From contig JAIXQD010000001.1 in the NCBI GenBank assembly GCA_027485855.1, positions 455,575 to 519,574 of the forward strand: a stretch of 64,000 nucleotides of DNA, in the 5' to 3' direction. This document shows positions 1 to 64,000 of this stretch, one piece after another. The DNA comes from Rickettsiales bacterium (lineage in GTDB: Bacteria; Pseudomonadota; Alphaproteobacteria; G027485855). A model generated the notes under the pieces. That model had not been told where the DNA came from, made no database searches, and saw only the letters and a list, made by a program, of their open reading frames with translations. Both the position numbers and the translations under genes were made by a program. Every line of letters begins with the position of its first letter. The first letter of the stretch is position 1.

Positions 1-2429
<2,429 letters not shown>

Positions 2430-2430
<1 letters not shown>

Positions 2431-3299
2431 TATGGCTCCCTCTTTGAATTAGTAATAAATGAACGGCCACTGAGCGCTGCCTTGTAGAAGCTGTCATTCA
2501 GGAAGAAGATAAGTTTCTTGGCTTCTTTCTTGTTATCAGGCATCACAATCTTGCCCTTCTTAAACGCGACCTTGAGCCCCTCATTTTTTGCGGCCTTGCC
2601 GATATCTTTGGGCGTGTACTTTTCCAATATCTTATCTTTCAGGCAAGCATGTATGGCCTTACGCATGGCTTGATCAGCATGATCCAAAAATGCTGCGGGA
2701 TTGGCGGTGTGAATATTTTTGTGGGCGAGAAATCCTTTTACTTCATCATCAGTCGATGCCTTCAACAACGAATCAAGGTCAAAAACTCTATTTAACTTGA
2801 AAAAGCTCTTAAACTTTAAAGTTCCAGATTCAATGATACAAGTCAGTTGGCTGTCGAGTGAGAATGACAGTTCAGACAAACGATTGAACACGTTGTTATC
2901 GAGCATGAGAGAAAAGCCACGGCTCAGAATTTGCTGGCTGGTAAAACGCTGAATCAGTATTTTCTGCGCCGTCCCCGTGCCCCGGGCGACAAAAATTGCC
3001 TTTATATTTTCGGACTGAAAACCGCTATGGCTAACGAGGGGCAAGCTGGTTGCATTGCTTCCAAGAGCTGTGAGGATAGGCTGGGCATGGGGGTTCGCAT
3101 CGAGCGTAAGGAACTCGTCGTCCTCAGGGACCCAACCGCCGTCGAAGACAACCTCGCTAATTACGCCTGCGCGAAAGTCATGCTCCTGTTTGGCAAAGAG
3201 CTGGGCGACATCGTTCTGCACAGATTGGGCAAGCGCCAACCGCTTAATGACAGGCGGTCCACCGCTCGGGCGGCAAAATGCATATAGGTTTTGAACCAT
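2430..3299 (-). CDS. kwaB: KwaB-like protein (DUF4868), Kiwa antiphage system
   Basis: Soluble partner of the two-gene Kiwa antiphage system; KwaB proteins are defined by the DUF4868 domain. About 289 residues. The central part has the run GTLKFKSFFKLNRVFDL, and the C-terminus has FFLNDSFYKAALSGRSF followed by NSK. Both match, from memory, the DUF4868 pattern of an inner beta/phenylalanine stretch and a terminal 'FLNDxxYxSxLxGxxYxxNSK' block. I chose the ATG at 3299 because it follows a strong GGGGGG ribosome site and starts one base after the kwaA stop; an in-frame upstream start at 3320 would overlap kwaA by 20 bases. The gene ends by overlapping hsdR (TAATG). The assignment rests on motif recall plus the membrane-protein neighbour. 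Confidence 0.8.
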
Positions 3300-3300
3300 A

Positions 3301-3873
3301 TCACCCCCCAGGCGCATCAATGATAACGTACTCGGTCAACTGAACGACCGTTAAGGACTCTGCGGCGCTACGCAGCTGCTTACGAGTTATTAGAACATAG
3401 GTTACCCCCTCAGGTGTCGTGACCCGATAGAAGTGCCAACCCAATATCCCCAGGAGCGGGTTGAAGTGGTAGCTATAGCCTGTTGCGACCACCAAGCCAA
3501 AAACCACAAGAGCGGGCACGATCATGTGCCAGTTTAGGCTGCTGAAGGGCCCTGTAAACAGTGGTGCTAGATACAATACGAGAAAGGCAGTGTTTTCGCG
3601 ATCGGCCGCTTCTATCGAGGAGATCTTGAAATTTGTCTGCTCCAGATTGCGTGCGGCATAGAACAATAGCCACTTCCACAAAAGTAAAAGACAGGCGCTA
3701 ACTCCCACGAGAGCGGCTGCCCAAGCAACCTTGCCCTCCAGAAATGCAACCCAGGCATAGACCAACCCAACCGGCGCGATGGCGGTGCAAGTGAGGAGTA
3801 GCTTGGCAAATCCATTTAGCATGCTTGCTCCACTGCGGCGGGCTGATGCACCAACGCCGTTGGGTGCTGGCAT
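3301..3873 (-). CDS. kwaA: KwaA-like four-helix membrane protein, Kiwa antiphage system
   Basis: Membrane component of a Kiwa system, proposed from architecture and context. The 190-residue frame has four hydrophobic segments at roughly residues 21-45, 48-72, 94-110 and 118-140, followed by a soluble C-terminal tail that includes GVTYVLITRKQL. KwaA proteins are about this length, have four transmembrane helices, and are always followed by a DUF4868 gene, as here. A better ribosome site (GTGGAG, 6 bases away) precedes an in-frame ATG at 3822, giving a 173-residue protein beginning MLNGFAK; that may be the true start. It lies 28 bases after hsdS on the same strand. Sequence similarity between KwaA proteins is low, so KwaB carries most of the identification. 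Confidence 0.72.
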   Translation of the reverse strand: MPAPNGVGASARRSGASMLNGFAKLLLTCTAIAPVGLVYAWVAFLEGKVAWAAALVGVSACLLLLWKWLLFYAARNLEQTNFKISSIEAADRENTAFLVLYLAPLFTGPFSSLNWHMIVPALVVFGLVVATGYSYHFNPLLGILGWHFYRVTTPEGVTYVLITRKQLRSAAESLTVVQLTEYVIIDAPGG

Positions 3874-3901
3874 GCCCTTTGTATCGAGAGAGCGGCAGGG
3901 C

Positions 3902-5185
3902 TCATGCGCAAGACCTTTTTTGTCGGGCGGTGCTTTCCATCGCCTCTAGCTGCGCTTCAACCTTGCTTGTCCTTCGCCATGTAACCGCATCAATTTGACC
4001 GGTGACGGCGGCGGTGATGAGCGCGGCACGCAATTCTTGAAGGCGCACGATGGATTTCTCTACCCAGATTATCAATGACTCTTTCTTCGCAAACTCCGCA
4101 TCCAAAAAGCCCACAATGACTTCTTGCTCCTGCCGGGGAGGAACTGGCACTTTTTCGGAGTGGAGATCGTTACGATCAACACCGGGTACTGCAGATTTTG
4201 ATGAGTTCAATACGAAAACATGAGCCAAGTCTTGAAGTAAGTACCACGTAAAGCGTGGATCTTCATAGACACGCGCGGTGTAGAGAGTCGTGTTAAGTGG
4301 CCAATACGTTTGCGTCAGAAAATAGAACTTCCCTATGGTTCCATACCGACCTGTCACTATCCCTGGCGCTTGTGCAACACCGACATTGTGCTCAGATGTA
4401 ATCCCACCTGAACTGACGAGCGGAACTCCTCCCGCGATACGTCTCTCCGAAGGCAGATCATGCCCTCGTTGGAAAAATGCTACGTGACGAAGCGGCTTTA
4501 TATTCCAATTTATAGGTATTCGACCAAACCATTCAATCCCTGAGTCCTGTAATAATGACGGAACCATAAATCGTCCTGTTATACTGGCGTGAAGTACTGC
4601 TTCAAACCGAGCTTCAATCAGAGCAACTTGGCGCTGCTTCTTCTCGATCAGTTGGTCGATGCGGGCGGTTTCTCGGTCAAGGAAATCGGCAATCGCCTTC
4701 TGGGTTTCCAGGTCGGGCGCAGCAAGCCAGTCATTCGGAAAATCAGCGAACTTGATAGATTGCCTGACACCGCCACCTAGCGAGTAGTAATACTTCGCCA
4801 AATCAAGCGCCAATAAGGCATAAGCCCAGAATCGTGAGTCATGCCCTTTCGTCACCTCAAGCGCATCATAGGCAGATGTGATAATTCCGCGCTCTTTCAC
4901 TAAACCCTGACGTATGCTGCGCTTGTCGTTTTGCAGGTCAGTGAGTCGCATAACAATATTGCCCGGCTCTACAATTTGATAGGTTTCGAAGCTCTCCGGC
5001 AGCAAACCCTCAGCCGTGTCGATGTCCTTCCTGATTATATTGCCATAGCTAAGCGATAGCAGGTTGTTTTCCTGCATTCCTATGTTCTTATTGCCTTTCC
5101 TAACTCGAAAAATGCGACGCAGTTTATCGGGCGTCCAGTTTCCTGGAGCTGTCGCGGCGTGGACTCGTTCTTGGAGAGTGATCAC
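3902..5185 (-). CDS. hsdS: Type I restriction-modification specificity subunit HsdS
   Basis: DNA-recognition subunit that directs HsdM and HsdR to a bipartite target. The 427 residues show the usual two-lobed layout. The first target-recognition domain (residues ~1-180) ends in the helical spacer containing FLDRETARIDQLIEKKQRQV. The second domain (~210-360) ends in a related helix with FLDAEFAKKESLI. Near-repeat phrases DLETQKAIADFLD and PRQEQEVIVGFLD mark the two half-repeats. The start overlaps the hsdM stop by four bases (ATGA), indicating translational coupling. The recognition sequence cannot be predicted by eye. Target-recognition domains vary by recombination, so composition may differ from neighbours. 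Confidence 0.93.
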   Translation of the reverse strand: MITLQERVHAATAPGNWTPDKLRRIFRVRKGNKNIGMQENNLLSLSYGNIIRKDIDTAEGLLPESFETYQIVEPGNIVMRLTDLQNDKRSIRQGLVKERGIITSAYDALEVTKGHDSRFWAYALLALDLAKYYYSLGGGVRQSIKFADFPNDWLAAPDLETQKAIADFLDRETARIDQLIEKKQRQVALIEARFEAVLHASITGRFMVPSLLQDSGIEWFGRIPINWNIKPLRHVAFFQRGHDLPSERRIAGGVPLVSSGGITSEHNVGVAQAPGIVTGRYGTIGKFYFLTQTYWPLNTTLYTARVYEDPRFTWYLLQDLAHVFVLNSSKSAVPGVDRNDLHSEKVPVPPRQEQEVIVGFLDAEFAKKESLIIWVEKSIVRLQELRAALITAAVTGQIDAVTWRRTSKVEAQLEAMESTARQKRSCA

Positions 5186-7206
5186 GCCGCCACCTCTTTG
5201 AGCAGCCCTGCGATTTCGGCCTCCAGCTGCTTCAGCTCTGCGTCGATCTCTGCCAGCGGGCGCGGCGGGACATATTTGTAGAAGTAGCGGTTGAAGTTGA
5301 TTTCATAAGCCACGCGGCCGACCTGCTTATCGGTGGCGTCAGTGTAGCTTTCATCCACCCAGGCATCGGGCACGAAGGGCTTTACCTCGCGCGCCACATA
5401 ATCGCGCCAGTCTTCTGCCAGTGGCACTAGCTCGTGGTCGCGCAGCTCGGCATCGGCCTCGGGTTTGCCATCGGCACCCAAACAGATATCTGCCGCCTCA
5501 TTGCGCTCGGCGAGGGCGGACAGAATAGCCTTCTGCACGGGTGTGGACAGCTTCGTGCCTCTAGCCTTTACGGCGCGGCTGAGTGCCTTTTCAAACGCTG
5601 GGCGGTTGGTGAAGATTTGGTCTCCTAGAGCCGCGAGCGTGGCTTCAATCTCCCGCCGCTCGGCCTCGGGCAGCTTCAGGAATGCGCGGTCATGGGCGAG
5701 GCGCTGAAGCCGCTCGGCGCTGGCTTGAAAGTTGAGGCGTAAAGGCCGTTCCACCCGAATTTCGCGGTAGCCAAAGTCGGTGGTGTTGAAAATCTTTGAG
5801 CAATGGCCTTCGCCCGCTGCGCCGTTGAGGAAGCCCTCATAGAGGCGCACAATTTCACGGCGGGCTTCCTCTGGTATCTCGCGCCGCTTGCTGCCCAAGC
5901 TCTTGCGCATGGATTTCCAGAAACGTTCGCCGCTGGCATCGATGAGCTGTACCTTGCCTTGCCGCTTGGCGGGTTTGCGGTTGGTGAGCAGCCAGACATA
6001 GGTCTGAATGCCGGTGTTATAGAAAAGGTCGGTCGGCAGGGCGACAATGGCCTCCACCCAATCATTTTCCAGCATCCACCGGCGGATTTCGCTCTCGCCA
6101 GAGCCAGCGCCACCTGTGAACAGTGGCGAGCCATTCATAACAATGCCGATGCGCGAGCCGTTTTCGTCGTCGCGCATCTTGGCAATCATGTGCTGGAGAA
6201 AGAGCAACTGCCCATCGGAGATGCGCGGCGTGCCTGCGCCAAAGCGGCCGGAAAAGCCCTGGGTTTCGGCCTCGGCTTTGATGGGGTCCTGATATTTTTT
6301 CCAGTCCACGCCATAGGGCGGGTTGGACAGCATGTAATGGAACTTTTTGCCCTTGTGCGCGTCGTTGCTGAGGGTGTTGCCGAAGGCGATTTGCTCGGGG
6401 TCGTGGCCGGTGACGAGCATGTCCGACTTACAGATGCCGAAGGATTCTGGATTCAGCTCCTGGCCGAAGAGCTCAACGCGGATGTTGGGGTTGAAGTCCT
6501 TGAGCGCTTCCTCGGTCAGCGCCAGCATACCGCCAGTGCCGCAGGCGGGGTCATAGACTTGGCGAATGATGCCCTTGCCGGTGAGCTTGTCGTCGTCATT
6601 GGCGATGAGCAAATCGACAATGAGGCGGATAACCTCGCGGGGGGTGAAGTGCTCGCCCGCCGTTTCGTTGGAGATTTCAGAGAAGCGGCGAATGAGTTCC
6701 TCGAATAAATAGCCCATTTCGAGGTTCGAGATTTTGTCCGGGTGTAGGTCAATCTCGGTGAAGCGTTCAAACACCTGCCAGAGGATTTCTGCGTCCTTGA
6801 GGCGCTTGAGCTGGTCGGTGAACAAGAACTTGTCGAGGAAGATGTCGCGGACATTGCCAGAAAACTGTGTGATGTAGTCCACAAGGTTATTGTGGAGCTG
6901 GCGCGGGTCTTGGCCTTTCAGCGTAGCAAAGCTGAAGCGCGACAGATTATAGACCTTAATGTCGTGACCAGCTGCACCAAACAGAATCATGTCACGTGTG
7001 GCTTCGTCCACGCCCTTTGGCAGGTTTTCAGCTGCCTTCAGCACGGCGGTTTTGGACTTCTCCAAGATACAGTCGAGCCGTCGCAGCACGACGAAGGGCA
7101 AGACCACCTTGCCATATTCAGATTGCTTGAAGTCGCCGCGCAGAATTTCGGCCACCGACCAGACAAACGAGCTGAGGGTCTGAACTTTTTGGGAGTGGGT
7201 CTTCAA
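5182..7206 (-). CDS. hsdM: Type I restriction-modification methyltransferase subunit HsdM
   Basis: N6-adenine methyltransferase subunit of the type I complex. The 674 residues begin with an HsdM N-terminal helical domain (~8-150). They then show the S-adenosylmethionine-binding motif DPACGTGGML at ~219-228 and the catalytic NPPYG motif at ~295-299. A C-terminal region ends in a coiled helix rich in Glu and Leu (AEIDAELKQLEAEIAGLL). The start is TTG at 7206, preceded by GAGGGG about eight bases upstream; no in-frame ATG gives a better start. It is the first gene of the five-gene defence operon, whose promoter should lie between here and the tRNA gene at 7316. Confidence 0.95.
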   Translation of the reverse strand: MKTHSQKVQTLSSFVWSVAEILRGDFKQSEYGKVVLPFVVLRRLDCILEKSKTAVLKAAENLPKGVDEATRDMILFGAAGHDIKVYNLSRFSFATLKGQDPRQLHNNLVDYITQFSGNVRDIFLDKFLFTDQLKRLKDAEILWQVFERFTEIDLHPDKISNLEMGYLFEELIRRFSEISNETAGEHFTPREVIRLIVDLLIANDDDKLTGKGIIRQVYDPACGTGGMLALTEEALKDFNPNIRVELFGQELNPESFGICKSDMLVTGHDPEQIAFGNTLSNDAHKGKKFHYMLSNPPYGVDWKKYQDPIKAEAETQGFSGRFGAGTPRISDGQLLFLQHMIAKMRDDENGSRIGIVMNGSPLFTGGAGSGESEIRRWMLENDWVEAIVALPTDLFYNTGIQTYVWLLTNRKPAKRQGKVQLIDASGERFWKSMRKSLGSKRREIPEEARREIVRLYEGFLNGAAGEGHCSKIFNTTDFGYREIRVERPLRLNFQASAERLQRLAHDRAFLKLPEAERREIEATLAALGDQIFTNRPAFEKALSRAVKARGTKLSTPVQKAILSALAERNEAADICLGADGKPEADAELRDHELVPLAEDWRDYVAREVKPFVPDAWVDESYTDATDKQVGRVAYEINFNRYFYKYVPPRPLAEIDAELKQLEAEIAGLLKEVAA

Positions 7207-7315
7207 TTTCGTTTCCCCTCGATACGCCGTGGAACCGGCTTATTTTTTGGCCGCTGCCCGAGCCGAGCGCTGCGACCCGAGAACCTGGCAAGCAACATAA
7301 GAACTAGCAAGGCAA

Positions 7316-7683
7316 TGGTGCGGGCGGCCGGACTTGAACCGGCACGGCCTTACGGCCGACGGATTTTCTTACCTTCTACGGCTTGCGCCGCCGCCATGCC
7401 GCAGGTGCCTGCTGCATAGCGTTTGGGGTCTGGACTATCCCTTCACCCTACTCGCCGCGTGCGCTGCGAGGTTAGGTGCTGCCCGTCTAGTCTCTACACC
7501 TTCCAGTGACTCTGGCGCGCCGATCTGCATCGGCTGCGCTGTCACTGGCTTGGCTCGGGGTTGCCTTGGCTTACTGTTTAGCCGCCAAGGTTTCCCCGAA
7601 TTTGAGCAGTTCTACTCCTAGTGTTTCCACTAGGGCACTCAATGGCTTAAGTCCGTTGCGTCTACCGATTCCGCCACGCCCGC
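7316..7683 (-). tRNA. tRNA-Leu(UAA) interrupted by a group I intron
   Basis: Class II leucine tRNA in two exons: 5' exon 7649-7683 (35 nt) and 3' exon 7316-7367 (52 nt, CCA encoded). The acceptor strands GCGGGCG and CGCCCGC pair fully. Joining the exons gives anticodon stem ACGGA/TCCGT with loop CUUAAAA, so the anticodon is UAA. A long variable arm (CGGCC/GGCCG) and a T arm GCCGG/CCGGC are present. The intron sits between U34 and A35, the site used by the cyanobacterial and plastid tRNA-Leu intron. A promoter lies just upstream. Confidence 0.95.
7368..7648 (-). ncRNA. Group I intron (tRNA-Leu type, IC3-like)
   Basis: About 281 nt with no protein-coding capacity of note. Strand-specific sequence shows the conserved core of the tRNA-Leu group I intron: a P4-P6 strand with GGCAACCCCGAGCCAAGCC (7548-7566 region), the P7 strand GGTGTAGAGACTAGACGGG (7482-7500), the AAGGGATAGTCC segment (~7433-7444), and a terminal G before the 3' exon. 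It begins after the U of ACTT, consistent with a U.G pair at the 5' splice site. No homing endonuclease frame is present. Expected to self-splice; that is inference from the conserved core. Confidence 0.92.
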
Positions 7684-7695
7684 TTAGCCACCCCT

Positions 7696-7725
7696 TTTAT
7701 AGACGCTTAAAGGGCATTTCGCCAA
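7696..7725 (-). promoter_or_regulatory. Promoter of the intron-containing tRNA-Leu
   Basis: On the minus strand a -35 like TTGGCG (7720-7725) and a -10 like TATAAA (7696-7701) are 18 bases apart, ending about 12 bases before the tRNA 5' end. The same layout occurs at the tRNA fragment near 9118. Confidence 0.55.
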
Positions 7726-7746
7726 GCCTGAAATAACGCCGAGCTT

Positions 7747-8931
7747 CTATTCTTCCTCTTCATTGGGGGAAAGCAAGTTAATCGTGCGCGATTGCGCCTT
7801 TTTACGGACGTTAATTGAGCTGGCATCCAGCACATTTTTGATGTGCGAGGCATAGAAGGTTTCAATCATTTCCACGCTGGTGCGGCAGTTTTTGGCGATT
7901 TGATAGATATCCGCCCCCTCCATCAGCCGCATGCTGATGTAGGTATGGCGAAGGCTATAGGCGGTGCGCCGTTGTCCGTCGCGGTCGATCTTGAGCTGCT
8001 CCTCATCAAGAATGGTGTTGAAGAGCTGGCGCTGAAACTTAGGAAACAGCCGGTCCATCGGCTTCGGCTTGTTGCGCTCCACGAGGCGCTGATAGGGCAG
8101 CACGGCTCCGGGCATGCTTTTGCAATAGCCAACGCCGCGCTTGCCCCGCACCTCGATTTCAAGAATGCGCTCGCCACTCGCGATGTCCTCCACCACGGCG
8201 ACATCGCGATGCTCCAGCCGCAGTGCCTCGTCGGGGCGAAGGCCCGTATTGGCCATGAACAGCACAAAGTCGTGCAGCTGCTCGCACGACCAGCGCCACC
8301 GCTTTTTCGGCGGGTTCTTGGCGCGGCGGCGCGTGGCCTCGTAGAGCTGCTTGTACTCAGCGGGGGAGAACCAGGCGCGGTGCACCACCTTGCCCGAGGT
8401 TTTGTAGGGCGGTGACAAATCCGGCACGTGCTGAATCCAGCCATGCCGGTGCGCCGTTTTCAGAATCTGCCTTAGGCAAACAATCTCCTGATGCATGGTG
8501 CTGCGGGCGGGCGCTTTGCCGCCGCGCCCATTCTGTGTGCGGAAGATGCGATACTCCTGCACCATGCCGGGCGTGATCTGGTGCAGGCTCTTATCGCCAA
8601 AGAATGGCATGAGATGCAGGCGGATGCGGTCGCGGTGCCCCTTCACATAGATGGGGCTGCGCTGCCCCTGCGTGATCACCTCATACTCACGCATGAATTG
8701 CTCAGCCGCCTGCTTGAAGCCGCGGCCGTGGCGCAGGTCGCCCGCGCGGTGCTTCACCTTGAGATTGAGAAACCAGTCCTCGGCGAAGTCCTTGGCCTGC
8801 TCCAGGCTTTCGGCGCGAGTGGAAGTGCGGTGGTTGCGGCCATTCAGATATGTCGCGCACTGCCAATAGCGGCTGTCGTCACGTTTGTAGACGTGCAGAC
8901 GGCCTCCCATGAGCGTGTGTTGCGCGGACAT
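7747..8931 (-). CDS. Tyrosine recombinase (integrase) of the tRNA-Leu island
   Basis: Site-specific recombinase that would integrate and excise the neighbouring element. The 394 residues show an N-terminal SAM-like core-binding domain (~70-170) and a C-terminal catalytic domain. Catalytic-box matches are the first Arg in NTGLRPDEALRL, the second box in AYSLRHTYISMRL (the usual leading His is Tyr), and the nucleophilic Tyr in IETFYASHIK. The start is the ATG at 8931 after an AGGA site. The gene is GC-rich and lies between a complete tRNA-Leu and a tRNA-Leu fragment, which fits an element using the tRNA anticodon region as its attachment site. It reads away from the fragment's promoter, so that promoter may drive it. 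Confidence 0.92.
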   Translation of the reverse strand: MSAQHTLMGGRLHVYKRDDSRYWQCATYLNGRNHRTSTRAESLEQAKDFAEDWFLNLKVKHRAGDLRHGRGFKQAAEQFMREYEVITQGQRSPIYVKGHRDRIRLHLMPFFGDKSLHQITPGMVQEYRIFRTQNGRGGKAPARSTMHQEIVCLRQILKTAHRHGWIQHVPDLSPPYKTSGKVVHRAWFSPAEYKQLYEATRRRAKNPPKKRWRWSCEQLHDFVLFMANTGLRPDEALRLEHRDVAVVEDIASGERILEIEVRGKRGVGYCKSMPGAVLPYQRLVERNKPKPMDRLFPKFQRQLFNTILDEEQLKIDRDGQRRTAYSLRHTYISMRLMEGADIYQIAKNCRTSVEMIETFYASHIKNVLDASSINVRKKAQSRTINLLSPNEEEE

Positions 8932-9077
8932 TTTTCCTATGCCTCCGAAATTCGGCGCGAGGCGGAAAAATGTGTAAGGGCTGTGTAAGCCTATTTCTCG
9001 CCTCAGTTGCAGGCATTCTTACACATAAGATTATGTTTGTAAACAGCTATTTAGCTTGGTCGTTTTAATATCATTAT

Positions 9078-9118
9078 GATTTTAAGTCCGTTGCGTCTAC
9101 CAGTTCCGCCACGCGAGC
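9078..9118 (-). pseudogene. 5' half of an intronless tRNA-Leu(UAA); probable island attachment junction
   Basis: 41 nt on the minus strand match tRNA-Leu positions 1 to ~39: acceptor strand GCTCGCG, TG, D arm GCGGAACTGGTAGACGC, and anticodon stem-loop start ACGGACTTAAAATC. Compared with the complete gene, identity is perfect over GGTAGACGCAACGGACTTAA and over GCGTGGCGGAA. Here the loop continues straight into AAATC, as in an uninterrupted gene. Homology stops at 9078, within the 3' strand of the anticodon stem. No 3' half follows, so this is a truncated gene and the likely right-hand junction of the island. Confidence 0.85.
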
Positions 9119-9127
9119 CCGTGACTT

Positions 9128-9157
9128 TTTATAGCCTTGTTTTAGGCGATTAGCCAA
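9128..9157 (-). promoter_or_regulatory. Orphaned tRNA-Leu promoter reading into the integrase
   Basis: Minus-strand -35 TTGGCT (9152-9157) and -10 TATAAA (9128-9133) with an 18-base spacer, placed about 10 bases before the truncated tRNA. Transcripts would cross the tRNA half and continue into the integrase start at 8931. Confidence 0.5.
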
Positions 9158-9218
9158 GAGGGAATAAGCAGCGGCTGGTTTTTTAATAACAAAAGCTTAG
9201 CTGTGGCTTAGCAGGCAC

Positions 9219-10511
9219 CTAACCTGCCAACCACGGGGCTGGGCGGTCTTGGCCCAAGAGCTCGGCATAGCTTTGCCGTGGCCGAATAACCGCCCAATTT
9301 TGGCCATGCACTAAAACTTCAGCCACTAAGGGGCGCGTATTGTAATTACTGCTCATGGCCGCGCCATAGGCGCCCGCACTCATAAAGGCCAAAATGGCCC
9401 CCTCGCCTTGCTCGGCTATGGCGTAATCTTTGGCAAAAGTGTCGCCACTTTCGCACACAGGCCCGACCACATCATAAGTTTGCAGTGGCGCTGCTTGGGC
9501 TGTTTGCTGCAATGGCCAAAGCGGATGCACGGCCTCATAAAGTGCTGGCCGAATAAGATCGTTCATGGCGGCATCCAGCACCATAAAATTTTTATCGGCG
9601 CGGGCATGGATACGCTGCACCCGCGTCAGCAGCAAGCCTGCATTGGCCACTAAATAGCGCCCCGGCTCAAAACCAAGCCTTACGGGCAAATCGGCAAATA
9701 GGTTTTCAATCATATTGGCGTAGCTGGCCATGGTGAGTGGGTCGGGCGCGCCCTGTCCTGCCTCCAGCAAATCTGGCACACCAATGCCGCCGCCCAAATC
9801 CATAACAGATAGCGGCAGGCCTTGCGCCAAAAGGTCTTTGGCTAAATCGCGCATTTTGCCAAAAGCTTCGGCAAAGGGGGCCAGCTCGGTAATTTGGCTG
9901 CCAATGTGGCAGGTTAAACCCTGTGCTTTAATGTTAGGCAAAGCACAAGCGCGCGCATAAAGTGGCCCGGCTTCAGCAAGGCTAACGCCAAATTTACTAT
10001 CGGCATCGCCTGTGGCGATTTTAGCATGACCACCCGCCAGCACATCAGGGTTTACGCGCACCGCTACATTGGCCACAAGCCCCATGGCTGCGGCAATTTG
10101 CGCCAGCCGCTCAAGCTCGTCCGGGCTTTCAATATTGATTTGCTCAAGACCTAATTGCACCGCAAAGGCAAGCTCGGCATCGCTTTTGCCCACGCCCGAA
10201 AAAACGATGCGCTCGGGCGGAATGCCCGCTTGCAGCGCCCGACGTATCTCGCCCTCAGAGACCGTATCGGCCCCCGCACCCAAACGCGCCAAAGTTTGCA
10301 ACACGGCTATGTTACTGTTGGCTTTAACGGCAAAAGCAATCAGTGTATCGGGCCGATGCGCAAAGGCTTGCGCAAATTTTTGATATTGCCGGCAAATGCC
10401 TGCACTTGAATAAACATAACAAGGCGTGCCCACCACCGAGGCAATACGCGCCAGCGACACATCTTCGGCAAATAAATTGCCCGCTCGATAATGAAAATCA
10501 AAAACGCTCAT
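9219..10511 (-). CDS. lysA: Diaminopimelate decarboxylase
   Basis: PLP enzyme that converts meso-diaminopimelate to L-lysine, the last step of lysine synthesis. The 430 residues match the family length. The PLP lysine is in IAFAVKANSN (K63). Further family signatures are VNPDVLAGGH, LTCHIGSQI, the phosphate-binding LGGGIGVP, FEPGRYLVANAG, and the C-terminal active-site motif GPVCESGDTFAKD. It follows a methyltransferase gene on the same strand with an 8-base gap. It is the first gene with host-like composition to the right of the island. Confidence 0.95.
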   Translation of the reverse strand: MSVFDFHYRAGNLFAEDVSLARIASVVGTPCYVYSSAGICRQYQKFAQAFAHRPDTLIAFAVKANSNIAVLQTLARLGAGADTVSEGEIRRALQAGIPPERIVFSGVGKSDAELAFAVQLGLEQINIESPDELERLAQIAAAMGLVANVAVRVNPDVLAGGHAKIATGDADSKFGVSLAEAGPLYARACALPNIKAQGLTCHIGSQITELAPFAEAFGKMRDLAKDLLAQGLPLSVMDLGGGIGVPDLLEAGQGAPDPLTMASYANMIENLFADLPVRLGFEPGRYLVANAGLLLTRVQRIHARADKNFMVLDAAMNDLIRPALYEAVHPLWPLQQTAQAAPLQTYDVVGPVCESGDTFAKDYAIAEQGEGAILAFMSAGAYGAAMSSNYNTRPLVAEVLVHGQNWAVIRPRQSYAELLGQDRPAPWLAG

Positions 10512-10519
10512 AGCGCGGC

Positions 10520-11242
10520 CTAAAAACTATTCAGTGTTGTAGGCTTGATATTTAAGGCAAACACCGCCGATTGCCCAGCCCATGGCTGAGTAATGGGCGA
10601 TAAATGCTGCAAGGCAAAGCCGGCTTTTTCTATCAGCGCTAAGGGTGCCGCCACATGCTCCCATGATAAACAATCCCAATGGTCGGGCAGATGTCGTGGT
10701 GTGTCCTTGGTGCCGTTATTGATTTCAAGCATAAAACGGCCATCGGGGCGCAGCACGCGCTGTATCTCGGCCAGCACAGTAAAAGGCTCAAGCATGTGAT
10801 CGAAGCAGTTGGTAAAGACCAAATCAAAACTGGCATTAGCAAATTGCAATTGGTGAAAATCACCAAAGACCACATATTTATTCATCTGGCCAGGGTTGAG
10901 GTCGATACCAATGGCCACCGCGCCTTGCTCGATAAAGGCCTCAACCTCATGCCCCAGCCTTGCGCCTAAACATAATACTCTGGTGCCGGTGGTGACATGT
11001 TGTGTGGCCTTAATACGCGCTGGCAAAGCCTGACGCAAAATATCTGAATATTTTTGCACCATCTCTGGCTCAAGTTCGAGCTTTGAGGCTTGCAGCAGCA
11101 AATAATCTTCGTAATTTGCATAGGCCCTGCCTTGCAGGCCCGATTGCTCATAGCCGGCCAGCCCCTCAAGGCTAACGAATTTACCCTGATTGAGTTGGGC
11201 TTGAAGCTGTTGCGGGTCGTTTATCGTATCGTTTTTGCTCAT
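10520..11242 (-). CDS. Class I SAM-dependent methyltransferase, substrate unknown
   Basis: A Rossmann-fold methyltransferase of about 240 residues. The SAM-binding glycine loop is in RVLCLGARLGHEVEAF, followed by the acidic ribose-binding residue in VAIGIDLNPG and by the motif FDLVFTNCFDHML. A PDGRFMLEINNG strand-turn completes the core. The start at 11242 (MSKNDTIN) is preferred over an upstream ATG at 11281. Placed 8 bases before lysA, it may be co-transcribed. No substrate can be named; the family covers many small-molecule and RNA targets. Confidence 0.75.
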   Translation of the reverse strand: MSKNDTINDPQQLQAQLNQGKFVSLEGLAGYEQSGLQGRAYANYEDYLLLQASKLELEPEMVQKYSDILRQALPARIKATQHVTTGTRVLCLGARLGHEVEAFIEQGAVAIGIDLNPGQMNKYVVFGDFHQLQFANASFDLVFTNCFDHMLEPFTVLAEIQRVLRPDGRFMLEINNGTKDTPRHLPDHWDCLSWEHVAAPLALIEKAGFALQHLSPITQPWAGQSAVFALNIKPTTLNSF

Positions 11243-11319
11243 GGCCAAAGCTTGCCACAAGCAACGCACCGCGCCAAGCAAGACTTGTCTATTTTGTGTA
11301 ACTGATTAGAATATGCCCC

Positions 11320-11496
11320 ATGGAAAATCTGACCGCGACACATATCGCCTCAATCCTCATGGGCCTCGTTGTGCTCTTTTGGATGGCACCACGCATTTTA
11401 TCGGCTAATCGTGGGCGCGTTTTGCAAAATATTGTGCTGTGGCTGGCTATTTTTGCCGCGCTCGGTTTGGTTTATAAAATTTTTGGGCCCTTTTAA
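11320..11496 (+). CDS. 58-residue membrane protein, function unknown
   Basis: Short frame starting MENLTATHIASILMGLVVLF and ending KIFGPF. Two hydrophobic helices (about residues 8-22 and 38-54) flank a basic loop SANRGRVLQN, predicting a helical hairpin in the inner membrane. The base composition matches neighbours. It is divergent from the methyltransferase gene and convergent with the CinA-like gene. No ribosome site is obvious just upstream (CATATGCCCC), so expression is uncertain. I do not recognise the family. Confidence 0.55.
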   Translation: MENLTATHIASILMGLVVLFWMAPRILSANRGRVLQNIVLWLAIFAALGLVYKIFGPF

Positions 11497-11533
11497 GCTT
11501 AGCCTCTAAAGTTTAATCCCTAGAGTTAAATCC

Positions 11534-12307
11534 CTAGGGCTTAACCTCTATCACCTCAACATTATAGCTCACCAATATAGCGCGGATATCAGCCAGTGCC
11601 GCAGCAATGGCGTCGGCATCGGTGCCGCGCACCACCAGCGACACCGCCGGTTTTTCATTATGAATATGCGGATAGCTGCCAATATTAACTGCCGTATTTT
11701 TTGCTGCCACCAAAGCCAAATCGGCGGCGATGCGGCTTTCACCAATATGCGCCTTGATGCTTTCGCTGAGTAATTTTGGCCCGCCTTGCAAGCGATGACT
11801 GAGCCCACCCAGCATGGCTTGCATGATGTTCGGAATGCCGGCCATGACAAACACATTGTTTATTTGAAAACCCGGTGCACCAGAAACCGGATTATCAATC
11901 AGCTGCGCGCCGTGCGGAATGCGCGCCATGCGCAAGCGCCCCGGTGTGAGCTTTTCTTCTGCGCCATAATAATTGAGCAGGGCCAAGCGAGCTTGGGCAT
12001 TTTCGTCTATCGGCACATTAAAGGCATTGGCCATACAATCGGCGGTGATGTCGTCGTGGGTGGGGCCAATGCCGCCGGTGGTAAACACATAATCATAGCG
12101 CCCCGATAGCGCGCGCACGGCCGCCACAATCTCGGCCTCGATATCGGGCACAATACGCGCTTCAGCCACACGAATGCCCAAAGCCGCCAGCCACTCGGCA
12201 ATATAGGCCAGATTGGCGTCTTTGGTGCGGCCTGACAGGATTTCGTCGCCAATTAACAACACGGCGGCAAGGGGCGTTTGCGTTTCTGCCATAATCATTG
12301 CTTTCAT
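11534..12307 (-). CDS. CinA-like molybdopterin-binding domain protein
   Basis: 257 residues matching the N-terminal MoCF-biosynthesis-like domain of CinA (competence/damage-inducible protein A). Signatures are AAVLLIGDEILSGRTKD at the N-terminus, RIVPDIEAEI, and the glycine-rich loop YVFTTGGIGPTHDD. The C-terminal nicotinamide-nucleotide deamidase domain of full CinA is absent, as is common in alphaproteobacteria. Related proteins hydrolyse nucleotide pyrophosphates such as ADP-ribose, but activity here is not established. In-frame ATGs at 12307, 12298 and 12292 leave the exact start open. Confidence 0.82.
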   Translation of the reverse strand: MKAMIMAETQTPLAAVLLIGDEILSGRTKDANLAYIAEWLAALGIRVAEARIVPDIEAEIVAAVRALSGRYDYVFTTGGIGPTHDDITADCMANAFNVPIDENAQARLALLNYYGAEEKLTPGRLRMARIPHGAQLIDNPVSGAPGFQINNVFVMAGIPNIMQAMLGGLSHRLQGGPKLLSESIKAHIGESRIAADLALVAAKNTAVNIGSYPHIHNEKPAVSLVVRGTDADAIAAALADIRAILVSYNVEVIEVKP

Positions 12308-12359
12308 TACGATTTAGTTATAAAAAGATTTATGACTCTATATATAAGGGCAAAAATCC

Positions 12360-13424
12360 ATGGCGACTAGCACCCAATATAATCCGCAGCTCAAGCTTAA
12401 GGGACTGCTGCAGCGCCGCTTTGGTATTGATAAAACGGTTTATGCCTGGTTCGCCCCCGAATTGCAGCAAGCTTACCGCGATTATCACAGCACCCTTCAG
12501 CTAGAACAGCAAATTGATATGCTGTCTGACGCATGGACACAAAAGCAAGACTCCGCCCATAAAAGTTTTTATGCCGCCTGGCGCGACTGGACCGCCAATG
12601 TGCTGACTATTGACGAGGGCTTTAGCCATTTTTACCCCACCACGGGTGCCAGCGAGCCTTTGCGGCAAATTATTTTTGATTTAGCCGCACAAAACCAAGC
12701 TAAAATTCAACAGGGCCAAACGCCTGCGCGCTTATTTGTTTTTGCGGGTGAGTATGAGGGCGCCCGCGCCATGGCCGAGGCCGCCGGCCTTACGGTTATC
12801 AGCCTGCCACGGGCGCAATGGGCCGATGTTGCCACGCAAATGAACGCCGATGATCTGTTTTACCTCAGCCACCCTAGTGCCATCGATGGCACTGTTTGGG
12901 CCGATTATGACGGCTTTATGCAATCGCTCTCAAAGGCTAATAAGCGCGCACTACTCGATATTACTTATGTGGGCGCTGTTGCCCGCGATTATCATATCGA
13001 CACGCGCCACAGCGCCATCAGCGAAGTTATTTTTAGCCTGAGTAAACCTTTGGGGGCTTATTATTTGCGCATTGGTGGCTGTTTAACCCGCCAAGAAAAT
13101 ATGGCGCTTTTTGGCAATGTCTGGTTTAAAAATCTGCATTCGCTGGGCTATGGCGAGTATCTGCTCAAGCGTTTTGCCGTGCAGGAATTGCCACAAAAAT
13201 ACGCACCGCTGCAAGCCGAGATAACCCAAAATCTGGCGCAGCGCATGGGTGTGCCCTTTACGCCGGCCGATGTGCTGCTGTTAGCAACAGCCGCCAATGT
13301 GCCGATGCGGCCACAAGGTCGGACACTGCCCTATTTAGCGCGTGTAAATGACGGCCAGCAAAATGTAATTCGCATTTGCCTTACGCCTGCGCTTGACAAA
13401 GCCAGCCGCAACATATTGGAATAG
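12360..13424 (+). CDS. PLP-dependent fold-type I enzyme, aminotransferase-like, unassigned
   Basis: 354 residues with the features of a fold-type I PLP enzyme. TTGASEP (~94-100) fits the phosphate-side loop; ALLDITYVGA places the aspartate that contacts the PLP nitrogen at ~D200; and SEVIFSLSKPLGAYYLRIGG puts the Schiff-base lysine at ~K229. It is shorter than typical aminotransferases and I cannot match it to a named subfamily. Six bases after its stop begins a gene for an HExxH protein, so the two are almost surely one operon. No cofactor or biosynthetic genes around it suggest a substrate. Confidence 0.6.
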   Translation: MATSTQYNPQLKLKGLLQRRFGIDKTVYAWFAPELQQAYRDYHSTLQLEQQIDMLSDAWTQKQDSAHKSFYAAWRDWTANVLTIDEGFSHFYPTTGASEPLRQIIFDLAAQNQAKIQQGQTPARLFVFAGEYEGARAMAEAAGLTVISLPRAQWADVATQMNADDLFYLSHPSAIDGTVWADYDGFMQSLSKANKRALLDITYVGAVARDYHIDTRHSAISEVIFSLSKPLGAYYLRIGGCLTRQENMALFGNVWFKNLHSLGYGEYLLKRFAVQELPQKYAPLQAEITQNLAQRMGVPFTPADVLLLATAANVPMRPQGRTLPYLARVNDGQQNVIRICLTPALDKASRNILE

Positions 13425-13429
13425 ACAGT

Positions 13430-14341
13430 ATGAAAAACCTGACGCTCTGCCCCACCGTCCATGATGTTCACCGCGAGATGCGCAAGCTATTGCGCAGCCC
13501 CATTTTTCAGCAATCCTATGACAATGGCGGCTATGTTTATCAAGCGGTTGATCGATACGCCACCATCCCGCGCATTATGGCCGATATGTCGGACACACAC
13601 TTAGAGCAGGCGCATTTTTCAGTGTGGTGGAATGTGCTGACACGCCGCACTTACGATAACCCCGTTATCAGCGACCTTTATTATCTGCATGAAATAACCC
13701 ACGCCAGCGACCTTGCCTATGTGCCCGAGCTCAGCTTTAGCGGCTTTAAGCGCAAAATGCAGGATAATGAGCTGACCGCCAGCGTCACCTCTGAAATTGC
13801 TGCTTACTTTGCCCTGCCCGAGCTGCGCGCACAAAGTTTTAACTTCCCCATTTATGTCGATCGGTTTTTGCAAGATGCGGCCATTAAAAAGCGCTGGCAC
13901 ACCGACCCCGAAAATCTTATCCATGAATTGCGCGAAAAACGGCGCGATATCATGCTGGGGCTTGAGGCCGACAAGCTTGATGATGTGGAGCTATGGATCC
14001 ATCGCTATGCCGAGCAAAATGAGCAATGGGCGCTGATTTGGCGTAAGCGCTTCCGCGAAGTGGAAAGCGCCATGCTGACATTGCGGCAAGATATTGCCAC
14101 AAAGCCACACCAACGCGCTGCGGCCTTACAAAAATATGTGCAGTGGCTGACTTCGGCGCAAGTTTGCGGCCAAGGCGATATCCCCTTCCCGCTTGAGGCC
14201 GAGCAATTTGCCAAAATATACTGGCACAATAAACATGAGTTTGAAAAACTGGCCACAGCCCTTACCCCAACTAAACTGGCGCCAGCAAAGCCAGCACCAG
14301 CAAAGCCTGCGCCAGATCAGACCGAAGCGCCAAAGCTATAA
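13430..14341 (+). CDS. HExxH-motif protein, probable metalloprotein, unassigned
   Basis: 303 residues. The motif YYLHEITHASD (~85-94) is an HExxH zinc-binding helix; downstream glutamates in DNELTASVTSEIAAYF (~112-127) could supply a third ligand. The rest is predicted helical with many aromatic and charged residues. The C-terminus is a low-complexity tail with repeated PAKPA units. No signal peptide or membrane segment is visible, so a cytoplasmic location is likely. It is encoded 6 bases after the PLP enzyme. I do not recognise the family; a metallopeptidase or metal-dependent hydrolase is possible but unproven. Confidence 0.6.
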   Translation: MKNLTLCPTVHDVHREMRKLLRSPIFQQSYDNGGYVYQAVDRYATIPRIMADMSDTHLEQAHFSVWWNVLTRRTYDNPVISDLYYLHEITHASDLAYVPELSFSGFKRKMQDNELTASVTSEIAAYFALPELRAQSFNFPIYVDRFLQDAAIKKRWHTDPENLIHELREKRRDIMLGLEADKLDDVELWIHRYAEQNEQWALIWRKRFREVESAMLTLRQDIATKPHQRAAALQKYVQWLTSAQVCGQGDIPFPLEAEQFAKIYWHNKHEFEKLATALTPTKLAPAKPAPAKPAPDQTEAPKL

Positions 14342-14400
14342 GGCGGGCTCTTATTTAAAGCCCCTCTTGTCCAAAGCTAGCTAAAGCCTTAGATTAGCGC

Positions 14401-15228
14401 ATGACCAATATCGCCGCTGACGACCCTGAAGAATATGGCCGCCCCATTGCGCTGCACGATGAAGCTGGCTTTGCTGGCATGCGGGTAGCAGGCAGGTTAG
14501 CCGCTGCCTGCCTTGATATGATTACCCCCCATGTGCAGCCCGGTATTACCACAGCAGCCCTCGATAAATTATGCGAAGAGTTTATCCGCGATCATGGCGC
14601 CATTCCGGCTTGTATTGGCTATAAGGGCTATCAGCACGCCACCTGCATTTCGCTTAATCATGTGGTTTGTCATGGCATACCGGGTGAGCGCATTTTGCAA
14701 GATGGCGATATTCTGAATATCGATGTCACCGCCATTGTCGATGGTTGGTATGGCGACACCAGCCGCATGTATTACGCAGGCGATAAAATTCCGCTGCGCG
14801 CGCGCAAATTATGCGAAGTGACCTACGAGGCCATGATGCGCGGCATTGCTGTCGCCAAACCAGGTGCCACCACAGGCGATATTGGTGCGGCCATTCAGAC
14901 TTATGCCGAAGCGCATCGTTTCTCTGTGGTGCGTGATTTTTGTGGCCATGGGCTTGGCCGGGTTTTTCATGATGCCCCCTCCATTATGCATTATGGCAAA
15001 AGCGGCGAAGGCGTTGTGCTGCAAACCGGTATGTTTTTCACCATAGAGCCCATGATAAATGCCGGCCGCTATGATGTTAAAGTTTTGGCCGATGGCTGGA
15101 CCGCTGTCACCCGCGATAAGTCGCTTTCGGCGCAATTTGAGCATGCCATTGGCATTACCGACACCGGCGCCGAGATTTTTACTTTATCGCCTCAAGGCTT
15201 TACCCAGCCTCCTTATGAATCTAGATAA
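14401..15228 (+). CDS. map: Methionine aminopeptidase, type I
   Basis: Removes the initiator methionine from nascent proteins using a dinuclear metal centre. The 275 residues contain the metal-binding aspartates in LNIDVTAIVDGWYGDTSR, the histidine in FCGHGLGRVFHD, and the glutamates in FTIEPM and AQFEHAIGIT. HATCISLNHVVCHGIP is the type I substrate-side loop. radC begins inside its last codons (14-base overlap), so the pair is likely co-transcribed, an arrangement seen in other alphaproteobacteria. Confidence 0.96.
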   Translation: MTNIAADDPEEYGRPIALHDEAGFAGMRVAGRLAAACLDMITPHVQPGITTAALDKLCEEFIRDHGAIPACIGYKGYQHATCISLNHVVCHGIPGERILQDGDILNIDVTAIVDGWYGDTSRMYYAGDKIPLRARKLCEVTYEAMMRGIAVAKPGATTGDIGAAIQTYAEAHRFSVVRDFCGHGLGRVFHDAPSIMHYGKSGEGVVLQTGMFFTIEPMINAGRYDVKVLADGWTAVTRDKSLSAQFEHAIGITDTGAEIFTLSPQGFTQPPYESR

Positions 15229-15895
15229 AGACCTGCATAGCGGTCACCGCGACAGATTGCGCCAAAGGCTGCTGCAACAAGGCCATGGCGCTTTATCCGA
15301 CCATGAGGTTTTAGAATTACTGCTTTTCTCGGCCATTCCACGGCGCGACACAAAACCATTGGCCAAGCAATTGCTGCATCAGTTCAAAGATTTGCGCGGC
15401 GTTATTCAAGCATCACCCGAGCAGCTGGCGGACTTAATAAAAAGCGATAACCCGATTGCTTTGCTGAAAGGCGTTGAGGCTTTATGGCAACGCCTCGGCA
15501 AAACCGCTATTTTGAAAAAGCCCATGCTGGCCAGCTGGCAAGAGGTGGTCGCTTATTTACAAAGCGTTATGGGCCACGAGCCCACCGAGCAATTTCGTAT
15601 TTTGTTTTTAGACTCGCGCAATAAGCTGATCCAAGAAGAAGTGCAAAGTCGCGGCACCATCGATCATACGCCGCTTTATGTGCGCGAAGTGCTGCGCAGA
15701 GCCCTTGAACTACACGCCAAAGCACTGATTTTAGTACATAATCACCCCAGCGGCGACACCGACCCCAGCGAAGAAGATATTATGCTTACCCGCGAAATCG
15801 TCACAGCCGCACAACTCTTGGCGATTGATGTGCATGACCATCTGATTATTGGCCGCAACAGTGTGAGCAGCTTCAAAAGTTTAGGTTTACTTTAA
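15215..15895 (+). CDS. radC: RadC family protein (JAB/MPN domain)
   Basis: 226 residues. An N-terminal helix-hairpin-helix-like region (LSDHEVLELLLFSAIPRRDT) is followed by the MPN/JAMM domain with ALILVHNHPSGDTDPSEED, the metal-binding HxHPSGxxxPSxxD motif. The start at 15215 (MNLDKDLHSGHRDRL) is the family start; the longer upstream frame runs inside map. RadC was once linked to DNA repair, but its molecular role is unresolved. Translational coupling with map is likely given the overlap. Confidence 0.93.
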   Translation: MNLDKDLHSGHRDRLRQRLLQQGHGALSDHEVLELLLFSAIPRRDTKPLAKQLLHQFKDLRGVIQASPEQLADLIKSDNPIALLKGVEALWQRLGKTAILKKPMLASWQEVVAYLQSVMGHEPTEQFRILFLDSRNKLIQEEVQSRGTIDHTPLYVREVLRRALELHAKALILVHNHPSGDTDPSEEDIMLTREIVTAAQLLAIDVHDHLIIGRNSVSSFKSLGLL

Positions 15896-15940
15896 CGCAA
15901 TTCAGGCTAATTTGACGATTAACTCATCCACCATAGAAAT

Positions 15941-16408
15941 ATGAGCAGATATATGCACAAATTTTTTCGCTTGGCCATTTTGGCGCTGTTGCTCTCGCCG
16001 CTGGCCCTTACAGCCTGCCAGCCGCTCAATGCCAGTCAGGGCACCAATGTTGCCAACACCTCGTTTAATCCTGGGTTCTGGCGCCCCATTAGCCAACGCA
16101 CCATTGATCTTCCCAATGACCGCGCCCAGTGGAAGCTAGAATATGATTTGCGCCAATGTAATTGCGGCAATTTCCCCGGCACAGTGCCACTGCCCGTGCT
16201 GATGGAGTTTACCGCCGATCAAGGCCGCCTGTCTGAAACCAGCAATGCCGCAGCCGCCGTTGATGTGGGCGCACCAAAACCCATGTGCCAAACAGTGCCG
16301 GCACTTGTCGCGCAAGAATGTATGCGCGCCCGTGGCTGGGAGCCAACGCTGTGCGCAGGTCGCCTGCCGCCGGTGGGTGGTGGTTTTGCCTGTAACTTAG
16401 AGCAATAA
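15941..16408 (+). CDS. Predicted lipoprotein, function unknown
   Basis: 155 residues. A signal peptide (FFRLAILALLLSPL) ends in the lipobox LTAC, so the mature protein would begin at the cysteine near residue 26 and be lipid-anchored. The mature part has five further cysteines (including CNCG and a late pair around ECMRAR and LCAGR), suggesting disulfides in the periplasm. It lies in front of purB with a 9-base gap, but no functional link is apparent. An in-frame ATG at 15953 is an alternative start. Confidence 0.7.
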   Translation: MSRYMHKFFRLAILALLLSPLALTACQPLNASQGTNVANTSFNPGFWRPISQRTIDLPNDRAQWKLEYDLRQCNCGNFPGTVPLPVLMEFTADQGRLSETSNAAAAVDVGAPKPMCQTVPALVAQECMRARGWEPTLCAGRLPPVGGGFACNLEQ

Positions 16409-16417
16409 CCGCAGCAA

Positions 16418-17716
16418 ATGATTCCGCGCTACACCCTAGCCGCCATGGCGCAGCTATGGACCGACGAATATAAAGCCAGCCAGTTGCTGGAAATTGAGTG
16501 CCTTGTGGCTGAAGCGCAAGCCGAGCTTGGCATTATCCCCACCAAGGCTGCGCAAGATATTCGTTTGCACGCCAAATTTGACCTCAATCGTGTGGCAGAA
16601 ATTGAGAAAGAAACGCGCCATGATGTGCTGGCGCTGCTGACCAATATCGGCGAGCATCTGCCGCAATCCGCACGGCGCTTTTTGCATTTTGGCCTCACCT
16701 CGTCCGATGTGCTTGATACAGTGCTGGCGCTGCAATTGAAGGCCGCTGCCGATATTTTGCTGGCGGGCTTACAGCAATTATATAATGCCCTCAAAAAACG
16801 CGCGCTGGCCGAGGCTAATACGCTGTGTATGGGGCGCAGCCACGGCATTTTTGCCGAGCCAACCAGCTTTGGCCTAAAGCTGGCGGGCCATGCTTGTGCT
16901 TTTAAGCGCGGCATCATGCGCTTAAAACAGGCCCAAGCCGAGATTAGCTTTATGGCTTTTTCGGGCGCGGTTGGCACCTATGCCACCATCGACCCACGCA
17001 TTGAAAAAAGTGTGGCACAAAAATTGGGGCTAAATTGCGAGCCAGTTTCCACACAAATTATTCCGCGCGACCGTCACGCCCATTTTTTTGCCACGCTCGG
17101 CATTATTGCCAGCAGCATTGAAAACCTTGCCATAGAAATACGGCATCTACAGCGCTCTGAAGTGCGTGAAGCCTACGAGCCTTTTGCCAGTGGCCAAAAA
17201 GGCAGCAGTGCTATGCCGCACAAGCGCAACCCCGTGCTGAGCGAAAATCTAACGGGTCTGGCGCGGCTGGTGCGCGGCATGGTCACGCCTGCACTAGAAA
17301 ATGTCGCCCTGTGGCATGAGCGCGATATCTCGCATAGTGCAGTAGAGCGCGTCATTGCCCCTGATGCCACACAAGCGCTCGATTTTGCGATTATGCGCCT
17401 TGCTACACTGATTGAAAATATGCATATCGACCACAACGCCATGGCCTTTAATGTAAATGCCAGTGGCGGGCTTTATGCCTCGCAGCGTGTGCTGTTAGCC
17501 CTTACTGAAAAGGGCCTAAGCCGCGAAGAGGCCTATGCGCTGGTGCAGCGCGTGGCCTTAAATGTGTGGGATAATCGCGGCGATTTTATGCAAAGCTTGC
17601 AGCAAGAGCCGCTGATAAAACAACAGCTGACCACAGCCGAGCTTGATGCTTTATTTGATAAGAATTTTTACCTAAAAAATATCGATGCACAATTAGCCGC
17701 AGCCCTTATTGACTAA
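16418..17716 (+). CDS. purB: Adenylosuccinate lyase
   Basis: Catalyses two steps of purine synthesis: release of fumarate from SAICAR and from adenylosuccinate. The 432 residues show the fumarase/aspartase superfamily signature GSSAMPHKRNPV with its mobile catalytic loop. Other family features are the HDVLALLTNIGEHL segment with the substrate-binding histidine, HFGLTSSDVLDT, and GRSHGIFAEPTSFG with the general-acid histidine. It starts at ATG 16418, close behind the lipoprotein gene. Confidence 0.97.
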   Translation: MIPRYTLAAMAQLWTDEYKASQLLEIECLVAEAQAELGIIPTKAAQDIRLHAKFDLNRVAEIEKETRHDVLALLTNIGEHLPQSARRFLHFGLTSSDVLDTVLALQLKAAADILLAGLQQLYNALKKRALAEANTLCMGRSHGIFAEPTSFGLKLAGHACAFKRGIMRLKQAQAEISFMAFSGAVGTYATIDPRIEKSVAQKLGLNCEPVSTQIIPRDRHAHFFATLGIIASSIENLAIEIRHLQRSEVREAYEPFASGQKGSSAMPHKRNPVLSENLTGLARLVRGMVTPALENVALWHERDISHSAVERVIAPDATQALDFAIMRLATLIENMHIDHNAMAFNVNASGGLYASQRVLLALTEKGLSREEAYALVQRVALNVWDNRGDFMQSLQQEPLIKQQLTTAELDALFDKNFYLKNIDAQLAAALID

Positions 17717-17722
17717 AAGCTT

Positions 17723-17758
17723 GGCTGATTAATAGCTTGGCGGACTAAGCCATCAGCC
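17723..17758. terminator. Hairpin between convergent purB and D,D-carboxypeptidase genes
   Basis: Arms GGCTGAT (17723-17729) and ATCAGCC (17752-17758), with a weaker inner pairing around AGCTTGG/CTAAGC. It lies in the short gap between convergent genes. There is no clear T-run after it on either side, so terminator function is tentative. Confidence 0.35.
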
Positions 17759-17761
17759 CCA

Positions 17762-18961
17762 TCAAATTTTTACAGCTGGTGCCACAGCCTGAGCCGGGCT
17801 GAGGCTGGCGGGTCGGTTAGCGGCAACAGGCGCTGGCGCCGGCGCCCTCTCTTCGGCCGATACGGGCTCTGCCGATACGGGCTCTGCCGACAGGGGCTCT
17901 GCCGATACGGGCACATATTGGTAAGTCACTATTGGTTGCGGGTTATCGGTGCGGGCATAATCAAGCAATTGCAGCACGCGGTTTGCTGCCGTGCGTCGAT
18001 GCTCGGCACCAAAAACAATGGCGACATATTCGGTGCCATCGGGCGCGCGCTCAAGCGCCACCATGTTATAATTCGAAGCAAAGATGTAACCGGTTTTATG
18101 GCCCAATAAGCGTGGGTCATCTTGGCACAGCCAGCAATTATCGCGCACGCGGCCATTGGGCAAACGATGTTGGCGGGCGCCAATGTAAGTTCTGAAATAT
18201 TGCGGATAATCACGCTGCAGCGCCACAATTAACATCGACATCTCACGCGCTGTGGTCACCTGCTGGGGGTTTGGCAAGCCCGAGGCATTGCGAAACACCG
18301 TTTGCACCGCGCCTAATTCATGCGCTTTATCGGTCATGCGCGCGGCAAAGTCCGCCTCGGTTTCGCCCATAGACTCGGCCAGCATGGTTGTAACATCATT
18401 AGCCGACATACTAAAAATAATGCGCAATGCTTGATCGACCGTCAGCGTTTGCCCTTGGCGCACACCATAAACCACACGCTCTTGCGCCACGGCCGCGGCC
18501 GAAGCGGTGATGCGCGTTTGTGGGGTTAAGCGACCCTCATCCATGGCGGCAAAAATTAAATAAGCGGTCATGAGCTTGGTCATCGAGGCAGGGTGACGCA
18601 ACTCATCAACATCGGTGCCGGCCACCACCTGCCCTGTTTCAACATTATAAATAGCTTCAGCAAAACGGCGATCGGTCTGCCACTGGCTTGCGGGGGCCTC
18701 ACGCACTACATCGAAAGTGGTGGTGGTGGTGGTGCCCGAGGCACTTGGCGCAGGCCTGACGCTCACTGTTGGCTGCGGCGTATAAACAGGGCGCGGCTTA
18801 AGCACCGGCGCAACCGGCAGGCGCGGCGTGGCCGAGGCCGTAACAGTCGCTGTCACGGTTTGTGGTTTGGAAAGCGCGGTCGAAAGAAACAACAGGCCCG
18901 AAATACCACTCAAAACCATCAGCTGACGACGATATTTTTTAAACCAGTAAGCAATACGCAT
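17762..18961 (-). CDS. D-alanyl-D-alanine carboxypeptidase (penicillin-binding protein, S11 family)
   Basis: Trims the terminal D-alanine of peptidoglycan stem peptides. The 399 residues start with a signal or anchor segment (QLMVLSGISGLLFLSTALS), then a Pro/Thr/Val-rich linker with a run of threonines. The catalytic domain has SMTKLM (SxxK), SANDV (SxN) and GHKTGY (KTG). The C-terminal ~60 residues are low-complexity, with SAEPV-type pentapeptide repeats instead of the usual PBP5 beta domain and amphipathic anchor. The mature protein should act in the periplasm. Confidence 0.9.
   Translation of the reverse strand: MRIAYWFKKYRRQLMVLSGISGLLFLSTALSKPQTVTATVTASATPRLPVAPVLKPRPVYTPQPTVSVRPAPSASGTTTTTTFDVVREAPASQWQTDRRFAEAIYNVETGQVVAGTDVDELRHPASMTKLMTAYLIFAAMDEGRLTPQTRITASAAAVAQERVVYGVRQGQTLTVDQALRIIFSMSANDVTTMLAESMGETEADFAARMTDKAHELGAVQTVFRNASGLPNPQQVTTAREMSMLIVALQRDYPQYFRTYIGARQHRLPNGRVRDNCWLCQDDPRLLGHKTGYIFASNYNMVALERAPDGTEYVAIVFGAEHRRTAANRVLQLLDYARTDNPQPIVTYQYVPVSAEPLSAEPVSAEPVSAEERAPAPAPVAANRPASLSPAQAVAPAVKI
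17856..17912. repeat. 15-bp tandem repeat inside the carboxypeptidase gene
   Basis: About 3.8 copies of a GCCGATACGGGCTCT unit (17856-17870, 17871-17885, a variant 17886-17900, partial 17901-17912). On the coding strand it specifies repeated SAEP(V/L) units. The unit is a multiple of three, so copy-number change keeps the frame. Confidence 0.85.
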
Positions 18962-19091
18962 TATAAACCTTTATTGTTATGGCGATTATATCTTGCCAAA
19001 ATTTTTGGCAAATTTTGTCCGCTAAAACAACATAAAGTTATTGTGCGTTGCAAAAACTGGTAATTTTATTAGCCCTGCTCAATCAGGCTGG

Positions 19092-19415
19092 CTAGTTACC
19101 CGCCTGCAATTGTGCCTTGGCCTCTTTCAGGCAATGCTCATATTTGGTTTGCAAAGCAATTTCAGCCTGTGGCTTGCCGGCAGCGGTAAGGTCGGCGCCA
19201 ACTTTGCCTAAAAGATCAGCAATGCCGGGCTCATCCATATCGGCCATTACACAGCTTTTGGCATAGGCTTCAGCATCGGGGCCGACTTTGCCTAAAAGCT
19301 CGGCCACCCACAAACCAAGCAGTTTAGCCGCTCGGCTTTGTGCCTTAAAATTGAACTCTTCATCATGTTTGAACTTATTTTCAAAATTTTTGCTGCGGTC
19401 TTCAAAACTATTCAT
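19092..19415 (-). CDS. F1-ATPase inhibitor zeta subunit (DUF1476)
   Basis: 107-residue helical protein beginning MNSFEDRSKNFENKFKHDEE. The N-terminus FEDRxKxFExKFxxDEE and the phrase KLLGLWVAELLG are hallmarks of DUF1476. This is the alphaproteobacterial zeta inhibitor of the F1F0-ATP synthase, whose N-terminus blocks ATP hydrolysis. In this class the gene commonly neighbours purC, and here it lies divergently, 107 bases from it. Confidence 0.88.
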   Translation of the reverse strand: MNSFEDRSKNFENKFKHDEEFNFKAQSRAAKLLGLWVAELLGKVGPDAEAYAKSCVMADMDEPGIADLLGKVGADLTAAGKPQAEIALQTKYEHCLKEAKAQLQAGN

Positions 19416-19522
19416 TTTATCCTCAAAGCTGGATGGTTAAAAAATCATGGTGAGTATAGCCTAAGCTGCTATAAAGGGGCAATTACAGATAATCCATTAT
19501 AAAATAAAGGCCAAATTCGCCC

Positions 19523-20353
19523 ATGAAAAGACGTCGCATTTATGAGGGCAAAGCCAAGGACCTGTTTGAAGGGCCCGAAGCTGGCACGCTTATTCAATAT
19601 TTTAAAGATGACACTGCGGCCAATAAAGGCAAAACCAGCGGCGTGATTGTCGGCAAAGGCGTTATCAATAATCGCATTTCTGAGTTTTTATTCACCCGCC
19701 TTGGCGAAATGGGCGTGCCGCATCATCTGGTGCGCAGGGTCAATATGCGCGAGCAGCTGATAAGAGCGGCCGAGATTATACCGGTGCATATTGTCGTGCG
19801 TAATTTAGCCGCGGGGTCTTTTGCGCAGCGTTTTGGCCGCCCTGAAGGCGAAGCCTTGCCGCGCTCGATTGTTGAGTTTTTTATCAAGGACGAAAAAATT
19901 GGCTACCCGCTCGTGACCCACGAGCATATCACCGCTTTTAATTTTGCCGCGCCCGATGAGCTGGAAGAAATGTTTCATCAAAGCTTACGCATCAATGATT
20001 ATTTATCGGGCTTGTTTTTTGGGGTTGGCTTGCGCCTTGTTGATATCAGGCTAGAATTTGGCCGCCTTTACGACGATATGGGCAGCTACCTTGTGCTCAC
20101 CGATGAAATCTCGCCCGACACGATGCGCCTATGGGATATCAAAACCAACGAGAAATACGATAAAGACCGCTTCCGCCTTAAACTCGATCGCATTGCCGAA
20201 GGCTATCAGGAAGTCGCCCGACGCTTAGGTATATTGCCCGAGATGCTGCCGCAAGATGCCAATAGCCCTGCTCCGGGTGATGCCGCGCTTGAGGCCGAGG
20301 GCGAAGCCCCGGGCGCTGGCAAACGTCCCAGCTTCAGATTTTGGAAGCGCTAA
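19523..20353 (+). CDS. purC: Phosphoribosylaminoimidazole-succinocarboxamide synthase (SAICAR synthetase)
   Basis: ATP-dependent ligase that joins aspartate to CAIR in purine synthesis. Family motifs are RRRIYEGKAKDLFEG at the N-terminus, the phosphate loop near NKGKTSGVIVGKGVINN, IPVHIVVRNLAAGSF, and the catalytic-site run LVLTDEISPDTMRLWD. The 276 residues include a ~30-residue C-terminal extension (Pro/Ala/Gly-rich, then FRFWKR) beyond the normal end. The stop overlaps the next start (TAATG). purS, purQ and purL do not follow. Confidence 0.96.
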   Translation: MKRRRIYEGKAKDLFEGPEAGTLIQYFKDDTAANKGKTSGVIVGKGVINNRISEFLFTRLGEMGVPHHLVRRVNMREQLIRAAEIIPVHIVVRNLAAGSFAQRFGRPEGEALPRSIVEFFIKDEKIGYPLVTHEHITAFNFAAPDELEEMFHQSLRINDYLSGLFFGVGLRLVDIRLEFGRLYDDMGSYLVLTDEISPDTMRLWDIKTNEKYDKDRFRLKLDRIAEGYQEVARRLGILPEMLPQDANSPAPGDAALEAEGEAPGAGKRPSFRFWKR

Positions 20354-20952
20354 TGCGCACTCTTTTTGCTTGGCTGTTATTGGCTTTTTGTGTGGTGGCG
20401 GCGCCTTTGGCGTTGGCCAACACCAATGCAGTCGGCGCGCAAAATTTTTATTTAGATGACCGGCTCTCGAGCTTTGCGGTGCGTGTGCCCATGGCGCCGC
20501 AACGTGGTGTGCAAGGTGCGGTCATGGGTTTGTTGCCGCAAGTGATGGGCGATTTCAAACTTTCGGCGGATGGTCAAAAACTATTGCGCCTGCGGCTTGT
20601 GGCCGATATGCGCGGCTTTACCAGCGGCAATAGCAGCGCCGATAGCCAATGGCGCAGCGATGAAATGCTGGCCAGTGCGCGTTATCCACAAATGCAGCTT
20701 TCGCTGACCGAGTTTAGCGATAACAAAGCCAGTGGTAAAATCTATTGGCGCGGGCAAGAACTGCCCATTAGTCTTACCAGCAAAATATATTTGGGCGCTG
20801 GCAGCAAAGGCTTGTTTAGTGATGTTGTGGGCCCACCCAATCATGCGCATATTAGTTTACAAGGCACCATAAACCTACCTGCACCCATGGGCGATAATGA
20901 TGCAGTAGAGCTACAATTATGGCTAGAGCTTGCAGGCGTTGCGCAAAACTAA
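20353..20952 (+). CDS. YceI-like periplasmic protein
   Basis: 199 residues with a signal peptide (FAWLLLAFCVVAAPLALA) and a beta-rich lipocalin-like body. The segments RGFTSGNSSADSQWRSDEML, SARYPQMQL and SGKIYWRGQELPISL follow the order of the YceI domain. YceI proteins bind isoprenoid-like lipids in the periplasm, but this copy is divergent. The start at 20353 overlaps the purC stop, so it is probably co-transcribed with purC. Confidence 0.6.
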   Translation: MRTLFAWLLLAFCVVAAPLALANTNAVGAQNFYLDDRLSSFAVRVPMAPQRGVQGAVMGLLPQVMGDFKLSADGQKLLRLRLVADMRGFTSGNSSADSQWRSDEMLASARYPQMQLSLTEFSDNKASGKIYWRGQELPISLTSKIYLGAGSKGLFSDVVGPPNHAHISLQGTINLPAPMGDNDAVELQLWLELAGVAQN

Positions 20953-20991
20953 ACACACAAAACTAATGCGCAAAATTTATTTGGTGAGCCG

Positions 20992-21795
20992 CTAAATTTT
21001 GGGGCAGCCTTGCATAATTTGCTGCAAAGTTTGCGCCCAATATTCAATTTGCGTATCGCTATCAAGCAAATCTTTAGCAAAGGCAATATGTGCATGGGTA
21101 ACACCATGTGCTGCTGCATGATGCGCCCGTGTATAGTGCGCGGCGCCACGGCTAGAAACAGGCTGATTAAAGCCCACTTTAATGTCTTGCCTTGCACATA
21201 GTCCGTCTTGCAAAACATCAACGAGGCGACGGTCTGCATCAAATTGCAAATTGATATGCCAATCGCGCATATGCACCGGCAGATTGCCTAAAGAAAATGT
21301 GCCCATGGTCAGCAATTGCGCTGGTTGCCCGCGTAATTCGCGCTCTTGCAGCTGTTCGGCCAAAGCTAAATGAAACGGCCAAAATAAAGCATCTTGGCGG
21401 CGCTTACGCTCGGCCTTGGTCAGTGCCAAATTGGCGGCTAAAGTTTGTTGCTCAAGCATCATGGGGATGGAATCGGCATGATCAAGCGGCAGCGACACAT
21501 CAATAACCAGGCGCGAGTAATTGGCAATCACCACCGTGGCCCCGCTGGCTTGCGCAAATTTTTCGGCCAGCAGCAAGGCGCCACTATCCATCGCTTGTGC
21601 GCTTTGACGCTGCGGGCGGCTCAGGCCCATACCCTCGAATATTTCAGGAATAAGGCTAGAGGCATGCTCTACGGCAAGCACGAGGGCGCTTTGGCTTTCA
21701 GGGTTAAGCACGCGCACAGCCTCGGGCTCGCCTAAGCCTAACAGCGGCTCCAAACCATATTCGGTGACTTGTAAATTGGCTTGCGGTCTTAACAT
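20992..21795 (-). CDS. N-formylglutamate amidohydrolase family protein
   Basis: 267 residues. Family signatures are VLAVEHASSLIPE near residue 40 (HxS and a nearby acid), AMDSGALLLAEKFA, and NYSRLVIDVSLPLDHAD. These match the FGase (PF05013) zinc hydrolase fold, which cleaves N-formylglutamate in histidine degradation. No hut genes are nearby, so the true substrate may be another N-acyl amino acid. It is the only minus-strand gene between purC and bolA and lies where purS/purQ/purL might be expected. Confidence 0.82.
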   Translation of the reverse strand: MLRPQANLQVTEYGLEPLLGLGEPEAVRVLNPESQSALVLAVEHASSLIPEIFEGMGLSRPQRQSAQAMDSGALLLAEKFAQASGATVVIANYSRLVIDVSLPLDHADSIPMMLEQQTLAANLALTKAERKRRQDALFWPFHLALAEQLQERELRGQPAQLLTMGTFSLGNLPVHMRDWHINLQFDADRRLVDVLQDGLCARQDIKVGFNQPVSSRGAAHYTRAHHAAAHGVTHAHIAFAKDLLDSDTQIEYWAQTLQQIMQGCPKI

Positions 21796-21863
21796 ATTCT
21801 GTTCCTGCTTATGTTTTTAGACTTCTCACCCTAATCTAATCAGATAGAAATAGTTGCAACAAT

Positions 21864-21918
21864 GTTTTTATCATTTCATGGGGTTTTTATCATTTCATGG
21901 GTTTTTGTTATTTTATGC
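21864..21918. repeat. 19-bp tandem repeat upstream of bolA
   Basis: Two identical 19-base units GTTTTTATCATTTCATGGG (21864-21882 and 21883-21901), followed by a degenerate third unit to about 21918. It occupies the spacer between the divergent formylglutamate hydrolase and bolA genes. Confidence 0.8.
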
Positions 21919-21971
21919 CGTAACATCCCTAGTTTATTGACAAAAAGCCCTGACATAGCCATTTATGATGC

Positions 21972-22202
21972 ATGCCTATGTCTGCACAAGAAATTGAAAC
22001 GCTGATAAAAGCCGCCCTACCGGACGCGGTTATTAACATTCGCGACCTTGCCGGCGATGGCGACCACTATGCCGCCGAGATTACTTCTGCCGCTTTTATT
22101 GGTAAAAGCCGTGTTATGCAGCACCAGATGGTTTATAACGCGCTGCAAGGGCGCATGGGTGGCCTGTTACACGCTTTAGCCTTAACTACAAAAACCCCTT
22201 AA
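21972..22202 (+). CDS. bolA: BolA family protein
   Basis: 76 residues with the short class II BolA fold. MSAQEIETLIKAALPDA is the first helix; DGDHYAAEI carries the conserved region around the Fe-S-ligating position; and GKSRVMQHQMVYNAL has the conserved His. BolA proteins pair with monothiol glutaredoxins in Fe-S trafficking, and grxD follows 13 bases downstream. The start may be 21978 (MSAQ) instead of 21972. Confidence 0.9.
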   Translation: MPMSAQEIETLIKAALPDAVINIRDLAGDGDHYAAEITSAAFIGKSRVMQHQMVYNALQGRMGGLLHALALTTKTP

Positions 22203-22215
22203 AGGAGCCTTCGCC

Positions 22216-22584
22216 ATGACCACAACTGCGAGCACAATTGACAGCACTGCTGAAAACACTGCAAACAAAATTAAAGCCGAAATTGAGAGCGTGCCCGTGG
22301 TGCTGTTTATGAAAGGCACGCCCACTTTTCCGCAATGTGGTTTTTCGGGCCGTGTGGTGCAAATCCTCAATCATCTGGGCGTAAATTTTAAGGGCATTAA
22401 TGTGCTGGAAGATGCCGCGCTGCGCCAAGGCATCAAGGATTTTTCTAACTGGCCGACCATTCCGCAGCTTTATGTGCAAGGCGAGTTTATCGGTGGCTGC
22501 GACATTGCCACCGAGATGTTCCAAAATGGCGAATTGCAGCAATTATTTAAAGATAAGGGCATTCAAAGCACCAGTGCTGCCTAA
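22216..22584 (+). CDS. grxD: Monothiol glutaredoxin, Grx4 type
   Basis: 122 residues with the monothiol active site CGFS in FPQCGFSGRVVQILN, preceded by VVLFMKGTP. WPTIPQLYVQGEFIGGCDI supplies the cis-proline and glutathione-binding residues. It carries or inserts [2Fe-2S] clusters with BolA. A clear AAGGAG ribosome site precedes the start. The stop overlaps the convergent lipoprotein gene by three bases. Confidence 0.96.
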   Translation: MTTTASTIDSTAENTANKIKAEIESVPVVLFMKGTPTFPQCGFSGRVVQILNHLGVNFKGINVLEDAALRQGIKDFSNWPTIPQLYVQGEFIGGCDIATEMFQNGELQQLFKDKGIQSTSAA

Positions 22585-23000
22585 GGCACCAATTTGCTGG
22601 CAGGCTGCATAAGTTGCGGCTGGTGTGTTTTTATACAATTCACCACGCCCGCCACTTGATCAAAATTATTATAGCCGCCATTGGAAAGCTTGTTATTGCC
22701 GCCCGCATTCCACAGCAGGTTGGCCGCTGGATAGTAGCGTAAACTTGGCTGCAAATAGGCTTGGTTAAACTCAAAATAAGCGTGCCCCTGTCCGTCATAA
22801 CGAATTGCCGGATCAAGGTTTGCATTAATTGACCGTACGCATGAATGAAAATCTGCCGAAACTGTGGCCACAGCAGGAGTTTGTTGTGTACGAGGCTGGT
22901 CATATTGTGTGCCCTGTATCGGGCTGCACGCAACTGCCAAAGTTGCCATGCCTGCTAATGTTGCGGCTTTAAGCCAAAAACCTAAGCTGTGCTTTGTCAT
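22581..23000 (-). CDS. Predicted small lipoprotein, function unknown
   Basis: 139 residues starting MTKHSLGFW. A signal peptide (ATLAGMATLAVAC) ends in a lipobox with cysteine ~25. The mature protein has a Gln/Pro/Thr-rich stretch, then a region with Tyr and Asn (RYYPAANLLWNAGGNNKL) and two further cysteines. It is convergent with grxD. I recognise no family; envelope location is the only supported statement. Confidence 0.6.
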   Translation of the reverse strand: MTKHSLGFWLKAATLAGMATLAVACSPIQGTQYDQPRTQQTPAVATVSADFHSCVRSINANLDPAIRYDGQGHAYFEFNQAYLQPSLRYYPAANLLWNAGGNNKLSNGGYNNFDQVAGVVNCIKTHQPQLMQPASKLVP

Positions 23001-23050
23001 GATTTTCCCCCTCATTTAAGTTTATCCAAAAAGGGTGAAAGTAATCAAAA

Positions 23051-23079
23051 AAAGCCGCTGGTTTGCGCCAGCGGCTTTT
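23051..23079 (-). terminator. Rho-independent terminator of rpsD
   Basis: Perfect 11-bp stem AAAGCCGCTGG / CCAGCGGCTTT with a loop of about 7 bases, and an A-run on the plus strand to its left, which is a U-run in rpsD mRNA. It lies about 70 bases after the rpsD stop. Confidence 0.85.
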
Positions 23080-23097
23080 ATCTTGGTAAAAACAAAA

Positions 23098-23153
23098 TTA
23101 ACGCCCAAAAATTAACGCCAAAATTAACGCCAAAATTAGCGCCCAAAATTAAC
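23098..23153. repeat. Tandem repeat at the 3' end of rpsD
   Basis: About five units of an 11- to 13-base element of the form TTAACGCC(C)AAAA; the first unit is attaacgcccaaaa. The rightmost unit contains the rpsD stop codon, so the repeat appears to have expanded outward from the gene end. Confidence 0.75.
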
Positions 23154-23763
23154 GTGAATAATATTCGATAACCAGGTTAGGCTCCATCTGTGATGGGTAT
23201 GGCACATCGGCCAAGCCAGGGGCGCGCACAAAGCTGCCCTTCATGGCGCCATGATCAACTTGCAGATATTCAGGCACATCGCGCTCGGTGCTTTGCGTGG
23301 CACCCAAAATCAGCGCCATTTGCTTGCTGGCGGTTTTAACCTCAATGGTGTCACCGTCTTTAACGCGATAGCTGGCGATATTGACTTTTTTGCCATTGAT
23401 ACGGAAATGGCCATGATTAATCAGCTGGCGTGCCGACCAAGGTGTTGGCGCAAATTTCATGCGATAGACCACCGCATCAAAGCGGCGCTCGAGTAATTGA
23501 ATGAGTAGCTCGGCGCTATCGCCCTTGCGACGAATAGCTTCCTGATAGGTGCGACGAAATTGTTTTTCGCCGATATTGCCGTAATATAAACGCAGCTTTT
23601 GCTTAGCCAGCAATTGCAGACCGAAGTCAGATGGTTTTTTACGGCGCTGGCCATGTTGACCGGGGCCATAGCTGCGGTCATTGACGGGGCTTTTGGCACG
23701 GCCCCAAAGATTGACGCCAAGGCGGCGGTCGATTTTATATTTAGCGTTAAGGCGCTTTGTCAT
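23149..23763 (-). CDS. rpsD: 30S ribosomal protein S4
   Basis: Primary 16S rRNA-binding protein that nucleates 30S assembly. The 204 residues begin [20 protein letters not shown]. The S4 domain is seen in [19 protein letters not shown] and [20 protein letters not shown]. The length and the [15 protein letters not shown] loop are typical of alphaproteobacteria, with no N-terminal zinc cysteines. A longer upstream frame exists, but this ATG gives the family start. Confidence 0.97.
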
Positions 23764-23924
23764 AATAGTCTCTCTTGTTGTTCCGGATAGTGAGCGAGAT
23801 ATTCGCCCACGGGGAAGCCCAAAAATGGCTGTACCCACTTGCCCAGAAAGTTTGCTTTTTTAGGCAAATTAGCTGTGCTTGTCAATCATAAGAGCTTATT
23901 TTGGCATAAGCGCCTATTTTGACG

Positions 23925-24692
23925 CTAATTATTGCGCTTTTTATCGCCATGCAGGGCCTTTATCACGCCGCGCAGGGTGTTAACCTCCTGCTGGGTGGGG
24001 GCGGCACGAGCAATAAGCAGCCTTAAATTACGAATGAGGCGGGCGCGTTGGTCGGGCGAGTTGAAAAAGCCGCTCACCTCTAATGTGTCGCGCAGATGGT
24101 CTTGTAGGCCAAAAAGCTCGGCTTTGGTGGCGGGCGGGCTTTTATTGGGCTGTGGCGGCAAGGCTGTATCAACCGCCACGCGCCACGCATAGGCCAAAAC
24201 CTGCACCGCATGCGACAAATTAAGCGACGGAAAATCAGGGTTGCAGGGTATCTGCACCAAAGCATCACAGCGGGCCATATCTTCGTTAGTGAGCCCTGCC
24301 CGCTCTGGCCCAAACAGCCAGGCAACCTTAACCCCTTGCGCTTGTGCTTTAATAGTTTTTAGCGCGGCTGCTGTAGGCGATAACACCGGCATGGGCATAT
24401 CGCGCACAAAAGCGCCTGTGCCATAAACCAATTGGCACTCAGACAGGGCTTGTGGCAAATCGGCGTAAAGCGTGGCGGCATCTAAAATAGCATCAGCGCC
24501 ACTGGCAGCGGCCCAAGCATGAGTTTGCGGCCAGCCATCACGCGGCGCCACCAATGACAATTGCGTAAGCCCCATCGTAGCCATAGCCCGCGCCGACATG
24601 CCGATATTATCGCATAGCTGTGTACCCAACAGCACCACGAGCGGCGCAAGGGGGTGCGGTTGCTGCACGGATGTTTTGGGCAGAACACTCAT
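23925..24692 (-). CDS. trmJ: tRNA/rRNA methyltransferase, TrmJ-like (SPOUT)
   Basis: SPOUT-class RNA 2'-O-methyltransferase; TrmJ modifies tRNA position 32. In the 255 residues, VVLLGTQLCDNIGMSARAM is the N-terminal motif, AWLFGPERAGLTNEDMARCD is motif 2 of the knotted SAM site, and IPCNPDFPSLNLSHAVQVLAY is motif 3. A C-terminal helical extension resembles TrmJ. Related families such as LasT are hard to separate by eye. It is divergent from the FolB-like gene. Confidence 0.88.
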   Translation of the reverse strand: MSVLPKTSVQQPHPLAPLVVLLGTQLCDNIGMSARAMATMGLTQLSLVAPRDGWPQTHAWAAASGADAILDAATLYADLPQALSECQLVYGTGAFVRDMPMPVLSPTAAALKTIKAQAQGVKVAWLFGPERAGLTNEDMARCDALVQIPCNPDFPSLNLSHAVQVLAYAWRVAVDTALPPQPNKSPPATKAELFGLQDHLRDTLEVSGFFNSPDQRARLIRNLRLLIARAAPTQQEVNTLRGVIKALHGDKKRNN

Positions 24693-24743
24693 TTTTAACT
24701 TCTATTCCTTACGCTGATACACATCTTATTTTAGGAGTTATAC

Positions 24744-25130
24744 ATGAAAGCCGAAAGAATTTGCAGCATTGTTGATGTGCCGGTTTTGGTGCGCATTCAG
24801 CATGGGCATCTCGACCCGATTTATCGCGTAGAGGGCGCCGCTGAATCGCGCGAAAAACTAACCGTCAGCATCTCGGTTGGCTGGCAAGATGAAGGCACCA
24901 TCGATTTTGCGCATCTTTATAATTACGCCTCGCTCTATAAGCTTCTGCAAGCCAAGCATGATGCGATAATTTCTGGCCCGATTGAGGGCTTTATTGATGA
25001 GCTGGAAAAAGAAGTGAGTGCGTCCACTTCGGCACAAGCCATTCGCCTCACCCATACGCATATTACGCTGGTGCGGCCAGATTTATTGCATGGCTTTGTG
25101 CGCTTACAAAAAATCAAGAAATACGACTAA
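24744..25130 (+). CDS. Dihydroneopterin aldolase-like (tunnelling fold) protein
   Basis: 128 residues with the alternating pattern of FolB-type T-fold enzymes. VRIQHGHL... is followed by beta strands ending ISVGWQDEG; TIDFAHLYNYASLYKLL matches the 'TIDYAxLYxxI' strand-helix; GFIDELEKEV is the second helix; and THTHITLVRP is near the active-site strand with the usual KP as RP. No other folate gene is nearby. A TAGGAG ribosome site supports the start. The fold call is by pattern only. Confidence 0.5.
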   Translation: MKAERICSIVDVPVLVRIQHGHLDPIYRVEGAAESREKLTVSISVGWQDEGTIDFAHLYNYASLYKLLQAKHDAIISGPIEGFIDELEKEVSASTSAQAIRLTHTHITLVRPDLLHGFVRLQKIKKYD

Positions 25131-25139
25131 GGATAATAG

Positions 25140-26456
25140 TTAAGCGCGGCGCCAGCTGGTGCCGCCCGCCGCATCTTCTAAGATAATGCCTTGCGCTAAT
25201 AACGCATCGCGGATGGCGTCGGCCTTGGCAAAATCACGCGCCTTACGTGCTGCAAGGCGGCTGGCGATTTGTGCCTCTATCTCATCGGCCGTCAGCGCAC
25301 AGCCCACCAGCGCCTTAAACCATGCATCTGGCTCTTGCTGTAAAATGCCCAGCAAAGCGCCGCTAGCCCGCAATTGATTATCCGGGCACTCATGCAAAGC
25401 CGTGATGGCTGCCGGTGTGTTCAAGTCGGCACACAAAGCCTGCAATACCGCTGGATAAACATAATCTTCTTGGGTGGGGGCATTTTGCAAACGGCGATAA
25501 AATTTATCAAGGATGCTAGAGGCCACGCGCAAGCCCGCCACACTAAAATCGATGGGGCTACGATAATGGCTTTGCAATAAGGCAAAACGAATGGCCTCAC
25601 CAGGCGCTTCGGCCAGCAAATCGCGCACCGTAAAAAAATTGCCCAGCGACTTTGCCATTTTTTTACCATCCACCATCAGCATGCCATTATGTAACCAAAA
25701 GCGTGCTAAAGGCGCATGATGGGCGCACTCGCTTTGCGCAATCTCATTTTCGTGATGCGGAAAAATTAAATCGCCGCCGCCGCCATGAATATCGAAGGTA
25801 ATGCCCAAATGTTTTTTAGCCATGGCCGAGCATTCAATGTGCCACCCCGGACGCCCGCGACCATAAGGACTATCCCAGCCGACTTGCTCAGGGCTGCTCG
25901 GCTTCCATAAGGTGAAATCGGCAGGATCGCGCTTATAAGGCGCCACATCAACCCGCGCCCCTGCCACCAAATCATCGCGGCTATGGCGGCTGAGTTTGCC
26001 ATAATCGGGCATGCTGGGCACATGGAACAACACTTGCCCCTCAACCTCATAGGCGTGGCCTTGCGCTATCAATGTTGCGATAAGTTCCAGCATCTCGGCG
26101 ATATGCTCGGTTGCCAGCGGCTGAATATCGGGTGCAAGGCAGTTAAGGGCGGCCATATCTTGGTTATATTGCAACGCTGTGCGGGTGGTGAGCGCGCTGA
26201 TGCTTTCGCCGGTTTGGGCGGCGCGCTCCATAATTTTATCATCAACATCGGTGATGTTGCGCACATAAAGCACTTGCGGATAAAGCCGCCGCAACAGCCG
26301 ATAGAGCACATCAAAAAACACCACCGGCACAGCATTGCCTAAATGCGCAAAATCATAAACGGTGGGGCCGCACACATAAAGCCGCACCAATGCCGGATTA
26401 AGCGGCACAAATACCTCGCGCTGGCGGGTTAAGGTGTTGTGCAGCTCGATGTGCAT
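25140..26456 (-). CDS. cysS: Cysteinyl-tRNA synthetase
   Basis: Class I synthetase charging tRNA-Cys. In the 438 residues, YVCGPTVYDFAHLGN carries the zinc cysteine and HxGN motif, RPGWHIECSAMAKKHLG carries further zinc ligands, and MLMVDGKKMAKSLGNFFTV is the KMSKS loop, with Ala replacing the first Ser. The C-terminal part ends ARDFAKADAIRDALLAQGI, a family hallmark. The start codon directly abuts the gltX stop, so the two form one operon. Confidence 0.97.
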   Translation of the reverse strand: MHIELHNTLTRQREVFVPLNPALVRLYVCGPTVYDFAHLGNAVPVVFFDVLYRLLRRLYPQVLYVRNITDVDDKIMERAAQTGESISALTTRTALQYNQDMAALNCLAPDIQPLATEHIAEMLELIATLIAQGHAYEVEGQVLFHVPSMPDYGKLSRHSRDDLVAGARVDVAPYKRDPADFTLWKPSSPEQVGWDSPYGRGRPGWHIECSAMAKKHLGITFDIHGGGGDLIFPHHENEIAQSECAHHAPLARFWLHNGMLMVDGKKMAKSLGNFFTVRDLLAEAPGEAIRFALLQSHYRSPIDFSVAGLRVASSILDKFYRRLQNAPTQEDYVYPAVLQALCADLNTPAAITALHECPDNQLRASGALLGILQQEPDAWFKALVGCALTADEIEAQIASRLAARKARDFAKADAIRDALLAQGIILEDAAGGTSWRRA

Positions 26457-27815
26457 TTAGGCTTTTTGTCCTAGCAAGCGTTTTTTGGCGACATCGGCCG
26501 ATAACAAGGGCAAAAATTTGGGCAATTCGGGGCCATCAGTGCGGCCTGTGAGGGCTTGGCGCAACGCCATAAATAGCGGCTTACCTTTTATGCCGGTTTT
26601 GCTCGATACCGCCTGCACCACATTTTGCCAAGCACCATCCAGCCATAATTGCGGCCAGACTTCGGCCGCGGCTGTAGTGATATTGGCATCGGCCATAACC
26701 GGCGTCAGCTCGGCATAAAGCACATTATACCAATCACGCGCTTCGACTAAGGTATGAATAACGGGGCGCACCACTTGCCAAAAAGCCTCATCGGCCCGGC
26801 TTAAACCCATAGCGGCCAGCCTTGGTGCCACCTCGGCGTAATCGGTATCTTGCAAAATTTTAGCATTAAGCCGCTTAATATCATCCATATCAAACTTAGC
26901 GGGCGAGCGGCTAATTTTATCAAGCCCATGGCTGGGTACGAGTTTTTGCAGTGTATTGACCGCTTCAACCGGCTCTGAGGTGCCAACCCGCGCCAAGAGC
27001 GAATTAATCGCCATCGGTTCAAGCCCCATTTCATCACGGATGGAGGCAATCGATAAAGTGCCTAAACGCTTGCTCATCTCTTCGCCGCTGGCACTGGTGA
27101 GCAACGGGAAATGCGCAAATTGTGGCACGCTTACAGCCGCACCTGTTACCTTAATCACTGCCTCAATGATTTGCACTTGCACGGCGGTATTGGCCACATG
27201 ATCTTCACCCCGGATAATATGGGTGATGGCAAAATCGACATCATCAATCGCCGACGAAAAAGTATAAAGCGGCACACCATCTTCGCGGATAATCACCGGG
27301 TCAGACATGCTACTGCCATGAAACTCTTTACGGCCTTGCACGCCATCATCCCAAATAATGGGCGCATGCGTGAGCTTAAAGCGCCAATGCGGTTTTTCGC
27401 CGGCAGCGATTTTTTGGCTGATTTGCTCGGGCGTCAGTTTAAGTGCCGCCCGATCATAGAGCGGCGGCAGACCACTGGCTAAAAGCGCCTTGCGCTTCAG
27501 CGATAATTCCTCGGCGGTTTCAAAGCAGGGATAAACCAAGCCCGCTTGTTTAAGCAAGGCCACAACTTCGTCATAACGGCCCATGCGGTCGGACTGGCGG
27601 GCAAACCTATCCCAGTTAAGGCCAAGCCATAATAAATCGCGCTCAATGGCTTTGGCGTAATCTTCGCGGCTGCGCTCACGGTCGGTGTCGTCAAGGCGCA
27701 GCATAAAGCTGCCGCCCTTTTGCCGCGCAAACAGCCAATTATTGAGGGCAGCGCGGATATTGCCGATATGCAGCAAACCGGTAGGCGACGGGGCAAAACG
27801 AACAGCAACGCTCAT
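26457..27815 (-). CDS. gltX: Glutamyl-tRNA synthetase
   Basis: Class I synthetase charging tRNA-Glu. VRFAPSPTGLLHIGNIRAAL is the HIGH region, HIIRGEDHVANTAVQ is typical of the active site, and SGEEMSKRLGTLS is the KMSKS-equivalent loop. At 452 residues it is a little shorter than the E. coli enzyme. Many alphaproteobacteria carry two gltX genes, and this form with MSKRLGTLSI may be one of the pair; that is inference. It is upstream of cysS with no gap. Confidence 0.95.
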   Translation of the reverse strand: MSVAVRFAPSPTGLLHIGNIRAALNNWLFARQKGGSFMLRLDDTDRERSREDYAKAIERDLLWLGLNWDRFARQSDRMGRYDEVVALLKQAGLVYPCFETAEELSLKRKALLASGLPPLYDRAALKLTPEQISQKIAAGEKPHWRFKLTHAPIIWDDGVQGRKEFHGSSMSDPVIIREDGVPLYTFSSAIDDVDFAITHIIRGEDHVANTAVQVQIIEAVIKVTGAAVSVPQFAHFPLLTSASGEEMSKRLGTLSIASIRDEMGLEPMAINSLLARVGTSEPVEAVNTLQKLVPSHGLDKISRSPAKFDMDDIKRLNAKILQDTDYAEVAPRLAAMGLSRADEAFWQVVRPVIHTLVEARDWYNVLYAELTPVMADANITTAAAEVWPQLWLDGAWQNVVQAVSSKTGIKGKPLFMALRQALTGRTDGPELPKFLPLLSADVAKKRLLGQKA

Positions 27816-28022
27816 AGTAAACTCACTGGTTAGATATTAATGGCCAGATATTAACAGCTAAATTATATAGGCTTTCCAGCCTCTACATTATGCGCCCAAG
27901 GGCAGTTTTAAAAGTATTAAATGCAAATATTTGCCTATGAAACTATTTAAAGCCAAGACAAACCTAGGGCTAAAATTATATAAGCTAAGGCATAGATTAA
28001 AGCATTACTTGAGGAGATTAAC

Positions 28023-28379
28023 ATGAGCCTTGTTTGCCGCATTGTGCGCTTTAGCCAAAATGATAGCCAGCTTACCCTAACCTATATCGTGCCCCCAGCC
28101 CAACTGGACGAATTTGACGAGCTGCACAAAGCTTTTGCCAAGCAACCGAAGCTTTTACTCCCCATGTTTAAACACATTGGCGCTGTGTTGCATAACCCTT
28201 ATGCCGCTTTTTTTGAGGGTGCCAGCTATTATGAGGTGGGCCCACAGTATAAGCGCCTTGTACGTACCGATACACAAGGCCGCCCCCACCATGAAAAACT
28301 ACCCGCTTTTGAAGAGCATAAGGCAGGCAAGGTCACGCGCACTTTTGCACTTAAGGGTGTGCCCCTATATAAAGTATAA
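28023..28379 (+). CDS. Conserved-looking 118-residue protein, function unknown
   Basis: A small soluble protein starting MSLVCRIVRFSQNDSQL, with no signal peptide or membrane segment. A strong GAGGAG ribosome site six bases before the ATG supports expression. The middle has HIGAVLHNPYAAFFEGASYY and a basic RLVRTDTQGRPHHEKL region. It is followed by a TATAAAG repeat and then uvrB. I recognise no family. Confidence 0.6.
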   Translation: MSLVCRIVRFSQNDSQLTLTYIVPPAQLDEFDELHKAFAKQPKLLLPMFKHIGAVLHNPYAAFFEGASYYEVGPQYKRLVRTDTQGRPHHEKLPAFEEHKAGKVTRTFALKGVPLYKV

Positions 28380-28393
28380 AGTATAAAGTATAG
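28368..28393. repeat. 7-bp tandem repeat before uvrB
   Basis: About 3.7 units of TATAAAG, beginning in the last codons of the preceding gene and ending 7 bases before the uvrB start. Each unit contains a TATAAA that resembles a -10 element. Confidence 0.8.
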
Positions 28394-28399
28394 TGCCTT

Positions 28400-30487
28400 A
28401 TGACTAAAATTGCCCATAGCAAGCTTGAGGGCGGCAAAGCCTTTGAGCTTGTCTCTGATTTCCAGCCCGCAGGCGATCAGCCACAAGCCATAAGCGATTT
28501 ACTGCACGGCATTGCGGCCAACGAAAAAAACCAGGTGCTGTTGGGCGTCACTGGCTCTGGCAAAACTTTTACCATGGCGCAGGTCATTGCCAAGGTGCAG
28601 CGCCCCACGCTTATTTTAGCGCATAACAAAACTTTAGCCGCACAGCTGTTTGAAGAAATGCGCGGCTTTTTTCCCAATAATGCGGTCGAGTATTTTGTGT
28701 CCTATTATGATTATTATCAGCCTGAAGCCTATGTACCAAAAACCGATACCTACATTGAAAAAGAATCCGAGATAAACGAACAAATCGACCGCATGCGCCA
28801 TAGCGCCACGCGCTCACTGCTTGAGCGTGATGATGTAATTATTGTGGCCTCGGTCTCGTGCATTTATGGCATTGGCTCGGCCGAAACCTATGGCGAGATG
28901 ATTGTGCCGCTCAGCGTGGGGCAAATGCTGCCCTTGCCCGAGCTTACAGCGCGTCTCATCGAGCTGCAATATAAGCGCAACGATATCGCCATGGTGCGCG
29001 GCAACTTTAGAGTGCGTGGCGATATTTTAGAAATTTTTCCCGCCCACCTTGAAGACCGTGCTTGGCGCCTCTCTTTTTTTGGCGATGAGCTGGAAAGCAT
29101 CATTGAAGTGGACCCGCTGACGGGCGAGCAAATGGCTAACCTAGAGGCCGTGCGGCTTTATCCCAATAGCCACTATGTAACACCGAAGCCCACCATGAAA
29201 CAGGCGATCGAGCAAATTAAGGCCGAGCTTAAATGGCGCCTCGCCGAACTTTTGGCCAGCGGCAAACTGCTTGAAGAACAACGTCTGCGCGAGCGCACCA
29301 CTTTTGATCTTGAAATGCTTACTGCCACCGGTGTTTGTGCGGGCATTGAAAATTACTCACGTTTTTTAACGGGGCGCGCGCCCGGCGCCCCGCCGCCCAC
29401 TTTATTTGAATATCTGCCCGATAATGCGCTGCTGTTTGTTGATGAAAGCCATGTGATGGTGCCGCAATTACAAGCCATGTATAAGGGCGACCGTCACCGC
29501 AAAACCACCTTGGCCGAATATGGCTTTCGCCTGCCCTCTTGTGTTGATAATCGCCCGCTTAAATTTGAAGAGTGGGACGAGATGCGCCCGCAAACTATTT
29601 TTGTTTCTGCCACCCCTGGCCCATGGGAATTGGGCCTTACGCAAGGCGTGTTTGCCGAGCAAGTGGTGCGCCCCACGGGCCTGATTGACCCACCCGTGAT
29701 TATTCGGCCAACCGATACACAAGTGGACGACCTGATTGCCGAAGCCAAAGACATGGCGGCCAAGGGGCTGCGCGTGCTGGTGACTACGCTTACCAAAAAA
29801 ATGGCCGAGGCCCTCACTGAATATCTCACCGAGGCAGGCTTACGGGTGCGCTATATCCATGCCGATGTTGAAACTTTAGAGCGTATCGAAATTATCCGCG
29901 ATTTACGCTTAGGCGCGTATGATGTGCTGGTGGGTATCAATCTTTTGCGCGAGGGCCTCGATATCCCCGAATGTGGGCTTGTGGCCATTTTAGATGCCGA
30001 TAAAGAAGGCTATTTACGCTCGCGCACTTCGCTTATTCAAACCATTGGCCGGGCGGCACGCAATATTGAGGGCAAGGCCATTTTATATGCCGATCGCATC
30101 ACCGGCAGCATGCAATATGCAATTGACGAAACCAGCCGCCGTCGCAATAAGCAGCTTGAGTATAATGCACAACATGGCATAACGCCGGAGAGCATTAAAA
30201 AACGTATCAGCGATGTGTTAAGCAGCGTGTTTGAGCGCGGCGACCATGTTGATGTTGAGCTGGCCGGCACCCATGCTGTGGGTCAAGACCGCGCCAGCAG
30301 CATGGCCAACCTTGAAAAACAAATGTTAGAAGCCGCCAGCAACCTTGATTTTGAAAAAGCCGCCAATCTGCGCGATGAATTGCGCCGCCTGCAAGCGATT
30401 GATATGGAGCTGCCCAGCAAAAGCTGGCAGCCACGCTCGCGCTTTAGCCCAGACAAAACGAGGCTCAACAAATCAAGACGCCGTTAG
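28400..30487 (+). CDS. uvrB: Excinuclease ABC subunit B
   Basis: Damage-verifying helicase-like subunit of nucleotide excision repair. In the 695 residues, Walker A is in [16 protein letters not shown], the beta-hairpin region in [14 protein letters not shown], the helicase motif in [13 protein letters not shown], motif V in [15 protein letters not shown], and motif VI in [14 protein letters not shown]-terminal UvrB/UvrC interaction domain is present ([20 protein letters not shown]). uvrC lies 3.8 kb to the right. Confidence 0.98.
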
Positions 30488-30500
30488 CTTGGCTAAAGAT

Positions 30501-31112
30501 TTATGGCTGTGGTTTGTGTTGGGCTGTAGCAGTCTGTGGCGCGGGCCGTAAAGCTATCAAGCCCGCAATTTTAGCCATAATTAACTCGGCGCTTTCGCTG
30601 GCGCTTTTGCCAGTGGTATCAATACGAATATCGGCATCGCCCTGAAATTTGCTTAAAATCTCATTGGCGCGGAGAGTTTCAAGATGCACGGGGTCACGCG
30701 GCTTAAGATAGCGGCCACGCTCTTCGCTCATAAAGCGCTCGCGGTTTTCGTCCATTTGGCAATCGAGCGTGACAGTTAAAAAAGGCACGCCGCGCAGACG
30801 CGCTAAAAGCTGCATGTCATCGAGATATTCTTGTGTCATCGCATGCCCCTCGGCAATGCAATTGGTAAACATAATCACTTCGTCAGGCGGCGATAGCTTG
30901 GCAATTTTATCATTCATAAATTTGCGTAATTCGCGCACGGTTTCGCGGTAATTGTCGTTGCCATGACCAAAAGCCTGAATGGGCGCATCGATAAGTGAAT
31001 GATTATGCACCAAACGCGCCACCAGCCCCTGCTCTTGCAGTTGCTTTTGCACTTCGACGGCGATGGTTTTTTTGCCAACGCCATACCAGCCATTGAAATG
31101 AATTATTATCAT
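30501..31112 (-). CDS. P-loop kinase-like NTPase, substrate unknown
   Basis: 203 residues starting MIIIHFNGWYGVGKKTIAVE, with a Walker A of form GxxGxGKKT. Then follow NHSLIDAPIQAFG, a lid-like basic region ENRERFMSEERGRYLKPRDP, and a final helix with SESAELIMAKIAGLI. The layout resembles small nucleotide or shikimate-kinase-like P-loop kinases and zeta-toxin-like folds, but I cannot pick a substrate. It is convergent with uvrB and downstream of the rpsI terminator. Confidence 0.6.
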   Translation of the reverse strand: MIIIHFNGWYGVGKKTIAVEVQKQLQEQGLVARLVHNHSLIDAPIQAFGHGNDNYRETVRELRKFMNDKIAKLSPPDEVIMFTNCIAEGHAMTQEYLDDMQLLARLRGVPFLTVTLDCQMDENRERFMSEERGRYLKPRDPVHLETLRANEILSKFQGDADIRIDTTGKSASESAELIMAKIAGLIALRPAPQTATAQHKPQP

Positions 31113-31164
31113 ACCGAAAACCTAGCAAGCCGCCCGCATGAAAAGCAAGCCCAAAAAGCAAATA

Positions 31165-31200
31165 AAAAGGCCGCCTTCTTGCGAAAGCGACCTTTTGTAC
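31165..31200 (-). terminator. Probable terminator of rplM-rpsI
   Basis: Minus-strand imperfect stem AAAGGTCGC...GCGGCCTTTTT with one mismatch and a terminal U-run, about 40 bases after the rpsI stop. Confidence 0.55.
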
Positions 31201-31235
31201 GAAAGTAACGAGGAAGGGCCGCAAAGCCCCAAAAC

Positions 31236-31754
31236 TTAGCGTTTCGAGAACTGTGTGCTCCGACGCGCTTTACGCTTGCCGTATTTCTTACGTTCAACCA
31301 CACGGCTATCGCGGGTGAGCATGCCCTGCGCCTTCAAAGCCGGACGCAAACCGGGCTCGTAATCGCACAAAGCTTTTGAAATGCCATGACGCACAGCGCC
31401 AGCCTGACCCGACAAACCACCGCCAGCCACAGTGACCGTTACGTCAAACTGGTTGGTGCGGTTGCTGACCAAGAAAGGCTGCGCAATCATCATGCGTAAC
31501 ACGGGGCGAGCAAAATACACGGTCTGGTCGCGGCCATTGACGGTGATTTTGCCGCTACCGGGCTTAAGCATCACGCGGGCAACCGCGTTTTTGCGGCGGC
31601 CATTGGTGCGGGCGCGGCCTTGCGCATCAAGCTTTTGCTCGCGCTGAATGGCCACATGGGTGCCGCTGCCAACATTACCCAGTTTTTTGCTGGCGGGCGT
31701 ATCGCTGCTGCTTTTGCCCGCTTTGAGATCTTTCAGATTTGTAAGAGTAGCCAT
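31236..31754 (-). CDS. rpsI: 30S ribosomal protein S9
   Basis: 172 residues. The conserved core begins at [38 protein letters not shown] and the C-terminal [12 protein letters not shown] that contacts P-site tRNA are intact. An N-terminal extension of about 48 residues precedes the core, as is usual in alphaproteobacterial S9. It follows rplM by 3 bases, the universal rplM-rpsI pair. Confidence 0.97.
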
Positions 31755-31757
31755 GGT

Positions 31758-32426
31758 TTATGCCGCCCGTTTGTTTTTGGGGTTCATGCTGGCGAAATTG
31801 ACCAGCTTAGGATTTTGAGCCGCGTGCGGATGCTCGCTGCCCTTGTAAACGCGAAGATTGGTCATAAGTTTACGACCCAAAGCGCCACGGGTAATCATGC
31901 GCTCAACGGCCTTCTCAACCAAACGCTCAGGATATTTGCCGCCCAGGATAGAACCAAAGCTGCGCTCTTTAATGCCACCCGGATGACCCGTGTGATAATA
32001 AAAGATTTTATCCGTCAGTTTTTTGCCGGTCAGTTTCACCTTCTCAGCATTGATGACGATAACCTTATCGCCACCCTGTACGCTGGGGGTGAAAGTTGGC
32101 TTATGCTTGCCGCGCAAAACGCTGGCGATGTAAGCCGCCAAACGACCCAGCACCACGCCATCGGCATCAATCAGCAGCCATTGTTGCTGCTGTAAAGCCG
32201 CTTCAGCGGTTAAGTTAAATGAACGGGTTTTTGCCGTCACCATGCCACGACGCGTCACGCCAAGCTTGGCAGCTACAGCCTGAACTTTATCGCCCTTGGT
32301 ATCAGTGGCTTTTGGGGCTTTTGGCGCAGCGGCTTTTTTAGCCGCTGGCTTAGCCGCAGTTTTAGCTGCCGGTTTTGCTACTTTACTCGCGGCTTTCGCG
32401 GCGGGTTTTTTCGTCTCTTCAGACAT
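31758..32426 (-). CDS. rplM: 50S ribosomal protein L13 with long N-terminal extension
   Basis: 222 residues, about 65 more than usual. The normal L13 core starts near residue 68 (KTRSFNL... then [15 protein letters not shown]) and keeps [27 protein letters not shown] and [16 protein letters not shown]. The extension (residues ~1-66) is rich in Ala, Lys and Pro, with repeats such as [19 protein letters not shown], and then a [15 protein letters not shown] segment. The ATG at 32426 has an AAAGGAG site six bases upstream, whereas the internal ATG before the core has none, so the extension is translated. Confidence 0.95.
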
Positions 32427-32553
32427 GCATGCTCCTTTATTGCAAAATGCTGGCTGTTATAACCATAAGCATTCGCCCGAAGCAAGGAAAAACCCACAAA
32501 ATAAAGCATAAAAATTATACGGTATTATAATACCGTATAATTGCCTTTAGCCT

Positions 32554-32895
32554 TTAGCCCAACACGCTTTGCAGCCATTGGCCGTATTCGGCATTAACTG
32601 TAGCGGGCACAGTAATAATGGCCGGCACTTCATAGCTATGCTGACTTTGCAGCCATACTCTAAGGCTGTCGGCTTGGGCTGGCCTGCTTTTAAGCAGCAA
32701 CGGCACTTCTTGGGTTTGCTCGATTTTACCCTGCCACGCATAAATTGAGCTTATGGCAGCGCCAATATGACCACAGGCCGCAAGCTTTTCGGCAAGTGCG
32801 CCGCGCAATAATTTTTCAGCCTCGGCGGCGTCGCGGCAGGGCACGTAAAGCAAAACCATATCTGTGGCAGGTGCAGTGGGTGATATAAGGCGCAT
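32554..32895 (-). CDS. cutA: Divalent cation tolerance protein CutA
   Basis: 113 residues of the trimeric CutA1 fold, linked to metal tolerance though its biochemical role is unclear. MVLLYVPCRDAAEAEKLLR, LAACGHIGAAISSIYAWQGK and SYEVPAIITVPA match the family, including the conserved CxxxxxxxxxYxWxG pattern. The ATG at 32895 overlaps the miaA stop (TGATG) and follows an AAAGGG site; an in-frame TTG two codons upstream is less likely. Confidence 0.92.
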   Translation of the reverse strand: MRLISPTAPATDMVLLYVPCRDAAEAEKLLRGALAEKLAACGHIGAAISSIYAWQGKIEQTQEVPLLLKSRPAQADSLRVWLQSQHSYEVPAIITVPATVNAEYGQWLQSVLG

Positions 32896-33872
32896 CAACA
32901 AAACCCTTTAGGCAAATGTTGCAAAATATTTTCTAGTGGCATTGTGGCATCTGACACAATAAGTGAGGGCTGTTTGGCCGCCAGCTGATGCGTAAACCAA
33001 GTGACCTGCCTTTTGGCATAATGGCGTGTGGCTTGCTGAGCCACAGTGATGGCCGCCGATAAATCTACCTCACCTTGTAAATGCAAACGCAACTCACGCG
33101 CCCCCAAAGCCTGCCAAATGGGCGCATCATCGGGCAGCTCTTGCTGCATAAGGGCGCGCACTTCATCAAGGGCGCCGGCTTGCAACATCGCCATAAACCG
33201 CGCATCGCATTTTGCATAAAGCTTGGCGCGTGGCGGCAACAACACCAGCGAGAAATAATCATAGCCCGCGGGCCTTATGGTTTGCTGCTGCCAATAAGTG
33301 AGCGGCCTGCCGCTGGCAAGCAGCACTTCAAGGCCGCGCACAATACGTTGTGTATCGGTCGGTGGCAGGCGCTCGGCTAAAAGCGGGTCACCCTGCTGCA
33401 ACTCAAGATAAAGCTGGGCTAAGCCCGCTTGCGTCAAGCGGGCCTGCACATGCTGCCGTACTGCATCGGGCACGGGTGGTATATCGGCCAGCCCCTGCAG
33501 CAAAGTGCGCAAATAAAGCCCTGTACCCCCCACCAAAATTGGCATAAGCCCTTGCGCCCTTGCCTGCGCCATGGCCTTTAACGCCTCTTGCTGCCAGAAA
33601 CCGGCCGAGCTGCGTTGCGTGGCCGGCAAAACCCCGTATAGCTGGTGAGGAATATTTTCTTGCTCGGCTGCCGTGGGGCTGGCAGTGAGAATGGGTAAAT
33701 CGGCATAAAGCTGCAAAGCATCGGCATTGATAATGCAGCCACGATAACGCCGTGCCAGCTCAAGCGCCAAAGCCGATTTGCCGCTGGCTGTGGGGCCGGC
33801 CACAATCAATACGGGCGTATTTGCCGATACAGTTTCTGGCGCAATTACTTCTGGCATCGCAATTTGTCTCAT
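32895..33872 (-). CDS. miaA: tRNA dimethylallyltransferase
   Basis: Transfers the dimethylallyl group to A37 of tRNAs reading UNN codons. In the 325 residues, the P-loop VAGPTASGKSALALEL is followed by INADALQLYADL, which carries the catalytic Asp (the common form is NADSMQVY), VGGTGLYLRTLLQG, and TRHYAKRQVTWF. It is the first gene of a miaA-cutA pair. The spacer upstream holds an inverted repeat CTTAACAGATGTTAAG at 33893-33908. Confidence 0.96.
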   Translation of the reverse strand: MRQIAMPEVIAPETVSANTPVLIVAGPTASGKSALALELARRYRGCIINADALQLYADLPILTASPTAAEQENIPHQLYGVLPATQRSSAGFWQQEALKAMAQARAQGLMPILVGGTGLYLRTLLQGLADIPPVPDAVRQHVQARLTQAGLAQLYLELQQGDPLLAERLPPTDTQRIVRGLEVLLASGRPLTYWQQQTIRPAGYDYFSLVLLPPRAKLYAKCDARFMAMLQAGALDEVRALMQQELPDDAPIWQALGARELRLHLQGEVDLSAAITVAQQATRHYAKRQVTWFTHQLAAKQPSLIVSDATMPLENILQHLPKGFC

Positions 33873-34250
33873 TTGGTAAAGATGAATATAATCTTAACAG
33901 ATGTTAAGACGCATCAGGCCATCCCTCTATAGCAAAAATCGCGGCTTTTGACGCTTACTTGTCCACATTGTTATTCCCCCTAGGGGTATCGGCATAGTGC
34001 CAGCCTGTTTTGCGCTAGGTAAATACAGGTTATTTACACTCTATAAACCTATATATTTAATAAAAACAATGACTTACATTTATGGTTTAGATGTTTGCCT
34101 ATTTTATAGGCAAAGTGGCGCAACCCTATATTTTCTGTCAGGTACAGGGCGCAACAGCGGGGCAAATCCACAGACTTATCCACAGTTTCGGTGGATAACC
34201 CTATCATACGGCGCTAGGCGAGTGATGAGCTTTATTGTTACATACTCTTT
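33873..34250. other. Structured intergenic region with DnaA-box-like motifs (possible origin or DnaA-regulated region)
   Basis: 378 bases without a gene between divergent miaA and uvrC. Contents: a perfect E. coli-type DnaA box TTATCCACA at 34176-34184; an opposing one-mismatch copy at 34190-34198; further near matches TTGTCCACA (33959-33967) and TTATTTACA (34030-34038); an AT-rich run at about 34037-34075; a 9-bp perfect hairpin TTTGCCTAT/ATAGGCAAA at 34094-34114; palindrome CCCCTAGGGG at 33977-33986; and an inverted repeat at 33893-33908. Genes on each side read outward. No usual alphaproteobacterial origin neighbours (hemE, parAB, gidA) are in the window, so the origin call is only a possibility. 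Confidence 0.35.
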
Positions 34251-36146
34251 ATGAAATTTACCAACGACATGCCCGATAGCGGCACCAACTTTTCTGGGGC
34301 CAGCTTCTCTCAGGGCGCCGCGCTGATAAAAGAGCGGCTTAAGCTTGCGCCCGCAAAGCCGGGTGTTTATCGCATGCTCAATAGTCGCGGCGAGGTTTTA
34401 TATGTAGGCAAGGCGCGCTTGCTGCCGCGGCGTTTGCTCAATTACACGCAAATAAAGCGGCTGCCCTTGCGCTTGCAGCGCATGGTGGCCGAAACCACCG
34501 ACCTGCTGATTGTGACCACAAACAGCGAAGTTGAAGCGCTGCTGCTTGAAGCCAATCTCATTAAAAAACTGCTGCCGCGCTATAATATTTTACTGCGCGA
34601 TGATAAAAGCCTGCCGCTGATTGAGCTTACTCTGGCCCATGATTTTCCGCGTCTTGAAAAACATTATGGGCAGCGTCGTGCGGGCGCTCTTTATTATGGC
34701 CCATTTGCCTCACGCGGCGCGGTGAGTAGCACGGTGCAGGATTTACAGCGCGTGTTCATGCTGCGTAATTGCAGCGACAGTATCTTTAGCCAACGCACAC
34801 GGCCTTGCTTGCAATATCATATTAAACGCTGCACCGCCCCTTGCGTGCAAAAAGTAACGGCCGACGAATATGCCAAACAAGTGCAGCAGGCGCGGGCGTT
34901 TTTAGATGGGCGCCATAGCCATATTCAAACCGATCTGGCTGAAACCATGTATCAGCAAAGCCAAGCACAAGATTATGAAAGCGCCGCCCGCACCCGCGAC
35001 CGGCTTTCGGCCCTCACCGCCATTCAAGCGCGGCAAAGTGTCAATATCGCTGGCATTAATGACGCCGATGTTGTGGCCATTGCCCAGCAAGGCGGGCAAA
35101 GCTGCATTCAGATTTTCTTTTTTCGGGGTGGGCGCAATTTTGGTAATAAAGCGCTGTTCCCGTCGCATCAGGCCGAGGCCAGCACGGCTGATATTTTAGG
35201 CGCGTTTATCGCCCAATTTTACGCCGATAAAGACATCCCGCACGAGATTTTACTTAATACCCAACCGGCCGAAATTGAGCTATTGCGTCAAGCTCTCACC
35301 AGCAAACAAGGCCGACGTGTGGCGCTGTTAATTCCACAACGTGGCGCGCGCAAACAAGCGGTGGATATTGCCCAGCAAAATGCCGAACAAGCTTTAGCCA
35401 TGCGTCTTGCCGATCGCAGCAGCACCAAAAATGCGCTGATGGCTTTGGCCGAACGTTTTAATTTGCCAAAGCCCCCGCTGCGTATCGAAGTTTATGATAA
35501 CAGCCATATTCAAGGCCGGCATGCCGTGGGCGCCATGGTGGTGGCCACCAGCGAGGGTTGGCAAAAAGCCAGCTATCGTAAGTTTAATATGGACACCGCT
35601 GAGATTACCAATAAAACGGGCGGTGACGACTATGCCATGCTGCGCGAAATGCTGACACGCCGCCTGCGTGCACTGACCGACAACACTGACAGCCAAAGAC
35701 CCGACCTGTTATTAATCGATGGCGGACAAGGCCAGCTCAATATCGCGATCGAGGTTTTGGCCAGTTTAAATATAACTGACATCGCCCTTATTGCTATTGC
35801 CAAAGGCCCCGACCGCCATGCAGGCCGCGAGACTTTCTTCCTGCCAGGGCAAGCGCCCATCAGCCTGCCCCCGCAAGACCCACTGTTATATTATTTGCAA
35901 AGGCTGCGCGACGAGGCCCACCGTTTTGCCATAAGCTCGCACCGTTTGCGCCGCGAAAAGAAGCTGAAAACATCAATGCTCGATAGCCTGCCGGGTGTTG
36001 GCGCCGCACGCAAAAAAGCCCTATTGCAGCATTTTGGCTCGGCCCGCGCCGTGGCCGCTGCAGGTGTTGCCGATTTAGCAAAAGCACCGGGCATTAGCAC
36101 CGCTTTGGCGCAAAAAATCCATGACCTGCTCAATAGTTCGCGCTAA
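34251..36146 (+). CDS. uvrC: Excinuclease ABC subunit C
   Basis: Dual nuclease of nucleotide excision repair. In the 631 residues, the N-terminal GIY-YIG domain is seen in KPGVYRMLNSRGEVLYVGKA, the UvrB-binding UVR motif in ESAARTRDRLSAL, the RNase H-like nuclease domain in IEVYDNSHIQGRHAVGAMV and LLLIDGGQGQLNIA, and C-terminal helix-hairpin-helix motifs in SLPGVGAARKKALLQHFGS. pgsA follows closely on the same strand. Confidence 0.97.
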   Translation: MKFTNDMPDSGTNFSGASFSQGAALIKERLKLAPAKPGVYRMLNSRGEVLYVGKARLLPRRLLNYTQIKRLPLRLQRMVAETTDLLIVTTNSEVEALLLEANLIKKLLPRYNILLRDDKSLPLIELTLAHDFPRLEKHYGQRRAGALYYGPFASRGAVSSTVQDLQRVFMLRNCSDSIFSQRTRPCLQYHIKRCTAPCVQKVTADEYAKQVQQARAFLDGRHSHIQTDLAETMYQQSQAQDYESAARTRDRLSALTAIQARQSVNIAGINDADVVAIAQQGGQSCIQIFFFRGGRNFGNKALFPSHQAEASTADILGAFIAQFYADKDIPHEILLNTQPAEIELLRQALTSKQGRRVALLIPQRGARKQAVDIAQQNAEQALAMRLADRSSTKNALMALAERFNLPKPPLRIEVYDNSHIQGRHAVGAMVVATSEGWQKASYRKFNMDTAEITNKTGGDDYAMLREMLTRRLRALTDNTDSQRPDLLLIDGGQGQLNIAIEVLASLNITDIALIAIAKGPDRHAGRETFFLPGQAPISLPPQDPLLYYLQRLRDEAHRFAISSHRLRREKKLKTSMLDSLPGVGAARKKALLQHFGSARAVAAAGVADLAKAPGISTALAQKIHDLLNSSR

Positions 36147-36150
36147 GATA

Positions 36151-36705
36151 ATGGGCATGATGCAGCGCTTGCCCAATATACTGACTTTTTCGCGGATAGC
36201 CGCGATACCGCTTATTATTGTGCTGCTGCTTTTGCCACATGGCTGGGCCGCGTGGTCGGCCTTGGTGGTTTTTGCCTTGGCCGGCTTCACCGACTGGCTT
36301 GATGGTTATATCGCCCGCCGCTATGGCAGCGAAAGCGCCATTGGCAAATTGCTTGACCCCATCGCCGATAAATTATTGGTAGCCGCTGTGCTGTTGGTTT
36401 TAGTGCATACGCAGCATATTAGTGGCTGGGCGGTTTTACCGGCCGTGGTTATTTTGCTGCGTGAAGTGGCCGTGTCGGGCTTGCGTGAGTTTTTGGCGGG
36501 TATTGCCGTGTCGGTGCCGGTCAGCCAATTGGCTAAATGGAAAACCGCCATGCAAATGATTGCGCTGGGTTTTCTGATTGTGGGTGATTATGCAGGGTTT
36601 ATTCCGGCAGAGCTTATTGGCGATATTGGTTTGTGGGTGGCGGGCGCGCTGACATTGGTCACTGGTTGGGATTACTGGCAAGCTGGCGTCAAACATTTGC
36701 GCTGA
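36151..36705 (+). CDS. pgsA: CDP-diacylglycerol-glycerol-3-phosphate 3-phosphatidyltransferase
   Basis: Inner-membrane enzyme making phosphatidylglycerol phosphate. About 185 residues with several transmembrane helices. The CDP-alcohol phosphotransferase motif D-x2-D-G-x2-A-R-x8-G-x3-D-x3-D is complete in FTDWLDGYIARRYGSE followed by GKLLDPIADK. The start is MGMMQRL at 36151 or MMQRL at 36157; both follow the uvrC stop closely. The uvrC-pgsA pairing is common in proteobacteria. Confidence 0.95.
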   Translation: MGMMQRLPNILTFSRIAAIPLIIVLLLLPHGWAAWSALVVFALAGFTDWLDGYIARRYGSESAIGKLLDPIADKLLVAAVLLVLVHTQHISGWAVLPAVVILLREVAVSGLREFLAGIAVSVPVSQLAKWKTAMQMIALGFLIVGDYAGFIPAELIGDIGLWVAGALTLVTGWDYWQAGVKHLR

Positions 36706-36761
36706 TAGAGATAAGCGAAGTTACCAGCCCCTTCACTGTTTCAAGATTTTTGCTGTGTTGT

Positions 36762-38228
36762 TTAATTGAGGCAGCGGTTTTTCTGGGCTAAGCGTTTGCC
36801 CCGCGGCTTCTTTGGCGATGCGCTCTTTAGTATTTTCACTATTTCAGCATGACGATTTTGGGATTCTACGTGCAGAGCTAGGCTATTAGCATTACGTACA
36901 TTTGCACCGTGCTTTAGCAGTAGCCTTACCACATTGGTATGGCCATTTAGTGCCGCCCCGCGCAAGGCAACGCCATTATTGGCGTTTACATATGCACCAT
37001 GCTTTAGCAGCAGCTTCACTATATCGGCATGGCCATCCTGTGTCGCCCAGCGCAAGGCAACGCCATGATTGGCGTTTACATCTGCGCCATGCTTTAGCAG
37101 CAGCTTCACCATATCGGTGCGGCCAATCTCTACCGCAACACGCAGGGCAGCGTCAACTCTGGCGTGTACATCTGCGCCAACTTTAAGCAGGACTTCTGTG
37201 GTTTTCAGAAGCCCGCATGCCACAGTATTAATCAGATATTGATCTTTTGCTGATGCTGTTAAGTCGCACCTATTGGCTTTTTTTATGAGCGCGGTCTCGT
37301 TAATGGAGGCATGGGGCGCAAGGTTACGACTGGCCATTATAAGCTCATACAATGTGCTAAAATCGGCTTTATCAATGACGGGTTGAAGTGCTGACACTGC
37401 CGCGTCAAGCTTGGAAAAAAATGCGGTCAATGTTGGTAGCTTATCGAACAGCACTTGCTGTTGTGCTGCGGTTTGCTCGGTATCCTCTGCATCAAACAGG
37501 TGAGTGATTTTGCCATTCTGCAGCACAAAGGCATGTTTGCCAATGCCGCTGGCCTCAAGATAAAGCAAGGCATTTTCTGGGAAATATCTACTAAAACGGT
37601 TATCCCTTTGTGCGGCCGTGCACCAGCGCGTGCCCGAGCCAAACTCTTGACTTGCCTCTTTGGTGAGAGGCATCACCAAACGCCATTGCGCGGTTTGGCC
37701 AACAATAACAGCCTGGCCATTATCAATAAAAGCCTGCTGGGTTGGGCTGAGCGGTTTAAACTCAGTCGCCACCTCACCGCGCAGGGCTTTCAGCTGTTGG
37801 TAAAGCTCAAATGGGTTGTCTATGGCGAAAAGGTCGGTGCTAATGCCGGCACGCTTTTTAATAATATTGGGCGTGTTGTGATAAAGCGCGAGGTCATCCA
37901 CATATTTAGATAAATCTTCGAGCAGCAAGGCCTGTGGTGGATTATCACCAGCCTGTACCAGCCAGTTTTGCCGATAGCGCGTTAAGAGCCAGTTCTGATA
38001 TTTGCTGGCTTGTTGTGCGGGTAGGTCTGGCACCGCCGCAGCAATTTGCTGCATGGCGGCGCGCACTGCTGCTGCTAAATCATCATCCCCCGCCGCATTG
38101 ACGTTTTGGCTATATAATTCGGCGATTTCTTCATATAGGCGGCCTTGCCCACCCGCAGTGCGCAGCGCCATAACGGCTTTCTCAAAGCCGCTTAAATGTG
38201 CACGTAAAAGATTATTCGATAATCGCAT
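36762..38228 (-). CDS. Ankyrin-repeat protein, paralog 1 of 5, function unknown
   Basis: 488 residues. A conserved N-terminal region (~1-340) shared by all five paralogs opens MRLSNNLLRAHLSGFEKA and contains PDLPAQQASKYQNWLLTRY, GTRWCTAAQ (W202-C203) and ALLYLEASGIGKHAFVL. It is followed by about four and a half 30-residue ankyrin units of the form VKLLLKHGADVNANxGxAL. The C-terminus is a basic tail (KKPRGKRLAQKNR) not seen in the others. No signal peptide is present. The start is 29 bases from an inverted repeat GTAATTAGCAATTAC (38257-38271). It is downstream of an unassigned gene at 38341-38973 on the same strand. Confidence 0.85.
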   Translation of the reverse strand: MRLSNNLLRAHLSGFEKAVMALRTAGGQGRLYEEIAELYSQNVNAAGDDDLAAAVRAAMQQIAAAVPDLPAQQASKYQNWLLTRYRQNWLVQAGDNPPQALLLEDLSKYVDDLALYHNTPNIIKKRAGISTDLFAIDNPFELYQQLKALRGEVATEFKPLSPTQQAFIDNGQAVIVGQTAQWRLVMPLTKEASQEFGSGTRWCTAAQRDNRFSRYFPENALLYLEASGIGKHAFVLQNGKITHLFDAEDTEQTAAQQQVLFDKLPTLTAFFSKLDAAVSALQPVIDKADFSTLYELIMASRNLAPHASINETALIKKANRCDLTASAKDQYLINTVACGLLKTTEVLLKVGADVHARVDAALRVAVEIGRTDMVKLLLKHGADVNANHGVALRWATQDGHADIVKLLLKHGAYVNANNGVALRGAALNGHTNVVRLLLKHGANVRNANSLALHVESQNRHAEIVKILKSASPKKPRGKRLAQKNRCLN

Positions 38229-38256
38229 CGGGCTAGTTTAGCCTCAAAGCCCGAAA

Positions 38257-38271
38257 GTAATTAGCAATTAC
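38257..38271. promoter_or_regulatory. Inverted repeat upstream of ankyrin paralog 1 (possible operator)
   Basis: GTAATTAGCAATTAC has perfect 6-base arms GTAATT/AATTAC. It lies 29 bases before the start of paralog 1; a similar element lies at the same distance from paralog 2. Confidence 0.4.
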
Positions 38272-38321
38272 GCCCTACCCGACATTATCACCCACCACTG
38301 ATTTATGGCGCAGGTGCATCA

Positions 38322-38330
38322 GGGGGGGGG
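38322..38330. repeat. Run of nine G
   Basis: Homopolymer G9 on the plus strand, in the spacer between ankyrin paralog 1 and the upstream gene, 11 bases from that gene's stop codon. Confidence 0.9.
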
Positions 38331-38340
38331 CAAGCTCTTG

Positions 38341-38973
38341 CTAAGCTGTGCCGGCTGTATCTTCGGCATTCGGTTGCAAGCCGCCCACGGCAAGCTCGTG
38401 CTCGGTGACTTGCACCATGCCATTATGTGCCACAGTGACTTTGCATTTAAAGATACAATCTTTAAACAGCATGGCCGCATTCAGGTGGTAGCCATTGGCA
38501 TCTTCGCTGGTTAGTACCGGCGGGGCGTGGTCGCGCAATTTTTCCAGCACTTCGCGCTCTTCGTCGGTGGCGGTGGCGGGGTCGGGGCTTTCCAGCCGAT
38601 CAATCACCGCCATTGGCCCGTGTGGCCCATGCACTGAAGCAAAGAAAAATGCCAGATAAGCTGCAACCGTATCTGCGCTCAGATTAAGCGGCGCCATCTC
38701 GTTGACATGGTAAATTGGCCGGTTGGTGAAATCGAGCCCCACTGTGCCATCGAGCCCGCCTTTATGCAGCACATAGCGCGCCATGGGCGGCTCTGATTTT
38801 GTGTCAGTCAGCTCATAGATGCGGTAATCATTATAAAATGGCAGCACTGCCACGCGCACACGTGCAGCCCCAGGGTTAAGTGGATTAGGCTTAAGCGCAG
38901 GGTTGATCTCGGATAAAGCGCGTGTGGCATCAAGACGCGACAGTAACTTCCAATCTAAATTTAAGCCGGTCAT
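38341..38973 (-). CDS. Unassigned protein, copy 1 of a two-member family linked to ankyrin genes
   Basis: 210 residues beginning MTGLNLDWKLLSRLDATRAL, preceded by an AAGGAG ribosome site. It is clearly homologous to the protein at 49690-50502: both share VLPFY/HLPFY-x-DY, an RY-x-L strand, a VN-x2-(A/S)PL-x-L segment, a helix with FFFASV/FYFAMV, and a C-terminal beta hairpin ending in a (N/D)G turn. No signal peptide, membrane segment or catalytic motif is evident. Both copies lie immediately upstream of an ankyrin-repeat gene on the same strand. I do not recognise the family. Confidence 0.65.
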   Translation of the reverse strand: MTGLNLDWKLLSRLDATRALSEINPALKPNPLNPGAARVRVAVLPFYNDYRIYELTDTKSEPPMARYVLHKGGLDGTVGLDFTNRPIYHVNEMAPLNLSADTVAAYLAFFFASVHGPHGPMAVIDRLESPDPATATDEEREVLEKLRDHAPPVLTSEDANGYHLNAAMLFKDCIFKCKVTVAHNGMVQVTEHELAVGGLQPNAEDTAGTA

Positions 38974-39430
38974 ATGCTGCTCCTTAGTTTTACTGGTCTA
39001 TAAAATAGCAATATTAGGGTTAACATGCGCTTACTTTATAACAACCTATTTAATCATAGCTTTTATGACAAAAATATGCCGACAAAGTAATTACTAAGTA
39101 ATATAGAAGTAATGATAAAGTAATAAGCGAATCGATGGCCTTATCCGCCCCAAGCTGACAAAAAATGCCGAGTTGTTGCCCATAAAAAATATGTATAGTT
39201 TGTGCAACAGGGGGCTGTGGTGTAGATGTAACAGGGCGTTTAAGCCACAGAAATTGAACAAAAATATGTTATTAGCCATTTTTAGCGGAAGAAACTGTCA
39301 AAACATTGTATGATCTAGCATCGTTATTTTGGGTTGACAGAGTCATTACTGCTAGGCCATGTTGCTGGTGTGTTGGTAAGGGAATCAGCTTTGGTTTTCT
39401 TTACTGCTTATAAACCGCATAGAGGTTGCA
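38974..39430. other. AT-rich intergenic region with AAGTAAT repeats
   Basis: 457 bases without a credible gene, between divergent genes. Four AAGTAAT-like repeats lie at 39084-39125, the first being the palindrome GTAATTAC (39087-39094), which resembles the arms of the inverted repeats upstream of ankyrin paralogs 1 and 2. A TTGACA occurs at 39334-39339 but lacks a convincing -10 at the right spacing for the peptidase gene. Confidence 0.6.
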
Positions 39431-40918
39431 TTGCTCTATTGTGTTTGGGCCACCGCCCTTCAGAACGACCTTATCGCTAAAACGGCACAGCATCGTCGCT
39501 GGCTGCGCGCACGCGCGGGCGCTTTGTCTGGTCTGGCTGTTGTGCTGGCGGTCTGTGGCAGCGTTGCGGCTTTGCCTTGGCGCTCGGATGAAAATTCAAG
39601 CACAGCTTTGGCCGCGCTTTATAACAGCACCATCGCCTCGAACCTTGTTATGGCTGATAACAACGATGCAGCCAATAACAGTGACACTGATTTTGACCTG
39701 CAGCCCAATGATGATGCGGCCGTAACTGCGCAGGCTAATACTTCTGCCAATGCTTCCGGGCCCACCCAACATTCAAACCCCACGCCAGTAGCCGAGCGCC
39801 GCACTGTGGCCTTGGGTCGTGGTGATACTTTGCTGGGCCTGTTAGAAGATGCCTCGGTGTCTGATATTGAGGCGCGTGCGGCCATTGCGGCCTTGCGTCA
39901 GGTCTTTGACCCGCGCGATTTGCGTGGCGGCCAGGAAGTGGCCTTGCTGTTTAATCATAATGCTGGTCAAAGCCGTTTTGATGGGCTTGAGTTTCAAGGC
40001 CGCGGTTATGCTCAGGTTTCGGTTAAGCGTTTGGGCGATGCTTTTAAGGCCGATAAGCAAGAGCCGCGCCTTTATATAGAGCGTGCTGCCGCAAGCGGCG
40101 ATATTGATGGCAGCTTGCATAGCTCGGCCAGTGCCAGTGGCGTGCCCAAAAGTGTCATGAACCAGCTGGTTAAAGCTTTTTCGCATAATGTGGATTTCGC
40201 CCGTGATGTAAAAGCCGGCGATAAGTTTGAAGTTTTGTTCGAGCGCAACACCACAGCCGAAGGCAAGGCTGTTGGTGACTCTCGCCTAGTCTTTGCCGCG
40301 CTCACCTTGCGCGGCCAGCGGCAGGCATTGTATCGCTATGAATCAGCAGATGGTACGGTTGATTTTTATAATGATAAAGGCCAAAGTATTCGTCGGGCGA
40401 TTTTACGCACGCCCGTGCAAAAAGTGCGGGTAACTTCTGGCTTTGGTATGCGCAATCACCCAATCTTGGGCTATAGCAAAATGCATAAGGGCGTAGATTT
40501 TGGTGCGCCCTATGGTGCGCCCATTTCGGCCGCAGGTGATGGCGTTATTACCCGCATCGGCACATGGGGCGCTTATGGCCGCTATATTCAAATTAAACAT
40601 AATAACCAGCTCTCAACGGCTTATGCTCACCTCAGCCGCTATGCCTCAGGGCTGAAGCAGGGCTCGCGGGTGCGTCAAGGTCAGCTGATTGGTTATGTTG
40701 GCTCGTCTGGCCGCTCGACCGGTGCGCATTTGCACTATGAGGTGCATGTGAATGGTAGAGCGGTTAACCCGCTGTCCGTAAAGCTGCCAGCCGCAGGTCG
40801 GGCGCTTACTGGCCAAGAGCTGAAAAGCTTCAAGAAATGGCTGGAAACCATCGATGGCGAATATGAAGCACGCCTAGAAACCGGCCCTGCCCGCGTTACC
40901 CGCACGGCTAATCGCTAG
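39431..40918 (+). CDS. M23 family metallopeptidase (peptidoglycan endopeptidase type)
   Basis: 495 residues. A membrane anchor or signal segment (LSGLAVVLAVCGSVAAL) is followed by a low-complexity Asn/Ala/Asp linker, then a region with GRGDTLLGLLEDASV that resembles a LysM/OapA-type module. The C-terminal LytM domain has MHKGVDFGAPYGAPI (H and D zinc ligands) and GAHLHYEVHVNG (HxH ligand). It would cleave peptidoglycan cross-bridges or activate amidases in the periplasm. The start is TTG at 39431 with AGAGG five bases upstream; no in-frame ATG precedes the signal segment. Confidence 0.9.
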   Translation: MLYCVWATALQNDLIAKTAQHRRWLRARAGALSGLAVVLAVCGSVAALPWRSDENSSTALAALYNSTIASNLVMADNNDAANNSDTDFDLQPNDDAAVTAQANTSANASGPTQHSNPTPVAERRTVALGRGDTLLGLLEDASVSDIEARAAIAALRQVFDPRDLRGGQEVALLFNHNAGQSRFDGLEFQGRGYAQVSVKRLGDAFKADKQEPRLYIERAAASGDIDGSLHSSASASGVPKSVMNQLVKAFSHNVDFARDVKAGDKFEVLFERNTTAEGKAVGDSRLVFAALTLRGQRQALYRYESADGTVDFYNDKGQSIRRAILRTPVQKVRVTSGFGMRNHPILGYSKMHKGVDFGAPYGAPISAAGDGVITRIGTWGAYGRYIQIKHNNQLSTAYAHLSRYASGLKQGSRVRQGQLIGYVGSSGRSTGAHLHYEVHVNGRAVNPLSVKLPAAGRALTGQELKSFKKWLETIDGEYEARLETGPARVTRTANR

Positions 40919-41005
40919 GGCTTATTTTTGTGTCGATAGTTGCCCCAGCAAAATCTTTGCGCTATATCTGTTGCCGATATAATTTCTGGCACGAAAGAGA
41001 TGGCT

Positions 41006-41434
41006 ATGAGCAACACCAAAACACTGCCCTTTGAAATTACCTTTTCGCTCGGTGATGTCAGTGGCGATGGCCATGAAAAATCGGCTGAATATATTTTTGC
41101 TACCAGCCACGACAAAATCGCGCTTGAGGCTGCCTATGAAGATACTGTCAAAAAAACCGGCCTTGATTTGGGCGATATCTGCCGTAAATTTGAAGATAAT
41201 AACCTTGATATAAAAACGCAGAACATACTCACCCAGCATGGTGTTGATCTAAGCTTTATTGAAGACACGCAATATGCCGATGCGCCAAGTGACATAAGCG
41301 TTAGCGCCACTGAATTTGCCGAGCTGATGTTGCGCTTTATCAAAATCAGCTTGCCGAGCTTAGAGTTTACGGCAGTCGAGCCAGAGCGCACTTATTTTAT
41401 GCCACAGCGTCAATTTGGTTATGGCCTATTTTAG
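41006..41434 (+). CDS. 142-residue protein, function unknown
   Basis: Acidic soluble protein starting MSNTKTLPFEITFSLGDVSG. An AAAGAG site is six bases from the ATG at 41006; an ATG at 41000 is an alternative and the longer upstream frame is not needed. It contains FSLGDVSGDGHEKSAEYIF and a patterned alpha/beta body with no cysteines of note, and ends QRQFGYGLF. It stands between the M23 peptidase and ankyrin paralog 2, convergent with the latter. No family recognised. Confidence 0.6.
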   Translation: MSNTKTLPFEITFSLGDVSGDGHEKSAEYIFATSHDKIALEAAYEDTVKKTGLDLGDICRKFEDNNLDIKTQNILTQHGVDLSFIEDTQYADAPSDISVSATEFAELMLRFIKISLPSLEFTAVEPERTYFMPQRQFGYGLF

Positions 41435-41478
41435 TTAGGAGTTTTAGCTAGCGGCGTGTCATAACTCTGTAGCGGGGT

Positions 41479-42966
41479 TTATAGTTTTGCTGCGCTAACA
41501 GGCTTTTTGGTGTGGGCAGCGGTGGCTTTTTGTTTAGCGATATGTGCCTCAAGCATTTGCACTATTTCGACATAGCCGTTATCTGTTGCTGTACGCATGG
41601 CATAGTCATCATAGACATGAACATTAGCGCCATATTCAAGCAATAGCTTGACCACATGAACATGGCCAGGCTCGACCGCGTGACACAGGGGCAAATCATT
41701 TCTTGCGTGAATATCGGCGCCATGTGCTAACAGTAGCTGCACAATATCGTTATGACCATTATAGGCCGCCCGACATAAGGCCCAGTTATCATAATCACGC
41801 ACATCAGCGCCGTAATCGATGAGTAGTTTTACTGTATCCGCATGGCCGTTTTGCGCCGCATAGCTTAAGGCTTCACCATGCTCTGCATGTATATCGGCGC
41901 CACATTCTAGCAAGGCTTGTGCGGTTTTTGAGAGCCCGCGGCTGGCGGCCCGAATGAGATACTCACTTTTTTGATAGGACGTTAATGTACTGCTGGTTAT
42001 TTTATTGATGAGTGTTGTTTCGTCTATCGGTGCATTAAGGGCAAGGTTGCAGCGGGCAAAAGTAATATCAAATGCCGTGGTAAAATCGGCTTTATCTATG
42101 GCGGCTTGTAGCTGTGGTATAGCGGCATCAAGATTTTGCAACTGCGCTGCGAGTGTCGGTAATTTATCGAGCAGGGCTTGCTGTTGCTCTTCTGTTTGCT
42201 CGGTATCGTCAGCATCAAATATTTGGATGATTTGACCGTCTTGATAAACAACAGCCATTTTGCCTCGACTTAGTTTATCTGGGCCGCTGGCTTCAAGGTA
42301 AAGTAAAGCACAGTCAGGGAAGTATTCATTAAAAGCATTATCTTTTTGGGCGGCCGTGCACCAGCGTGTGCCTGCGCCAAACTCTTGGCTGGCTTCTTTA
42401 GTGAGCGGCATCACCAAACGCCATTGCGCGGTTTGGCCGATGACTATGGCTTGGTGGCTATCTATAAAAGCCTGCTGGGTTGGAGTGAGCGGTTTAAACT
42501 CGGTCGCCACCTCACCGCGCAGGGCCTTGAGCTGTTGGTAAAGCGCAAACGGGCTGCCTATAGCAAAAAGGTCGGTGCTGATACCGGCACGCTTTTTAAT
42601 AACGTTCGGCGTGTTATGGTAAAGCGTGAGGTCCTCGGCATATTTTGATAAATCTTCCAGCAAGAGCGGCTGTGGTGGATTTATTTCTGTTTGCCTTGCC
42701 CAGTTTTGCCGATAGCGCACCAGCAGCCAGTTTTGATATTTGCTGGCTTGTTGTGCGGGTAAGTCTGGAACAGCCGCGGCGATTTGCTGCATGGCTGTCC
42801 GCACCGCAGCGCTAAGCCCATCATCACCCGCCACCTGCATATTTTGCGCAAACAGCGCGGCGATTTCCTCATGCAGCCTACCCTGCCCACCCGCAGCACG
42901 GAGCGCCACAGCCGCCTTTTCAAAGCCAGCCACATGCACACGCAAAAGATTATTGGATAATCGCAT
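41479..42966 (-). CDS. Ankyrin-repeat protein, paralog 2 of 5
   Basis: 495 residues. It shares the N-terminal region (MRLSNNLLRVHVAGFEKAA, FGAGTRWCTAAQKDN) but differs after it: the phrase SGPDKLSRGKMAVVYQDGQ replaces GIGKHAFVL of the others. About four and a half ankyrin units follow (for example VKLLIDYGADVRDYDNWAL and VKLLLEYGANVHVYDDYAM). The tail is Ala/Lys/Thr-rich. It is the most divergent copy in the ankyrin part. An inverted repeat lies 29 bases upstream of the start (42995-43009). It is downstream of paralog 3 with a 62-base gap. Confidence 0.85.
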   Translation of the reverse strand: MRLSNNLLRVHVAGFEKAAVALRAAGGQGRLHEEIAALFAQNMQVAGDDGLSAAVRTAMQQIAAAVPDLPAQQASKYQNWLLVRYRQNWARQTEINPPQPLLLEDLSKYAEDLTLYHNTPNVIKKRAGISTDLFAIGSPFALYQQLKALRGEVATEFKPLTPTQQAFIDSHQAIVIGQTAQWRLVMPLTKEASQEFGAGTRWCTAAQKDNAFNEYFPDCALLYLEASGPDKLSRGKMAVVYQDGQIIQIFDADDTEQTEEQQQALLDKLPTLAAQLQNLDAAIPQLQAAIDKADFTTAFDITFARCNLALNAPIDETTLINKITSSTLTSYQKSEYLIRAASRGLSKTAQALLECGADIHAEHGEALSYAAQNGHADTVKLLIDYGADVRDYDNWALCRAAYNGHNDIVQLLLAHGADIHARNDLPLCHAVEPGHVHVVKLLLEYGANVHVYDDYAMRTATDNGYVEIVQMLEAHIAKQKATAAHTKKPVSAAKL

Positions 42967-42994
42967 GGGGCTAGTTTAAACCGAAATACCGAAA

Positions 42995-43009
42995 GTAATT
43001 AGTGATTAC
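42995..43009. promoter_or_regulatory. Inverted repeat upstream of ankyrin paralog 2 (possible operator)
   Basis: GTAATTAGTGATTAC, arms GTAAT/ATTAC. Same position relative to the start (29 bases) as the element upstream of paralog 1, and the flanking GGGCTAGTTTA is also shared. Confidence 0.4.
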
Positions 43010-43028
43010 CTATTGCCCGTCACCCGCT

Positions 43029-44444
43029 TTATGGCAGGGGAGCAGCAGCAGACGGCGAATTGGGTTGGGGTTTTTGCGGGCGGGGTATTTGAGGCGCAGT
43101 TTCTTTGGCGATGTGGGCTTCGAGGATATTTACAACATCAGTGTGGCCATTATGCGCCGCCAAAACCATGGCATCGTCATGAACAGCATGTACATCTGCG
43201 CCGTGGTCTAGCAGCAATTTCACCACATCCGTGTGGCCACTTGCTGCTGCCGTGCGCAGGGCTTCGTCATTATAGGCATGCAGATTTGCACCATACTCTA
43301 GCAGCAGCCTTACCATATCGGTGTGGCCACGATCTGCCGCCCGGAATAATGGGGCGTCACTATAGGTATGAATATCTGCGCCAAGTTTAAGCAGAGCCTC
43401 TGTGGTTTTTAAAAGCCCGCCTTTTACTGTTTTGATAAGATGACTGTCTTTCTGTGCTTGTGTAAAGTTGGCGCTCTCAGCTTTTTCTGCCAGCGCGGTG
43501 TCGTTAATGGGGGCATGAGGCGCAAGATTGCGGCTGGCCGTAACAAGGTCATACACTGTGGCAAAGTCTGCTTTATCAATAGCGGGTTGAAGTAACGACG
43601 TTGCGGTATAAAGCTTGGAAAAAAATGCGGCTAATGTGGGTAGCTTATCAAATAGCGCTTGCTGTTGCTCGGGCGTTTGCTCGGTGTCCTCAGCATTAAA
43701 CAGGTGAGTGATTTTGCCGTTTCTGAGCACAAAAGCGTGCTTACCAATGCCGCTGGCCTCAAGATAAAGCAAAGCATTGGCAGGAAAATGGTCATCAAAA
43801 GCATTATCCTTTTGTGCGGCCGTGCACCAGCGTGTGCCCGCGCCAAATTCTTGGCTGGCTTCTGTGGTTAAGGGCATCACCAACCGCCATTGCGCCGTTT
43901 GGCCAACGACTATTGCTTGGTTGCTATCTATAAAACTCTGCTGGCTGGGGCTGAGCGGTTTAAACTCGGTGCTAATTTCACCGCGTAAAGCGCGCAACTG
44001 CTTATAAAGATCAAAGGGGCTATCGATGGCAAGAAGGTCGGTTTTTATGCCGGCACGCTTTTTAACAATATTGGGTATGTTATGATAAAGCGCTAGGTCG
44101 TCGGCATATTTTGATAAATCTTCTAACAATAAAGCTTGTGGTGGATTTATTTCTGTTTGCCTTGCCCAATTTTGCCGATAGCGCGTTAACAGCCAGTTTT
44201 GATATTTACTGGCTTGCTGCGCGGGTAAGTCTGGCACGGCAGCAGCAATTTGCTGCATGACGGCGCGCACCGCCAAAGCTAAATTATCATCACCAGCGGT
44301 ATTTGCATTTTGTGCAAACAACTCGGCGATTTCCTCATGCAACCTACCCTGCCCGCGACTTTGCCCGCCAGCAGCACGCAGCGCCACAATGGCCTTTTCA
44401 AAGCCAGCCACATGCACGCGCAAAAGATTATTCGATAATCGCAT
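43029..44444 (-). CDS. Ankyrin-repeat protein, paralog 3 of 5
   Basis: 471 residues, one 30-residue repeat shorter than paralog 4. The N-terminal region is shared and carries a small insertion (GGQSRGQGRLHEE). The stretch LPTLAAFFSKLYTATSLLQP through the following ~60 residues is almost identical to paralog 4 in protein and DNA, pointing to very recent duplication or gene conversion. About three and a half ankyrin units (VRLLLEYGANLHAYNDEAL and so on) precede a Pro/Gln-rich tail. The start is preceded by the relic tail of a former paralog (44454-44486). Confidence 0.85.
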   Translation of the reverse strand: MRLSNNLLRVHVAGFEKAIVALRAAGGQSRGQGRLHEEIAELFAQNANTAGDDNLALAVRAVMQQIAAAVPDLPAQQASKYQNWLLTRYRQNWARQTEINPPQALLLEDLSKYADDLALYHNIPNIVKKRAGIKTDLLAIDSPFDLYKQLRALRGEISTEFKPLSPSQQSFIDSNQAIVVGQTAQWRLVMPLTTEASQEFGAGTRWCTAAQKDNAFDDHFPANALLYLEASGIGKHAFVLRNGKITHLFNAEDTEQTPEQQQALFDKLPTLAAFFSKLYTATSLLQPAIDKADFATVYDLVTASRNLAPHAPINDTALAEKAESANFTQAQKDSHLIKTVKGGLLKTTEALLKLGADIHTYSDAPLFRAADRGHTDMVRLLLEYGANLHAYNDEALRTAAASGHTDVVKLLLDHGADVHAVHDDAMVLAAHNGHTDVVNILEAHIAKETAPQIPRPQKPQPNSPSAAAPLP

Positions 44445-44453
44445 CGATTAAGC

Positions 44454-44486
44454 CTAACCCGTTAAGGTAAAGGCTTTATTATTTAA
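44454..44486 (-). pseudogene. Relic 3' tail of an ankyrin paralog
   Basis: 33 bases on the minus strand encode LNNKAFTLTG and a stop. The intact C-terminus of paralog 5 is LNNKAFALTGQA. No open gene leads into it, so only the tail of a lost copy remains, 9 bases before the start of paralog 3. Confidence 0.65.
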
Positions 44487-44524
44487 TTACGCGCTTGAAA
44501 TTACTCTATATTCAACGCTAGCCA

Positions 44525-44554
44525 TTGCCGCCTGTAGCACAACTACCCTATAAT
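44525..44554 (+). promoter_or_regulatory. Promoter of scpA
   Basis: -35 like TTGCCG (44525-44530) and a consensus -10 TATAAT (44549-44554), 18 bases apart, 25 bases before the scpA start. Confidence 0.5.
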
Positions 44555-44579
44555 TTGCCCACACATTACGAGGCCCCCT

Positions 44580-46712
44580 ATGACTAAACCCACACTCGAC
44601 GCTTGGCAAAAACTGGCACAGCGAGAAATCGGCACAAAACCGCTGCAAGATTTGCACTGGCCATCGCCTGAGGGTATCAGCATAGCGCCGCTTTACACCG
44701 CCACAGAAAATGCCGAGCTGCCCGGCCTGCCGCCCTTCAGACGCGGCCCCTATGCCAGCATGTATGTCAATAAGCCATGGACCATCCGCCAATATGCGGG
44801 CTTTGCCACAGCCAGCGAGAGCAACGCTTTTTATCGTGCGGGCCTTGCGGCAGGGCAAACCGGCCTTTCGGTGGCCTTTGATCTTGCCACACATCGTGGC
44901 TATGACAGTGACCATCCGCGTGTGGTGGGTGACGTAGGCAAAGCCGGCGTTGCCATAGACAGCGTTGAAGATATGAAAATTTTATTTGCCGATATTCCGC
45001 TCTCGCGCATGAGCGTCTCCATGACCATGAATGGCGCGGTGCTGCCAGTGCTGGCGGCCTATATTGTGGCTGCCGAAGAACAAGGTGCCACCCAAGCCCA
45101 ACTCAGCGGCACTATTCAAAATGATATTTTAAAAGAGTTTATGGTGCGCAATACCTATATTTATCCGCCTGCACCCAGCTTGCGCATTGTGGCCGATATC
45201 ATCGCCTATACCGCGCAGCATATGCCAAAATTTAATTCAATTTCTATTTCTGGCTATCATATGCATGAGGCCGGCGCCACCGCCGTGCAAGAGCTGGCCT
45301 TCACGCTGGCCGATGGGCTTGAATATATCCGGCAGGCGCAAAATATCGGCCTTGATATTGAGCAATTTGCGCCGCGGCTGTCGTTCTTTTTTGGCATTGG
45401 CATGAATTTCTTTATGGAAATTGCCAAGCTTAGGGCGGCACGCGTGCTATGGTCGCGGCTGCTGCAAAAAAAATTCAATGCAAGCCCACGCGCACAAATG
45501 CTGCGCACCCATTGCCAAACTTCGGGCGTATCACTCACCGAGCAGGACCCTTACAATAATATTATTCGTACCACGCTTGAGGCCTTGGCCGCAGTGCTGG
45601 GTGGCACGCAATCTTTGCATACTAACTCTTTTGACGAAGCGGTGGCCCTGCCCTCTGAATTTGCCGCAAGGCTGGCGCGTAATACGCAGCTGATTATCGC
45701 CGAGGAAAGCCAGGTGACGCGCACGGTCGACCCCTTAGGCGGCAGCCACTATATCGAAAACCTCACCGATGAGCTGATTAATGCGGCAACAGCGCTGATT
45801 GAAAAAATCGAGGCCGAAGGCGGCATGGCCAAAACTGTGGCGCAGGGCTGGCCCAAACTGGCCATAGAAGAAGCGGCTGCACGCAAGCAAGCCCGCCTCG
45901 AGCGCAGCGAAGATGTGCAAGTGGGCGTCAATAAATATCGCCTCGCCGATGAAACGCCCATTGCCGCACGACAAATTGATAATAGCGCCGTGCGCGCTGA
46001 GCAAGTGGCCCGCCTAGAGCAGATAAAAGCCACGCGCAACGACAAAGCCGTGCAAGCGGCGCTGGCCGCCCTCACCCACGCGGCACGCACTTCTGGCGAC
46101 AATCTTTTGGCGCTCAGCATTACCGCCATGCGTGCCAGAGCCACAGTGGGCGAGGTATCGGATGCGCTTGAGGCTGCCTTTGGCCGCTACGAAGCCCCCA
46201 TTTTGCTTAACAGCGGCATTTATGCGCAAGAAAAAGCCGATGATGCCGAGTTTAGCGCGCTACGGGCCGAGATTGCCCGCTTTACCCAAGATTATGGCCA
46301 AGCGCCGCATATTTTTATTGGCAAGCTCGGGCAAGATGGCCATGACCGCGGCGCTAAAATCATTGCCGGCGCCTTTGCCGATGCCGGCTTTACCGTCACT
46401 TTGGGGCCGCTATTTCAAACGCCACAAGAAGCCGCCACGCAAGCCATAAATGGCCAAGCCCATGTCATAGGAATATCTACCCAAGCCGCGGCACACCTAA
46501 CCTTGGTGCCCGAACTCATGCAAGCCCTTGCCGCACAAAACCGCCGCGACATTGCCGTGATTGTGGGTGGGGTTATTCCTATGCAAGATTATGCTGCACT
46601 TAATACACTGGGCGTTGCCGGCATTTATGGCCCAGGCACACATATACCCGCAGCCGCACAAGAAATTTTGGCACATCTGCGCCAGCGCCTGCCGCAAAAA
46701 GGCCGCAACTAA
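44580..46712 (+). CDS. scpA: Methylmalonyl-CoA mutase
   Basis: Adenosylcobalamin enzyme interconverting methylmalonyl-CoA and succinyl-CoA, the last step of propionate assimilation. In the 710 residues, the TIM-barrel substrate domain is seen in [39 protein letters not shown] and [19 protein letters not shown]. The C-terminal B12 domain carries the cobalt-ligand motif [14 protein letters not shown]. The length fits the single-chain or large-subunit form. It is flanked by ankyrin paralogs 3 and 4 in the opposite orientation. The pathway partner pccA lies 6 kb to the right. Confidence 0.96.
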
Positions 46713-46718
46713 ATTGTG

Positions 46719-48215
46719 CTACACGGTTAAGGTTTGTGCCTTGTTATGAGGGGCGGAAACTGGCTTTTGTGGGCTTGGCGTTTGCGCCACAGCTTCTTTG
46801 ACAATGTGCTCTTTAAGTATTTCTACGACTTCAGTGTGGCCTTGTTGTGCCGCCACGCGCAGGGCTTCGTCATTATTTGCATGTATATTGGCACCATGCT
46901 CTAGCAATAACCTCACCACATCGGTATGGCCACGACCTGCCGTCCGACGCAGAGCCACGTCATCAAGGGCATGCACATCTGCACCATGTTCTAGCAGCAG
47001 CTTCACCACATCCGTGTGGCCCTTTTGTGCCGCCCAGAGCAGCGCATGGTCATTATAGGCATGCAGATTTGCACCATGTTCTAGCAGCAGCCTTACCATA
47101 TCGGTGTGGCCATTATATGCCGCCCCGAATAATGGGGCGTCATAGTCAGTGTGCAGATAGGCGCCAAGTTTAAGCAAGGCTTCTGTAGTTTCTAAAAGCC
47201 CTAATGTTGCTGTTTTAATAAGATAAGCGTCTTTCTCTCTCCGTGTAAAATTGACGCTCTCGGCTTTTTCTGCCAGCGCGGTGTCGTTAATTGGGGCATG
47301 AGGCGCAAGATTGCGGCTGGCCGTAACAAGGTCATACACTGTGGCAAAGTCTGCTTTATCAATAGCGGGTTGAAGTAACGACGTTGCGGTATAAAGCTTA
47401 GAAAAAAATGCGGCTAGTGTGGGTAGTTTGTCGAACAGCGCTTGCTGTTGCTCGGGCGTTTGCTTGCTATCTTCTGCATTAAACAGGTGAGTGATTTTGC
47501 CGTTTCTGAGCACAAAAGCATGCTTACCAATGCCGCTGGCCTCAAGATAAAGCAGCGCATTGGCAGGGAAATAGTCATCAAAAGCATTATCCTTTTGTGC
47601 GGCCGTGCACCAGCGTGTGCCCGCGCCAAACTCTTGGCTGGCTTCTGTGGTGAGTGGCATAACGAGGCGCCATTGCGCCGTTTGGCCAATGACTATAGCT
47701 TGGTTGCTATCAATAAAAGCCTGCTGGGTTGGGCTGAGCGGTTTAAACTCGGTGCTAATTTCACCGCGTAAAGCGCGCAGCTGCTTATAAAGATCAAAGG
47801 GGCTATCGATGGCAAAAAGGTCGGTGCTGATGCCGGCACGCTTTTTAATAACGTTCGGCGCGTTGTGATAAAATGTTAGGTCGTCCGCATATTTGTATAA
47901 ATCTTCCAGCAAGAGCGGCTGTGGCGGGTTAGCTTCAGTTTGATTTGCCCAGTTTTGCCGATAGCGGGTGAGCAGCCAGTTTTGATATTTGCTGGCTTGT
48001 TGTGCGGGTAAGTCTGGCACGGCAGCGGCAATTTGCTGCATGGCTGTGCGCACCGCCGACTTCAAATCATCATCACCCGCCACCTGCACATTTTGTGCAA
48101 ACAACTCGGCGATTTCGTCATGCAGCCGACTTTGCCCGCCCGCAGCATGCAGCGCCACAATCGCCTTCTTAAAGCCACCAATATGCGCACGCAAAAGTTT
48201 ATTCGATAATTCCAT
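46719..48215 (-). CDS. Ankyrin-repeat protein, paralog 4 of 5
   Basis: 498 residues starting MELSNKLLRAHIGGFKKAI, the only copy with a changed N-terminal signature. It shares FGAGTRWCTAAQKDN and ALLYLEASGIGKHAFVL. About four and a half ankyrin units (VKLLLEHGADVHALDDVAL, VRLLLEHGANIHANNDEAL) are followed by a short tail ending HNKAQTLTV, which matches the LNNKAFALTG tail of paralog 5. The start lies three bases after the paralog 5 stop, so the two may be co-transcribed. The stop is convergent with scpA, 6 bases apart. Confidence 0.85.
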   Translation of the reverse strand: MELSNKLLRAHIGGFKKAIVALHAAGGQSRLHDEIAELFAQNVQVAGDDDLKSAVRTAMQQIAAAVPDLPAQQASKYQNWLLTRYRQNWANQTEANPPQPLLLEDLYKYADDLTFYHNAPNVIKKRAGISTDLFAIDSPFDLYKQLRALRGEISTEFKPLSPTQQAFIDSNQAIVIGQTAQWRLVMPLTTEASQEFGAGTRWCTAAQKDNAFDDYFPANALLYLEASGIGKHAFVLRNGKITHLFNAEDSKQTPEQQQALFDKLPTLAAFFSKLYTATSLLQPAIDKADFATVYDLVTASRNLAPHAPINDTALAEKAESVNFTRREKDAYLIKTATLGLLETTEALLKLGAYLHTDYDAPLFGAAYNGHTDMVRLLLEHGANLHAYNDHALLWAAQKGHTDVVKLLLEHGADVHALDDVALRRTAGRGHTDVVRLLLEHGANIHANNDEALRVAAQQGHTEVVEILKEHIVKEAVAQTPSPQKPVSAPHNKAQTLTV

Positions 48216-48218
48216 AGA

Positions 48219-49631
48219 TTAAGCCTGCCCCGTTAAGGCAAAGGCTTTATTATTTAATTTAGACTCAGGTTTTTGTGGGCTTGGCCTTTGCGCCACTGCT
48301 GCTTTGGCGATGTATGTTTCGAGCATTTTAAAAACTTCAGTATGGCCATTATTTGCTACCCAGCCCTTGATGGCGTCATTAACCGCGTGAACATTTGCGC
48401 CATGCTCAAGCAGTAGTTTCACCATATCAGCACGACCATCACATGCCGCCCGACGCAAGGCAAAGTCATTATCAGCATGCACATTTGCGCCATGTTCTAA
48501 TAGCAGCTTCATCACATTTATATGACCAAAAGTAGCAGTATGTCGCAAAGCAGTATTATCATAGATATCTACATTTGCGCCAAGCTTAAGCAGCGCTTCT
48601 GTAGTTTTTAACAGCCCACCTTTTGCTGCCGCGAGAAGGGTATTGTTCTGCTCATGTGGCGTTAAATGAGCGGCACTCATTCTTTCTATCAGCATGGCTT
48701 CATTTATTATAGTATCGGGCGCAAGGTTACGGCTGGCCACACTCAGCTCAAAAGCTTTGTCAAAATCGCCCTTATCTATAGCAGGTCGTAATAATGGCAC
48801 AGCGGCCTCAAGCTGTTGTAGCTGCGCTGCTAGTGTGGGCAATTTATTGAACAGCGCCTGCTGTTGTGCGGGTGTTTGCTCGGTGTCTTCGGCGTCAAAC
48901 ATACTATCTATTTTGCCGTCCTTTAGCAAAAAAGCAATTTTACCGATGCCGCTGGCCTCAAGATAAAGTAAGGCGCTGTTGGGGAAGTAGCCATTAAACA
49001 AATTATTCTGCTGTGCAGCTGTGCACCAGCGTGTGCCCGCGCCAAACTCTTGGCTGGCTTCTTTGGTGAGCGGCATAACCAACCGCCATTGCGCGGTTTG
49101 GCCAATAACTATGGCTTGCTCGCTATCAATAAAACCCTGCTGGGTTGGGCTGAGGGGTTTAAACTCGGTGGCTAACTCGCCACGCACGGCACGCAAAAGT
49201 TTTGCTAATTTAAACGGGCTCTCAATGGCAAATAAATCGGGGCTAATGCCGGCGCGTTTTTTAATCACATTGGGTGTGTTGTGATAAAGCGTAAGGTCCT
49301 CGACATATTTAGATAAATCTTCTAACAAGAGCGGCTGTGGTGCATTAGCTTCAGTTTGTGTCGCCCAGTTTTGCCGATAGCGTGTGAGTAACCAGTTTTG
49401 ATATTTGCTGGCTTGTTGTGCGGGTAAATCGGGCACGGCAGCGGCAATTTGCTGCATGGCAGCGCGCACGGCTAAAGCTAAATTATCATCTCCAGCAGCA
49501 TTTGCATTTTGTGCAAACAACTCGGCGATTTCCTCATGCAACCTGCCCTGCCCATTTGTACCACGCAAAGCTACAATGGCCTGCTCAAAGCCAGCCACAT
49601 GCACACGCAAAAGATTATTGGATAAGCGCAT
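48219..49631 (-). CDS. Ankyrin-repeat protein, paralog 5 of 5
   Basis: 470 residues from the ATG at 49631 (a TTG one codon earlier is unlikely). The conserved N-terminal region includes FGAGTRWCTAAQQNN and ALLYLEASGIGKIAFLL. About three and a half ankyrin units (VKLLLEHGANVHADNDFAL and others) end in ...LNNKAFALTGQA. It is downstream of the unassigned gene at 49690-50502 and directly upstream of paralog 4. A relic tail of another copy lies in front of its start. Confidence 0.85.
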   Translation of the reverse strand: MRLSNNLLRVHVAGFEQAIVALRGTNGQGRLHEEIAELFAQNANAAGDDNLALAVRAAMQQIAAAVPDLPAQQASKYQNWLLTRYRQNWATQTEANAPQPLLLEDLSKYVEDLTLYHNTPNVIKKRAGISPDLFAIESPFKLAKLLRAVRGELATEFKPLSPTQQGFIDSEQAIVIGQTAQWRLVMPLTKEASQEFGAGTRWCTAAQQNNLFNGYFPNSALLYLEASGIGKIAFLLKDGKIDSMFDAEDTEQTPAQQQALFNKLPTLAAQLQQLEAAVPLLRPAIDKGDFDKAFELSVASRNLAPDTIINEAMLIERMSAAHLTPHEQNNTLLAAAKGGLLKTTEALLKLGANVDIYDNTALRHTATFGHINVMKLLLEHGANVHADNDFALRRAACDGRADMVKLLLEHGANVHAVNDAIKGWVANNGHTEVFKMLETYIAKAAVAQRPSPQKPESKLNNKAFALTGQA

Positions 49632-49640
49632 CAATCAAGC

Positions 49641-49673
49641 CTAACCCGTTAAGGTAAAGGCTTTATTATTTAA
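49641..49673 (-). pseudogene. Second relic 3' tail of an ankyrin paralog
   Basis: 33 bases encode LNNKAFTLTG and a stop, identical at the protein level to the relic at 44454-44486. It sits between paralog 5 and the unassigned gene upstream, showing that another copy once lay there. Confidence 0.65.
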
Positions 49674-49689
49674 TGCTAAACAGCCTCTA

Positions 49690-50502
49690 TCAGAAATTGC
49701 TGGCCAAGCTATCGAAGATACTTTCTGGGTCGTCTTCCCAAGGCTCGGCAATATCAACCACGGGCAGATTTTCAGCCAATGTCTGCTGCTGGGTAAGGGT
49801 AATTGTGCCATCGGCCGCGATGCTAAGACGCGCTTGCAAAAGCTGCTCGCCCAGCAACAGCACCGTCTGCACCTGACAGCCCTGCGAGCCATGCCCAGAA
49901 ATAAATTGCATGGGCTTAATCACCGACCATAATTTTTGCCGTGTTTCAGGGCGCAAAGGCGCTGCCAGTGGCAATTGGCTAAAATCTTCCAAGAGGCGCA
50001 CCCGCCCCGTACGATTGCGCACCATGGCAAAATAAAAATGCACGTAATCAACAATGGTTTCGCGCGTTAAAGACAGGGGCGATAATCTGTTCACCGTGTC
50101 AATTGGGCCGGCGCTGCCATCAAGCGGGTGCAAATCGCCGCGCACGCCCACCAAAGCATAACGAACCAAAGGTGTACTCGCGGCACTATCGACAAAACTA
50201 TACAGCATGTAATCGGCATAAAACGGCAAGTGCGAGGCCCGCACCCGCGTTGTGACATAAGAGAGCGGCACGCCATCTTCACGCAGATTGATGCTGCGGA
50301 TAAGCCGAATAGCCTCAACCTCGCTCACTTCGTTTTTGTGTTTGCGGCTGCGCTTATGCTGATTATCTTGCGCGGCAGCACCAAAATTACGCTGACCCGA
50401 TTCCGGCAAAGCTGGCGAATTGGGCGCAGTTGGCCAGATATCACTGAGCATGATAACTTGATTAAGGCTGATGGCACCGAGTTTGCTCATTTTGACAAGC
50501 AT
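49690..50502 (-). CDS. Unassigned protein, copy 2 of the two-member family linked to ankyrin genes
   Basis: 270 residues. An N-terminal ~85-residue extension (MLVKMSKLGAISLNQVIML, then a charged RKHKNEVSEVEAI stretch) precedes the domain shared with the protein at 38341-38973: HLPFYADYMLYSF, LVRYALVGVRGDL, VNRLSPLSLTRETI, FYFAMV and a C-terminal beta hairpin around SIAADGTITLTQQ. No signal peptide or catalytic motif is visible. The start may be 50502 or 50490. It lies immediately upstream of ankyrin paralog 5, repeating the order seen at paralog 1. Confidence 0.65.
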   Translation of the reverse strand: MLVKMSKLGAISLNQVIMLSDIWPTAPNSPALPESGQRNFGAAAQDNQHKRSRKHKNEVSEVEAIRLIRSINLREDGVPLSYVTTRVRASHLPFYADYMLYSFVDSAASTPLVRYALVGVRGDLHPLDGSAGPIDTVNRLSPLSLTRETIVDYVHFYFAMVRNRTGRVRLLEDFSQLPLAAPLRPETRQKLWSVIKPMQFISGHGSQGCQVQTVLLLGEQLLQARLSIAADGTITLTQQQTLAENLPVVDIAEPWEDDPESIFDSLASNF

Positions 50503-50677
50503 GCCTTTTAAAAACGGGTTATTTCGCTCCCCTCAATCTGGCGTATTTTTGTTAAATACCCGTAAATTGTCCGCCATTCTCATTAAAAACTGGCTGGCAT
50601 TGTAGGGCCTGCTATATTATAACATTAGCCTACAAGTAATTGTTTTTAATGGTGTTACGCCAAATCGAGGGTTCCCC

Positions 50678-51850
50678 ATGCGCCTTTTTAAGCTGACAAT
50701 TTTATTTTTTATGCTGTTTATTGTGGCCTCACCTGCCTTTGCACAAGAGATGCCCGCGCCAAAAGCCGCCCCCCGCACCACAGTTCAACAAAGCCGCGAC
50801 ACCGACAGCAATAACAGCGCCGCCACTGTTCGGCAAATTGAAGGCCCGCTGATGGTTTTAGATGACGGGCACCTGATGGTTGCCAACACCATGGTAAAAC
50901 TTTTCGGCATTGTTTTACCGCAGCTTTCTAGTCAGCAAGGGCCACAAGCCATTGCGGCACTCGATGAACTCGCGCGCGGACAAAGCGGCAAATGTCGTAT
51001 CCGCGATAAAAATCGCGATGGGGTGTTTTTAGCCATTTGCGATGTCAATAACGCCGATCTTGGTCGCAGCCTTATTAGTCGCGGGCTTGCTGTTGCAGCA
51101 CGTAGCCAATTGCGCGGCACAGATTTATCGCAAAATTACCTCGATACGGAGCGCGCTGCACGCGCTGCCGCTTTGGGCCTTTGGTCGCTGGCCAATGCCC
51201 GCCCCACCACACCCGCCACCACCGCTGATACAAAAAATGCTGCCAGCCCCGCGCCTGCACAAACAACGCCAACACTGCCAGCAACTATTACCTTGCAACA
51301 ACCGCTGATTGATTTTGGCGCGCTGGCACTGTCCTTGGCGGTTTTGCTGGGTGCGGGGGTTATATATTTTGCTATTCGCCAACAGGGGCGCAATGGCCTG
51401 ATGCTGGCGGCCTGGCAACAGCAAGAAGAGCGGCGTAATTTGGCCGCCGCCATCTCGGGCGAACTACAAGCCGCACGCGCCGTTTGCCGCGCACGCGCCG
51501 AGCAATTAGACAATACCGAAAATGCCCTGCCCTGGCCACGCCTGCGCGCTATGGCTTATCAGGCCAACGCGCCGCGCTTGGGCTTGTTGGGCGCACCACT
51601 GGCAAGGCAAATCAGTAATCTTTATGGGCAAATGGCCGATTATGTGCCCAGCACTGGCCAAGCCGCCAACACGCCATCGGCTTCAATTATGCGTGCACAT
51701 TTGCTGCGCCTATCAGAGCAAATGAATAAGGCCGTTATGGCACTGCAAGATGTGGAAGATAGTGGCGAGCCATGGCACCCAACAGCGCCCGCCCGCAATG
51801 ATGATGCCCGCAATAATGATGAAGGCCAGAAAAACAAAAGCGCTGCATAA
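50678..51850 (+). CDS. SNase-like domain membrane protein, probably not an active nuclease
   Basis: 390 residues. A signal peptide (LTILFFMLFIVASPAFA), a thermonuclease-like domain (~50-165), an Ala/Pro/Thr linker, a transmembrane helix (ALALSLAVLLGAGVIYFAI) and a C-terminal helical region follow in order. In the SNase part, VKLFGIVLPQL occupies the place of the usual 'VRLxGIDxPE', so the catalytic Arg and Glu are replaced (Lys and Gln), while LGRSLISRGLAVAARS and AARAAALGLW match the later helices. It would sit in the inner membrane with the SNase part outside. Divergent from the 49690-50502 gene. Confidence 0.72.
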   Translation: MRLFKLTILFFMLFIVASPAFAQEMPAPKAAPRTTVQQSRDTDSNNSAATVRQIEGPLMVLDDGHLMVANTMVKLFGIVLPQLSSQQGPQAIAALDELARGQSGKCRIRDKNRDGVFLAICDVNNADLGRSLISRGLAVAARSQLRGTDLSQNYLDTERAARAAALGLWSLANARPTTPATTADTKNAASPAPAQTTPTLPATITLQQPLIDFGALALSLAVLLGAGVIYFAIRQQGRNGLMLAAWQQQEERRNLAAAISGELQAARAVCRARAEQLDNTENALPWPRLRAMAYQANAPRLGLLGAPLARQISNLYGQMADYVPSTGQAANTPSASIMRAHLLRLSEQMNKAVMALQDVEDSGEPWHPTAPARNDDARNNDEGQKNKSAA

Positions 51851-51869
51851 TAAAAACAATAGTTAAATA

Positions 51870-51956
51870 TGGTGCGGTCAAGAAGACTCGAACTTCCACT
51901 CCGATTAAAGAACAGCGACCTCAACGCTGCGCGTCTACCAATTCCGCCATGACCGC
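51870..51956 (-). tRNA. tRNA-Leu(GAG)
   Basis: 87 nt on the minus strand, CCA encoded. Acceptor GCGGTCA/TGACCGC, D arm GCGGAATTGGTAGACGC, anticodon stem GCAGCG/CGCTGT with loop containing GAG, long variable arm, and T arm with GTTCGAGTC. No intron. Confidence 0.93.
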
Positions 51957-52117
51957 ACATTAATTTAACTAAATCATACTTATAGACAAAAGCGCCTAAA
52001 CAACGCCATTTTCTAGCATGGTTTTCTAGCATTATTTTTCGGGGCACTCAAGTATCACATTATCGCTTTTAGGCGGCACTTTTACAAATTGTTTAAAACC
52101 GCTTATATTTGCCGTGC

Positions 52118-52849
52118 ATGCACAAAATACCCAGTCAAAACCCCGTTTTATCAGACCCAGCTTTGCCAGATATTCTCTGGCGCGTCAGCCCAACGCCGCA
52201 GCCTTACCCTGCGGCCATCGCCGAGATGGAGGCCTATAGCCAAGAAATAGCCCAAGGCCATGCCCCCGAGCGTATCTGGCTGCTTGAGCACGAGGCTTGC
52301 TACACCGCCGGCACCAGCGCCCAGAGTCAAGATTTACTGCTTAAAAACACCCTGCCCGTTTATGCCACGGGGCGCGGCGGCCAATATACTTATCATGGCC
52401 CAGGCCAGCGCATTATTTATGCGCAGCTTAATTTAGCGCAAAGGGGCCGCGATGTGCGCGCTTATGTGGCCGCGCTTCAGCAATGGGGGCAGCGCGCCTT
52501 AGCCCGTCTTGGCTGCAACAGCGTAATACGCTGCGAGCGCGTGGGGCTGTGGGTGCCACGCGATGCCGAGACCGATGATAAAATTGCCGCGTGCGGCGTG
52601 CGTATATCGCGCTGGGTTACACTGCATGGCATGGCCATTAATGTGCACCCAGACCTTGCCCATTATGCTGGCATTATCCCTTGTGGGGTGCGCCAGCATG
52701 GTATCACCAGCCTAGAAAAATTATCTGTAAAATTAGGTATAAAAGCCGATATGGCCGCACTAGACGCCGCATTGCTGGCTGAAAGTGCCGCTTTTATAAA
52801 AACCATCAGTGCTCAAACTGTGGCCAGCGGCTCAAGCTGCGAACTCTAA
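52118..52849 (+). CDS. lipB: Octanoyl-[acyl-carrier-protein]:protein transferase
   Basis: Moves the octanoyl group from ACP to lipoyl domains, the first committed step of lipoate synthesis. The ~243 residues contain ATGRGGQYTYHGPGQ, the conserved lysine in DDKIAACGVRISRWVTLHG, and the catalytic cysteine in IIPCGVRQHGITS. The ATG at 52118 is preferred over a TTG three codons upstream. Its 3' end overlaps the convergent pccA by 18 bases. Confidence 0.96.
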   Translation: MHKIPSQNPVLSDPALPDILWRVSPTPQPYPAAIAEMEAYSQEIAQGHAPERIWLLEHEACYTAGTSAQSQDLLLKNTLPVYATGRGGQYTYHGPGQRIIYAQLNLAQRGRDVRAYVAALQQWGQRALARLGCNSVIRCERVGLWVPRDAETDDKIAACGVRISRWVTLHGMAINVHPDLAHYAGIIPCGVRQHGITSLEKLSVKLGIKADMAALDAALLAESAAFIKTISAQTVASGSSCEL

Positions 52850-54805
52850 AATAATCTGCTCTAATGATAAAGTACTGCCCGCTTCGGCATGAATTTTAGC
52901 CACAACACCATCACCCGTGGCCCTTAAGGCATTTTCCATTTTCATGGCTTCGACCACAGCCAGCACTTGCCCTGCTTTAACGGCTTGCCCTTCTTTTACG
53001 GCGAGTTGCACCAAAAGCCCCGGCATGGGCGAGCGCAAGGCTTTATCTTGCGGTCTGGCTTTGGGCGCGGGCATCAAAGCTGCTAACGGCGCTAAATGTG
53101 CCGGCAAAATTTGCAGGCTTATTTGCCAGCCATCTTGCTGCACATGCCAGCCATAACCATGCCGCTTTATTTGTACAGCTTGCGGCACATCATCGATGGT
53201 GCCTTGCCACAGGCTTTGGCCTAACTGCCAATCACTGGTAAGGCGCATAAAATCAGTGCCGATATTGACTGCGGCCACCGCATCGAAAGCTTCATATTGC
53301 AGCGGCACAATATTATCACCTACCACCGCCACCCAGTTTGAGTGATTGAAATTAGGCGGGTTTTGCACATATTGCTGCTTTTGATAGGCAACCTCGGCCA
53401 TCACCGCTATGGCTTTGGCGCGCAGCAGCGCTGCCCCAACCGGCAAGCCCGCGCTATAACCTTGCGGGTAATATTCGGCAATCACGCCGGTATGGGTCTG
53501 GCCACTGGTAAAGGCCTCACTGGCCAATAAATGCTGCAAAAATGCGCGATTATTGACCAAACCCTCTAACTGTAGCTGGTTAAGCGCGGCCAACATTTTT
53601 TGTTGAGCGCTGGCGCGGCTTTCGCCATGGGTAATTAATTTGGCAATCATCGGGTCGTAGAAAATGCTGATTTCATCGCCCGCCTCAACCGCGCTGTCAA
53701 AACGAGCGTCGATCGGTGCGGCAAGATAAGTGAGGCGGCCAATCGCCGGCAAGAAATTGCGGCTGGGGTCTTCGGCGTAAAGCCGCGCCTCTATGGCGTG
53801 ACCTTGCATTTTAACATCGGCTTGTTGCAGCGATAAAGGCTGGCCTGCGGCAATACGTATCATCCACTCAACCAAATCAAGGCCGGTTACAGCCTCGGTG
53901 ACGGGGTGCTCTACTTGCAAACGCGTATTCATTTCTAAAAAATAAAAACGCTGATCGGGCGCCACAATAAACTCGATGGTGCCAGCCGAAAAATAGCCGA
54001 CCGCCGCCGCCAAAGCCACTGCTTGCGCGCCCATGGCCGCACGCGTGCTAGCGCTTAAAAATGGGCTTGGCGCTTCTTCTATGACTTTTTGATGCCGCCG
54101 TTGCAGCGAGCATTCGCGCTCGCCCAAATAAATAATATGGCCGTGTTTATCGCCTAAAATTTGAATCTCAATATGGCGCGGCTGCTCGATATATTTTTCA
54201 ATAAACACGCGCTCATCGCCAAAGGCATTGCGCGCTTCATTGCGAGCTGCGCTCAGCGCCTCTTGTAATTCAGCATCGTTGTGGGCAATGCGTAAGCCCT
54301 TGCCGCCGCCGCCTGCACTGGCTTTAAGCATCACCGGATAGCCAATATCAGCCGCAACTTTTACCGCTGCCGCCGCATCGGCAATTTCGCCCACAAAGCC
54401 GGGCACGACCGACACTCCGGCTTTGATGGCTAGTTTTTTAGATTCAATCTTATCACCCATGGCGGCAATGGCCTTGGCATTGGGCCCAATAAAAACAATG
54501 CCAGCCTTAACGCAGGCCTCGGCAAAATCCTCATTCTCGGATAAAAAGCCATAACCGGGATGAATAGCCTCTGCCCCGGTTTTTTGCGCAGCAGCAATAA
54601 TGGCCTCAATGCGTAAATAGCTTTGTGCGGCGGGTGCGGGGCCAATGAACACCGCCTCATCGGCCATGCGCACATGCAAAGCCTTAGCATCGGCTGCAGA
54701 ATAAACCGCAACGGTGGCAATACCCAAACGGCGACAGCTGCGCATAATACGCACCGCAATTTCGCCACGATTGGCAATGAGTATTTTATTGAATAATTTG
54801 CTCAT
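52832..54805 (-). CDS. pccA: Propionyl-CoA carboxylase alpha subunit (biotin carboxylase + BCCP)
   Basis: ATP-dependent biotin carboxylation subunit. In the 657 residues, the biotin carboxylase domain (ILIANRGEIAVRIMRSCRRL, HPGYGFLSENEDFAE, KASAGGGGKGLRIAH, FLEMNTRLQVEHPVTE) is followed by the BT linker and a C-terminal biotinyl domain with VVEAMKMENAL. The phrase GPAPAAQSYLRIEAI resembles propionyl- more than acetyl- or methylcrotonyl-CoA carboxylases, and scpA nearby fits the propionate route; substrate is inferred. The beta subunit is not in the window. Confidence 0.88.
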   Translation of the reverse strand: MSKLFNKILIANRGEIAVRIMRSCRRLGIATVAVYSAADAKALHVRMADEAVFIGPAPAAQSYLRIEAIIAAAQKTGAEAIHPGYGFLSENEDFAEACVKAGIVFIGPNAKAIAAMGDKIESKKLAIKAGVSVVPGFVGEIADAAAAVKVAADIGYPVMLKASAGGGGKGLRIAHNDAELQEALSAARNEARNAFGDERVFIEKYIEQPRHIEIQILGDKHGHIIYLGERECSLQRRHQKVIEEAPSPFLSASTRAAMGAQAVALAAAVGYFSAGTIEFIVAPDQRFYFLEMNTRLQVEHPVTEAVTGLDLVEWMIRIAAGQPLSLQQADVKMQGHAIEARLYAEDPSRNFLPAIGRLTYLAAPIDARFDSAVEAGDEISIFYDPMIAKLITHGESRASAQQKMLAALNQLQLEGLVNNRAFLQHLLASEAFTSGQTHTGVIAEYYPQGYSAGLPVGAALLRAKAIAVMAEVAYQKQQYVQNPPNFNHSNWVAVVGDNIVPLQYEAFDAVAAVNIGTDFMRLTSDWQLGQSLWQGTIDDVPQAVQIKRHGYGWHVQQDGWQISLQILPAHLAPLAALMPAPKARPQDKALRSPMPGLLVQLAVKEGQAVKAGQVLAVVEAMKMENALRATGDGVVAKIHAEAGSTLSLEQIILEFAA

Positions 54806-54903
54806 GGGGGCCAGCTTATCGCCTTATCCTCTTTTGTCAACCGCAGGGCGGGTCTATAATAAAGCACCTTCTTTGTTATTCCCGATTCTCAAAAGGCACC
54901 CAC

Positions 54904-57900
54904 ATGGCCGCACTCAATGCCGTAAGCGTACCAGCTTTGCCAGACCGGCAAGAATTTTTTCGCCTCAGCCAATTAGCCGAGAGCGAGATTGTCTCTCTGC
55001 TGCTCGACCGCGCCGCGCTTGATGCATCAACCACGCACCGCATCAGCGAACGCGCCGCAGCCTTAGTCAATGGCGTGCGCAATCACAAAAAGCGTGGTGG
55101 CCTTGAAGATTTTTTACAAGAGTTCAACCTCAGCAGCCGCGAGGGCATTGCACTCATGTGTTTGGCCGAAGCGTTGCTGCGCATCCCCGATGCCGATACC
55201 GCCAACGCCCTTATTCGCGATAAAATTGGTACGGCCGATTGGGCGCAGCATTTAGGGCAATCGGGCAGCCTTGTGGTCAATGCCTCAACTTGGGCCTTGA
55301 TGCTGACGGGCAAAGTTTTAACCCTCGAGCAAGATGAGCCAGAATCTCTGCTGCGCAAAATGGTGACCCGCAGCGGTGAGCCGGTTATTCGGCAAGCCAT
55401 GTTGCAAGCCATGCGTATTATGGGCGCGCAATTTGTGATGGGCCGCACTATTACCGAAGCTTTGCAGCGCGCCGAAGCCAGCGAAGCCAAGGGTTATCGC
55501 TATTCCTACGATATGCTGGGCGAGGCCGCCCGCACCAAACATGACGCCGACAAATATTACGACACTTACAGCATGGCCATTGATGCCATTGCCGCCAGCA
55601 AAAATGGTCGCAGCTGCTGGAGCGGGCCGAGCATTTCGGTCAAGCTTTCGGCGTTACATCCGCGCTACGAAATGGCGCAGCATGCAAGAGTGATGCAAGA
55701 GCTCTTGCCCCGTGTTACCACCCTTGCCCGCAAAGCCAAGGCGCTGGATATTGGCTTTACCATTGATGCCGAAGAAGCTGACCGGCTGGAATTATCGCTC
55801 GATTTAATCGGCGCGCTTTTAGCCGATAACAGCCTTGCCCATTGGGATGGGCTGGGTCTTGCGGTGCAAGCCTATCAAACACGCACCATGGCCACCATTG
55901 ATTGGCTGATTGCCACCGCCCGCCACTATCAACGCCGGCTTTGTGTGCGTTTAGTCAAAGGCGCTTATTGGGATAGCGAGATTAAGCGCGGGCAAGAGCG
56001 CGGCCTTGACCATTACCCGGTTTTTACCCGTAAAATCAGCACCGATGTTTCATACATTGCTTGCGCTAAGGCCCTATTGGCCGCAAGCGATGTGATTAGC
56101 CCCGCTTTTGCTACACATAATGCCCATAGCATGGCGACAATTTTAGAGCTTGCCGGCAACCGCACAGATTGGGAGTTTCAGCGCCTGCACGGCATGGGTG
56201 AGCCACTCTACGATCAGATTGTTACACCACAATTACCCTGCCGTGTTTACGCGCCCGTTGGCAGCCACGAAGATTTGCTGGCTTATCTGGTGCGGCGCCT
56301 GCTTGAAAATGGTGCCAATACTAGTTTTGTTAATCGGCTACAAAATGACAATCTACCACTCAGCGAGCTGGTCGCCGACCCTATAGCAAAATTACGCGCT
56401 CTTTCGCCCAAGCCACATCCGCGCATAGCTTTGCCTGCCGATATTTATGGCCAAAGGCGCAATTCACGCGGCTGGGATTGGAGCGAACGCGCCATCACCA
56501 CGCCGCTTTTGCAAAAAATTACCGCGCTTGCACAAACAGCTATGCAGGCCGCGCCCATCATCAATGGCCAATTGCAACAAGGTGTCGCGCAGAAAATTTT
56601 TAGCCCCGCCAACAGCACACATTTGGTTGGCACAATTATTGAAACCACGCCCACTATGGCCCAAGCGGCGCTGGCCAGCGCTCATGATGCTTTTGCCAGT
56701 TGGAGCACAACCCCCGTTGACGAGCGCGCGGCCTGCCTTGAGCGCGCCGCCGATATGCTTGAAAGCGACCACACCCCATGGCTGATGCTGCTGGCCTATG
56801 AGGGTGGCCGCACGCTCAATGACGCTTTGGCTGAAATTCGTGAGGCGGTGGATTTCTGCCGTTATTATGCCGCACAAGCACGCCAGCATTTTACCTTGCC
56901 GCATATTTTGCCCGGCCCCACAGGTGAGCATAATCAACTCAGCCAACAAGGGCGCGGCGTTTTTGCCTGCATTGCCCCTTGGAACTTCCCCTTGGCAATT
57001 TTTATGGGGCAAATTGTGGCGGCGCTCGTGGCTGGCAACACTGTTTTAGCCAAGCCCGCCGAGCAAACACCGCTGGTTGGTTTTGCCGCTGTGCAATTGC
57101 TGCATAAAGCCGGCGTGCCCGCGGCCGCTTTGCAATTTTTACCCGGTGATGGTGCCAGCATTGGCGGCGCTATTTTATCGGATACACGCCTTGCGGGTGT
57201 GGCTTTTACCGGCTCTACGCAAACTGCGCAAATCATTAATCGGCAACTCGCCGCGCGCAATGGTGCTTTGCCAGTGCTGATTGCCGAAACCGGCGGGCAA
57301 AATGCGCTGATAGCCGATGCCACAGCCCTACCCGAGCAAGTGACTGATGATGTGATTAACAGCGCCTTTCGCAGTGCGGGGCAGCGTTGCTCGGCCTTGC
57401 GCGTGCTGTTTTTGCAAGATGATGTGGCCGATAAAATTATCAGCATGATAACCGGCGCCATGCAAGAGCTACGCTTAGATAGCCCCTGGCAGCTCACCAC
57501 CGATATTGGCCCCGTGATTGATGCCACTGCACATCAGCAGCTTATGCAGCATTTAGCCTATCTTGATGGCTTTGCCAAAAAACTGGGCAGCACGCCCCTG
57601 CCCGCAAACCTGCCCGCTGGGCATTATTTTGCGCCCATAGCCTATGAGATTGATAGCCTCAGCCGTTTGCCGCAAGAAGTATTCGGGCCTGTTTTGCACG
57701 TTATTCGCTGGCGTGCGGAAGATTTACCTAAAGTGCTAGAAGCCATACGTGCCACGGGCTATGGCCTTACTTTAGGGATTCATACCCGCATTGATAGCCG
57801 CGCGCGCGAAATTGCCGCAGCCATGCCGGTGGGTAATATTTATATTAATCGCTCCATTATTGGTGCCACGGTTGGCGTGCAGCCCTTTGGTGGCGAAGGC

Positions 57901-58029
57901 TTGTCGGGCACGGGGCCCAAAGCGGGCGGGCCGCATTATCTGCATCGCTTTACCACCGAGCGCACGCTGACAATTAACACCACTGCGGCGGGCGGCAATA
58001 CCAGCCTTGTCAGCCTTGCCGAAGACTAA
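54904..58029 (+). CDS. putA: Bifunctional proline dehydrogenase / delta-1-pyrroline-5-carboxylate dehydrogenase
   Basis: Oxidises proline to glutamate. Of 1041 residues, the N-terminal half is the FAD-dependent proline dehydrogenase barrel (SVKLSALHPRYEMAQ, RLVKGAYWDSEIKRGQ, FATHNAHSMATI, FQRLHGMGEPLYDQI). The second half is the NAD-dependent aldehyde dehydrogenase (ETGGQNALIADAT with the general base, SAGQRCSALRVL with the catalytic cysteine). There is no ribbon-helix-helix DNA-binding domain at the start, so it is not an autorepressor. The length fits the minimal type A PutA. Confidence 0.97.
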   Translation: MAALNAVSVPALPDRQEFFRLSQLAESEIVSLLLDRAALDASTTHRISERAAALVNGVRNHKKRGGLEDFLQEFNLSSREGIALMCLAEALLRIPDADTANALIRDKIGTADWAQHLGQSGSLVVNASTWALMLTGKVLTLEQDEPESLLRKMVTRSGEPVIRQAMLQAMRIMGAQFVMGRTITEALQRAEASEAKGYRYSYDMLGEAARTKHDADKYYDTYSMAIDAIAASKNGRSCWSGPSISVKLSALHPRYEMAQHARVMQELLPRVTTLARKAKALDIGFTIDAEEADRLELSLDLIGALLADNSLAHWDGLGLAVQAYQTRTMATIDWLIATARHYQRRLCVRLVKGAYWDSEIKRGQERGLDHYPVFTRKISTDVSYIACAKALLAASDVISPAFATHNAHSMATILELAGNRTDWEFQRLHGMGEPLYDQIVTPQLPCRVYAPVGSHEDLLAYLVRRLLENGANTSFVNRLQNDNLPLSELVADPIAKLRALSPKPHPRIALPADIYGQRRNSRGWDWSERAITTPLLQKITALAQTAMQAAPIINGQLQQGVAQKIFSPANSTHLVGTIIETTPTMAQAALASAHDAFASWSTTPVDERAACLERAADMLESDHTPWLMLLAYEGGRTLNDALAEIREAVDFCRYYAAQARQHFTLPHILPGPTGEHNQLSQQGRGVFACIAPWNFPLAIFMGQIVAALVAGNTVLAKPAEQTPLVGFAAVQLLHKAGVPAAALQFLPGDGASIGGAILSDTRLAGVAFTGSTQTAQIINRQLAARNGALPVLIAETGGQNALIADATALPEQVTDDVINSAFRSAGQRCSALRVLFLQDDVADKIISMITGAMQELRLDSPWQLTTDIGPVIDATAHQQLMQHLAYLDGFAKKLGSTPLPANLPAGHYFAPIAYEIDSLSRLPQEVFGPVLHVIRWRAEDLPKVLEAIRATGYGLTLGIHTRIDSRAREIAAAMPVGNIYINRSIIGATVGVQPFGGEGLSGTGPKAGGPHYLHRFTTERTLTINTTAAGGNTSLVSLAED

Positions 58030-58042
58030 GGGGAGAAACTTA

Positions 58043-59860
58043 ATGCGGCGCTTTTTATCTGTTATTTTTTTACTGCTTTTTGCCCTGCCAGCACAGGCGC
58101 AAGAGGCGCAGCATGCATTAGCCCTGCACGGCTCGCCAAAATATCCAGCCAATTTCGGCCATTTTGATTATGTCAACCCAAAGGCCGTTAAAGGCGGCGA
58201 TGTGCGCTTAGCCGTGGTGGGCACCTTTGATAATTTAAACCCCTATATTTTAAAAGGCGTTGCCGCCAGCGGCCTTAACCTCACTTACGATACGCTATTA
58301 GAGCAAAGCAGCGATGAGCCCTTTAGTGCCTATGCCGCGCTGGCCAGTGGCGTGACCATTGCCGCAGACAAGCTGAGTGTTACATTTACCCTACGCCCTG
58401 AAGCACGTTGGCATGATGGCCAACCCATCACCAGCGAAGATGTGGTGTGGAGCTTCAATACCCTGCTCAGCGAAGGCCACCCGATGTATCGCGCTTATTA
58501 TGCCGATATTGCCAAAGTCGAAGCGCTCAATGCACAAACAGTGCGCTTCAGTTTTAAAACAGCGGCCAACCGCGAGTTACCGCTCATTGCCGGACAAATG
58601 GCGGTGCTGCCTAAACATTATTGGGCCACGCGCAAATTTGGCGAAACCACTTTAGAGCCACCCTTAGGCAGTGGTCCCTATAAAATTAGCAGCATTGATG
58701 CGGGGCGGCGCATTGTTTATCAGCGCGTCGAAAATTATTGGGGGCAAAATCTTGCTGTGCATCGCGGCCAATATAATTACAGCAGCATCAGTTTTGAATA
58801 TTATCGCGATGCCACCGTTGCCTTAGAGGCTTTTTTGGCGGGGCGCTACGATTTTAGGTTAGAAAATAGCGCCAAAAACTGGGCCACCGCCTATGAAACT
58901 GATGCCGTTAAAAATGGCCAAATCATCAAGGCCGTCATTAAAAACGAAGACCCCGCCGGCATGCAGGGTTTTGCTTTTAATACGCGCCGCCCCTATTTTG
59001 CCGACAGGCGCGTGCGGCAAGCTTTGGGGCTGATGTTTGATTTTGAATGGTCGAACCGCAATTTGGCTTATAACGCTTATACGCGCAGTAACAGCTTTTT
59101 CAGCAACTCCGATTTAGCAGCAATGGGCCTGCCGCAAGGAGCTGAGCTGGCGTTGTTAGAGCCATTCCGCGCCAATCTCCCGCCAGAGCTTTTCAGTCAG
59201 GAATATAAACCGCCGGTCACTGACGGCAGCGGCAATATCCGCGCCCAATTGCGTGAGGCCCATGCGCTGCTTGAGGCCGCGGGCTTCAAGCTCAAAGATG
59301 GCGTACGCCTCACCCCCAAGGGCGAGATCTTTGCGTTTGATATTTTAGAATACAACCCGCAACTTGAGCGCTGGGTTTTGCCCTTTATCCGCAACCTTGA
59401 GCGCTTAGGCATTAAGGCCAATTATCGCTTGGTTGACCCTGCACAATATCAAGCCCGCATGGCCGAGTTTAATTTTGATATGACCACAACAGTTTTGCCG
59501 CAAAGCCGCTCACCCGGCAATGAGCAGCGCGATTATTGGCACAGCAGCAAAGCGCAGGAAAAAGGCAGCCGCAATATTATGGGCATCAGCGACCCCACGA
59601 TTGATGCGCTCACAGATAAAGTGGTGCAAGCCCAAAGCCGCGAAGAATTGCTTGCGGCCACCCAAGCGCTCGATCGGGTTTTGTTGTGGGGGCATTATAT
59701 TATTCCACATTTTTATATTGGCAGTTACCGCGTCGCTTATTGGGATATTTTTAACCGCCCGGAAATTGCCCCAAAATATGATGTGGGCATGCTCAACACC
59801 TGGTGGATAGATGCCGCCAAAGCCGCAAAATTAGCGCAAAGCAGAAAGCAGCAGCCCTAA
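58043..59860 (+). CDS. yejA: Peptide ABC transporter substrate-binding protein, YejA-like
   Basis: 605 residues with a signal peptide ([17 protein letters not shown]) and the family 5 extracellular solute-binding fold: [38 protein letters not shown] and [20 protein letters not shown] near the C-terminus, all typical of YejA. It delivers oligopeptides (and microcin C in E. coli) to YejBEF. An AAGGGGAG site precedes the ATG at 58043. Its stop overlaps the yejB start (TAATG). Confidence 0.95.
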
Positions 59861-60969
59861 TGCTTGGTTATATTCTGCGTCGTTTATTGCTGATGGTGCC
59901 AACCTTGTTAGGCATTTTGGTGCTCAATTTTATAATTGTGCAAATTGCGCCGGGTGGCCCCGTGGAGCGGCTGATTGCGCAACTCCAAGGCACCTCGGTT
60001 GAGGCAACCGCGCGTTTTTCAGGCGGCGGCAGCGAAACTATGGGTGCTGACATGCAAGCGCGTGCTGCCGATGCCAGTACCTCGCGCTATCCGGGCGCGC
60101 AAGGGCTAGACCCCGCTATTATTGCTGAGATTGAAAAAATTTATGGCTTTGACAAGCCGGTGCATGAGCGTTTTTGGCTGATGCTAAAAAATTATCTCAG
60201 CTTTGATTTTGGCGAAAGTTATTTTCGTGATACCGCCGTGGTTGATTTGGTTTTAGAAAAATTGCCCGTATCCATCTCGCTTGGGCTTTGGACTACTTTG
60301 CTGGTTTATCTTATTGCCATTCCGCTGGGCATACGCAAGGCCGTGCGCGATGGCTCACGCTTTGATATTTATAGCAGCTGGCTGGTGACTATTGGTTACG
60401 CCATACCCAGCTACTTGCTGGCTATATTTCTGATTGTGCTTTTTGCCGGTGGCCGCTTTTTAGATATTTTCCCGCTGCGCGGCTTAGTGTCCGATAATTG
60501 GGCCGAGCTATCATGGTGGCAGCAAATTCTTGATTATTTCTGGCATTTGGCTTTGCCCCTCACCGCCATGGTGGTCGGTGGTTTTGCTACGCTCACTATG
60601 CTTACTAAAAACTCTTTCCTCGATGAAATTGGTAAGCAATATGTGCTGACCGCCCGCGCCAAGGGGCTATCTGAAAAACGCGTGCTTTATGGGCATGTAT
60701 TTCGTAATGCCATGCTCATTGTCATTGCTGGTTTTCCGGCGGCGTTTATTGGCATTTTATTTACGAGCTCGCTGCTCATTGAGGTGATATTTTCGCTTGA
60801 TGGTTTGGGGCTGCTCGGTTTTGAAGCGGCCATCAATCGCGATTACCCTTTAATGTTTGGCACATTATATATTTTCTCGCTTATTGGGCTTATCACCAAA
60901 CTTGTGGGTGACGTTATTTATACACTGGTTGACCCGCGCATCGATTTTGCCAGCCGGAGCCGCGCATGA
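59860..60969 (+). CDS. yejB: Peptide ABC transporter permease, YejB-like
   Basis: 369-residue inner-membrane permease of the DppB type: [20 protein letters not shown] at the N-terminus, six predicted helices, and the EAA-type loop [20 protein letters not shown] that contacts the ATPase. The insertion between the first two helices ([20 protein letters not shown] and on) is characteristic of YejB. It overlaps yejA and yejE at its ends. Confidence 0.95.
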
Positions 60970-62024
60970 GCATCCAAATAAGGTCCCAAATAAGCACATT
61001 GCAACAGCGACGCCTGGCTAACTTTACCGCCAACCGCCGCGGCTATTGGTCGATGTGGATTTTCTTGGCGCTGTTTTTGGTTACTTTATGTGCCGAGTTT
61101 ATTGCCAATGATAAGCCGCTGTTACTCCAATATCAGGGCAACTATTATCTGCCCGTTTTTACCGATTACCCTGAAACCACCTTTGGCGGTGATTTTGCCA
61201 CACACACCGATTATCGCGACCCATTCATTGCACAAAATATCAATGATGCTGGCTGGATGATTTGGCCGCCCATTCGTTTTTCCTATAATACCATCAATTA
61301 TGATAGCAGCGAAAATTTCCCCTCACCGCCCGACAGCACCAACTGGCTGGGCACCGATGATCAAGGGCGCGATGTGTTGGCACGGCTGATTTATGGCTTT
61401 CGTTTATCGGTGTTGTTTGCCCTCACGCTGACCTTGCTCTCATCCGTGCTGGGCGTGATGGCTGGGGCGGTGCAGGGTTATTTTGGCGGCTGGACCGATT
61501 TATTATTGCAGCGCTTCATTGAAATATGGTCGAGCCTGCCCATTTTGTTTTTAGTGATTATCATGGCAAGTTTGGTGCAGCCAAATTTCTGGTGGTTGCT
61601 GGCCCTGCTCTTGCTGTTTAGCTGGATGTCGCTGGTTGATGTGGTGCGCGCCGAATTTTTGCGCGCCCGCAATTTTGATTATGTGCGGGCCGCCCGCGCC
61701 TTGGGTGCTGGCGATATACGGATTATGCTGCGGCATGTGCTGCCCAATGCACTGGTCGCCACCATTACTTTTATGCCCTTTATTTTAAATGGCGCGCTGG
61801 TCACCCTTACCGGCTTAGACTTTTTGGGTTTTGGTTTGCCCGCAGGCTCACCCAGCTTGGGCGAAATGCTCAATCAGGGCAAAAATAATTTGCAGGCGCC
61901 TTGGCTTGGTCTAACCAGCTTTTTTACTTTGGCTTTGCTGCTTACCTTGTTGGTTTTTATTGGTGAGGCCGTGCGTGATGCCTTTGACCCCCGCAAAAAT
62001 TTTGGCAGCGGGGGCGGTAAATGA
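60966..62024 (+). CDS. yejE: Peptide ABC transporter permease, YejE-like
   Basis: 352-residue partner permease. [20 protein letters not shown] begins the first helix, a long periplasmic loop follows ([13 protein letters not shown]), then [20 protein letters not shown] and the EAA loop [20 protein letters not shown]. The long loop separates YejE from DppC. The start overlaps yejB by four bases (ATGA). Confidence 0.95.
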
Positions 62025-63619
62025 CCCTGCTCTCTGTTAAAAATCTCTCTGTTAGTTTTATGCAGCAAGGCCGCAGTGTGCTGGCGGCAAATAATATCAG
62101 CTTTGCTTTAGAGGCCGGCCAAACTTTGGCGCTGATTGGCGAATCTGGCTCGGGCAAATCTGTCACGGCGCTGGCCATCCAACGGCTTTTGGCCAAAAAC
62201 GCCGATGTAAGCGGTGAATCATGGTTTGAGGGGCAAAACACGCAAAGCCTGAGCGAAACACAATTACAACAGCTGCGCGGGCGACGCATTGGCATGGTTT
62301 TTCAAGAGCCGATGACCTCGCTTAATCCGCTGCACCCGATAGAACAACAAATTGCCGAAACGCTGTTGCTGCATCAAGGCTTAAGCGCCAGTGCCGCCCG
62401 CCAACGCTGTTTAGAGCTGCTCGATATGGTTGGCCTGCCGCAAGCCAGCCAGCGCCTTGCGGCTTATCCGCATGAATTATCGGGCGGGCAGCGCCAGCGC
62501 ATCATGATTGCCATGGCTTTAGCCAATAACCCATCACTGCTGATTGCCGATGAGCCCACCACGGCGCTTGATGTGACCATTCAAGCGCAGATTTTAACCT
62601 TGCTCAAAAATTTACAGCAGCAGCTCAATTTAGCTTTGCTACTGATAAGCCATGATTTAGGCATTGTGCAGCGTATGGCGCAAAAAATTGTGGTGCTTAA
62701 AAATGGCCAAATTGTTGAGCAAGCCAGCACCACCGAATTATTTAATAGCCCACAACATGATTACACCAAGCACCTGCTCAATACTGTGCCGCAAGGCAGT
62801 GCGCCTGCCATTGCTGCCGATGCGCCAGAGCTTTTGCAATGCCAAAACCTTAAGGTGCATTTTCCTATTAAGGGGGGCTGGCTGCGTCGCACCACCGCCA
62901 CCATTAAAGCGGTCGATGGCGTTAGTCTTAAGCTACATGCGGGCGAAACCTTAGGCATTGTCGGCGAAAGCGGCAGCGGCAAAACCACTTTGGGGCTGGC
63001 GCTGTTGCGCCTTGTGGCCAGTGATGGGCCGATAGTTTTTATGGGGCAAAATCTGCAAGGGCAAAGTTTTGCGGCGCTGCGGCCGTTGCGGCAAAAAATG
63101 CAAATTGTTTTCCAAGACCCTTATGGCGCACTGTCGCCACGCATGTGTGTGGGTGATATTATTGCTGAAGGGCTTGATATTCACAACTTAGCCGATGCGC
63201 AACTCCGGCGCGAAAAAATCAACCAGGCTCTCAGCGAAGTGGGCCTTGTGCCAGATATGGCCAGCCGTTTCCCGCATGAGTTTTCGGGCGGGCAAAGGCA
63301 GCGCATTGCGATTGCGCGCGCACTCATCCTTCAGCCAGCCTTATTGGTGCTGGATGAACCAACCTCGGCGCTTGATGTATCGGTGCAAGCGCAAATTGTT
63401 GAATTGCTGCGCGGCTTACAGCAAAAATACGGCATGGCCTATATTTTTATCAGCCATGATTTGCGCGTGGTGCGTGCCATGGCGCATCAAGTGATTGTTA
63501 TGAAAAATGGTTTAGTGGTTGAGCATGGCTCGGCCGAGGCAATTTTTCATCAGCCACAACAGCCCTACACGCAGCAATTATTAGCGGCCGCACTTAACTT
63601 AACTGAGGTTGCTGTTTAA
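62021..63619 (+). CDS. yejF: Peptide ABC transporter ATP-binding protein with two ATPase domains, YejF-like
   Basis: 532 residues with two nucleotide-binding domains. Domain 1 has Walker [14 protein letters not shown], signature LSGGQRQR and Walker [13 protein letters not shown]. Domain 2 has [21 protein letters not shown] and [12 protein letters not shown]. Each also carries the oligopeptide-family C-terminal phrase HDYTKHLL / QPYTQQLL. It powers the YejABE transporter. It overlaps yejE by four bases and ends the operon. Confidence 0.96.
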
Positions 63620-63637
63620 CGCGGCCTTGTGAGTAGC

Positions 63638-63681
63638 TTTATTTCGCCCGAGTCCGGCGCTTATTTCGCCCGAGCCCGGCG
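63638..63681. repeat. 22-bp tandem duplication at the 3' end of the DedA gene
   Basis: Two near-identical copies (63638-63659, 63660-63681) of a unit containing TTATTTCGCCCGAG. The right copy contains the DedA stop codon and the left copy lies outside the gene. Confidence 0.8.
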
Positions 63682-64000
63682 GTGCCGCCACACATAAACA
63701 ATCACCGCAAGCGTAATTACGGCCAAAAGGCCAAATTTTAGCCACAAAATACTTTGGGCCAAAAGCGTCTGATTAGCACCAATCACATAACCAAGCCCTA
63801 CCAAAATACTCACCCAAATCATGCCGCCCAATGCGGTAAAAATAAAAAACCTACGCAAATCCATGCGCGCCAAGCCGGCCGGGAAAGATATATAGTGCCG
63901 CACGCCCACCACCAATCGCCCTAAAAAAATTGCTGCGGCGCCATGGCGTTCAAAAAAATTTTCAACCTTGATAATTTTTGCTTCTGTTACTCTCAGCCAG
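63661..64000 (-). CDS. DedA family (SNARE-associated/VTT domain) membrane protein, partial
   Basis: C-terminal ~112 codons; the 5' part is beyond the right edge. In-frame translation from the edge gives LRVTEAKIIKVENFFERHG, then FLGRLVVGVRHYISFPAGLA and ARMDLRRFFIFTALGGMIW. The run FxGR-x3-GxR-x4-PAGxxxM is the DedA signature. Two hydrophobic helices and a basic tail (RHRRARAK) follow. DedA proteins are inner-membrane lipid scramblase-related proteins; the substrate of this one is not known. Confidence 0.88.
   Translation of the reverse strand, partial: WLRVTEAKIIKVENFFERHGAAAIFLGRLVVGVRHYISFPAGLARMDLRRFFIFTALGGMIWVSILVGLGYVIGANQTLLAQSILWLKFGLLAVITLAVIVYVWRHRRARAK

Follow-up and report, generated by a model that had tools for sequence, protein, structure and literature searches.

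When a mobile island cuts a tRNA gene of its host in the anticodon loop and supplies a substitute of the same isotype, how does the substitute escape the integrase of the island? The question is raised by a window of 64,000 nucleotides (the whole stretch of DNA that was analysed) from a Rickettsiales bacterium, in which the replacement tRNA gene contains a group I intron. It touches two wider open questions, namely for what reason group I introns persist in bacterial tRNA genes and by what route those that lack a homing endonuclease cross species. In a 2014 review, little evidence was seen of horizontal intron movement between bacterial species (PMC3984707). The idea that a tRNA intron may be protective was proposed for archaea and rests on few cases. 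As cited in PMC4390854 and PMC4090602, the hypothesis of Randau and Soll (2008) holds that archaeal tRNA introns destroy attB and block further integration.

The window is likely to include one end, the one with the integrase, of a mobilizable island of 20,357 bp, seated in the anticodon loop of the host tRNA-Leu(UAA) gene and carrying its own replacement tRNA, with an intron shielding the replacement from the island's own integrase. The reading has no bench data behind it.

Boundaries of the island and the split host gene

The minus strand from 9118 to 9078 reads GCTCGCGTGGCGGAACTGGTAGACGCAACGGACTTAAAATC and is followed by letters that do not belong to a tRNA (ATAATG...). This confirms what a sequence-only reading had placed at a boundary here, namely the 5' half of a tRNA-Leu(UAA) without an intron. 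The half comprises the first 41 bases of the tRNA, the last two of which belong to the 3' side of the anticodon stem. Upstream of it lies TATAAAAAGTCACGG, which resembles the leader of the complete gene. The coordinates of the features are presented in Table 1.

Table 1. Features at the attL end of the island, with the cargo genes and the host junction.
Feature	Position in the window	Strand	Basis or remark
Putative hsdR, N-terminal part of a 996-aa frame	1..2430	-	Open frame, extends to L007:19440 past the window edge; named only from its position beside hsdM/hsdS
kwaB (Kiwa, cargo)	2430..3320	-	PADLOC E 1.2e-98
kwaA (Kiwa, cargo)	3301..3873	-	PADLOC E 2.5e-69
hsdS, specificity subunit (cargo)	3902..5185	-	Pfam, PADLOC
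hsdM, type I methyltransferase (cargo)	5182..7206	-	Pfam; PADLOC E 4.5e-275
Complete intron-bearing replacement tRNA-Leu(UAA)	7316..7683	-	ARAGORN with introns allowed
281-nt group I intron, after U34 inside the core	7368..7648	-	Rfam RF00028; alignment of 32 genes
Spacer with replacement-tRNA leader TATAAAAGGGG	7684..7746	-	63 bp between int and the replacement tRNA
Tyrosine integrase (int), 394 aa	7747..8931	-	PHROG integrase E 9.5e-31; Pfam SAM-like integrase domains
Putative arm-type integrase sites TTACACA	8988-8982, 8977-8971; inverted copy 9025-9019 (span 8971..9025)	-	Repeats also at attL and attR of relatives
13-bp recombination core CGGACTTAAAATC	9078..9090	-	Direct repeat with attR
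attL, 5' half of the host intronless tRNA-Leu(UAA)	9078..9118	-	Sequence; pairs with the 3' half at C9:444249-444307
Host tRNA leader, promoter-like region	9119..9160	-	TATAAAAAG by eye, resembles the replacement-gene leader; function inferred at most

The same reading had advised a search to the left for a 3' half with CGCGAGC plus CCA. This half, CGGACTTAAAATCCGTCGATCGCAAGGTCGTGCCGGTTCAATTCCGGCCGCGAGCACCA, was found on the minus strand of L007:8733-8675 (G000:C9:444307-444249), ending in the acceptor strand CGCGAGC-ACCA. It lies 20.36 kb left of the attL half, the distance from core to core being 20,357 bp. In a genome-wide pattern search, no other 3' halves and no intronless tRNA-Leu(UAA) genes were detected beyond this attR place. 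The fusion of the flanks at CGGACTTAAAATC resulted in a perfect 87-nt tRNA-Leu(UAA) with a full cloverleaf and 7 of 7 acceptor pairs. The empty site had to be rebuilt from the flanks because the genome is the only member of its order in the collection. The boundaries, the integration into the anticodon loop, the empty site, the displaced half and the loss of the host gene are in this way established from the sequence itself. Strand exchange presumably took place within the anticodon loop CTTAAAA, as inferred from the position of the core.

The direct-repeat core at both ends and the uninterrupted joined target correspond to an integrative mobilizable element or a tRNA-targeting genomic island. 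The classical tRNA island, in which the target is rebuilt at one junction, does not apply, since the core is only 13 bp long and both junctions carry half genes. The earlier proposal, a host gene severed by the element at the anticodon stem-loop and replaced by a tRNA that the element brought along, is therefore supported: the 3' half 20.4 kb away rebuilds the host gene, and the pattern recurs in the family. The complete tRNA is, as had also been stated, not a simple duplicate, as the acceptors GCGGGCG and GCTCGCG differ and the missing half is located elsewhere. Duplication or decay of the host gene was ruled out on the same grounds. An assembly artefact was rejected, as both junctions lie within one 675-kb contig and the pattern was repeated in independent genomes; the estimated contamination of the genome, 9.5%, has no bearing on this question.

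Without mismatch, the D-arm/anticodon signature occurs at two places only in the genome, both inside the window. The sole intact tRNA-Leu(UAA) found was the island's own (the genome is 97.8% complete). UUA codons, which in standard decoding are read by the UAA anticodon alone, are used by the host genes; as long as the island is integrated, the host should therefore be unable to do without the replacement gene.

The replacement gene and its intron

The acceptor stem of the replacement gene is GCGGGCG/CGCCCGC, and the gene was not called by ARAGORN without the intron option. The intron was placed between CTT and AAAATC, so that the core is interrupted as CGGACTT^AAAATCCG. This is the most interesting point of the locus, which the sequence-only reading had missed: the intron interrupts the very site that the integrase would target. 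The match to the group I model RF00028 spans 7658-7418 and scored 52.2 bits (E 2.2e-10) at a cut-off of 50. The gene is inferred to be transcribed and spliced.

Full-length alignment was obtained for 32 intron genes with an invariant core. The U.G pair at the splice site was present in 32 of 32 genes and the G before AAAAT in all aligned genes, as required of a group I intron. Of the 83 predicted pairs, which include those of the tRNA stems, 34 showed compensatory changes; together with the RF00028 match these changes agree with a group I core and fold, and the introns of L137, L144, L070 and L084 belong to the same family. The P3/P7 pseudoknot goes beyond the drawing of RNAalifold, and the probable P7 strands never vary and are therefore uninformative. 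The Rfam gathering score was attained in 5 of the 14 intron loci scanned, which means that single loci lie near the threshold of the broad RF00028 model.

Content and class of the island

Leftward from attL, the integrase is followed by the replacement tRNA, hsdM, hsdS, kwaA, kwaB, the putative hsdR (996 aa), a 401-aa unknown protein, a VirD4/TraG-type coupling ATPase, a weakly matched mobilization protein, a relaxase and an AbiE pair. The relaxase (PF03432) and the T4SS-DNA_transf domain (PF02534) exceeded the curated cut-offs, which supports the assignment of mobilization genes, and the recombinase adjoins attL as expected of an integrative element. R328, H329 and Y360 of the integrase are kept in at least 80 of 81 relatives. 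The GC content is 56.7% in the island and 47-52% in the flanks. No phage structural genes were recognised among the island proteins searched. The integrase had no match in 50,697 phage records and a single match among viral contigs, in a weakly informative contig; a phage origin was ruled out on this basis. We take the island to be an integrative mobilizable element whose cargo serves defence (type I restriction, Kiwa, AbiE); its excision and transfer are inferred at most.

Within the cargo, the kwaA/kwaB pair is nested in the type I restriction operon, with hsdS on one side and the putative hsdR on the other (window 1-7206). The AbiEi/AbiEii pair is situated close to the attR end (L007:9783-11316). 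The 401-aa protein beside the putative hsdR (G000:C9, L007:18230-19435) had no match in Pfam, NCBIfam or PADLOC.

Related elements and their displaced tRNA halves

The best 80 of 275 candidate relatives, with 59-71% identity to the integrase, were fetched. Many of them come from metagenome-assembled genomes, whose labels can be wrong. In nearly all relatives with enough flank, a complete tRNA was located about 20-145 bp after int (further off in L090 and L136), and in most of them a truncated tRNA-Leu, cut at the anticodon loop, about 150 bp before int. In eight (L078, L090, L092, L094, L097, L099, L103, L109), an attP-like joint with the other element end was found before int; its bearing on excision is suggestive only. 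TTACACA-type repeats occur on both sides of the cores in relatives, and attR of the present island bears this arm motif of the family.

The displaced 3' half was searched in the genomes of thirty relatives and a match was obtained in 20. In 15 of these 20, the 3' half had no proper 5' half in front of it and paired with the attL acceptor (7/7 in 14, 6/7 in L124). The weakest of the 15 was L134, close to a contig end and without CCA. The half paired better with the attL half than with the replacement acceptor in L086, L101, L074, L066, L140 and L129. The last two are from Acidobacteriota, a membership that is safest for L129 (Acidobacteria bacterium AB60, not marked as a metagenome-assembled genome); they have a longer shared core, reaching up to the D-loop, and the letters before their 3' half are not tRNA. 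In L065, L072, L085 and L131, the match was an intact intronless tRNA-Leu(UAA) in the same genome, representing either a second copy or a mixed assembly. The match of L111 was of the classical type.

L083, L111 and L133 use tRNA-Met, whose 3' portion is intact, and lack a replacement tRNA; the three cluster on the integrase tree with a branch support of 94 only. The plasmid relatives L169 and L170 (55-58% identity) had only tRNA 3' parts in the classical manner, and no replacement tRNA was found beside their int.

The intron and the unchanged core

For 61 elements, bases 30-38 of the target were set against the corresponding bases of the replacement in its spliced and its unspliced form (ten rows by hand). 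The intron was present in 35 of 61. The spliced core was identical to the target in 34 of these 35, whereas the DNA copy was identical in none. The other 26 elements, mostly CAA-targeting, are intronless, and their core was altered in 22, with GATTC, CACTC, GTCTC or GGCTC replacing GACTC. An intron was detected in 34 of the 36 UAA-targeting elements scored; the two without it, L090 and L094, have CACTTAAAA in place of GACTTAAAA, i.e. a changed core. Conversely, the only CAA-targeting element with an intron, L084, has a spliced loop that matches its target. Its gene (L084:6463-6783) is the only intron-bearing tRNA-Leu(CAA) seen, and the 5' splice site is shifted back by one base to follow U33, which keeps a U directly before the splice.

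Exceptions with an unchanged core and no intron were L093, L107 and L099 with its near copy L103, and in part L143. The four intronless replacements that keep the 9-bp target core indicate that the protection is not universal or that outer stem bases also matter.

On the integrase tree, target type and intron changed together repeatedly (12 and 11 changes, respectively). The uncorrected Fisher test for intron versus unchanged core resulted in 1.4e-11. Because this test ignores kinship, reliance was placed on the few independent pairs on well-supported (starred) branches: 0 disagreed, but n was 5-6 and the median p was 0.0625. Co-inheritance of intron and integrase was unsupported (Mantel r 0.10, with 743 of 5000 permutations as high); the two distances are uncorrelated, thus simple co-divergence of tRNA gene and integrase does not apply. 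The replacement gene, the intron family, the recurrence of the arrangement and the link between intron and unchanged core are results of sequence comparison.

Proposed explanation and alternatives

The island would enter the anticodon loop of the host tRNA-Leu(UAA) gene by site-specific recombination, and UUA decoding would persist through its complete tRNA-Leu(UAA), which has its own leader and lies next to int. Left uninterrupted, the replacement would act as attB, and in the circular form it would lie about 1.4 kb from attP, with the risk of deleting int or losing an essential tRNA. With the group I intron inside the recombination core, the DNA copy would no longer be attB, and splicing would restore an ordinary tRNA. 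The replacement gene could in this way escape its own integrase, both in the circular form and against later copies. Sister elements without an intron may reach the same end via altered bases of the anticodon stem or loop. Our inference is that the island cannot afford a replacement gene that serves its own integrase as attB, and that this problem has been solved in two ways, the intron being one. Splicing, the activity of the integrase in recombination, and the avoidance of self-attack as the reason for keeping the intron or the changed stem are likewise inferences.

On balance, the favoured explanation, held with some reservation, is that the intron is kept as it hides the essential replacement tRNA gene from the island's integrase while the mature tRNA stays unchanged, and that the islands then also transport tRNA-Leu(UAA) introns without an ORF between bacteria as distant as Alphaproteobacteria and Acidobacteriota. 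The recurrence in dozens of related islands suggests a use of such tRNA introns.

The intron could instead be a passenger without a role in integration, the replacement tRNA having come from a donor whose gene already had a neutral self-splicing intron. Genes of this kind exist: intron-bearing tRNA-Leu(UAA) without a nearby family integrase was found in other Alphaproteobacteria, e.g. L043, L048 and L053, and UAA is a known place of group I introns in cyanobacteria (PMC4476775). However, the intron is rare in ordinary alphaproteobacterial tRNA-Leu(UAA), roughly 16 of 384 genomes, as against its near-constant presence in the UAA elements; this baseline was obtained by a search with the present intron and distant introns may be missed. 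The repeated joint changes of intron and target type on the integrase tree, the changed core of the intronless UAA elements and the unchanged core of the lone CAA element with an intron also speak against a passenger, which is considered unlikely.

That the intron guards the replacement gene against other elements or anticodon-loop nucleases, and not against its own integrase, is regarded as improbable. Many elements use tRNA-Leu anticodon loops, as seen with the CAA and UAA relatives, and in one archaeal case an advantage against additional elements has been proposed (PMC3293823), but the intronless members alter exactly the bases of their own target core. An anticodon nuclease hits RNA, which is the same after splicing. 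The alternative offered by the sequence-only reading, a 1.4-kb element that consists of the integrase alone and ends at the two tRNA copies, would suit an int standing alone between two tRNA-Leu(UAA) sequences but can practically be discarded, because CGCCCGC of the complete gene mismatches GCTCGCG of the host half whereas the 3' half 20 kb away matches it, the gap between int and the tRNA is 63 bp, the true attR with arm repeats of the family is at that distant site, and the 20-kb interval differs from its flanks in GC content and contains mobilization genes.

Hiding from the island's own integrase thus remains the preferred reading. The archaeal idea of protection gains many bacterial cases from this family together with an internal contrast, intron with unchanged core versus no intron with changed core, and it becomes testable with one integrase and three target genes.

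Comparison with known systems

In cyanobacteria and plastids, the tRNA-Leu(UAA) intron occupies the same anticodon place. The intron of these genes is a group I intron (PMC4476775). Those introns reside in native genes, whereas here the intron is on a mobile island that would serve as its vehicle between species.

In the tRNA-dependent lysogeny of actinobacteriophages (Guerrero-Bustamante and Hatfull 2024), a tyrosine integrase uses a core of about 10 bp in a tRNA gene, and the element's tRNA replaces the target, which is not rebuilt (PMC10865867). In phage Gaia, for example, the core measures 8 bp and lies in tRNA-Leu(CAA), and a tRNA-Leu(CAA) encoded by the phage itself follows downstream of int (PMC10865867). 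The present island shares the short core, the unrebuilt target and the element tRNA of the same isotype. However, those elements are phages with an intronless replacement and ours is a mobilizable island; how the replacement escapes the integrase is not addressed in the discussion of PMC10865867. The island works like tRNA-dependent lysogeny but is not a member of it as defined, as it is not a temperate phage. tRNA replacement is thereby extended from phages to mobilizable islands with defence genes. In Sinorhizobium meliloti, the integration of prophages inactivates tRNA-Leu(UAG) and the prophage supplies the same isotype (PMC11476347); these prophages differ from the island in being similar to a podovirus-named phage, and the word "intron" is absent from PMC11476347.

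In Caldiarchaeum, a 5' fragment of tRNA-Thr(GGU) and an intron-bearing gene stand in direct repeat at an integrated element (PMC3293823). This case is archaeal, concerns one locus and has a protein-spliced intron thought to have been brought with attP. In contrast, many of the present elements share a group I intron, housed in a complete gene that stands separately. According to the second-hand description in PMC10872708, tycheposons are islands with a tyrosine recombinase that have a whole tRNA at their border; neither an intron nor a split target is mentioned in that description. No report joining group I introns, integrases and replacement tRNAs, i.e. intron-armoured bacterial islands, was found in the open-access literature; one may exist in a subscription journal.

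Other arrangements observed

Several loci deviate from the arrangements described above. L045, L051, L053 and L058 share a distinct set of intron-bearing tRNA-Leu(UAA) genes (GCAGACTT.AATTGGAGTGCC) with no integrase nearby, and these genes may be native and vertically inherited. In L046:1160-1662, a tRNA-Leu(UAA) 5' half and an intron-bearing gene are 190 bp apart without an integrase; the locus is apparently a decayed element whose intron gene was left behind. In the relative L142 (L142:4840-6405), int stands between two tRNA-Ser(UGA) sequences, the one before it truncated and the one after it complete and intronless. The replacement in L075 and L116 is tRNA-Leu(UAG), and their likely core is oriented opposite to int. 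In L172-L177 (G409:C59:80001-196161), one integrase is accompanied by three attR-like 3' halves of tRNA-Leu(UAA) on one strand, at about 86.9, 100.6 and 155.1 kb. The variable arms of the three halves differ, and they perhaps represent serial integrations or replacements.
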